34,517 bases of DNA from assembly GCA_003551645.1 (NCBI GenBank), contig PUND01000099.1, forward strand, positions 1-34,517. Reading direction: 5' to 3'. Under the pieces are notes generated by a model. It saw nothing but the letters and a program-made list of their open reading frames with translations, did not search any database and had not been told where the DNA came from. Positions 1-34,517 of this stretch are shown here, piece after piece. A program made the translations under genes and the position numbers. Origin of the DNA: Phycisphaerae bacterium (GTDB lineage: Bacteria; Planctomycetota; Phycisphaerae; SM23-33). How positions within the stretch are numbered: the first letter of the stretch is position 1; the number at the start of each line of letters is the position of its first letter.

Positions 1-123
1 AGACAAAATGACCGCCGTCACCGCTTGCACGCGAAAACTCATCACCATCCTGAATGCCATGATCCGAAAAAACCACAAATGGACGTGTTCCTCCGCTTGA
101 CAAACAAGACAGTCGCTACGGGC
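1..123 (+). mobile_element. Right part of an IS110-family insertion sequence
   Basis: The transposase 3' end is followed by about 20 bases (CTTGACAAACAAGACAGTCG, 96-115) that resemble the short region after the stop codon in IS110-like elements. IS110 elements lack long terminal inverted repeats, so the boundary cannot be fixed by eye. I place it just before the tandem repeat that starts at 124. The left end is outside the window. Confidence 0.45.
2..100 (+). CDS. IS110-family transposase, C-terminal end (partial)
   Basis: An open frame enters from the left edge of the window and stops with TGA at 98-100. The last ~30 residues contain TAVTACTRKLITILNAM followed by a lysine/tryptophan-rich end. 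This matches the very C-terminus of IS110/IS1111 transposases (Transposase_20 domain), which typically ends in a K-L-hydrophobic-ILNAML-like helix just before a tryptophan. The RuvC-like DEDD domain and the catalytic serine lie outside the window, so I cannot tell whether the element is intact. The ATG at 8 is internal, not a start. The next gene, the FtsX-like permease, faces the opposite way, so the element sits at the 3' side of that operon. Confidence 0.72.
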   Translation, partial: DKMTAVTACTRKLITILNAMIRKNHKWTCSSA

Positions 124-151
124 CAATTCGCGACTCGCAATTCGCGATTCG
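124..151. repeat. Heptamer tandem repeat, 4 units
   Basis: Four consecutive 7-base units read on the plus strand: CAATTCG, CGACTCG, CAATTCG, CGATTCG. The array begins directly after the presumed right end of the IS110 element and lies on the 3' side of the minus-strand FtsX gene. No protein or RNA gene explains it. Confidence 0.7.
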
Positions 152-214
152 TCGGGCCGTATGCCCAAGCTACCGGCTGTCCGCCCGCGAGCCGCCGCGG
201 CAATTGCGGTCTCC

Positions 215-254
215 GGCTTAACTGTTCAACTGTCTAACGGCTCAACTGCTCAAC
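215..254. repeat. Octamer tandem repeat, 5 units, just after the FtsX stop codon
   Basis: Five consecutive 8-base units on the plus strand: GGCTTAAC, TGTTCAAC, TGTCTAAC, GGCTCAAC, TGCTCAAC. Four or five bases of each unit are constant. The array starts 10 bases beyond the stop codon of the minus-strand permease gene (265-267). A 5-bp hairpin (AACGG/CCGTT, 252-266) overlaps that stop codon. Confidence 0.7.
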
Positions 255-264
255 GGTTATCCCG

Positions 265-1482
265 TTACTCCAATGTCAGCGCCTTGACCACATCCACCCG
301 CGTCGCACGCCATGCCGGGTAAAGCCCGGCCACTACAGCCCCGGCCAGCGCCGCCCCGGCGGCAAGGGCTATCCACCGCCAGGTTATCTGAACGGTCAGC
401 AGCGGGCTTAGTGTCTCTATGGCCCAGCCGGCCGCGAAGCTCAGCACGACCCCGGCCACGGTGCCGGCGCCGGTGAGTATCAGCGACTCGGCCAGCACCT
501 GCCGCACTATGAACCCGCTCGAAGCGCCGGACGCCTTCAGAATCGCTATCTCACGCGTCCTCTGGAGCACCATGGTGTAGAGCGTCACCATGATAAACAA
601 AAACGCGATTATCAGCGCGATGACGTTCACCGCATCGACATAGCGGAACATGATGCCGAACCGTTCGATCAGCATCGCCCGATACCGGCTCAGCGGCACC
701 ACGTCCTGGCCGATGGTCCCGGCGATGTCCCGGGCGGCCGGCCCGGTGTCCACGCCGTCGCGCAGCTTCACGAACATCAGCGTGCTCTGGGTTATCTGGC
801 CGCTGCCGAACATGAACTGGGCCGTGCGGCGGGGCATCATCACCCGCGTCATGGCCCCGGCCGGGACTATGCCGACTATCTGCCAGTCGTGCCCGGCGGT
901 GGTTACGGTCTGGCCCACGCGGTAGTTGCCGGCCGCGGCAAGGCGGGTGTCTATGACAAGCTCCAAGGCGCTGCGGTCCGGGTCGGCGAGGTCCTCGGTG
1001 GTGATTTCTATCGGCTCATCCCCGGCGTCGCCGCCGGTGAGCAGCTTGTGCTCTATCCACTCGGCGAATCTCCCCTCGGGGTCGAAAAGCCGGCCCTGCG
1101 ACAGCTCCCTGCCGCCGGTAATGACCTCGAAATCACCCCGGTCCACACCGGCGATCATATGGTCCTGGCCGGCAAGCTCCATCGTCCAGGTGAACACAGG
1201 CGATACCCGCTCGACAAGGTCGCCATGCTCGCGGGCGATAATGTCGGCATAGCGGTCCGAAAGCCCGCTGCCGGATTTGTCCACGGCCGCATCGCCCCAG
1301 CCGCGCGGGAAGACTATCAGGTCGGCATCGACCGCCTCCCACCGGTCCGCGATTTCGTACAAGCTGCCGCGGCTAAGCCCGCTCAGCGCGATGAGCATGC
1401 ATATGCCGATGCCGATGCCCAGGGCGCTAAGCGCGCTCCTGAGCTTGTGATGAGTCAGGTTCGCAAGCGGCAGGTAAGCCAT
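265..1482 (-). CDS. ABC transporter permease, FtsX/MacB type
   Basis: This is an inner-membrane permease subunit of the type VII ABC (MacB/LolCE/FtsX) family, which uses ATP to move or extract substrates at the periplasmic face. It has 405 residues. A first membrane helix lies at about residues 15-36, followed by a periplasmic MacB_PCD-like domain to about 270. The C-terminal FtsX domain has three helices and the typical REIAILKASGAS loop that contacts the ATPase. It ends with the usual P-x-x-x-A-x-x-x-D-x-x-x-A-L pattern. The gene follows the HAD phosphatase with a 39-base gap, so the two are probably co-transcribed. No ATP-binding subunit lies next to it in the window; the partner may be beyond the left edge or elsewhere. 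The substrate cannot be told from sequence. Confidence 0.88.
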   Translation of the reverse strand: MAYLPLANLTHHKLRSALSALGIGIGICMLIALSGLSRGSLYEIADRWEAVDADLIVFPRGWGDAAVDKSGSGLSDRYADIIAREHGDLVERVSPVFTWTMELAGQDHMIAGVDRGDFEVITGGRELSQGRLFDPEGRFAEWIEHKLLTGGDAGDEPIEITTEDLADPDRSALELVIDTRLAAAGNYRVGQTVTTAGHDWQIVGIVPAGAMTRVMMPRRTAQFMFGSGQITQSTLMFVKLRDGVDTGPAARDIAGTIGQDVVPLSRYRAMLIERFGIMFRYVDAVNVIALIIAFLFIMVTLYTMVLQRTREIAILKASGASSGFIVRQVLAESLILTGAGTVAGVVLSFAAGWAIETLSPLLTVQITWRWIALAAGAALAGAVVAGLYPAWRATRVDVVKALTLE

Positions 1483-1521
1483 CGCGGAATCATCTCCGTT
1501 CGTGTCCCGGCGGCCGGTCGG

Positions 1522-2106
1522 CTATAGTCCCAGTACTCCGGGCAGTTCGGACAAATCTCGTATCACCATGTCCGCCAGGTCCGCGAAGTCCGGCCGCCGA
1601 TTCGGCGCCAGCAGGACCGCGAAGCACCCGGCGGTATTGGCGGCAACCATATCATAACGAAAGTCGCCCACGCACGCTGCCCGTCGCGGCTCGATGTTGA
1701 GCGTCTCGCAGGCCCGGACGATGCCGTCGGGTTCGGGCTTTATCGGCCCGGCCTCCCGCGACATCGACAGGTCGAACCGCAGCCGCGGGAACCGCCGCAG
1801 TACGGTCTCCATCGCCTCGCGGCAGTTGCGGGTCAGCAGTGCGGTCTTCAGACCGGCCGAGCGGATGCGCTCCAGAACATCCTCGGCCGACGGCATCAGC
1901 CGCGCCCGCCGGGCGGCGGACAGCTCCCGATCAAGCAGCGTTCGCTCGGCGGCGGCTCGCTCTTGAGGCGGCATCCGCCCGATTGCCTCGAGCACGCCGT
2001 CGGTTTCGTCAATCCCAAGCTCGGCGCGGATTGCGCCGAAATCCAGCAGCGGCTCGATCACGGTGCCGTCCATGTCGAAAATAACGCCGTCGAATCGTCT
2101 TCCCAT
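1522..2106 (-). CDS. HAD-superfamily phosphatase (phosphoglycolate phosphatase-like)
   Basis: This is a cytosolic phosphomonoesterase of the haloacid dehalogenase family. From the ATG at 2106 (194 residues) it shows motif I DMDGT at 11-15 (nucleophile Asp11, acid Asp13), motif II threonine in LLTRN near 92, motif III lysine in IKPEPDG near 123, and motif IV GDFRYD at 147-152. The cap is a small helical insertion after motif I, as in Gph/PgmB-like enzymes. I prefer the ATG at 2106 because GAGG lies 7 bases before it. An in-frame GTG at 2124 has a strong AAGGAG but only 3 bases away. The substrate is unknown. It diverges from the PA14 gene across about 77 bases and is probably the first gene of an operon with the FtsX permease. 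Confidence 0.85.
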   Translation of the reverse strand: MGRRFDGVIFDMDGTVIEPLLDFGAIRAELGIDETDGVLEAIGRMPPQERAAAERTLLDRELSAARRARLMPSAEDVLERIRSAGLKTALLTRNCREAMETVLRRFPRLRFDLSMSREAGPIKPEPDGIVRACETLNIEPRRAACVGDFRYDMVAANTAGCFAVLLAPNRRPDFADLADMVIRDLSELPGVLGL

Positions 2107-2183
2107 CCGGTCGCCTCGGTTCACCCGCTCCTTGAATTTAACCGTGCCGAACCCGGCGTTGCCACGGTAAACTTGTCGGTGTA

Positions 2184-4229
2184 ATGCGAGGTGTCCTGGT
2201 AAAGGCGATTTTGGCTCTGGTGGCGCTTTCGGGCCTGGTCCGGACGGCCTCGGGCCAGCCGTGGCACAGAAGGGACTGGTCGCATCGTCGGGTGGTGGAC
2301 GTCGTCGAGCCGCAGCGATTGCGTTTTCCCGGCGAAGACCTGGCCGTGGTTGAATTCCGCACGGCCGGTCAGGTGCTGCCGGACGGGCGGGACATCCACG
2401 TGACCACCGCCACCGGTGCGGCCGTGCCCAGCAGGGTGCTACAGGTCGGCCCGGGGGATACGGCGAGGGTCGTGTTCGCTCTGGCTGCGGGCACCAGGTA
2501 CATAATCTACTACGGCAACGAGGATGCCGACCCGCCGGAGCGTACGGATATCCGCAGGGGTGTGCTGCTGGAGACGTGGGCTTATCCCGGCGGGCCGATG
2601 GACACGCTCGAGCAGGTGCGGGAGATTTTCGACAACGTCGATGAGGTTATCGGCAGGGGGTTCCGCGACAATATATTCCTGGGGCACAACCCATTCGGGC
2701 CACAGAATCGTCTGGCCAGCCGGTTCACCGGATACCTGCTGGTTCCGCGGACGGCGACCTACACGTTCGCCGTGTCCAGCAACGACGCGTCGTTCCTGCT
2801 GATAGACGGCGAGCTGGTTATAGACAACGGCGGGCGGCGCAGACCACAGCGCCGTGCCGAGAATACCGCCGAGGTCCGCCTGACAGCCGGGGCACACGAG
2901 GTGGTCTTCTACCACGTCTGCGCGGGCGGTGCTCCCGTGGCGGCGCTGGCGTGGAAGTCGCCGGAAAGCGGGGACTTCGAGCCGGTGCCGGCCGAGGCAT
3001 TCCTGCCGGTCTCGCAAGTTCGGGTCGGACCGATGGAGACTCAGGGCAGGGGCTGGAACGTGGATTTCGAAGCCGTCCACGCCGGCGAGACCTGGATGAA
3101 GGATCGGTATTACCAGCGGTACAAGTTCTCGGCCCGGCATAGTGTCCGCCGGCCGCGCCAGTGGCAATGGAGCTTCGGCGACGGGCAGGAAGCGACCGGC
3201 GACGAGGTCGAGCACGTTTATCTGCGAGACGGGGAGTACACCGTCACCGTGACCGGCCAGATCGGCAACGACCAGTTCAGTCGCTCGCACCGCATCGTCG
3301 TTTCCCGGCCGTGGGACCGGGTTACCGCGCGGCGGCTGGACTCGGTGAGCGACTACGCGGCCATCGTGGCCGAGTACTACTTCGACGCCCTCGAACCGCC
3401 GCCGCTGGCGGAGGCCATCCTGCTGCTTCACGAAGCGGACCGCACCGCCGAACTCATCCGGGCGGGGGCCTCGCTCGTCGCTCGCGAGCGGGCGCCGGCG
3501 GAGGTGTTGTCGTCGGCCGCGGTCATCTACGCCGATGTGCTTTTGGAACAGGGGCTCGCCGCCGCCGCGGCCGAGGCCCTCGCCAGGGCCGAGGCCATGA
3601 CCGACGACCCACGGACCTCGGCCGCGCTGCTGGTCCGGGCGGGGCGGACGGCACTGGACGAGGCCCGCGATACCGACAAGGCGATGAGGTGCTTTTCGCG
3701 GGTGGTCGGCGAGCTTGCGCTGTTGACGTCGTCGCCGGATATTCGGCTGGCCCGAATCGGGCTGGGCGATGTGCATCGGGCCCTGGGCGATGCCGAGAAG
3801 GCGGCCGAGGCGTACGCCCGCGCCGGGCAGGGCCGGTCGATACCGGCCGAGCGGTTGCCGTTCGTCAAGGGCAACTACGCCCGCCACGTCGAGGCGTACA
3901 TCCGCTCCGAAGACTACGATGCCGCCGCGGACTATCTGAGGCGGTGGTCGGAAACGTTCCCGTCGGACAAGCTGGAGGGCTACTGGTCGCTGCTTAAGGT
4001 TCGCTACCACTTGGAACTGGACGAGCCGGCCGCGGCCGCCGTCGAGGCGACCACGCTGGTGAACGCCAACCCGGATTCCAACTACGCGGCGGAGCTTCTG
4101 ATGCTGGCGGCCGAGGCCTACGGCAGGCAGAACAAGCCCGCCGAGCGGGATGCCGCCTGGCGGCGGGTCGTGGAGCACTATCCGGAATCGGAGCTGGCAA
4201 TCGAGGCGGCGGATAAGCTGGGTATGTAG
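2184..4229 (+). CDS. Secreted PA14-PKD-TPR protein
   Basis: This is an exported multi-domain protein of 681 residues. A signal peptide covers residues 1-24 (cleavage near TASG-Q). A short beta region with a W-x-x-R start follows (25-110). A PA14 beta-barrel spans about 126-275, with SNDASFLLIDGELVIDN around 199-215. A PKD domain spans about 300-375 and carries the hallmark WSFGDG at 329-334. The rest (about 390-681) is alpha-helical, rich in Ala/Glu/Arg, and reads as repeated TPR-like hairpins. PA14 usually binds carbohydrate, PKD usually serves as an extracellular spacer, and TPRs bind proteins, so a cell-surface scaffold is likely. No catalytic domain is visible. No S-layer, LPXTG or PEP-CTERM sorting tail is seen. 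The domain identities are well supported; the role is inferred. Confidence 0.82.
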   Translation: MRGVLVKAILALVALSGLVRTASGQPWHRRDWSHRRVVDVVEPQRLRFPGEDLAVVEFRTAGQVLPDGRDIHVTTATGAAVPSRVLQVGPGDTARVVFALAAGTRYIIYYGNEDADPPERTDIRRGVLLETWAYPGGPMDTLEQVREIFDNVDEVIGRGFRDNIFLGHNPFGPQNRLASRFTGYLLVPRTATYTFAVSSNDASFLLIDGELVIDNGGRRRPQRRAENTAEVRLTAGAHEVVFYHVCAGGAPVAALAWKSPESGDFEPVPAEAFLPVSQVRVGPMETQGRGWNVDFEAVHAGETWMKDRYYQRYKFSARHSVRRPRQWQWSFGDGQEATGDEVEHVYLRDGEYTVTVTGQIGNDQFSRSHRIVVSRPWDRVTARRLDSVSDYAAIVAEYYFDALEPPPLAEAILLLHEADRTAELIRAGASLVARERAPAEVLSSAAVIYADVLLEQGLAAAAAEALARAEAMTDDPRTSAALLVRAGRTALDEARDTDKAMRCFSRVVGELALLTSSPDIRLARIGLGDVHRALGDAEKAAEAYARAGQGRSIPAERLPFVKGNYARHVEAYIRSEDYDAAADYLRRWSETFPSDKLEGYWSLLKVRYHLELDEPAAAAVEATTLVNANPDSNYAAELLMLAAEAYGRQNKPAERDAAWRRVVEHYPESELAIEAADKLGM

Positions 4230-4248
4230 TCGTCCGCAGGGGCTGCGA

Positions 4249-4276
4249 TTGCATCGGTCGGTTCATTTCGCATAAT
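4249..4276 (+). promoter_or_regulatory. Possible sigma-70 promoter for the Sua5-phosphatase/RpiB operon
   Basis: TTGCAT at 4249-4254 and CATAAT at 4271-4276 are separated by 16 bases, 26 bases before the start codon at 4302. The -10 matches consensus at five of six positions and the -35 at three of six. It lies in the only gap (72 bases) before this gene pair. Confidence 0.35.
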
Positions 4277-4301
4277 GTGTCGCGGGTCAGATTGTTAGAC
4301 T

Positions 4302-5414
4302 ATGGAAACTCGGTTAATCAAGATCGGAACGGATGCGGATGCCTCTTCGGCCGCGGCCGAGGGCGCACGCGTACTGAACGCCGGCGGGCTGGTGGGTTTT
4401 CCGACCGAGACTGTTTACGGAATTGCGGCGGTGGCCACCGACGACGACGCCATGGAGCGCCTACGGGAGACCAAGAGCCGTCCCGACCGGCCGTTCAGCG
4501 TTCACCTCGGCAGGCGGGAGGATGCCTTCCGCTACGTGGACGCCACGCCCATGCGCGCCCGGCTGCTGATGGAAAAGGCCTGGCCGGGTCCGCTGACGCT
4601 GCTTCTGCCTACCGGCGGGGTGCTGGCCGACCCGCGGCTTCAGAAGGAAGGTCTTTACGGGCGACTCTGCTACGATGAGACCATCGGGCTGCGCTGCCCG
4701 TCTGATGAGGTGGCTTCACGACTGCTGTCGTCGGTGGATGCGCCGGTGGTGGCGCCCAGCGCAAACCGCGCCGGCTCACAATCGCCTCGGACCGGGGATG
4801 ATGTGCTCAACGAGATGGACGGGCGGATAGACCTGCTCATCGACGCCGGGCCTACGCGGTACGGACAGGACAGCACCATAGTCCTGTTCGACGCCGACGG
4901 CTGGCGTATGATACGCAAGGGGGTTTACGACGAGCGGTCCATACGGCGGATGATGCGCCGCCGGGTGCTGTTTGTCTGCAGCGGGAACACCTGTCGGAGT
5001 CCGCTGGCCGCGGGCCTGGCGAAGAAGCTGCTGGCCGACCGGCTGGGCTGTCGGGTGGGCGATCTTCCCAAACACGGCGTGGAGATATCGTCGGCGGGCC
5101 TGCACGCCGCCGAGGGTGCAGGCGCCAGCGCCGAGGCGGTGCGGGTTGCCCGCGAGCGGGGGGCGGATATTTCCAGGCACCGCACGCGCAACGCCACTGC
5201 CGAGTTGATAACCGGCGCGGATATGGTATTCTGCATGACCGAAGCTCAGGTGGCCGACGCCGAACGCCTTGCCCGGGCGGGGGCCGATATCCGACGGCTT
5301 GACCGGCAAGCGGATATACCCGACCCGGTGGGCGGCGGGGCCGACGACTACCGCCGGGCGGCCGGCAGAATCGAACAGGCCGTGGACAAGCTACTGTCAG
5401 AAGGAATGTTATGA
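4302..5414 (+). CDS. Fusion of Sua5/YrdC threonylcarbamoyl-AMP synthase and a YwlE-like LMW phosphatase
   Basis: This 370-residue protein has two enzymes in one chain. Residues 1-215 are a YrdC domain with FPTETVYGI at 33-41, KSRPDRPFSVH at 58-68 and APSAN at 151-155. YrdC makes threonylcarbamoyl-AMP from Thr, bicarbonate and ATP for tRNA t6A37. Residues 220-370 are a low-molecular-weight phosphatase with the CX5R loop CSGNTCR (Cys226, Arg232) and a general-acid Asp-Pro at 341-342. Thr230 sits where B. subtilis YwlE has Thr11, the residue known to favour phospho-arginine, so this half may be a protein-arginine phosphatase rather than a tyrosine one. The stop overlaps the rpiB start (ATGA). 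No Shine-Dalgarno is obvious before the ATG. Confidence 0.92.
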   Translation: METRLIKIGTDADASSAAAEGARVLNAGGLVGFPTETVYGIAAVATDDDAMERLRETKSRPDRPFSVHLGRREDAFRYVDATPMRARLLMEKAWPGPLTLLLPTGGVLADPRLQKEGLYGRLCYDETIGLRCPSDEVASRLLSSVDAPVVAPSANRAGSQSPRTGDDVLNEMDGRIDLLIDAGPTRYGQDSTIVLFDADGWRMIRKGVYDERSIRRMMRRRVLFVCSGNTCRSPLAAGLAKKLLADRLGCRVGDLPKHGVEISSAGLHAAEGAGASAEAVRVARERGADISRHRTRNATAELITGADMVFCMTEAQVADAERLARAGADIRRLDRQADIPDPVGGGADDYRRAAGRIEQAVDKLLSEGML

Positions 5415-5905
5415 AAATAGCACTGGCCGCCGATCATCGCGGGTATGCCGTCAAGGAGAAGGTAGCTATCCTCCTCGGCGAGCTTGGGCACGAGGTCCTG
5501 GATATGGGCACCAACAGCGCCCAGAGCTGTGACTATCCGGACATCGCCTACCCGGCCGCAAAGGCGGTCGCCGAGAGCAGCGCCGACAGGGCGGTTCTGA
5601 TATGCGGCAGCGGCATAGGGGTGGATATTGTGGCCAACAAAATCGCCGGCGTCCGTGCCGCGCTGTGCCACGACGAACTGACCGCCCAGCTCTCCCGCCG
5701 ACACAACAACGCCAACGCCCTGTGCATCGCCGCCGACGTGCTGGGTGAGGAGCTTATGCGGCGAATCGTAATAAGCTGGCTGGACACCGAGTTCGAGGGC
5801 GGGGGCAGGCACCAGCGCCGCGTCGAGAAAATCGCCTGGATAGAGCAGGGCAAAGACCCCGCCGCGTTCGACGAGGCCACCGGAGCCGAGACCGCCTCAT
5901 CTTGA
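5411..5905 (+). CDS. rpiB: Ribose-5-phosphate isomerase B
   Basis: RpiB interconverts ribose 5-phosphate and ribulose 5-phosphate in the pentose phosphate pathway. The 164-residue chain has the family landmarks ADHRGY at 7-12, CDYPD at 40-44 and ICGSGIG at 64-70 with the catalytic Cys65. It continues with the conserved RHNNANAL segment at 97-104 and the C-terminal FEGGGRHQRRV region at 128-138. The usual length is about 145-155. Its start overlaps the upstream stop by four bases, so translation is coupled. B. subtilis keeps the same neighbours (ywlC sua5, ywlE, ywlF rpiB), which supports the YwlE reading of the upstream fusion. It converges on the next minus-strand gene with 24 bases between. 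Confidence 0.95.
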   Translation: MKIALAADHRGYAVKEKVAILLGELGHEVLDMGTNSAQSCDYPDIAYPAAKAVAESSADRAVLICGSGIGVDIVANKIAGVRAALCHDELTAQLSRRHNNANALCIAADVLGEELMRRIVISWLDTEFEGGGRHQRRVEKIAWIEQGKDPAAFDEATGAETASS

Positions 5906-5929
5906 CCGACCATTGCCGGTCCGGGGGCC

Positions 5930-7093
5930 TCAGTGCGAGAGCTTTCTGGCGGTCGGGCCGGGCCGGGCGCCTTCTTTCGGCTCCGGGGCGTCCCTTTCCT
6001 CCGGGCCGTCCAGGCGGTGGTTCGCGAAATACCAGTGAACCAGGGCGGTGTATGTGGCCAGCCCCAGGATCACGAACACCAGCACGCCGAAGCGTATCTG
6101 ATCCGGCAGCAGAGGATCGGCGGTAATGCGGTTCGCCCAGCCGTACAGGAACCCGCACACAGCCAGTGTCAGCATCAACACGTTCTGCAGGCGTGTGACT
6201 CTGTCGTGGCTCCATCCGCAGCGGACCAGCAGGTGGAAGTGGAACTCACGGTGCGGTCGCATGGGGTTGTGGCCCTGAAACACTCGCTTGATGACCGTTA
6301 TCAGAGGGTCCCAGATGAACAAGCTCAGGGGCAGCACGAAGGAGATCCAGGGGATGCCGGTTGTTGATGCGCCTATCAGCACCAGCATCGCAAGCCCGAA
6401 GCCCAGAACGGTCGCGCCCATGTCGCCCATGAACATCTTCGCCTTCGGGAAGTTGTGCGGCAGGAACCCCAGGCACGCGCCGCCGATTGCCCCGGCGGTG
6501 TAGATGCTGTTGCCGCTGCCGGCGAAAAGCAGCATGATTGAGATCGTCATGCCCGCCCAGACTCCCTGAGAGGCGGCGAGTCCGTTGATGCCGTCCATGA
6601 AGTTGTAGGCGTTCACGAAGCCGACCACGAACATCGTCGCCAGCAGGAACCCCAGCCACTCCGGCAGGACCACGCGGCCGGCATATATGGGCAGACCGAA
6701 GCCGGTGGGCACCAGACCGATAAGCCCGATAGACAGCCCCGCGACCAGTATGTGCACCAGCAGCCGGGGCGTGGCGGGGATATTGACCATGTCGTCGAAG
6801 AAGCTGATGCCGGCGACCAGCCCGCCTACACCGGCGGCCCAGAGAAAAGCCGGGCTTGGGCGGAATACGACCGCGACGCCGATAAGTACGCCCAGGATAA
6901 TCGCCACCCCTCCGGTCCGCGGCGTCGGTGTGCTGTGGCTGGAGCGGCGGCCGGGAATATCGATCAGTCTGAGTCGCTCGCCAAGGTGTCTTACCGGAAA
7001 GGCCAGCAGGAAAGCCGCGATGGCCGCGACCACGAAGCCGATGGGCATGCGCCAGTGCGAGCCGGGTATGAAAAGGTATGTGAAAGCACTCAC
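5930..7093 (-). CDS. WbpL/WecA-type polyprenyl-phosphate sugar-1-phosphate transferase
   Basis: This integral membrane enzyme transfers a (HexNAc/amino-sugar)-1-phosphate from a UDP-sugar to undecaprenyl phosphate, starting a surface glycan. It has 387 residues and about ten hydrophobic helices. Family motifs are SSHSTPTPRTGG near 51-62, the magnesium-binding FFDD at 98-101, NAYNFMDGINGLA at 161-173, FMGDMGA at 221-227 and the cytoplasmic histidine loop PHREFHFH at 280-287. The N-terminus resembles WbpL more than WecA or MraY, and the gene is in one operon with a WbpM-type dehydratase, a known WbpL partner. The start is GTG with GGGAGG 8 bases upstream. The charged tail after about residue 362 is non-conserved. 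The acceptor is well supported by family; the sugar is inferred. Confidence 0.9.
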   Translation of the reverse strand: MSAFTYLFIPGSHWRMPIGFVVAAIAAFLLAFPVRHLGERLRLIDIPGRRSSHSTPTPRTGGVAIILGVLIGVAVVFRPSPAFLWAAGVGGLVAGISFFDDMVNIPATPRLLVHILVAGLSIGLIGLVPTGFGLPIYAGRVVLPEWLGFLLATMFVVGFVNAYNFMDGINGLAASQGVWAGMTISIMLLFAGSGNSIYTAGAIGGACLGFLPHNFPKAKMFMGDMGATVLGFGLAMLVLIGASTTGIPWISFVLPLSLFIWDPLITVIKRVFQGHNPMRPHREFHFHLLVRCGWSHDRVTRLQNVLMLTLAVCGFLYGWANRITADPLLPDQIRFGVLVFVILGLATYTALVHWYFANHRLDGPEERDAPEPKEGARPGPTARKLSH

Positions 7094-7192
7094 TGGCCGA
7101 CCTCCCGTGTAGGGGAATCGCCGTAGATGGCGGTGCGGTCTGTCCGGGTGGTCGATGTCATTGATGGATACTGCGCAAACTCGTCTTATAAC

Positions 7193-8347
7193 TCAAGCTT
7201 TGCCGGCCGCTGCCGACAGCGACTCGACCAGAGCATCCCGCACCAGTTCAGCGCATTGCTCTGTCAATCCGCCGAAAAACGGCAATGCTATGGTTCTGGC
7301 ACCTATGCGCTCGGTTTGCGGGAAGTCTCCCTCACGCGTGCCAAGCTCGCTTCTGACAAACGTCTGTAGGTGTATCGGCGCGAAGTAGTCGCTGCATGAG
7401 ACGCCTCTTGCCCGAAGGTGCTCCATAATTACCTGCCTGTCCCGGCGTGTGAACTCGTCGGCAAGGCGGATGACATAGACGAACCAGCTAGCGTTCTCGC
7501 GCTCGGCCATCGGCGGCAGGTGGATTCCGGGGACCTCCGCCAGCACCGAATCGTAAAGCTTTGCCGCCTCGCGCCGCCGACTAAGTATTGCCTCCAGCCG
7601 CCGCATCTGGGCGGCGCCGATCGCGGCGCATGGTTCGGCCATGCGGTAATTGTACCCCAGCCGGGGGTGGGCGAGCCAGCCGCCGCCGCCGGCGTCGCGA
7701 CCCTGGTTGCGCATCGAGACGCACAGGTCGCGCATGTCGTCGCGGTCAGTGATGATCATCCCGCCCTCGCCGGTGGTGATCTGCTTGTTGGGGTAGAAGG
7801 CGAACACGCCGCATTCGCCGAAGCTTCCAGCGGCCCGGCCGCCCAGCTTGCCGCCCAGGGCCTCGCAGCAATCCTCTATCAGGGCCAGCCCGTGCTTGCG
7901 GGCGATGGTCTCATAGCTGTCGAAATGGGCCATATTGCCGAATACCTCCACCGGCAGTATCGCCTTTGTCCGGGGCGTGACCGCCGCCTCGACGGCCGCG
8001 GGGTCGAGGTTGTAGCTTTCGGGGTCGATGTCGGCGAAGACCGGCTTCGCGCCCTCGAACAGAAGGCAGTTGGTGGTGGCGATGAACGAAAAGGGCGTCG
8101 TTACGACCTCGTCGCCGGCGCCTATGCCCAGAGCTCGCACGCACAGGTGCAGACCGGCCGTGCCGCTGGAGACGCCCACGCCGTGTCGCCGGCCTGCCGC
8201 GTCGGCGACCGCGCGCTCCAGTTGCTCAAGGTGCGGGCCAATGCTCAGGCGCCCATCGCGCAGCATCAGCTCAAGGGCCGCGAGCGCATCGGCAACTGTA
8301 TCGTCGTCCAGGTCCGGCCTGGCCAGCGGTATCGGCTGATATGTCAC
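7193..8347 (-). CDS. DegT/DnrJ/EryC1/StrS sugar aminotransferase
   Basis: This is a PLP-dependent enzyme of 384 residues that puts an amino group on a keto-sugar nucleotide. The PLP lysine is Lys188 in YPNKQITTGEGG, the ring-binding Asp is in LIEDCCEALG (Asp159), and the phosphate contact SSGTAGLH lies at 60-67. The C-terminal region has NYRMAEPCAAIGAAQ, typical of the family. Its ATG overlaps the stop of the upstream dehydratase gene (ATGA), so the two are translationally coupled. The dehydratase's 4-keto-6-deoxy product is therefore the likely substrate, giving a 4-amino-4,6-dideoxy-HexNAc nucleotide as with PglE or WbpE-like enzymes. No PglD-like acetyltransferase lies nearby, so the amine may stay free or be modified by another locus. 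Confidence 0.92.
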   Translation of the reverse strand: MTYQPIPLARPDLDDDTVADALAALELMLRDGRLSIGPHLEQLERAVADAAGRRHGVGVSSGTAGLHLCVRALGIGAGDEVVTTPFSFIATTNCLLFEGAKPVFADIDPESYNLDPAAVEAAVTPRTKAILPVEVFGNMAHFDSYETIARKHGLALIEDCCEALGGKLGGRAAGSFGECGVFAFYPNKQITTGEGGMIITDRDDMRDLCVSMRNQGRDAGGGGWLAHPRLGYNYRMAEPCAAIGAAQMRRLEAILSRRREAAKLYDSVLAEVPGIHLPPMAERENASWFVYVIRLADEFTRRDRQVIMEHLRARGVSCSDYFAPIHLQTFVRSELGTREGDFPQTERIGARTIALPFFGGLTEQCAELVRDALVESLSAAAGKA

Positions 8348-10353
8348 GGCTGTGCTGTTCCTTCACGTGCGGCGTCGGCGGCTTGCGGCGATCGCGGGAC
8401 GCCTCGGGGGTGGTATTCCGGCACTATCTCGCGCAGCGCCGAGACGATGCGCTCGTGCTCGTCGCATTCGGCGAGGTTATCGAGCTTCTCTATCGCACCG
8501 CTTGCGGTTCCCCAGTCGAAGGCGCGGTGTTTCCAGATGCGGATCTTCGGGTGTACCGTCGGCTCGATGTCTTCGCCTTCCGTCCGCAGCTCCTCAAAAA
8601 CCTTTTCACCGGACCTGGTCCCGGTAAACACGATGTCAATGTCCTCGCCCGGACGGAAACCGCTGAGGGTAATCATGTTGCGTGCCAGGTCCACGATGCG
8701 GACCGGCTCGCCCATGTCCAGCAGGTATATCTGTCCGCCGGTTCCGGTGGCGGCCGCCTGGAGAACGAGCTGCGACGCCTCGGGTATGGTCATGAAGTAT
8801 CGCTTCATCTCCGGGTGTGTCACCCGCACCGGACCGCCGGCGGCGATCTGTTTGCGGAACGCGGGCACGACCGAACCGGCCGAGCCAAGCACGTTGCCGA
8901 ATCGCACCGCCTTGAACTGCGTCTTGACGCCGGGGCGGTTGTTCAGCGCCTGTGTGTAGATTTCGGCGACTCGCTTGGTCGCGCCCATGACTGAGGAGGG
9001 GTTGACGGCCTTGTCGGTCGAGATGAACACGAACTCCGCCACGCCGAAGCAGCACGAAGCGTCCGCGACGTTCCGCGTGCCGAGCACGTTGTTCTTGACC
9101 GCCTCGGCGGGGTTGCACTCCATCAGGGGTACGTGCTTGTGGGCGGCCGCGTGTATGACCACGTCCGGCCGGGCCTTCTGCCAGACCTGCATCACCCGGT
9201 CACGGTCGTATATGTCGCATATCCGTGGCTTGACGGGCACGTCCGGGTGTGCCTCGCGAAGCTCGCTCTCGATATCAAACAGGGGGTTCTCCGCCTGCTC
9301 GACAAGTATCAGCCGGCTGGGCGCGTAGCGGCAGACCTGACGGCACATCTCGGAACCGATGCTGCCGCCGGCGCCGGTGATCAGCACGCGCCGATTGCGC
9401 AGCAGCCGGCCGAGTGCGTCGGTATCCAGCTCCACCTGCTCCCTTCCGAGCAGGTCGTTGATATCGACCGGTCGAATCTGATTGACGGTGACCCGGCCGT
9501 CGATGAGGTCGCCCACGCCCGGCAGCGACTGAAACTTCAGCTTGGTCCCGGCGCAGAGGTCCACGACCCGCTTAAGCTCCTTTCTGGTCGCCGACGGCAT
9601 GGCGATGATGATTTCCTCGACTTCCTCCTCGCCGCAGATGCGTTCGATGTCTTCCGTCCTGCCGAGCACCGGCACGCCGTGAATGAAGATTCCCTGCTTG
9701 GCCGGATCGTCGTCAAGCATCCCGACCACTCGGTACCGCTCCACCGGCATGCGGAAAATTTCCCGGATGACGGTCTCTCCGGCGTTGCCCGCCCCGACTA
9801 TCAGAACCCGTCTCGCGCCCTCGGCCGATACAGGCCGGAGCTGCTCGCGATAGAGGCGGAACCCCAGCCGGGCGCCACCTACCAGGAATACGGTCAGTAG
9901 AAAATCCAGCAGTATCACGCCCTGCGAGAACCGCATGAAATAGGGCGTCAGATATGGCACGGACCTTAGCGCGCTTCTGGGCAATTCACGGAACACTACA
10001 ACCGACAAGAACGCCACCAGGGCGAACCACCACGCGGCCATCAGTATTCGCACGACGTCGTTAAGCGAGGCGTACTGCCAGCCGCCGCGAAGCAGCTTCA
10101 TCTTCCCGAAGATAAGCAGCTTCACTACCACAAAGAAAGGCAGCGTCGGCAGGAATCGCTCTGTTACCCACTGGCCGCCGATTTCCCCGGCGATGTCGAA
10201 ACGCACCAGAAAGGACACAAGCAGCGCCACACAAAACAGAAGCGCATGCAACACCACGTTCACCAGCAGGCGGTGACGCAGCGTAAGGCCCTCGATGAAA
10301 AGGAACGCCCGCGCCGAGATGCCGCGTGTCTGTGGGCTGTCAGTGTCCGGCAT
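8344..10353 (-). CDS. Membrane UDP-HexNAc 4,6-dehydratase, WbpM/PglF/CapD type
   Basis: This is a 669-residue inner-membrane enzyme. Four membrane helices fill residues 30-165. A CoA-binding-like Rossmann fold (VGAGNAGET, 186-194) follows, then the catalytic SDR domain with TGAGGSIG at 326-333. The active site has TDK at 446-448 and MGATK at 456-460, where Met-Lys replaces the usual SDR Tyr-x-x-x-Lys; this substitution is the hallmark of WbpM/FlaA1-type dehydratases. The reaction converts UDP-GlcNAc to UDP-2-acetamido-2,6-dideoxy-4-ketohexose. It heads the three-gene sugar operon and is preceded by a 206-base leader with hairpins. The length fits WbpM (about 665). Identification is firm; exact stereochemistry cannot be read by eye. 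Confidence 0.93.
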   Translation of the reverse strand: MPDTDSPQTRGISARAFLFIEGLTLRHRLLVNVVLHALLFCVALLVSFLVRFDIAGEIGGQWVTERFLPTLPFFVVVKLLIFGKMKLLRGGWQYASLNDVVRILMAAWWFALVAFLSVVVFRELPRSALRSVPYLTPYFMRFSQGVILLDFLLTVFLVGGARLGFRLYREQLRPVSAEGARRVLIVGAGNAGETVIREIFRMPVERYRVVGMLDDDPAKQGIFIHGVPVLGRTEDIERICGEEEVEEIIIAMPSATRKELKRVVDLCAGTKLKFQSLPGVGDLIDGRVTVNQIRPVDINDLLGREQVELDTDALGRLLRNRRVLITGAGGSIGSEMCRQVCRYAPSRLILVEQAENPLFDIESELREAHPDVPVKPRICDIYDRDRVMQVWQKARPDVVIHAAAHKHVPLMECNPAEAVKNNVLGTRNVADASCCFGVAEFVFISTDKAVNPSSVMGATKRVAEIYTQALNNRPGVKTQFKAVRFGNVLGSAGSVVPAFRKQIAAGGPVRVTHPEMKRYFMTIPEASQLVLQAAATGTGGQIYLLDMGEPVRIVDLARNMITLSGFRPGEDIDIVFTGTRSGEKVFEELRTEGEDIEPTVHPKIRIWKHRAFDWGTASGAIEKLDNLAECDEHERIVSALREIVPEYHPRGVPRSPQAADAAREGTAQP

Positions 10354-10376
10354 AAGCAGGGGCCGCCTTTAACTAT

Positions 10377-10405
10377 CGCCGATCAACTAAGTTATGCCAT
10401 CGGCG
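10377..10405 (-). promoter_or_regulatory. Hairpin in the leader of the sugar operon
   Basis: CGCCGAT at 10377-10383 and ATCGGCG at 10399-10405 form a 7-bp stem with a 15-base loop, 24 bases upstream of the dehydratase start codon on the minus strand. It could be a leader structure or a protein-binding site. Confidence 0.4.
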
Positions 10406-10424
10406 CGCATTGGAACGGGCTTTA

Positions 10425-10430
10425 ATTGTA
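10425..10430 (-). promoter_or_regulatory. Possible -10 element of the sugar operon
   Basis: On the minus strand this reads TACAAT, one base from the TATAAT consensus, about 72 bases before the dehydratase start. No good -35 is seen 16-18 bases upstream. The inverted repeat at 10435-10463 covers that position and could be an operator. Confidence 0.25.
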
Positions 10431-10434
10431 GCAT

Positions 10435-10463
10435 TCCGGACCGTCTTAAGATAGCTGTCCGGA
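10435..10463. promoter_or_regulatory. Inverted repeat, possible operator
   Basis: TCCGGAC (10435-10441) and GTCCGGA (10457-10463) are a perfect 7-bp inverted repeat with a 15-base spacer. The spacer contains a second palindrome, TCTTAAGA (10444-10451). It lies between the sugar operon and the upstream TPR gene. Confidence 0.4.
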
Positions 10464-10504
10464 CGGGCGCGCAATCGCATAGACATGCTTTAGTAGTGGG
10501 CGGA

Positions 10505-10542
10505 CCCGCCGGGCGTTCGCGCTTTTTTGCCGTACCGGCGGG
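10505..10542 (-). terminator. Hairpin after the TPR gene
   Basis: CCCGCCGG (10505-10512) and CCGGCGGG (10535-10542) form an 8-bp GC stem 17 bases after the stop codon of the minus-strand TPR gene. The 22-base loop contains a run of six A on the sense strand. No U-tract follows, so it may end transcripts with Rho or only protect a 3' end. Confidence 0.4.
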
Positions 10543-10559
10543 CCTGTGAGCAGACGGGC

Positions 10560-11600
10560 TTATTCTGACGTTCCTGCGGAATCTTCCTCTCCGCGGACGC
10601 GTCGGATGCCTTCGCGGAATGTATCGACCGCCTCCATCAGGTCCGAATCGGCTTCGTCGCCGTGCCGGGCCGCGTTGTCCAGCAGCCGGGTGGCGGCCGT
10701 GGCGTCTGTCTCGAACCAGCGGAGATACGCCAGGCACAGCATCGCCTCGACATTGTGCTGGTCGCGGTCCAGGGCCATCTGCAAATCGCTGACTATCTCG
10801 GCGTAGCGCGTCTCATCCTCGAAGAACTCCGCCGGCCGAAGCGGAACCAGCGGTAATTCCGGGAAGTACCTCAGCGCCTGTGCGAGATTGTAGGCGGCCG
10901 ATGAATAAGAAATCCCGCTGGACATCGCCAGGCGTGTGTGGGCCATGCCCAGATAGCTTTCGGGGGCGGTTCGGCCGAGCTGATGTGCCATTCGGTAGTC
11001 GGACATGGCGTCGTGATGCCGACCCTCGCGCAAGGCCTCCTCGGCCTGTCGCATGTACCTGGCATACGCGCCGTCGGAGTCCGGGACGAGCGAGGTTATC
11101 GGCTCAGGCCCCGCCTGAAGCGTGTGGTCCTGATCGCCACGGTCGAACCCGCGCAGGTAGGTGAAGGCGGCGCCGAGGGCATCCTGACCGATACCGGCAG
11201 GTCCGCCGTTTACATCGCCAAAGTCAGACAGGGCGCTGTCAGTCGGCGTGTAGCGCTGCACCGAACTCATGGACGGGCCTTCAGGGGCCTCGGGCGATGA
11301 GAGCCCCAGTGCATCGGGGTAGTCCGACGGGCTTGTCCTCTGAATCTCGAAGCCGCTTCGGGTGGTGTCCCGGCTAAGCAGGTTGGATGACGCCCCGCCT
11401 GCCGAGTCGCGCAGACCGCCCACGCCGGACGAATACCGCTGGAAGTCACGGATTCCCGAGGAAGTACCCGGTTGGCTTATGCTTCCTACGCCGCTGAGAT
11501 CCACATCCGATCTGGTTTGTGCGTTCAGGACAAGCGGCCAGGCCCCTATTGCCGCCAATGTCGCCGCGACCGCCAAGGTTGCTCGCCTTGCCTTATGCAT
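10560..11600 (-). CDS. Exported TPR-containing protein
   Basis: This 346-residue protein has a signal peptide at 1-28 (cleavage near LNAQ-T). A low-complexity Ser/Gly/Asp/Arg region without clear domains covers about 30-175. TPR-like helices fill about 178-335, for example AEEALREGRHHDAMSDYRMA and the ALDRDQHNVEAMLCLAYLRW repeat. The start is well supported by AGGAGG 7 bases upstream. It is 30 bases downstream of the DUF2723 gene and reads in the same direction, so the two form an operon. The role is unknown; as a periplasmic TPR protein next to glycan genes it may be a scaffold. No catalytic motif is visible. Confidence 0.8.
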   Translation of the reverse strand: MHKARRATLAVAATLAAIGAWPLVLNAQTRSDVDLSGVGSISQPGTSSGIRDFQRYSSGVGGLRDSAGGASSNLLSRDTTRSGFEIQRTSPSDYPDALGLSSPEAPEGPSMSSVQRYTPTDSALSDFGDVNGGPAGIGQDALGAAFTYLRGFDRGDQDHTLQAGPEPITSLVPDSDGAYARYMRQAEEALREGRHHDAMSDYRMAHQLGRTAPESYLGMAHTRLAMSSGISYSSAAYNLAQALRYFPELPLVPLRPAEFFEDETRYAEIVSDLQMALDRDQHNVEAMLCLAYLRWFETDATAATRLLDNAARHGDEADSDLMEAVDTFREGIRRVRGEEDSAGTSE

Positions 11601-11630
11601 GGCTGCACCTCCTCTTAAACATTCTACACT

Positions 11631-13241
11631 CTAATCGGCTTGATTTCGAATCATATCCGGCGGTTCTTCCCGCCAGACCACCCGGTAGAGTACCGCGTTT
11701 TCCGGACGTTCAAAGTCCGCATCCTCCGCAACACCATCGGGCGCCTTGTCCGGCGAGAGCACGTAAAGCTCCCGGCCGTCGAGTACATCATGGAACCGTC
11801 GCCTGCTGCGGGCCACGGCCTCCGGGTCGTCGTGAAGCTCCGTTTCCGGAGGTAGATACGACGGCAACGGACGGCCATAATTCTGGGCCTCCACGTTTTC
11901 CACGCCACCGCGGCGCTGCATCTCGGCCTTCAGCGCCCAGGTCGGAGTTGTCTGGGCCCATATTACGCCGCCTGTTTCCGCCGCCTGGTCGATCGCCTCT
12001 CGTGCGAACCGTGCCGCGGAGGTCTCGTTGTGTTTCCACGGCTGAATCCAGTATCGCATCTCGTCGCGGTAGGGCAGCTCCCGCTCGCGAACCTGCTCGA
12101 TACCGGCTGCCCGGGCTACGGCCGGCAGTGATGCGTAGGTCACCGGGGGAATGATTATCGAGAGTACGCAGGCGACGACGGCCACCCTCCGCCAGCGCGG
12201 CGAACTTCTGGTAAGCGTGTCAGCTCCCAGGCCCGCTGCCAGGGCCACCAGAGCGACCGTCGGCAGCAGGAACGTGAACTGATCCGGCACCGGGTAGCGG
12301 ACCACGAAAAAGGCGTGTATGAAGGTAATAGCGCCCACGGCCGCCGCGGCCGGCCTGCCCAGACGGCGGCCCATACTCACCCATCCCACCACCGCCAGCG
12401 GCAGCAGGAAGCTAACGAAACTCAGCGAACCCAGGGCGGCATTGGCCTTCCAGTACTTGGACAGACCGAAGATGTTCGCGACCTGCGCGCCGTATTCGCC
12501 CACCAGGGCCGACCTGACCGCGCTGACGATGTTGTAGTCCGGCTGGGCCGCGAGATGGATTATCTGTCCCAGATAGATGCTCGCGCCGGCGATCCACGTC
12601 GCGGCCGATATCGCCAGCCAGCGGGCGGTGAGGCGCCGCTTCGCCAGCAACCACAGCACCACCACCGCATAGACCGGCAGAGGAAGCAGCGCCAGGTTGT
12701 GTATCGCGAAGCCCAGTCCGTTCACCAGCGCCAGAGCGGCGAGCTTCCTGCCGTCGGGACGATGGATGAGCGAGACCAGCAGCCATATCTCGATAATCAG
12801 CCCGGCGACGGTCCAGGGGTAGATCATGGCGTAGGACGACAGTGTCCAGGCGATGTGAGTAACCGCCAGCATGCCGGCCGACGCGGCGCCGATCCATCGT
12901 TTGCCGGTCATCCGGCACAGCATCGCGGCCATGCAAGCCAGCGCCACGGCCATCCCAAGCCCGCTGAGATAGTTCACCCAGAACGAATCCGGACCGGGCA
13001 TGCGGGCTATCGCCCGTCCCATTGCGATATACAGCGGATGGGCAAGCGCGAGGCCGAGTTCTCCGGTATAGTCGCCTACGGCCACACGCCACTGGAACAT
13101 CCCGCTGTCCTGCCAGCTTATGCCCCTTTGGCAGGTCGCGGCGTACAGCACGGCCGCGGCGACAAAGACGCCAATCCACAAGCTCCTGATGGAGGGGCCC
13201 TTGTCTTCTGGTCGATAGGGAATGTGTGTGTCGGTGCTCAT
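11631..13241 (-). CDS. DUF2723-family (GT-C-like) polytopic membrane protein
   Basis: This 536-residue protein has about 10-11 hydrophobic helices between residues 20 and 370 and then a soluble C-terminal part of about 150 residues. The first extracytoplasmic loop carries WQDSGMF (43-49). An acidic residue at that place is typical of DUF2723 and of GT-C glycosyltransferases such as protein O-mannosyltransferases, which use polyprenyl-phosphate sugars. GT-C membership is therefore an inference, not a proven activity. The C-terminal part has a beta/alpha look and ends with YRVVWREEPP. It is transcribed with the TPR gene and diverges from the UbiA-family gene. No Shine-Dalgarno is clear before the ATG. 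Confidence 0.78.
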   Translation of the reverse strand: MSTDTHIPYRPEDKGPSIRSLWIGVFVAAAVLYAATCQRGISWQDSGMFQWRVAVGDYTGELGLALAHPLYIAMGRAIARMPGPDSFWVNYLSGLGMAVALACMAAMLCRMTGKRWIGAASAGMLAVTHIAWTLSSYAMIYPWTVAGLIIEIWLLVSLIHRPDGRKLAALALVNGLGFAIHNLALLPLPVYAVVVLWLLAKRRLTARWLAISAATWIAGASIYLGQIIHLAAQPDYNIVSAVRSALVGEYGAQVANIFGLSKYWKANAALGSLSFVSFLLPLAVVGWVSMGRRLGRPAAAAVGAITFIHAFFVVRYPVPDQFTFLLPTVALVALAAGLGADTLTRSSPRWRRVAVVACVLSIIIPPVTYASLPAVARAAGIEQVRERELPYRDEMRYWIQPWKHNETSAARFAREAIDQAAETGGVIWAQTTPTWALKAEMQRRGGVENVEAQNYGRPLPSYLPPETELHDDPEAVARSRRRFHDVLDGRELYVLSPDKAPDGVAEDADFERPENAVLYRVVWREEPPDMIRNQAD

Positions 13242-13290
13242 AACGCCAATGATATCGGCAACAGGCGGCGAAGGTAATTACGAATCTCGG

Positions 13291-13390
13291 CCTGAGCAGG
13301 TTGTGATGCCTCAGGTGGCGCGGGCTTGCAGCCCGTGAAGAGGATGTAAGCGGAAGCGGACCAACAGCCGACATGGGCGGGATGCCCACG
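13291..13390. repeat. Cluster of three short palindromes
   Basis: Three hairpins lie in a row: CCTGAG/CTCAGG (13291-13296, 13310-13315), CGGGCT/AGCCCG (13321-13326, 13330-13335) and TGGGC/GCCCA (13374-13378, 13384-13388). The last two resemble the GGGC-N-GCCC intergenic palindromes that are widespread in many GC-rich genomes. The third covers the first possible ATG of the UbiA-family gene. Confidence 0.5.
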
Positions 13391-14446
13391 CCGCAGCGGA
13401 AGAACATCGCAAATGGCTCCCCCGTAGAAACGGCATCGAAAATCAGGCGAACCTTGAACGGCGAGAGGACAATACGTGGCGACTCCGGCGGCTTCGCGGC
13501 GCTGATAGAGGCGATGCGCCCGCGTCACTGGGTCAAGAACGGCTTCGTGGCCGCGCCGCTGCTTTTCGCGCAGCGGTTCGACGATCCGCTCGCCTGGGCG
13601 CGATGCCTGGCGGCCGTGGCGGGTTTCTGCCTGCTTTCAAGCGCCGTGTACCTGATAAACGACGTCTGCGACCGCCGCCGCGACCGCGCTCACCCTGCCA
13701 AGGCCCGGAGGCCGATAGCGGCGGGGCGGCTGTCGGTTCGGCTGGCCCTGGTCTCGGCCGGTGTCCTGCTGGCCGGTGGGCTTGGCGTCGCCGCAGCAGT
13801 CGAGTTGACCGCCGACGATGCTTCCCGGCCGCTGGCGGGGTTCGGACTGCCCGCCTGGACCGGCGGATATCTGCTGATGAACCTGGCGTATTCGCTGTGG
13901 CTTAAGAACCGGGTAATCGTGGATGTGATCCTGGTGGCGATGGGTTTCGTCTTTCGCGCGATGGCCGGGGCGGCCGCCATCGTGGTGCCGATAAGCCCCT
14001 GGCTGGTCCTGTGCACCTTCACGCTGTGTCTGTTCATAGCCCTGTGCAAACGGCGCAGCGAGATCGCCGAGCTTCCGGCCGACCGCGCCGCGGCCGCGCG
14101 AACCACCAACCGATCATACGAGCAACCGGACCTGGAGCATATGCTGACCGCCTCGGCGGCGCTGGCGATACTGACCTACTGCCTGTACTGCGTCGCGCCG
14201 CGGACGGTTATGCAGTTCGGCTCGGCTCATATGATCTGGACGGTTCCGCTTGTGGTTTACGGGCTGTTCCGCTACAGCCGCATCGCACGCAGGGCCGGCG
14301 GAAGCGATCCGATAGAGTTGCTCGTGCGGGACAGGGTGATGTGGGCTGTGCTGCTGGCGTATGCCGGGCTTTCCGCGCTTATCGTCACATACGGCCGGCA
14401 CCCGGCCGTGCGGGATGTCCTGGACGTGTATATTCCCGGCGGATAG
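13373..14446 (+). CDS. UbiA-family prenyltransferase, DPPR synthase-like
   Basis: This polytopic membrane enzyme of the UbiA superfamily is most like decaprenyl-phosphate phosphoribosyltransferase (Rv3806c type), which joins PRPP to a polyprenyl phosphate. The signature NDVCDRRRDRAHPAKARRP lies at 96-114 of the longest frame, with Asp97, Asp100 and Asp104 as metal ligands. The second signature DVILVAMGFVFRAMAG follows. About nine helices are visible. The start is uncertain: the ATGs at 13373 and 13382 lie inside a palindromic repeat and their 45 residues look non-coding. The family usually begins a few residues before RPxxWVKN, so a TTG at 13454 or the ATG at 13514 are real alternatives. The SDR gene follows 31 bases later. 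Confidence 0.88.
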   Translation: MGGMPTPQRKNIANGSPVETASKIRRTLNGERTIRGDSGGFAALIEAMRPRHWVKNGFVAAPLLFAQRFDDPLAWARCLAAVAGFCLLSSAVYLINDVCDRRRDRAHPAKARRPIAAGRLSVRLALVSAGVLLAGGLGVAAAVELTADDASRPLAGFGLPAWTGGYLLMNLAYSLWLKNRVIVDVILVAMGFVFRAMAGAAAIVVPISPWLVLCTFTLCLFIALCKRRSEIAELPADRAAAARTTNRSYEQPDLEHMLTASAALAILTYCLYCVAPRTVMQFGSAHMIWTVPLVVYGLFRYSRIARRAGGSDPIELLVRDRVMWAVLLAYAGLSALIVTYGRHPAVRDVLDVYIPGG

Positions 14447-14477
14447 CACCGCCGCGGCAAGACTGGAGGCAAGCCGT

Positions 14478-15515
14478 ATGGCGCGATACATGGTAACCGG
14501 AGGGGCGGGTTTTCTGGGCATAAACCTCGTCCGATACCTGCTGGACAAAGGCCAGGAGGTGACGTCGCTGGACGTGGCGGAGTTCGACTACCCCGACTGC
14601 CGCGACCGCGTCCGCGTCATAACCGGCGACATCCGCGACCGCGACGCCGTTCGCGAGGCCACAGAGGGCGCGGACATCGTGGTCCACTGCGCGGCCGCGT
14701 TGCCGCTGTATAAGAAGGAGGACATCTTCAGCACCGACGTTGACGGCACACGCAACGTCGCCGCCGAGGCCGAGCGGACCGCCAGGCGGCTGATACACGT
14801 TTCCTCCACGGCCGTCTATGGCATACCGGACCACCACCCGCTGCGCGAAGACGACCCGCTGGACGGCGTCGGGCCTTACGGCGAGGCGAAGATAGAAGCC
14901 GAGCGGATATGTCTTGAACTGCGCGATCGCGGTTTCTGCGTGCCGATACTGCGGCCGAAGTCGTTCATCGGCCCGGAGCGGCTGGGCGTGTTCGCGATGC
15001 TCTACGACTGGGCCAGGGACGGCAAGGGCTTCCCCATGGTCGGTCGGGGCGACAACCGCTACCAGTTCCTCGACGTCGAGGACCTCTGCGACGCCATCTG
15101 GCTATCCGCGACGCTGGAGCCGGACCGCGTCAACGACACGTTCAACATAGGCGCCAAGGAGTTCACCACCATGCGGGAGGACTTCCAGGCGGTCCTGGAC
15201 GCCGCCGGGTACGGCAAGAAGGTCCACGGTCTGCCGGCCGGGCCGATGATATGGACGCTCCGGTTGCTGGAGCGCCTGGGGCTGTCGCCGCTTTACAAGT
15301 GGGTTTACGAGACCGCGTGCAAGGACTCGTTCGTCTCCATCGACAAGGCCCGGGCCGTGCTCGGCTGGGAGCCGAAATACTCAAACAAAGACGCCCTGCT
15401 GCGCAACTATCAGTGGTATCTGGACAACCTCGACCGCTTCGAGGGCGCCAGCGGCATCTCACACCGCGTCCCGTGGAGCCAGGGCATACTGAAGCTCGCG
15501 AAGATCTTCTTCTGA
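14478..15515 (+). CDS. NAD-dependent epimerase/dehydratase (extended SDR)
   Basis: This 345-residue extended short-chain dehydrogenase acts on nucleotide- or lipid-linked sugars or similar hydroxyls. The NAD site TGGAGFLG is at 7-14, the catalytic Ser/Thr are in HVSSTAVYG (107-115), and Tyr134/Lys138 form YGEAK. A longer open frame begins at 14361, but the ATG at 14478 is right. It has GGAGG 8 bases upstream, and the Rossmann strand starts at residue 4 as usual. It follows the UbiA gene closely, so the pair may act in one lipid-sugar pathway. Similar SDRs serve as GalE-like epimerases, 4,6-dehydratases or 3-beta-hydroxysteroid dehydrogenases, and the substrate cannot be chosen by eye. Confidence 0.88.
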   Translation: MARYMVTGGAGFLGINLVRYLLDKGQEVTSLDVAEFDYPDCRDRVRVITGDIRDRDAVREATEGADIVVHCAAALPLYKKEDIFSTDVDGTRNVAAEAERTARRLIHVSSTAVYGIPDHHPLREDDPLDGVGPYGEAKIEAERICLELRDRGFCVPILRPKSFIGPERLGVFAMLYDWARDGKGFPMVGRGDNRYQFLDVEDLCDAIWLSATLEPDRVNDTFNIGAKEFTTMREDFQAVLDAAGYGKKVHGLPAGPMIWTLRLLERLGLSPLYKWVYETACKDSFVSIDKARAVLGWEPKYSNKDALLRNYQWYLDNLDRFEGASGISHRVPWSQGILKLAKIFF

Positions 15516-15535
15516 TTCCGGCGACTTCCGGCGAC
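15516..15535. repeat. Decamer tandem repeat, 2 units, directly after a stop codon
   Basis: TTCCGGCGAC occurs twice in perfect tandem, beginning at the first base after the TGA of the SDR gene. It fits the pattern of short tandem arrays after stop codons seen at three other genes in the window. Confidence 0.6.
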
Positions 15536-15609
15536 ATGGGACATCCGCGGCGGGGCGGGAGCGTTTCGCCGCTTCCTGGGCGGCTCCGCCGAGGTTAGTA
15601 TAGTCGGCC

Positions 15610-16377
15610 ATGAACGACCCCCGGCGGCGCAACATCAAGCTGGTAATCGCCTACCGCGGCGCCGACTACCACGGCTGGCAGCGGCAGCGGGAGCACCTTC
15701 CGACCATCCAGCAGGCGGTGGAGACGGCCGCGGCGAGGGTGCTCGGCGAGCGTGTGTGTGTAAACGGGGCCTCGCGGACCGACGCCGGAGTGCACGCAGC
15801 CGGACAGGTCGCGACCATGCTTACGGGGAATCTGTCCATCCCGCTTGAGAACCTGCGGCGAGCGATGGACGGAAAGCTGCCCGACGACATCGCCATCCGC
15901 TCGGCCGAGGAGGTGTCGCCGGATTTCCACGCCTCACGCTCGGCCAGTGGCAAGACATACCTCTATCGCATCCACGCAGCGCCGGCCAAGCCGGTGATGC
16001 TCGCCGACCAGGTCTGTATCTGCCGCGCACCGCTGAGGCCCGATACGATGCGCCTGGCGGCGCGGCGGCTGATAGGCACGCACGATTTCGCGGGCTTCGC
16101 CTCGGCCGCCGACGAGCGCGAATCCACCGTCCGTACACTGTCGCGCTGCGACGTGGCCGAGACCGACGGCGAAATCCGCCTCAAAGTTACCGGCGACGGT
16201 TTCCTCTATCACATGGTCCGCAACATCGCCGGCACGCTGATCGAGATCGGCAGGGGCAGGTGGCGGCCCGGCAGGATCGACGAAATCCTTTCATCCGGCG
16301 ACCGCCGGCTGGCCGGCCACACCGCGGCGGCGGAGGGACTGACGCTTCTGTGCGTGCATTACGACGGTAATCGGTAG
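15610..16377 (+). CDS. truA: tRNA pseudouridine(38-40) synthase TruA
   Basis: TruA converts uridines 38-40 in the anticodon arm of many tRNAs to pseudouridine. The 255-residue protein has GADYHGWQRQ near 18-27 and the catalytic aspartate Asp58 in SRTDAGVHA. Further landmarks are HDFAGFASA in the middle and DGFLYHMVRNIAGTL near the C-terminus. The length is normal (about 245-270). The start ATG at 15610 has only a distant GAGG (about 17 bases), so the ribosome-binding site is weak. It follows the SDR gene by 94 bases and may be read from the same transcript. Confidence 0.95.
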   Translation: MNDPRRRNIKLVIAYRGADYHGWQRQREHLPTIQQAVETAAARVLGERVCVNGASRTDAGVHAAGQVATMLTGNLSIPLENLRRAMDGKLPDDIAIRSAEEVSPDFHASRSASGKTYLYRIHAAPAKPVMLADQVCICRAPLRPDTMRLAARRLIGTHDFAGFASAADERESTVRTLSRCDVAETDGEIRLKVTGDGFLYHMVRNIAGTLIEIGRGRWRPGRIDEILSSGDRRLAGHTAAAEGLTLLCVHYDGNR

Positions 16378-16556
16378 CCGGTGACCAGCCGCCGACAGTC
16401 CATTGCGCGAGCAACCAAGTTCGGCGTGGAAGTTGCCCAGAACATTTTTGGCGCAAGCGGGGGGGCAGTGTAATGCGTGTCAAATCGTCCGGCGGCGTAG
16501 TCGGGCAAGGTCATACGGGAAATCCGGGTTGATCACGCTTTTGCTGAGGTTGCACC

Positions 16557-17315
16557 ATGACAAATCGAGTTACAGTGTTTCGAATCGGGTTGCGGATCGT
16601 TCCAATATTGCTGGCCATGCTGGCTGTGTTCGGAGCGACCCAAACCCTCAGACTTGTGAACTCCCCCGACGTTCAGCAGGTTCGTGTTGTCGAGATTGAC
16701 CGAGTTGAACGCGAGGAGACGAGTGGCACTAGAGGGGCACCCGCGGTCCGCTCTATTGCGTATGTCGTAATTGAACCTCTGGCCGATTCGGCAATGGAGT
16801 CATCAGGCGAATCGCAGCAGGAGTCTCGTGAAGTGATGCGGTGGGGCACGTTTGGCGACGAGAAAGATCGAATGATTGGTGATGGACGCGATGTGGATGA
16901 ATTAATTGGTGAGGAGTTTTGGGCCTACTTAGGCGCCAGTGATCCTCACCCGGTCAGTCAGGAAGTGGGCGGGCTGATGTTTCTGCTTGGAGTGGCAGCT
17001 CTTTTGATGATGCTAAACGCTGCGCCACTGACTGTTGGGGGAATGCGGGATCAAAGCGACAGTGTCAAATGGAAGGGGAGCAAGCGAGATGTTCTCGTGG
17101 GGGCGGGAATTATCCTGTGTCTATTACCTTTTTTCGTAATATCGGCCCCAAGAGGAGCACCTTTGTTCGAGCTTGTCTGGGTTCCGGTGGCTGTGATCGT
17201 CTTAGGTATAGCTACGTTGCTTTATACGACGGCAAACGCGTTCAGCATTGCACGACTGCACGCAAAGCGAAGGGCTGAGGGGATAACATGGTCAAATTCT
17301 GTGGATGGCCCGTGA
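16557..17315 (+). CDS. Orphan membrane protein, unknown
   Basis: I do not recognise this 252-residue protein. It has one N-terminal membrane helix (about 8-28), an acidic Glu/Ser-rich soluble stretch (about 40-135), then three helices (about 138-156, 179-196 and 204-226) and a short basic tail. The start has GAGG 7-8 bases upstream. Base and codon use differ from its neighbours: it is visibly less GC-rich, uses codons such as TTA and ATT, and is flanked by less GC-rich bases, which hints at recent transfer or weak selection. It stands alone, with no co-directional neighbour downstream and 179 bases to TruA upstream. I see no similarity to a known family. Confidence 0.6.
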   Translation: MTNRVTVFRIGLRIVPILLAMLAVFGATQTLRLVNSPDVQQVRVVEIDRVEREETSGTRGAPAVRSIAYVVIEPLADSAMESSGESQQESREVMRWGTFGDEKDRMIGDGRDVDELIGEEFWAYLGASDPHPVSQEVGGLMFLLGVAALLMMLNAAPLTVGGMRDQSDSVKWKGSKRDVLVGAGIILCLLPFFVISAPRGAPLFELVWVPVAVIVLGIATLLYTTANAFSIARLHAKRRAEGITWSNSVDGP

Positions 17316-17316
17316 T

Positions 17317-17332
17317 CAGGCGGCCTGTTTTT
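17317..17332 (+). terminator. Weak intrinsic terminator after the orphan gene
   Basis: CAGG (17317-17320), loop CGG and CCTG (17324-17327) are followed by TTTTT (17328-17332), starting two bases past the TGA. The 4-bp stem is short, so efficiency is doubtful. Confidence 0.3.
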
Positions 17333-17391
17333 CTCCGTCTTTGAAGGCGATGCCCGCCTCCGTTGAAAGCTTAGGGCGCCATGCCGCCGGG

Positions 17392-17447
17392 CTACTGGCT
17401 CCTGACTACCGGCTACCGGCTACCGACCCCTGGCTCCCGGCTCCTGC
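17392..17447. repeat. Heptamer tandem repeat, 8 units, next to a stop codon
   Basis: Eight consecutive 7-base units on the plus strand follow the pattern CTNCYGG (CTACTGG, CTCCTGA, CTACCGG, CTACCGG, CTACCGA, CCCCTGG, CTCCCGG, CTCCTGC). The array ends 3 bases from the stop codon of the minus-strand acetyltransferase (17451-17453). On the sense strand it is a G-rich run of AGCCGG-like units. Confidence 0.8.
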
Positions 17448-17450
17448 TGT

Positions 17451-18662
17451 TCAGAAATGATCCCATTCCCCGAGCAGGGGGTGCTGGGCGGGAAACAGCG
17501 TCGGCAGCAGCCGCCTAGCGTCGCCGGTGATTCGTGTGCCGGCTTGTTCGACTATCTCGGGCGGGGTAGCGGTGCCGATGAGCAGTTGGGCGATTTCGTC
17601 GCCGCCGCGTATGGCGTGTCCGGTCCTGCCGGCGGGGTCGGCCAGTCGGACCCGGCCACGGTCGATGGCCAGGTCAGACGTCTCTCGAGCGTTGGCCACT
17701 CGGACAGTGCCTTGCCAGTTGCGCAGCGGCGATCGCTTCAGCCGGCGCGAAAGCTCCGGGGCCAGCCGCTTCAGCGTCGCCGGAAGATTGACGGTCCTGA
17801 CCATCGCGCCGCCGGAGTGGCGGTGCCGCGTCTCGACACGGCTGTCGCCCCACCGCAGCCGGCGGGCCAGCGGGTGCTCGTGGTGCAGCGACGGGAAGTG
17901 CACCGTGTCGTATCCGCGTCTGCCGGCCTGCCGGGCGATTACGCGGAGGACCTGCTCATCGTCACCGACGCAGTCGATCATCTCGAACCGTCCCTGGAAC
18001 TCGGCCACGATGATGTAGCCGGTCGCCCGGCCGTCCGCATCGGTCCACAGGTAGCCGTCCCAGTGGTCGTGGTATCGGCAGCGGGAGTAGGTCGGCCTCA
18101 CGGCCGTGCCGGTCAGCCGGGCGTGTGCGCGGTTGTAGAGCTTGGCCAGGTCGTCGCGGTGGCGGAGGGCGAACTTGCGCGGGCGGGCTGCCGGCGGCTT
18201 ATCCGGCAGGTCGGAAACCTTGACGATATGGGTCTGCTCGCTCCAGGCGCGGACATAGCCGAACCGTTCGTAGAAGTCCGGCCGGCCGAACAGGATGCTC
18301 ATGTCATAGCCGCGACCGCGTATGCGCCGCAGCCCCGTTTGGGCGGTTCGCGCCATAAAGCCGCGGCTACGGTATCGCGCGTGTGTTGCAACCGCCCCTA
18401 TGCCCGCGACGCGGATCGTCGCCGAGCCGATGCGCATCCGGTAGCCCCAGACGCCCCAGTGTGTAAGCAGCCGTCCGCCGAGCCGTCCGATGGAAGATGC
18501 GGACCAGTCGTAGGGGCTGTGGTCGATATACCCGGCGCGGCAATGGTCTATCCAGCCCCAGTATCCCAGCCCCTCGCCGGCGAATGTCTTCGCGGTCAGT
18601 TCGAAAATCGCCTCGCGGTCGGTTTGTGGATCCGGCGGGGCGATCAGCAGGGTATCGCTCAC
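17451..18662 (-). CDS. Eis-like GNAT N-acetyltransferase
   Basis: This is a 403-residue acetyl-CoA-dependent acyltransferase. The N-terminal GNAT domain has GIGAVATHARYRSRGF (87-102), where R-x-R-G-F is the CoA pyrophosphate loop, and ILFGRPDFYERFGY (123-136). The last third reads like the sterol-carrier-like domain of Eis/DUF4111-type enhanced intracellular survival proteins (ELSRRLKRSPLRNWQGTVRV). In those families the N-terminal and middle GNAT folds plus the SCP2 fold total about 400 residues, as here. The GTG start at 18662 overlaps the stop of the aldo/keto reductase (GTGA) with GAGG 8 bases upstream. This is preferred over a longer frame from 18713. The acceptor is unknown; Eis homologs modify amines, including aminoglycosides. 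Confidence 0.82.
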   Translation of the reverse strand: MSDTLLIAPPDPQTDREAIFELTAKTFAGEGLGYWGWIDHCRAGYIDHSPYDWSASSIGRLGGRLLTHWGVWGYRMRIGSATIRVAGIGAVATHARYRSRGFMARTAQTGLRRIRGRGYDMSILFGRPDFYERFGYVRAWSEQTHIVKVSDLPDKPPAARPRKFALRHRDDLAKLYNRAHARLTGTAVRPTYSRCRYHDHWDGYLWTDADGRATGYIIVAEFQGRFEMIDCVGDDEQVLRVIARQAGRRGYDTVHFPSLHHEHPLARRLRWGDSRVETRHRHSGGAMVRTVNLPATLKRLAPELSRRLKRSPLRNWQGTVRVANARETSDLAIDRGRVRLADPAGRTGHAIRGGDEIAQLLIGTATPPEIVEQAGTRITGDARRLLPTLFPAQHPLLGEWDHF

Positions 18663-19651
18663 GGGGCCATCCTCGAATCCGTCTGCCACATGTCGGCGTT
18701 TGTGCCGAAGCATTGCTTGAGCTTATCGGTCGCCTCGGCCAGGTCGGCTACTGTCGATTCGGACAGCTTCAACTCACCGGCGCGGGCGTTCTGGCGGACC
18801 TGCTCGGCGTTTCGGCCGCCGGCGATTACGCTCGTTACGGCCGGGCGGGTAAGCAGCCACGCCAGGGACACGTCGGCCATCGGCTCGCCGATCGACCGGG
18901 AGATTTCCTCGATGCGGCCGATGGCTTCGAAGGTCTCGGCCTCGCAGCCGGGTTCGTCGTGTCGGGAGTGGGGGCGGTCCTTGCTGAAGTGCCGCGTTCG
19001 TGCGCGGTCGGGCGGAACCTCGTCCGGGGAGGAGAACTTCCCGGCCAGCAGTCCCTGGCAGATCGGGCTGTAGCAGAGTATGGATACGTCGTGTTCGGCG
19101 CACAGCGGCTGGATTTCGTGTTCTATCGGCCGCCAGAGCAAGCTGTAAGAGACCTGATTGCTTTCGATGCCGGCAAGCTCTACCGCCTCGCGAAGGTAGT
19201 CCGTACCGAAGTTGGAGACACCGATAGCGCGAATCTTGCCCGCATCCTTGAGCCGTTGCATCTCCCCGAGGGTTTCCGAAAGCGGGATTTCGGGGTTCGG
19301 CCAGTGTATCTGGTACAGGTCGATCACCTCGGTCCGCAGCCGGTTCAGCGATTGCTCGCAGTGTGCGCGGAGGTCGTCCGGCCGGAGGTTCCGCGGGCTT
19401 ACCTTGCTCGCCAGCACCACGTCGCCGCGGGTATCGCCCAGCGCCTCGGCGATGAGCTGTTCGCTTTCGCCATCGCCGTAGCCCTCCGCGGTGTCGAAGA
19501 AGTTGATGCCCTCGTCCACGGCCGCTCGCAGGGCGGCGATTGAGTCCCGCCTGTCCTGTTCGCCCCAGGTGAAGCCGCCCACGATGGACCAGCACCCCTG
19601 ACAGACTACCGAGACTTCCATATCAGTATGACCAAGCTTGCGATATTGCAT
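18659..19651 (-). CDS. Aldo/keto reductase
   Basis: This 330-residue cytosolic NADPH-dependent oxidoreductase is a TIM barrel of the AKR superfamily, nearest to the YajO/Tas-like group. The catalytic tetrad is visible: Asp53 and Tyr58 in FFDTAEGYG, Lys83 in LASKVS and His116 in YQIHWPNP. The GVSNFG motif follows. The start ATG at 19651 has AAGGAG 6-8 bases upstream. Its stop overlaps the GTG of the acetyltransferase gene, so the two proteins are made together. The substrate is probably a carbonyl compound but is not defined by sequence. Confidence 0.92.
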   Translation of the reverse strand: MQYRKLGHTDMEVSVVCQGCWSIVGGFTWGEQDRRDSIAALRAAVDEGINFFDTAEGYGDGESEQLIAEALGDTRGDVVLASKVSPRNLRPDDLRAHCEQSLNRLRTEVIDLYQIHWPNPEIPLSETLGEMQRLKDAGKIRAIGVSNFGTDYLREAVELAGIESNQVSYSLLWRPIEHEIQPLCAEHDVSILCYSPICQGLLAGKFSSPDEVPPDRARTRHFSKDRPHSRHDEPGCEAETFEAIGRIEEISRSIGEPMADVSLAWLLTRPAVTSVIAGGRNAEQVRQNARAGELKLSESTVADLAEATDKLKQCFGTNADMWQTDSRMAP

Positions 19652-19825
19652 GGGTTCTCCTTCAGGCCGCCGAGCCGGCAGGATGCGAAGCCCAGGCCCG
19701 TTGCGGCATTTTTGCCGAAAAACTGCCTACTTTCCGATGCGGTCGATTAGTGTATGCATGACATCCTGTGAGTTAAAGCCGGCCGCGCGATGCGCTTCCG
19801 GGCAGGATACGGCCGATCGAAAAAC

Positions 19826-19846
19826 GCGAATCGGCAATCGACAATC
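19826..19846. repeat. Heptamer tandem repeat, 3 units, one base from a stop codon
   Basis: GCGAATC, GGCAATC and GACAATC follow in perfect 7-base phase on the plus strand, one base beyond the stop codon (19848-19850) of the minus-strand uracil-DNA glycosylase. On the sense strand a GCCGAT/ATCGGC hairpin with a T-run in its loop overlaps the last units. Confidence 0.65.
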
Positions 19847-19847
19847 C

Positions 19848-20624
19848 TCAGCTACCGGACCGACCCTCCAGTCCCAGCGCATCCATGACTTTCTGGAGGT
19901 CGTTCCATGCTCGTCGTCTGTTTTCAACGGTGTATTGTCTCAGGACATAGGCGGGGTGGTAGGTGGGCATGACGTCGATATCCAGGATTCCTTCATCGGC
20001 GAGGGCGAGTTTCTGCCACTGACCGCGCATCCGGCTTATGCCGGTCCGGGTGTTCAGCAGTGTCTGGGTGGCGGGATTGCCGAGCGTGACGATGACCTTC
20101 GGGCGGATTATCCGCAGTTGTCGCACGAGATAACCCCAGCAGGCCTCGACTTCCTCGGCGGCCGGCGGGCGGTTTTTGGGCGGGCGGCACTTGAGGATGT
20201 TGCAGATATAGACGTCGTCCCTGCTCAGGCCCATGGCGTGTATCATCTTGTCCAGCAGTTGTCCGGCCCGGCCGACGAAGGGTCGGCCCGTTCGGTCCTC
20301 ATCCTGTCCGGGCGCTTCGCCGACGAAAACCAGGTCCGCGTCCGGGTTGGCCTCGCCGAAGACGGTATTGTTCCTGCTCCTGCTCAGGACGCACTTGGGG
20401 CAGCAGCGGACCTCCTCGACATCGATTTTCTCCAGCGCGGCGGCCTTGGCGTCCGGGTCCAGCTGCGGGACGTCGGGTTCAGCGGCCGCTTCGGGCTGAT
20501 CGGCCGGCGGTTCAAGGGCCGGCAGGGGATTCACGCCGGTGGGGATGAACTCACCGGCAAGGTCCCGTTCGGTTTCGATGAGTTGATGCGCCGCCTTGTG
20601 AAGTTGCTCGCGGGTATCGCTCAT
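19848..20624 (-). CDS. Type-4 uracil-DNA glycosylase (Fe-S)
   Basis: This enzyme removes uracil from DNA at the start of base excision repair. From the ATG at 20624 it has 258 residues. The first 70 are a variable acidic/proline-rich arm. The catalytic fold then has the four 4Fe-4S cysteines of family 4: Cys75 and Cys78 in CCPKC, Cys146 in CNILKC and Cys162. The active-site motif is GEAPGQDED (102-110), and the DNA-binding motif is HPAYVLR (223-229). A longer frame from a GTG at 20744 would overlap the MtaB stop (GTGA), but its extra 40 residues look non-coding. No strong Shine-Dalgarno decides the matter. Confidence 0.9.
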   Translation of the reverse strand: MSDTREQLHKAAHQLIETERDLAGEFIPTGVNPLPALEPPADQPEAAAEPDVPQLDPDAKAAALEKIDVEEVRCCPKCVLSRSRNNTVFGEANPDADLVFVGEAPGQDEDRTGRPFVGRAGQLLDKMIHAMGLSRDDVYICNILKCRPPKNRPPAAEEVEACWGYLVRQLRIIRPKVIVTLGNPATQTLLNTRTGISRMRGQWQKLALADEGILDIDVMPTYHPAYVLRQYTVENRRRAWNDLQKVMDALGLEGRSGS

Positions 20625-20740
20625 GACGGCGGCATTGTATGTCGGGCTTTCGCGTGGGGCAACGTGTTGGCGAATACATGGTTGTTGTTCGTCGGCCCGC
20701 GGCCGGCCCGCCGCAGCCCACGGCGTCACGGGCGTGGGCC

Positions 20741-22216
20741 TCACACGACGTGGCCGGTCAGGCCGTCTTCCGAGATGCCCTCGATGGCGAAGGTCAGGAC
20801 GTTTCCGGTAAGGTCGGCCTTGCCCTGGGAGGCAAAGCTGACGGTCTGGTAGCGGTCAGTCATGGCGACGCGTCGGCCGTCGTCTCGCTCGGTTGACTCG
20901 ACAACTCCCTCGAGCACATCGCCGATGAATCGCCGCCGATAGTCGCGGGCGGTCTCCGTCGCCAGCGAGGTCAACTCCTCCATCCTCCGCCGGACCGTCG
21001 CGGCGGGCGGGGCCTGGTGGCGCAGCCGCCAGGCGGCGGTGCCTCGGACCGGACTGAATGGAAAGGCGTGTACCCGCGCGAAGCCCGCCTCGCGGACCAT
21101 TCGCAGGGTCTCGGCGAAGTCGGAGTCGGTTTCGCCGGGAAAGCCCACGATGATGTCGGTGGTAATCGCCGGGCGGTCCATCGAATCGCGCAGGCGCGCG
21201 AAGGCGTTGCGATATTCGGCTGTGTCGTACTGGCGGTTCATCCGCCTGAGCACATTGTCGGAGCCGGACTGCAGCGGCAGGTGCAGGTGCGGCGCGACCT
21301 TCGGGTTATCCCGGATTACCGCCAGCAGTTCGTCGGTCAGGTCGCCCGGCTCCAGACTGCTCAACCGCACGCGCCAAAGCCGTTCCATCCGGGCGATGCG
21401 CTGCAGCAACTCCGCCAGCGGCGACGATGTGTCGGCCCAGCGGCGGCGGACGGCGGTATCCCGGCCGTAGGCGCCGAGGAACACCCCGCAGAGGACGATT
21501 TCCGGGTGTCCGGCCTCAACCAGCCGGGCGCATTCGGCGACCACATCGTCGGCCGGCCGCCAGCCGACCTCCGGGCGGCAGTGGGGCACTATGCAGTAAG
21601 AGCAGAAGGCGTCGCAGCCGTCCTGGACCTTAACGAACGCCCGCTGTCTGTCCTCTAAGCGGTCGATGCCGTCCGGAGCGGAGATGACATTGGACTTGAC
21701 TGAGCCGGCCTCAAATGATGAGATGATGTTGTCGGGCGGTGCGGACGGCTTGGTGTCCGTTTCGGACTCCGAATTCATCAGTTTGTCATTCCTGAAACAA
21801 CCAGCCCGCTTGTCCGTAGGAACGGATCCCCTGGACCGCTGGTCGGGCTTCTGCGCATCGCGCAGGAAGCGCCCGAGCCAGTCGGCGAGGTCGTCATGAC
21901 GGCCGAGGACAAAAGCTTGAGAAGACCGAACCCCCGCTTCGGCGAGCACGCCGGCGATCGTATCGGCGTCGTATCGGCCGTAGCAGCCGAGCACGAGCAC
22001 GCCGGCTCCGGGGGCGGCGCGGACGGCGCGGCGGATGGCCTGGCGGCTCTTTCGCATCGCGGTCCGTGTCACGCAGCAGGTGTTGATTACCACAAGATCG
22101 GCCCGGGCGCCTTGCTCGACCCGCCGCATCCCGGCGCGGCGGAGCATTGCCGAACAGGCGGCGCCGTCGTACTGATTGACCTTGCAGCCCAGCGTTGTCA
22201 GGGTGAATCTCGGCAT
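20741..22216 (-). CDS. mtaB: tRNA t6A37 methylthiotransferase MtaB
   Basis: MtaB is a radical-SAM enzyme that turns t6A at position 37 of tRNA into ms2t6A. From the ATG at 22216 it has 491 residues. The N-terminal UPF0004 domain has TLGCKVNQ (Cys11), INTCCVT (Cys47) and LGCYGR (Cys78) for the auxiliary cluster. The radical-SAM cluster is CDAFCSYC (Cys201, Cys205, Cys208). A TRAM-like domain ends the protein. GCKVNQYD is the MtaB-type signature, distinct from MiaB and RimO. A linker of about 60 residues (about 121-183) between the first two domains is longer than usual and looks foreign. A longer frame from 22453 runs through the divergent promoter region and is rejected. Confidence 0.93.
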   Translation of the reverse strand: MPRFTLTTLGCKVNQYDGAACSAMLRRAGMRRVEQGARADLVVINTCCVTRTAMRKSRQAIRRAVRAAPGAGVLVLGCYGRYDADTIAGVLAEAGVRSSQAFVLGRHDDLADWLGRFLRDAQKPDQRSRGSVPTDKRAGCFRNDKLMNSESETDTKPSAPPDNIISSFEAGSVKSNVISAPDGIDRLEDRQRAFVKVQDGCDAFCSYCIVPHCRPEVGWRPADDVVAECARLVEAGHPEIVLCGVFLGAYGRDTAVRRRWADTSSPLAELLQRIARMERLWRVRLSSLEPGDLTDELLAVIRDNPKVAPHLHLPLQSGSDNVLRRMNRQYDTAEYRNAFARLRDSMDRPAITTDIIVGFPGETDSDFAETLRMVREAGFARVHAFPFSPVRGTAAWRLRHQAPPAATVRRRMEELTSLATETARDYRRRFIGDVLEGVVESTERDDGRRVAMTDRYQTVSFASQGKADLTGNVLTFAIEGISEDGLTGHVV

Positions 22217-22252
22217 AAACGCACACATTTGAGTCCGGCACGTATGAAAGCA

Positions 22253-22281
22253 TTGTGGCGAGGCCGGGAAAACCATAATAT
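22253..22281 (+). promoter_or_regulatory. Probable promoter of the secretin operon
   Basis: TTGTGG (22253-22258) and TAATAT (22276-22281) are spaced by exactly 17 bases in the 202-base gap between the divergent mtaB and pilM genes. A transcript starting near 22290 would carry a leader of about 130 bases before the PilM start. Confidence 0.5.
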
Positions 22282-22321
22282 AGGGGGTGCCGGCGGCAGG
22301 CCAAGTCCGGCCGCAGGCGAC

Positions 22322-22391
22322 AGGACCTTTTTGGGTTTGTACGAGCCGGTCCTTTTGCAACCCCATGGCAAGGTCGTCTGCCGACCTTGCC
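22322..22391 (+). promoter_or_regulatory. Structured 5' leader of the secretin operon
   Basis: AGGACC (22322-22327) pairs with GGTCCT (22348-22353). GGGTT inside that loop (22333-22337) can pair with AACCC downstream (22359-22363), which would make an H-type pseudoknot. A separate perfect 10-bp hairpin, GGCAAGGTCG (22367-22376) with CGACCTTGCC (22382-22391), follows, 16 bases before the ribosome-binding site GAGGAG (22408-22413). I do not recognise a known riboswitch class. Confidence 0.45.
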
Positions 22392-22418
22392 CCGGCGGGA
22401 TTTCGCCGAGGAGACATC

Positions 22419-24455
22419 ATGGCTAAGCCGACAAGAGTATGGGGCATAGACATCGGGCAGTGTGCCCTAAAGGCGCTTCTGCTCAGCGAGGGTGAAGAGG
22501 GTCTGGAGGTCGAGGCGTTCGACGTGATCGAGCACCCTCAGATTCTCTCGGAACCGGATGTGGACGTTGACGAGTGCATCCGCAACGCGCTGGAGCAGTT
22601 CCTGGAGCGCAACGACATATCGGATGCCCAGGTAGCGGTGGCGGTTCCGGGCCAGAGCAGCTTCACCCGGTTCGTCAAGCTCCCGCCGGTGGAGCCGAAG
22701 AAGATACCGGACATAGTACGCTTCGAGGCCGAGCAGCAGATTCCCTTCCCCATCAACGACGTCGTCTGGCGTTACCAGACCTTCCAGGTGCCCGACAGTC
22801 CGGACGTGGAGGTGGGAATCTTCGCGATGAAGAAGGTGGACGTCGGCAAGGTGGTTCAGCACTTCAACGACGTCGAGTTTCCGGTGGACGTGGTGCAGAT
22901 GGCGCCGCTGGCGTTGTATAACTTCATGGTTCGCGACGACCAGCTCGCCGAAGAGGGCGCCACGCTGCTGGTGGACGTCGGCGCCGACAAGACCGACCTG
23001 GTGGTCGCCGACGGCGCTCGCATCTGGACGCGGACCATCCAGATAGGCGGCAACAGCTTCACCGATGCGCTTGTCCGGTCGTTCAAGCTGTCGTTCGCCA
23101 AGGCCGAGAAGCTCAAACGCTCCGCAGCCGGAAGCAAATACGCCAGGCAGGTATTCCAGGCGATGCGGCCGATATTCGCGGACCTGGTCCAGGAGATTCA
23201 GCGTTCGGTTGGCTACTACAGCTCGCTTCACCGCGATACGCGATTCCGTCGTCTCGTTGGTCTGGGCGCGGGTTTCCGCCTGCCGGGGCTTCAGAAGTTC
23301 CTGGAGCAGAACCTAAACATCCCGGTCAGCCGTGTGGACGAATTCAACAACCTGAAGCCCGGCAGCGACGTCAACGCCCCGGCGTTCGAGGAAGGCGTGC
23401 TGTCTTTCGGCGTTGCGTACGGTCTGGCGGTTCAGGGGCTGGGTTCGGCGCCGGTGGATACGAACCTGCTTCCGGATCAGGTTGCCCGCCAGCGTTTGTG
23501 GTCGCAGAAGCAGCCCTGGTTCGCGGCCGCGGCGGCGTTGATTATCGCCATGCTCGGCGTGCCGGTGTATCGGGCTTATATGGACAAGCAGGCGCTGGCC
23601 GAGAGCGACGACCTGCGTGAGGCCAGGCGCATATCCTCGGAGCTGGAGGATGTACAGCGGCAGTACAACCAGCTCCAGCAGCAGCGGGATGAGGCGATTG
23701 AGAGGATTCAAGGTGTCGGACAACTGTTCGGGTACCGTGAATTCTGGCCATCGGTTGAGGCCGCGATCGGCGGCTCGGTTCAGTCGGTGGTCCGCCATCA
23801 GAACCTGCTGAGTGAATATGCGGCCGCGGATTCGTCTTCACAGCGGGAACAGGTTCTGGAGCGGATTCGGGACGTCCCGCGTTCGGAGCGTCGGATGATC
23901 TTCATGGAGGAATCCGGCGTTCGCTATCACGCCGATATCTCGGATCTGGACGCCAACATGCTGCTAGAGGGGCGCACGCCGGACAGAGACCAGGCGCGAT
24001 CCGGCGGGACGGACCGTTCCCGCCAGACCGCCGATGCTCGGAACGCCCGCCAAGAGGCAAAGCCCGGATACTGGGTGGTCTTTACCGGACGGACGCCCCT
24101 TTCGGGTGACCGCACGAACGTGATGCTTGCGGAACTGTCCAGGGAGGTCCGTGGGCTGTCTGAAAACCTGCCGGCGATTGAGGTTGTGGATGTAACGTTT
24201 GATTTCACGTCGATGGGCGGCGATTTGAGCACCGGCATCGACGGAATAGGCAGAGCAACGCAGGACCGTTCCGGCACGAGGCGAGACCGGCGATTCGAGG
24301 AATGGGACGGAGGGCGGACCGCCGCCGATCAGCAGGTGGAAATGCCCGACCCGCTGGTGTCCGGCGAGTCGATGCGGCAGGACACCCGGTTCGTTGTCGG
24401 CATGCTGGTGGCTGTCAGCGGAGACGGCGTCGATATGGAGTTTCCCGAGCAGTAA
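22419..24455 (+). CDS. PilM-PilN-like fusion protein (Amuc_1101/GspL-like)
   Basis: This 678-residue protein spans the inner membrane once. Residues 1-345 are a PilM actin-like ATPase fold with phosphate loops GIDIGQCALKAL (9-20) and LLVDVGADKTDLVV (183-196), and the adenosine motif GLGAGFRLPGL (281-291). Residues 349-352 read NLLP, the core of the INLLP peptide by which PilN normally binds PilM. A membrane helix at about 366-384, a coiled coil (about 390-430) and a periplasmic part to 678 follow, as in PilN. The layout therefore equals PilM and PilN in one chain, or GspL. The ATG has GAGGAG 5 bases upstream. It begins a five- or six-gene plus-strand run ending with the secretin and YdjY genes. 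Confidence 0.85.
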   Translation: MAKPTRVWGIDIGQCALKALLLSEGEEGLEVEAFDVIEHPQILSEPDVDVDECIRNALEQFLERNDISDAQVAVAVPGQSSFTRFVKLPPVEPKKIPDIVRFEAEQQIPFPINDVVWRYQTFQVPDSPDVEVGIFAMKKVDVGKVVQHFNDVEFPVDVVQMAPLALYNFMVRDDQLAEEGATLLVDVGADKTDLVVADGARIWTRTIQIGGNSFTDALVRSFKLSFAKAEKLKRSAAGSKYARQVFQAMRPIFADLVQEIQRSVGYYSSLHRDTRFRRLVGLGAGFRLPGLQKFLEQNLNIPVSRVDEFNNLKPGSDVNAPAFEEGVLSFGVAYGLAVQGLGSAPVDTNLLPDQVARQRLWSQKQPWFAAAAALIIAMLGVPVYRAYMDKQALAESDDLREARRISSELEDVQRQYNQLQQQRDEAIERIQGVGQLFGYREFWPSVEAAIGGSVQSVVRHQNLLSEYAAADSSSQREQVLERIRDVPRSERRMIFMEESGVRYHADISDLDANMLLEGRTPDRDQARSGGTDRSRQTADARNARQEAKPGYWVVFTGRTPLSGDRTNVMLAELSREVRGLSENLPAIEVVDVTFDFTSMGGDLSTGIDGIGRATQDRSGTRRDRRFEEWDGGRTAADQQVEMPDPLVSGESMRQDTRFVVGMLVAVSGDGVDMEFPEQ

Positions 24456-24474
24456 CCGCCGGGAGGAACACGAC

Positions 24475-25950
24475 ATGAACTTTATTCGAGAAAACATGGT
24501 GCTGATGATAATCGCCGGCGTGGTTGTGGTAGTCGGCGGCGGGCTGCTGTTCATCGGCCGTTCCTGGGGCAGCGAAGTCCGGGACCTGGTCGATGAGCGG
24601 GACGAGCTGTCGCGCAACCTCCAACGCCAGGCCGGCGGCGAGCGGATAAGCCCGGATAAGATTGAGGCCAAACAGGCCAGCGTCGAGCGGCTGAAAGAGC
24701 AGGCCGACGCCGCGGCCGCCGAGACCATGGAATGGAACCGGCGCGATTACGAGATTATTAAGCTTACCGCCGGAGACCGCGAGGTGCCCGCATTTCCCCT
24801 CGACTCTGACCTCTACAGGGAGTACGGCCTGCGGTACAAGTTCATGCTGGCTTACAACGACTCGCTGGGTTCCCTGGTGGAGCCGCTTCGAGTCACCCGG
24901 CCAGCCACGCCGGAGCAGATCGAGTCCCGGGCCGTCCTCTGGGAGGAGCATATCCAGGACCAGCCGGATGCCGACGAGCAGCCGCAGCAGCAACCGGAGT
25001 ATGATCGGCGTCAGATGGACGATGATTTCATTCGTGACCGTGGCCGCCGCACTCAGCAGGCCGGCAGAACCTCCGACTCGGACATCGATGTCAGCGACCA
25101 GGCCCGCGCCTATGCGGTCCACGATGCCATGCGTCAACAGGCCCAGGCCGGGCTGATTTACCTCAGCCCCGAGGATGCCCTGCACAACCTGCTGCCCGAA
25201 CAAGCGGTCAGCCGGGCCGCCCTGACCGACGAGCTGCTCTGGCAGGCGCAGGTGAACCTGTGGGTTCAGCAGGACATCCTGAGTGCGATTAACGACACCA
25301 ACGAATCTTTCATAATTGAAGCCGGCGGCGACCCCGACGTGGCGGGAGTATTCGACTCGGCAGTCAAGCGGCTTGTCAGTATAACGGTTGAGCCGCATTA
25401 CTACGGTGCCGAGACGCAGCCCGGGAGGTCCAGGTCGGGCGGTGATTTCGACCGGGGCAGAAGCGCCGCTAGAGCCGACACGGCCCGGCCGACGGCCGCC
25501 CCGCAAGTAGCCCCTACGCTGACCGGCCGGGTGACCAACGACAGGTACGAGGTGGTGCAGTACAGTTTCACCGTAGTCATGCGGCCTGAGCAGAAGGTCC
25601 GACTGATGGAGAAGCTGATGAGCCGCAACTGCCACGCGGTCCTTGAGCGGCGGGTCGGTCCGGTCGCAGCACCGGATGGACAGCAGTCCGGCCGTTCGCA
25701 GGACGAGGGGCTTTATGAATACGGGCCGGCCCCGGTGCGGCAGGTGACGTTCAAGGGCGAATTGCTGCTTATGGTCCCTTGGACTCGCGGCCAGTGGGAC
25801 GACGAGGCGGATGCGTGGCGCGAGGATAGTCCGCCCCTGACCCCGGTGGATGTTCTGCGACAGATACCCGAAGAAGCCCTGCGCGATGAGGACATGCGTC
25901 GCGTCCGGGACGAAAGCGGCGGCGACACGGCCGCTGCGGGCCTTCGGTAA
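24475..25950 (+). CDS. Single-pass membrane protein at the PilO position (Amuc_1100-like)
   Basis: The 491-residue protein has a short cytoplasmic end, one membrane helix (about 8-27), a coiled coil (about 33-85) and a large periplasmic region. That region has a disordered Gln/Arg/Asp-rich stretch (about 160-210) and another Arg/Ser/Ala-rich one (about 315-350). The topology and coiled coil match PilO/GspM, and its place directly after the PilM-PilN fusion is the pilO place. In Akkermansia the equivalent slot is held by Amuc_1100. I infer relation by position and topology only; I do not see clear sequence identity. The start is set by GGGAGGAA at 24461-24468. Confidence 0.7.
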   Translation: MNFIRENMVLMIIAGVVVVVGGGLLFIGRSWGSEVRDLVDERDELSRNLQRQAGGERISPDKIEAKQASVERLKEQADAAAAETMEWNRRDYEIIKLTAGDREVPAFPLDSDLYREYGLRYKFMLAYNDSLGSLVEPLRVTRPATPEQIESRAVLWEEHIQDQPDADEQPQQQPEYDRRQMDDDFIRDRGRRTQQAGRTSDSDIDVSDQARAYAVHDAMRQQAQAGLIYLSPEDALHNLLPEQAVSRAALTDELLWQAQVNLWVQQDILSAINDTNESFIIEAGGDPDVAGVFDSAVKRLVSITVEPHYYGAETQPGRSRSGGDFDRGRSAARADTARPTAAPQVAPTLTGRVTNDRYEVVQYSFTVVMRPEQKVRLMEKLMSRNCHAVLERRVGPVAAPDGQQSGRSQDEGLYEYGPAPVRQVTFKGELLLMVPWTRGQWDDEADAWREDSPPLTPVDVLRQIPEEALRDEDMRRVRDESGGDTAAAGLR

Positions 25951-25979
25951 GACGGCGAGTTTACGAGGAGTCCGGCGCA

Positions 25980-27725
25980 ATGGCCAAAAATAGCCCGCTT
26001 GAAATGATCGAGCAGCACGTAGAGAAGGGCGTGCTGGTTTTGATGGCGCTGCTGTTCCTTGTCGTGCTGGCGAGGTGGGGACTGTCTTCGCCAAGGCGGA
26101 TAGAGGTAATCAGCGGCCCCGGCGCGCGGACCGAAGCCGCCTCGCCGTCCGAGGCGGATGAGTTTCTGCGCCGCGCCGCCGCGGATATCCGGCGAATGCA
26201 CGAAGAGGCCGATCCTGAACCGGACCTGCAACCGGACCTGGCCGATAGGATCCAACGCTACCGTCGGCCGCGGCTGGAGGATTATTATCACGACGTAACG
26301 GTTGCGCAGCCGAGGCGGTGGGTCGAACTGCCGATGCTGGGCCATGAGGAGGTCCAGGTAACGCTTGCGTCGCTGACCGAGGCGATCCCCGCGCCGTCGA
26401 ACCCGCGGGTCAACGTCGATCGTGTCCTGCCCTACCGGCAGGATCCGCAGGATCCGCAGGGTCCTCAGGAGACCTGGGTCTCGCACGTGGCGGCGGTTTA
26501 CCCGTGGGGAGAGCTTAGCAACAACTGGCAGCAGCGGCTTCGCGGGACTCGTGTGCCGCCGCGAGTGGTGGTGCTGGGTGTAGAAGCGGAAGTCCAGCAG
26601 CGCGGACCGGACGGGCAGTGGGCGGATGCGCGTACCGTCCAGGGCGTTGCCGCTGGTGGAGAAGACGGCCGACCCGGCGCGGTCAGTTGGGATGTGCCCG
26701 ACTATGACGGGACCAATGTCAATCAGGTCCGCCAGACCATAGAGCGCATCGTCAACGCCCAGAGGCAGTCGCCGAGGATCATTCAGCCGGAATACTGGCA
26801 TATATACTGGCCTTCGACTCGCGAGTGGGTCCCGTGGCGCGTCAACCTGCCGGAAACCCCGGTCAGCCGCATGGCCGAACCGGCTGACGCCGACGTTGCC
26901 GCCGTTGACCGGCGCGGCGATGCCGCCTTCAGGCAGGTCGCCGACCAGCCCGATGATGCAGACGATACCCCCACCCCGACTCCGGTGCCGCCGATCTCCA
27001 CGCAGATAGAGGGCGGCAACGTCCTGGTCTGGGTTCACGACGAAAGCCCGCAGAGCCGCCGGGCGTACCGGTATCGTGTGCGCCTCAGATTGCTGAATCC
27101 GCTGTACACGTGGGACGGTTATGTCGAGGATGCCGAGGACGCCCGCGAGCAGGCCGTTTACACGCCTTTCAGCGACTGGTCCGAGCCGCATGAAGTCGAT
27201 CCGGATGTTCGATTCTTCCTGATCGGCTCGCAGCCGCCTCAGCCCGACAGGGGCATCTCCGGACGTTTAGTCGTGGAGGTCTTCAGTCGCAGTTTCGGGC
27301 AGGTGGTCCGGCACCGTTTCACTTTGTCTCCGGGTGACAGCATAGGCGGAACCGATACGGTCGAGGTCATGAATCCGATAGAGGGCGAGGCCACCGAGGT
27401 CGAGGTGAATTTCACCACGGGCGCTGTGGCCGTGGATTTCGAATTCGACAGGGAAATCGAGTTCCTCGGACGGACCCGCACGACGGCCGAGTTGCTGTAT
27501 CTGGATGAAAGCGGACGAATGAACTCCCGGATACTGGCGGCGGATCGTGACTCAGAAGCATACAGGGAACAACGCAGTGCCGCTGAAGCAGCCGAAGCGG
27601 CCGACCCGGCCGACAGGCCCGAGCAGGAGCCGCGCCGACGGGACCGCTGGGAGGAAGACTTCCGGCGCGACCGCCAACGGGAAGAGGACTTCGACCGCCG
27701 CCGCATGCGAGAACAATTGCAGTGA
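25980..27725 (+). CDS. Single-pass membrane protein at the PilP position (Amuc_1099-like)
   Basis: The 581-residue protein has one membrane helix at about 16-32, then a long periplasmic part. A Pro/Gln tandem (DPQDPQGPQ) lies near 155-163, beta-rich segments extend through about 500, and a highly charged Arg/Glu tail runs from about 525 to 581. In pilMNOPQ operons this position encodes PilP, which docks the inner-membrane complex on the secretin. PilP is a much smaller lipoprotein, and no lipobox is seen here. In Akkermansia the slot is Amuc_1099. Function is inferred from position and topology. GAGGAG lies 9 bases before the ATG. A 222-base gap separates it from the secretin gene. Confidence 0.68.
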   Translation: MAKNSPLEMIEQHVEKGVLVLMALLFLVVLARWGLSSPRRIEVISGPGARTEAASPSEADEFLRRAAADIRRMHEEADPEPDLQPDLADRIQRYRRPRLEDYYHDVTVAQPRRWVELPMLGHEEVQVTLASLTEAIPAPSNPRVNVDRVLPYRQDPQDPQGPQETWVSHVAAVYPWGELSNNWQQRLRGTRVPPRVVVLGVEAEVQQRGPDGQWADARTVQGVAAGGEDGRPGAVSWDVPDYDGTNVNQVRQTIERIVNAQRQSPRIIQPEYWHIYWPSTREWVPWRVNLPETPVSRMAEPADADVAAVDRRGDAAFRQVADQPDDADDTPTPTPVPPISTQIEGGNVLVWVHDESPQSRRAYRYRVRLRLLNPLYTWDGYVEDAEDAREQAVYTPFSDWSEPHEVDPDVRFFLIGSQPPQPDRGISGRLVVEVFSRSFGQVVRHRFTLSPGDSIGGTDTVEVMNPIEGEATEVEVNFTTGAVAVDFEFDREIEFLGRTRTTAELLYLDESGRMNSRILAADRDSEAYREQRSAAEAAEAADPADRPEQEPRRRDRWEEDFRRDRQREEDFDRRRMREQLQ

Positions 27726-27832
27726 TTTTTGCTCTTGCAATGCGGTAGTGGGCGCGTGTATTTTCTGCGAACTGGATAGCGCGGGGCGGCCGCTTAGGCC
27801 GAGGCCGCGCAAGCCGCACCCGCCGAGCCGGT

Positions 27833-27862
27833 GCAAACCGGAGACGATCCGGAAGACAAAGC
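27833..27862 (+). promoter_or_regulatory. GEMM-I-like (cyclic di-GMP) motif upstream of the secretin gene, tentative
   Basis: GCAAACC (27833-27839), a perfect 5-bp hairpin CCGGA/TCCGG with loop GACGA (27838-27852) and GACAAAGC (27855-27862) follow in the order seen in c-di-GMP-I riboswitches (GCAAACC, hairpin, GACGCAAAGC). The GNRA tetraloop is replaced by a five-base loop, and the second helix of the class is not clear. It lies 86 bases before the secretin start in a 222-base gap. Confidence 0.25.
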
Positions 27863-27947
27863 GGTCGGACCGTGCCGGCCGTTGATACCATAGACATCGC
27901 GCTCTCAGGGCAGAAGGTGAATAACGCCTTTTGAAAGGAGTTGAGCA

Positions 27948-30900
27948 GTGTTAGCTCTCCGTCGATCCCTTTGCTTGGCCTTTTCGCTGGCCTTGCTACT
28001 GTCGTTGAGTTCTCTGGTGTCGGCCCAGGACGCCGACGCGGACCAGGCCCGACAAATGCTTGAAGAGGGCATCTCCGAGTATGAGGCCCTCGAGTTCGAC
28101 CAGGCAAGAGACACGCTGATGCAGGTGGAGGCCGCCGCGCTTTCCGCCGATGAGCGTGAACTTCTGGACGAGTATCTGCGGATGACGAATACCGGTATCC
28201 GCAGGCAGGCGTCCGCTACGGAGGCGTTCGAGGCCGCCCAGCTCGCTCTGGAGCGAGGCGACCTTTCGTCGGCGGAGGCCGGCTTCACCGTCGCGGCCGA
28301 AAGCGAGTATGTGCAGGCCGAGATCCGGCAGGAGGCCGAGGAGCAGCTCGCCCTTGTGCATGAACGCCGCGAGCAACAACAGGACGCCGAGGCCGACATC
28401 GAACCGGACATCGACGAGCTTATTCCGGAAGGCGAGCCCCAGCCGCTGGAAGATGCCCCGGCGCCGGATCCGGACGAACCCATTGACGATCCGGATGAGA
28501 ACGACGTTCCGCTAGACATTGAAGACCCCGACGAGATTGAAGTTCCAGACGACGTTGAAGTTCCGGATGACGTTGACCCGGTGGGCCCCGCTGATGTCGA
28601 TCCGACCGAGCCGGTGGAAGTCGATCCGGTTCCGCCGCTGGAGCCGCGCGTTGCGGACGATCCGGTGGTCTCCCGGCTTCAGCAGAGGCGTCGGTTGGCC
28701 AAGCAGCAGGCGGACCTGGAATATGAACGGGCGATGCGCCGCAGTCGCGAAGCGCTGGCCGTGGCGGACTCCGCCGCGGAATTCGACAGCGCCACCGAGC
28801 ACGCCCGGGTAGCCCGCGACGTTGTCGAGCGGAACAGGGAGCTTTTTACCCCCGAGGAGTACCGGGAGCGGACAGAGCAGGCCGAAGACCAGATCGAGCA
28901 CATTCGCAGGCAGCGCGACGACTGGGCCAGAGAGCAGGCCCGTGAGCGGCAAAGGGAGCTTATCCGGCTCCAGGAGGAGCGCGAGCGGCGAGAGGCCCGG
29001 CAGCGGCAAGAGAAGATTGAGACGCTCAGGGAGCGGGTGCGATCGCTAGAGAGACAGCAGCAGTATTACCAGGCGCTGGATACGGTCGAGCAGATACTCC
29101 GGCTGGACCCCGAGGACACCTGGGCGGTTTACCGACAGGACTGGCTCCAGACGCTGGTGCTCGTGGACGACCAGGACTTCATCGAAGACCGCGCGCTGCA
29201 TCAGGAGCAGCAACTGATGCTGGACGTGCAGCGTTCGGCGATTCCGTGGCACGAGCTGCTGAGATACCCTCGCGACTGGAAAGAGCTGACCGCCAGGCGG
29301 GAGGGTGTGGAAGCCGAGATGACCGCCGAGGCCGAGCGGGACCGCATCGTCCGCCAGCAGATGAGGGACCTGATGCTTCAGAGGATAGATTTCGACGCCA
29401 TCGCCTTCAGCGATGTGGTCGATTTCCTCAGGGAGGTCTCCGGCCTGAATATCTACGTCAACTGGAACGCCCTGCAGAAGGTCGGCGTTGACAGGACGGT
29501 GCCGATCAATGTCCAGCTCAGGAACGTCACGTTCGAGCGGGTCCTGCGGACAGTGCTGGACGACGCCGGCGGCATCGCCGCGGAGCTGGAATACACTATC
29601 GAAGACGGCGTCGTAACCGTATCCACTGAGGAAGAGCTTGCCCGCAGGACGGTAACTCGCGTCTATGACGTAATGGACCTCGTCCACCCGATTCCCGATC
29701 ACGCCGCACCGGACGTGCAACTTGGCCGGGTCGAAGCTAACGGCCGTGCGCCGGGCAATGGAAACGGGTTGTGGGGCAACGGCGCGGTCAACGGAAACGA
29801 CGCGCCGGGGCGTGGCGAGATGATTGAGGGGATCATCACGCTTATCGAAGAGACCATCGATCCCTATTCCTGGCGGCCGACCGGCGATGTCGGGGCTATT
29901 CGGGAACTGGGCGGGCAGCTTGTTATAACTCAGACTCCCCGGAACCATCAGTCCATCGTCAGCTTGTTGGGCCAGCTTCGCGAGGCCGCCCAGTTGCAGA
30001 TATCCATTGAGGCGCGGTTCATAAGCGTCAGCACGAGCTATCTCAACAGGATCGGCGTGAACCTGGACTTCTACTTCAACCTCGCCTCGCCGCTGGGCTC
30101 GGACACCGCGGTCGATCCGTGGACCGGGGCGGAGGTCCCGCTCATAGGGCCTGGTTCGGGCTGGGGACCGGGCGGCTTCAGCTCCTCGAGGTTCACGCCC
30201 ATACGTGCCGGGCGTGTCACTTCCGAGTGGACCGGCGCTGTCTCTTCGGGTGTTCCGGGCAGCATTGCGGGGGCGGTTACCCCGTTCCAGATTGCGGGTA
30301 CTTTTCTTGACGACATCCAGGTTAATTTCCTCCTCGAGGCCGTGCAGGCCCACGAGGGTTCGCGTACGCTGAACGCCCCGCGGGTGACCATGCTCAGCGG
30401 GCAGCGTGCCAACGTGGCCATCACCCAGCAAATCCGGTACGTCGAGGATGTTGCCGTGGACCGCGAAACCGTTGATCTGGACAACGGCGACCAGCCGATT
30501 ACCACCTTCGACTACGACTTCCAGACGCTGGAGTTTGGTACCGTGCTGGATGTGCGTGGTACGGTCTCGGCGGACAGACGTTACGTGACGCTGAACCTCA
30601 GCCCGCAGATTACCGACGTGATCGGCTTCGACACCTTCGTCATCGGTTTCGACCCCACAACCGGGGAGGAGATAATAACCCAGCAGCCGAGGGTCTCCAG
30701 ACAGGGTGTCCAGACCACGGTGACAGTCCCCGACGGCGGCACGCTCATGATCGGCGGGCAGAAGATGGCTGGGAAAACTGAGCGAGAGCAGGGCGTGCCT
30801 CTGCTGAGCAAGATTCCCGTCATCAACCGTGCGTTTACCAATCGCGCGGAGGTCCGCGACGAATACTCGCTGCTGATCCTCGTCAAGCCCAAGATCATAA

Positions 30901-30959
30901 TCCGCGACGAGGCCGAGCAGAGAGAGGAACTCTGGCAGGAAGACCCGATGCTGCCGTGA
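27948..30959 (+). CDS. Secretin outer-membrane channel (PilQ/Amuc_1098-like) with long N-terminal extension
   Basis: This 1003-residue protein forms the outer-membrane ring of the system. A signal peptide (1-26) is followed by TPR-like helices (30-145) and an acidic Asp/Pro/Glu linker (148-235). A charged coiled coil (240-370) and more helices to about 470 come next. An STN/N0 domain (about 478-562) and an N1-like domain with a Gly/Asn insert (597-623) precede the secretin core (about 686-985). The core carries the usual VPDGGTLMIGG and PLLSKIPVINRAF motifs (927-963). The extension before N0 is far longer than in PilQ. The start is GTG with AAGGAG 7 bases upstream. It lies at the pilQ position of the operon. 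Confidence 0.9.
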   Translation: MLALRRSLCLAFSLALLLSLSSLVSAQDADADQARQMLEEGISEYEALEFDQARDTLMQVEAAALSADERELLDEYLRMTNTGIRRQASATEAFEAAQLALERGDLSSAEAGFTVAAESEYVQAEIRQEAEEQLALVHERREQQQDAEADIEPDIDELIPEGEPQPLEDAPAPDPDEPIDDPDENDVPLDIEDPDEIEVPDDVEVPDDVDPVGPADVDPTEPVEVDPVPPLEPRVADDPVVSRLQQRRRLAKQQADLEYERAMRRSREALAVADSAAEFDSATEHARVARDVVERNRELFTPEEYRERTEQAEDQIEHIRRQRDDWAREQARERQRELIRLQEERERREARQRQEKIETLRERVRSLERQQQYYQALDTVEQILRLDPEDTWAVYRQDWLQTLVLVDDQDFIEDRALHQEQQLMLDVQRSAIPWHELLRYPRDWKELTARREGVEAEMTAEAERDRIVRQQMRDLMLQRIDFDAIAFSDVVDFLREVSGLNIYVNWNALQKVGVDRTVPINVQLRNVTFERVLRTVLDDAGGIAAELEYTIEDGVVTVSTEEELARRTVTRVYDVMDLVHPIPDHAAPDVQLGRVEANGRAPGNGNGLWGNGAVNGNDAPGRGEMIEGIITLIEETIDPYSWRPTGDVGAIRELGGQLVITQTPRNHQSIVSLLGQLREAAQLQISIEARFISVSTSYLNRIGVNLDFYFNLASPLGSDTAVDPWTGAEVPLIGPGSGWGPGGFSSSRFTPIRAGRVTSEWTGAVSSGVPGSIAGAVTPFQIAGTFLDDIQVNFLLEAVQAHEGSRTLNAPRVTMLSGQRANVAITQQIRYVEDVAVDRETVDLDNGDQPITTFDYDFQTLEFGTVLDVRGTVSADRRYVTLNLSPQITDVIGFDTFVIGFDPTTGEEIITQQPRVSRQGVQTTVTVPDGGTLMIGGQKMAGKTEREQGVPLLSKIPVINRAFTNRAEVRDEYSLLILVKPKIIIRDEAEQREELWQEDPMLP
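28539..28574. repeat. 18-base direct repeat within the secretin acidic linker
   Basis: GAAGTTCCAGACGACGTT and GAAGTTCCGGATGACGTT stand in tandem with two changed bases and encode two copies of EVPDDV. The linker probably grew by repeat expansion. Confidence 0.75.
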
Positions 30960-30990
30960 CGCATCGGCGCACATTAAAGCAAGTACACAA

Positions 30991-31024
30991 CGGGCCGCAT
31001 GCCTCCGGACGGGCGCGCGGCCCG
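30991..31024 (+). terminator. Hairpin between the secretin and YdjY genes
   Basis: CGGGCCGC (30991-30998) and GCGGCCCG (31017-31024) pair perfectly, and ACA/TGT extend the stem beyond one mismatch. The hairpin begins 32 bases after the secretin stop codon, in a 216-base gap. There is no U-tract, so it may attenuate or protect transcripts rather than terminate them. Confidence 0.4.
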
Positions 31025-31175
31025 CTGTACATGTATGAAGGCCGTATGGCGGGAGCCAAGACCAGTTTGGTCGCAGCTGGAATTGCGGCCAACGGCTCGG
31101 CCGGCCGGCTGTCTGTTGAACCAGGAAGCAACGGCGGCGGTACAAAACACTAAGAGCATTACTCGGAAGGTGAGT

Positions 31176-32336
31176 ATGAAAGCTTATATGGCGATGGCTC
31201 TGGCACTGACGGCGGTTGCCGGCGGTATGCCGGCACTGGCCGAGCAGGCGGCGCCGGCGGAGGACAGTGAGCTTGTCAAACTGCCCCATCTTACGGTCGA
31301 TACCTCCGCCCGACGGATAGTCATGGATACCGCGGTGTCGCTGCGTGAGGGGTTCCTGGAGCACCTGGTGTGCAAGGTGGGCACCAAGGAGTATGAGAGC
31401 ATTCTGCACACCGAGGCCGAGGCGGCGCACCTCCACGCGGCGCTGCTGATGCTCGACCTGACACCCGGCAAGCCGGCCGAGTGGGTCGAAGTGGGTGATG
31501 AAGCCAGGGTACTTCCGCCGCGAGGCGGGGAAGTGACCATCAAGGTACGGTGGAAGGACAGTTCCGGCGAACAGCGGGAGGCCCCGGCCGGATATTGGCT
31601 CAAGCCCGACCGCGACGTGGGGCCGCCCGGCCGCTGGGTGTTTGTCGGTTCGGAGGTGTTTCCCGACGGGCGATACTGGGCCGATGTTGACGGAGACGTG
31701 ATAACGGTCGCCAACTTCGATTCGGCCGTGCTGGATGTGCCCTTCGAGAGCACCGACGACGACGAGATGCTGCTGTACGAGGCCCATACCGAGCGCATCC
31801 CGCCGAAGGGCACGCCGGTTGAGGTCATCATCGAGCCGGTGGAGGGTGCCGAATCGGCCGACCACGCCCGCGCGCTGCTGGAGATCGACGGCGACGGGCG
31901 GCTGCAAATCGACGGCGAGGACATCTCCGCTGACGATCTCAGCGACTGGGCCGAGGCCTTCAGGCGCCGCCACTCCAGGCCCCGTGTGGTTATCCGGCCC
32001 GATCCGGAGGCGATGATGTGGGATGTTACGCGCGCACGCTCGGAGCTTCGGTTCGGGGGCGTGCGCGACTTCGACCTGCGGTATCGTTCCGGCGATGCGC
32101 GTGTGGTGCCGCGAACGTCCGAACAGGTCGGCAGCATGCTCGACCGGTGGCGCGAGAGGTTCTCGAACCCGCAAGACTTCATCCGCGACCCCGGCGAGGA
32201 ATCCGAGGAGATACTTGAACGCGTCAACAGCCGTATCGAACGCCTGGAAACGCACCGGGACCTGCTTGAGCAATACGCCGAGCAACTCGAGGTTATGCGG
32301 GCCGACTACAAGGCGGCCGCCGAGGAGGCCGAATAG
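31176..32336 (+). CDS. YdjY-domain protein with an ExbD/TolR-like segment
   Basis: This 386-residue exported protein has a signal peptide at 1-22. Residues about 38-225 are a YdjY domain: GFLEHLVCKVGTKEYESIL (59-77) and the HAALLMLDL segment (87-95) follow E. coli YdjY closely. Residues about 235-303 read like the periplasmic domain of ExbD/TolR, with LQIDGEDISADDLSDWAEAF then RPRVVIRPDPEAMMWDVTRA. Residues 315-386 form a coiled coil. The start ATG at 31176 is set by GGAAGG 5 bases upstream; a longer frame from 30999 is rejected. It follows the secretin gene and precedes a membrane gene by 11 bases. The function of YdjY is not known. Confidence 0.78.
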   Translation: MKAYMAMALALTAVAGGMPALAEQAAPAEDSELVKLPHLTVDTSARRIVMDTAVSLREGFLEHLVCKVGTKEYESILHTEAEAAHLHAALLMLDLTPGKPAEWVEVGDEARVLPPRGGEVTIKVRWKDSSGEQREAPAGYWLKPDRDVGPPGRWVFVGSEVFPDGRYWADVDGDVITVANFDSAVLDVPFESTDDDEMLLYEAHTERIPPKGTPVEVIIEPVEGAESADHARALLEIDGDGRLQIDGEDISADDLSDWAEAFRRRHSRPRVVIRPDPEAMMWDVTRARSELRFGGVRDFDLRYRSGDARVVPRTSEQVGSMLDRWRERFSNPQDFIRDPGEESEEILERVNSRIERLETHRDLLEQYAEQLEVMRADYKAAAEEAE

Positions 32337-32347
32337 GCCGCCTATCG

Positions 32348-33115
32348 ATGGAGCCAATGGACCAGCCCAACGAAGCTGCACCCCGGCCCCGATCGCGATG
32401 GATTCGTGAGCTGTTCCGCGGCCATGGCCGGGCCGTGGTCCTGGCCGCCGCGGCCACGATCGCCGTGCAGGTCGGGGCCTTTATTGCGGCCAGGTGGGCC
32501 GGTATCCCACCGGCGCGGGCGTCGTCGGCCACGCTGGCCGTGGCGACGCTGTGGGTGGCCGTTGTCTCGGCGCCGCTGGCGTCGGCGGGTAAGACCGCGA
32601 TCGGTTCGCTGCTGCGGGGCGGCGTGGTGGTTGATGCCTCCATACCGGCGCTGGTGGTGCTGGCGGCCGCCGGACCGGTGACCGTTATCGAGGCGGTGAA
32701 GGTTTATCTGATACTGGCGGCCGTCGCCCTGTTCGCGGTTGCCCTGGTCCGCGTCGCGCGGACGGCACGGGGTCGCGGTGCGCTGGCGGTGACGGCATCG
32801 GTGTTGCTTTTTGTGCTCCTGGCCTCGCCGCTGTGGGTAGCCGGGCCGGCCGACGCGACGTCCGGGAACCTCAGTCGGGCCGTGGTCCGCTTCGCGGTGA
32901 CGGCCAACCCCTTCTACGCGGTCTCCTCGGCCGTGGTCGGGTCAACGGGGTTTGTCTGGCATCAGGCGCCTGTGATGTATCCGCTGACGTGGCTGGGCGA
33001 GCACCTGAGTTTTCCGCCGGTCCGGTGGCATCACACAGCGGTGCTCTATGGCTGTATCGCGGCAATCCTCGGCGGTGTGGCCATGGTTCGCGGCAAAGGC
33101 CGCACGGAGCCGTGA
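32348..33115 (+). CDS. Polytopic membrane protein, unknown
   Basis: This 255-residue protein has about six hydrophobic helices (about 28-49, 60-80, 98-137 as two, 146-165 and 230-248). A larger extracytoplasmic stretch at 166-229 contains NPFYAVSSAV and PVMYPLTWLGEHL, which look conserved rather than random. It has no motif I can assign. It begins 11 bases after the YdjY gene and is almost surely in the same transcript. The ATG at 32357, with GGAG 4 bases upstream, is an equally good start. It converges on the flavodiiron gene, separated by 58 bases that hold no clear terminator. Confidence 0.72.
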   Translation: MEPMDQPNEAAPRPRSRWIRELFRGHGRAVVLAAAATIAVQVGAFIAARWAGIPPARASSATLAVATLWVAVVSAPLASAGKTAIGSLLRGGVVVDASIPALVVLAAAGPVTVIEAVKVYLILAAVALFAVALVRVARTARGRGALAVTASVLLFVLLASPLWVAGPADATSGNLSRAVVRFAVTANPFYAVSSAVVGSTGFVWHQAPVMYPLTWLGEHLSFPPVRWHHTAVLYGCIAAILGGVAMVRGKGRTEP

Positions 33116-33173
33116 TCCCGCGCCCGGCCCGAACACAGGGCTGACGCCGCGTCCCTCCGCCGATGTGAGGGTT

Positions 33174-34367
33174 TCAGGCGTTGACGGTCTCGGCCATCCT
33201 TCGGCCCAGCTCCGCGCACTGTTCCAGGTCGTGATCGCCCGGAGCGCAGTTGGCCTCGATCACCGGCTCGACCAGTTCCCACTTGCCGCCGGTGTCGGCG
33301 AACTCTCGCATCCGTTTGACACCCCCGCCGCTCCAGCCGTAGCTGCCGAATATGCCCAGGTGCCTGCCCTCCATGCGGAGAATCTCCAGGTCGCGCAGCA
33401 GAGTGTCCATCGGAGGGAACAGACCGGAGTTGTAGGTGGGCGCGCCGATGATAAGCCCGCCGTACCGCCACGCATCGCGGATGATGAACGACGGATGCGT
33501 CCGCGAGACATCATACGCGCGGATAGTGCTCACGCCGGCGTCGGCCAGGGCGCGTCCGACGGCCTCGGCCATCTTGGCGGTGTTTCCGTACATTGATCCG
33601 AACGCCAGAACCACGCCGGGTTCGGTTTCCTGGCGGCTCCAGCGGGCGTACTTCTGGATGATCTGGCCGGGGTTGCTTCGCCAGACTGGGCCGTGCGTCG
33701 GCGCGATGGTTTTTATCTCCAGCGACTTCAGCTTGTCGATGGCGTTCAGCACCGGTTTGGTGTACTTGCCGACGATGTTGGAAAAGTACCGCAGTATCTC
33801 GTCTTCATAGTGGGCCAGGTCCACCTGGTCGTCGAAGATGCCGTCGTCAAGGGCCGCGAAGCCGCCGAAGGCGTCGGCGGAGAAGAGTATGCCGTCGGTT
33901 TCGTCGAACGTTACCATCGTCTCGGGCCAGTGGACCATCGGCGTAAGGAAGAACCGCAGCTTGTGCCGGCCGAGGTCCAGCTCTTCACCGTCGGCCACGG
34001 TCTTCACCCCGGCGTCGAGGCCGTAGAACTGCTCCAGGAAGCCGGCGGTCTTCCGGTTTCCGACAACCTGCATTTGCGGGAAGGCCTCCCTGAGCGTCCG
34101 CACCGTACCTGAGTGGTCCGGCTCCATGTGGTTGACGATGAGGTAAGCTATGGGCCTGTCGCCTATGACCTCGCGTATGCGGTCCAAATGGTCGGCGGCG
34201 TTGGCATCCTTGACGCCGTCAACGACGGCGACTTTCTCGTCGGCTATGACATAGGAGTTGTACGACACACCCCTCGGCAGCGGCCAGACCCCCTCGAACA
34301 GGTGCGTCTGGTGGTCGTTGACGCCGACCCAGTGGACGTCTTCGGTGATCGGAACACTCAATGCCAT
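33174..34367 (-). CDS. Flavodiiron protein (FprA/A-type flavoprotein)
   Basis: This 397-residue cytosolic enzyme reduces O2 to water and/or NO to N2O, protecting anaerobes. The N-terminal beta-lactamase-like domain (1-248) holds the di-iron ligands: His80, Glu82, Asp84 and His85 in HMEPDH, then His146, Asp165 and His225. The flavodoxin domain (about 252-397) starts with the FMN loop GSMYGNT (257-263) and continues with APTYNSGLFPP. The set of ligands is complete. There is no C-terminal rubredoxin or flavin reductase extension, so it is class A and needs external electron donors. AAGGAGAT lies 6 bases upstream of the ATG. It is monocistronic in the window. Confidence 0.95.
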   Translation of the reverse strand: MALSVPITEDVHWVGVNDHQTHLFEGVWPLPRGVSYNSYVIADEKVAVVDGVKDANAADHLDRIREVIGDRPIAYLIVNHMEPDHSGTVRTLREAFPQMQVVGNRKTAGFLEQFYGLDAGVKTVADGEELDLGRHKLRFFLTPMVHWPETMVTFDETDGILFSADAFGGFAALDDGIFDDQVDLAHYEDEILRYFSNIVGKYTKPVLNAIDKLKSLEIKTIAPTHGPVWRSNPGQIIQKYARWSRQETEPGVVLAFGSMYGNTAKMAEAVGRALADAGVSTIRAYDVSRTHPSFIIRDAWRYGGLIIGAPTYNSGLFPPMDTLLRDLEILRMEGRHLGIFGSYGWSGGGVKRMREFADTGGKWELVEPVIEANCAPGDHDLEQCAELGRRMAETVNA

Positions 34368-34517
34368 CTGTCATCTCCTTACGGAAAGGTCTTGCTTCAC
34401 TGCTGTCCCATCATAAGTTGAATAGTGACAGTTGGATAGGATATTGTTGTTTTGTGGTTTCGGGCTGTGTTTGCGAAAACGCCCGTACAATAGGCATTTT
34501 CTCGAATAAGCTGACGC

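Follow-up and report, generated by a model that had tools for sequence, protein, structure and literature searches.

The presence of a gene run resembling the alignment operon of a type IV pilus, with neither a motor nor a pilin gene beside it, raises the question whether such a locus encodes a self-contained connection between the inner and outer membranes or one part of a machine whose other parts are encoded elsewhere. A block of this kind occurs at positions 22419-33115 of the window, i.e. the whole stretch of 34,517 nucleotides analysed here, from a genome of 2.83 Mb in 150 contigs (94% complete) for which a planctomycetal host was supported. All six plus-strand open reading frames described in the original prediction are present (Table 1), and the evidence discussed below suggests that the block is very probably one half of a split type IV pilus machine, comprising the alignment proteins and the outer-membrane gate, and that the other half is encoded at an unlinked location, on contig C87 of the same genome.

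Table 1. Genes of the block and its upstream neighbour, with the basis of each assignment
Feature	Positions	Strand	Basis
MtaB/MiaB-like radical-SAM tRNA methylthiotransferase	20741-22453	-	own sequence, CxxxCxxC radical-SAM region
Gene 1, PilM-PilN fusion, 678 aa	22419-24455	+	PilM Pfam match
Gene 2, PilO/Amuc_1100-like inner-membrane protein, 491 aa	24475-25950	+	AlphaFold2 model and PDB fold matches
Gene 3, Amuc_1099-position protein in PilP slot, 581 aa	25980-27725	+	position, conservation
Gene 4, PilQ/Amuc_1098-type secretin, 1003 aa, GTG start	27948-30959	+	Secretin domain
Gene 5, exported YdjY-domain protein, 386 aa, accessory	31176-32336	+	NCBIfam
Gene 6, polytopic membrane protein, 255 aa, accessory	32348-33115	+	5 predicted TM

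The first protein of the block carries an actin-like PilM domain in residues 1-340 (PF11104, PilM_2; E 1.5e-40 with Pfam), followed by the PilN-type motif NLLP at 349-352, a predicted transmembrane helix at 366-384, a periplasmic coiled coil and a C-terminal region, and therewith both the PilM and the PilN NLLP motif of the type IV pilus. NLLP is the N-terminal motif of PilN that binds PilM, and PilM and this motif serve pilus assembly in the known machines. The phmmer alignment with the crystallised PilM:PilN chimera 5eou reaches the PilN part and ends at NLLP, and a profile of 40 relatives of gene 1 compared by hhalign with the PilN of the same genome aligns from NLLP through the transmembrane helix and the coiled coil (E 5.9e-4). 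The NCBIfam model Amuc_1101_fam matches gene 1 over residues 1-451 of 678 (E 5.2e-79, the best value obtained) and likewise matches all 40 of the 40 relatives. Since gene 1 is a PilM-PilN fusion, the M-N-O-P-Q slots are filled by four genes; the proposed pilM-N-O-P-Q order thus holds as a succession of slots, with the qualification that M and N are fused and that the secretin adjoins inconstantly.

The original prediction noted unusually large proteins in the two middle slots, and the reading frames of 491 and 581 residues bear this out. The AlphaFold2 model of gene 2 (pLDDT 84.5, pTM 0.77, 62 sequences) has a transmembrane helix at 9-27, a long coiled coil, a helical insert and a C-terminal beta-alpha-beta-beta domain, and its top fold matches in the PDB are Amuc_1100 (6kny, prob 1.00, E 4.4e-3) and PilO (2rjz, prob 1.00, E 1.9e-2). 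Ranks 1-14 of the Foldseek search are all Amuc_1100 or PilO (prob 0.90-1.00, E 0.004-0.1); the E-values are modest (0.004-0.02 for the best matches), yet no competing family appears. Sequence comparison with PilO by Pfam and hhalign shows almost no similarity, so that the identity is provided by structure only, while the NCBIfam match to Amuc_1100 (E 1.5e-5) lies under the curated cut-off. The 491-residue protein is therefore, on its predicted fold, PilO-like, and it was through fold search that the transmembrane, coiled-coil and ferredoxin-like protein of the PilO type was located in the block.

The protein in the PilP slot presents a different picture. Its model (AlphaFold2, pLDDT 85.0) comprises a transmembrane helix at 17-35, two beta-rich periplasmic domains and C-terminal helices, for which Foldseek returned no credible PDB fold match and Pfam no match. 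An assignment as PilP was considered and rejected, searches with Pfam, NCBIfam, PDB sequences, hhalign and Foldseek all being blank; likeness to PilP or GspC was detected neither by HMM nor by hhalign nor by fold, and the hhalign comparison with the PilP of its own genome gives 0.3%. Amuc_1099_fam does not match gene 3, and only one of 37 relatives was matched (E 0.034). Gene 3 is thus the truly unfamiliar component, the only one whose known counterpart, Amuc_1099, is given by position alone. The possibility, foreseen as contrary evidence in the original prediction, that the two middle proteins are ordinary PilO and PilP with insertions, is accordingly borne out in part for the 491-residue protein, which is PilO-like, and not for the 581-residue protein, which is not recognisably PilP.

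Gene 4 encodes a secretin of the PilQ family, as required of a type IV pilus, with a Secretin domain (PF00263) at 799-984 (E 3e-27) and NCBIfam matches to MshL (E 3.4e-28) and Amuc_1098_fam (E 3.5e-25), the latter under its curated cut-off. The very long extension noted for this protein was found to comprise about 480 N-terminal residues, TPR-like and acidic in character with a weak TPR_14 match at 358-395, and is reminiscent of the N-terminus of Amuc_1098, which is reported to bear TPRs (PMC4960237). Window-type secretin genes are doubled in tandem after the 581-type gene at L089:10917-17274 (G025) and L102:2-4098 (G005). The YdjY/ExbD-like gene and the membrane protein gene following the secretin were also as described: gene 5 matches the NCBIfam YdjY domain (E 3.2e-48), its weak ExbD-like segment being sub-threshold in Pfam (E 6.9e-5), and would encode 445 residues if started at the upstream ATG at 30999. 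Gene 6 has no Pfam match and comes after the YdjY gene at several loci from the same family.

Conservation of the block was examined with neighbour counts from six-frame HMM searches, restricted to distinct loci with enough sequence. Downstream of the PilMN gene, and on its strand, lie the 491-type gene in 95/96 loci and the 581-type gene in 86/86, while the secretin adjoins these first three genes in only 37/76 and YdjY comes after the secretin in 15 of the 42 loci with room for it; therefore, the three genes constitute the core of the block. The gene run starting with PilMN is more than a product of chance. The spacing within the window is 19 and 29 bp between the first three genes and 222 bp ahead of the secretin, and in relatives with adjoining genes the pre-secretin gap is mostly about 110-430 bp, in contrast to the tight first three genes. 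The gaps at 27726-27947 and 30960-31175 may contain a promoter or an attenuator. The upstream neighbour, MtaB/MiaB-like to judge from its sequence, has a divergent counterpart directly upstream in 32/91 loci and is a synteny marker outside the machine.

Homologues of the 581-residue protein were found in 66 of 80 relatives. A separate scan retaining record names yielded 80 loci, nearly all labelled as Phycisphaerae, Sedimentisphaerales or Planctomycetota MAGs. The block also occurs in MAG records labelled Actinomycetes, Vicinamibacteraceae and Actinomycetota (L210, L219, L225); the public labels look wrong, L210 and L225 apparently corresponding to genomes of the class of the window, G042 (C21) and G051 (C113), respectively. 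In the sampled Planctomycetota, a strong fused PilMN (E < 1e-50) is present in 91/138 genomes, and the 47 genomes devoid of it, many of which still have a C87-like PilB, may use a different alignment complex. Some homologue of PilB1 of the C87 cluster is present in all 138 of the 138, and the scores of PilMN and PilB1 correlate across the phylum (Spearman 0.72, confounded by query distance and phylogeny); on account of this confounding, the correlation was set aside as evidence for pairing.

The absence of an ATPase, a pilin and a PilC/GspF gene from the window was borne out and extends to 95 related loci, where no homologues of PilB, PilC or pilins lie near the block; two of these loci have a PilT-like gene in the vicinity, and one a TadA-like gene. 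This absence is the main reason for considering the block a stand-alone envelope bridge, in which the four proteins would join the inner and outer membranes with neither fibre nor motor, and the crateriform structures of planctomycetes have indeed been likened to press studs joining the two membranes (PMC5394234). However, the partners exist when the whole genome is searched (12 matches of the T2SSE family and 10 of the T2SSF family with Pfam). Contig C87 encodes PilB1-PilT-PilB2-PilC, five pilins bearing the N-methylation motif PF07963 and, at the end of the cluster, an 878-residue protein with no Pfam match, and no PilM, N, O, P or Q and no secretin was seen in the cluster as read. Motor, platform and pilins, confirmed with Pfam, are thus available genome-wide in a cluster lacking exactly the parts that the block supplies. 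Retention of PilM and of the NLLP motif, together with the constant presence of a C87-type PilC in genomes with a single PilM (see below), also argues against a bridge, which the original prediction had offered as a possibility in place of a classical pilus; we consider it highly improbable and reject it. The second contrary observation foreseen there, that pilB, pilC and pilins lie nearby in related genomes, was not made: these genes are not nearby in relatives, but they are present elsewhere in the genome.

Four other clusters of the genome were compared with C87. The C60 cluster includes PilM-N-O-P-Q (384, 212, 176, 197 and 684 aa, respectively) with its own PilB and PilC; the C19 cluster has PilM-N-O with PilB, PilT, PilC and pilins; C137 encodes a type II secretion system with GspL, and C89 a Tad-like system. 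Only in C87 are the missing parts precisely those encoded in the window. C87-type clusters were read in about 30 genomes of the class; their gene order is constant where they are complete, and they never include PilM-Q. The C87 PilC shares 50-69% identity with its counterparts, as against 31-33% with the paralogues of its own genome.

Some observations on the remaining clusters are recorded here. A giant type II-type secretin on contig C93 (L032:1-7452) contains 24 Secretin_N stretches and a secretin domain in an open frame of 2816 residues cut by the contig start, and a 707-residue piece with six more such stretches and an N0 domain at the end of C137 (L028:15523-17643) may be its beginning. 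Relatives have open frames of up to 5073 residues (G049) and 4754 residues (G040), and the giant secretin may span an unusually deep periplasm. Flagellar-looking genes, judged by sequence only, share C137 with the type II secretion cluster (L034:2825-15053).

The evidence for pairing of the block with the C87-type cluster comes from genomes of the class, 40 of which were surveyed. As almost every genome of the class has both halves, their co-occurrence there is weak evidence. Physical linkage of the block and the C87-type cluster is absent in four single-contig genomes, where the halves are separated by about 98 kb (G054), 743 kb (G039), 1.36 Mb (G071) and 1.38 Mb (G066). Most weight is carried by the genomes with one PilM. 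A single PilM (PF11104), of the window type, is present in G041, G050, G059, G067, G073 and G079, which belong to one family (f6), and also in G051 of another family, the C19-type and C60-type PilM being gone from the genomes with window-type PilM only. All seven keep a C87-type PilC, and their other PilC-like genes sit in T2SS-like or divergent clusters; G050 has in total a single gene each for PilM, PilC and the secretin. Since no other known PilM is available to the C87-type motors in these genomes, they speak more strongly than any other observation for a single machine in two parts. From the one-PilM genomes, the kept PilC and the recurrent C87-type clusters, we infer that the PilMN gene and its block are the probable partners of C87.

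The sole genome among the 40 surveyed with no block, G049, keeps the C87 cluster and was considered as a counter-example, but is uninformative, as the syntenic place of the block is a 16-kb run of N (L231:4001-20000) with both flanks matching G066. In G053 and G062, which are fragmented, the 581-type gene was found and PilM was not.

The block might instead serve another motor cluster or several, C19 for example, or its secretin might be shared among systems, since the search found five motor clusters but no more than four secretin genes, and none was called in the stretch of C19 that was read (L025), a cluster that may borrow its secretin from elsewhere. C19, however, has its own PilM-N-O, and the genomes in which the window-type PilM is the only one keep the C87-type cluster in the absence of PilM of the C19 and C60 types, so that service to another cluster appears very unlikely.

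In the split pilus machine favoured here, the PilM-PilN fusion would form a cytoplasmic ring with the PilN tail, the PilO-like and the 581-residue proteins an inner-membrane and periplasmic cage, and the secretin the outer-membrane gate. A fibre of C87 pilins would be extended and retracted through the cage by the two PilBs and PilT, working on the platform formed by PilC. The homologies, the fusion, the conserved split and the retention of both halves in the one-PilM genomes are shown by sequence; the physical assembly of the two halves, the fibre dynamics and a use in binding macromolecules or surfaces are proposed by analogy with Akkermansia MUL2 and the dextran-binding pili of planctomycetes. 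Given that PilC and the pilins are accompanied by PilT and two ATPases of the PilB type, the likeliest output is a dynamic pilus.

A type II-like secretion or polysaccharide uptake system, in which macromolecules would be pumped or pulled by a short pseudopilus in place of a long surface pilus, overlaps with the pilus machine on its parts and differs on its output. The MUL genes of Akkermansia are needed for accumulation of mucin products in internal compartments (PMC12418764; for MUL2, PMC13174399), dextran binds pili-like fibres at the crateriform structures of Planctopirus and Gemmata (PMC5394234), and the very large 878-residue protein with no Pfam match ends the C87 cluster. PilT and two PilBs favour a retractable type IV pilus instead, and the described Phycisphaeraceae have no visible crateriform structures but do have fimbriae (PMC8882080), which makes a pseudopilus somewhat unlikely. 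For Planctopirus limnophila, mutants lacking three pilQ-like genes singly or all together exist (PMC11958385). A more specific proposal, which we regard as rather unlikely, is that the block and the C87-type cluster constitute a planctomycetal macromolecule-uptake machine homologous to MUL2, whose retractile fibres would pull polysaccharides through the secretin into an enlarged periplasm; if this were true, an ancestral polymer-fishing pilus of the PVC bacteria would follow.

The analysis thus extends a system known from mucin handling and host effects in Akkermansia to most of a second phylum, identifies a probable partner cluster that adjacency alone would hide, and singles out a conserved protein of the PilP slot with no known fold match. 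By analogy, the two gene sets are candidates for the unsolved intake of whole polysaccharides into the planctomycetal periplasm. A report of this system from Planctomycetota was not found in the open-licence literature.

Among the known systems, the type IVa pilus of Pseudomonas, Myxococcus and Thermus shares with the block the PilM fold, the NLLP motif of PilN, a PilO-like fold and a PilQ-family secretin, and PilB, PilT, PilC and pilins are encoded in the present genome too. The block differs in the fusion of PilM with PilN, in an operon unlinked from the motors, in a PilO-like protein of 491 residues as against 176 and 208 for the genome's own PilOs, and in the PilP slot, which holds an unrelated 581-residue protein with a transmembrane anchor. 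The C60 cluster of the same genome fills the same slots with small, canonical, unfused versions linked to their own PilB and PilC, and hhalign of its PilO and PilP with genes 2 and 3 detected no similarity beyond the transmembrane segments.

The Akkermansia locus Amuc_1098-1102, named in the original prediction as the nearest arrangement, retains that place (Amuc_1101, E 5e-79; Amuc_1098, E 3.5e-25; Amuc_1100, E 1.5e-5). Within it, Amuc_1099-1102 form MUL2, linked to mucin transport in the available part of PMC13174399, which reports synteny within Verrucomicrobiales and there makes no extension to Planctomycetota. The available parts of the published descriptions name no motor beside the locus. 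Akkermansia possesses the pilin-like gene Amuc_1102 (MUL2A). The upstream neighbour of the block is the divergent MtaB-like gene, and no Amuc_1102-like gene was noticed among the neighbours as read. Gene 3 is devoid of an Amuc_1099_fam match, and the block, as in part of the class, has the YdjY and membrane protein genes in addition. Because the curated NCBIfam cut-offs are not reached (three matches below the Amuc equivalog thresholds, 266.7/650, 24.6/180 and 88.2/750 bits), the block is a variant and not a member of Amuc_1098-1102. Nevertheless, the order starting from the PilM gene is the same (1101-1100-1099-1098), Amuc_1101 is a PilM-type protein with an extension matching gene 1, the crystal structures of Amuc_1100 are the best fold matches to gene 2, and Amuc_1098 and gene 4 are both TPR-bearing secretins. 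Thus, by order, fusion, fold and secretin, the Akkermansia locus is the system most similar to the block.
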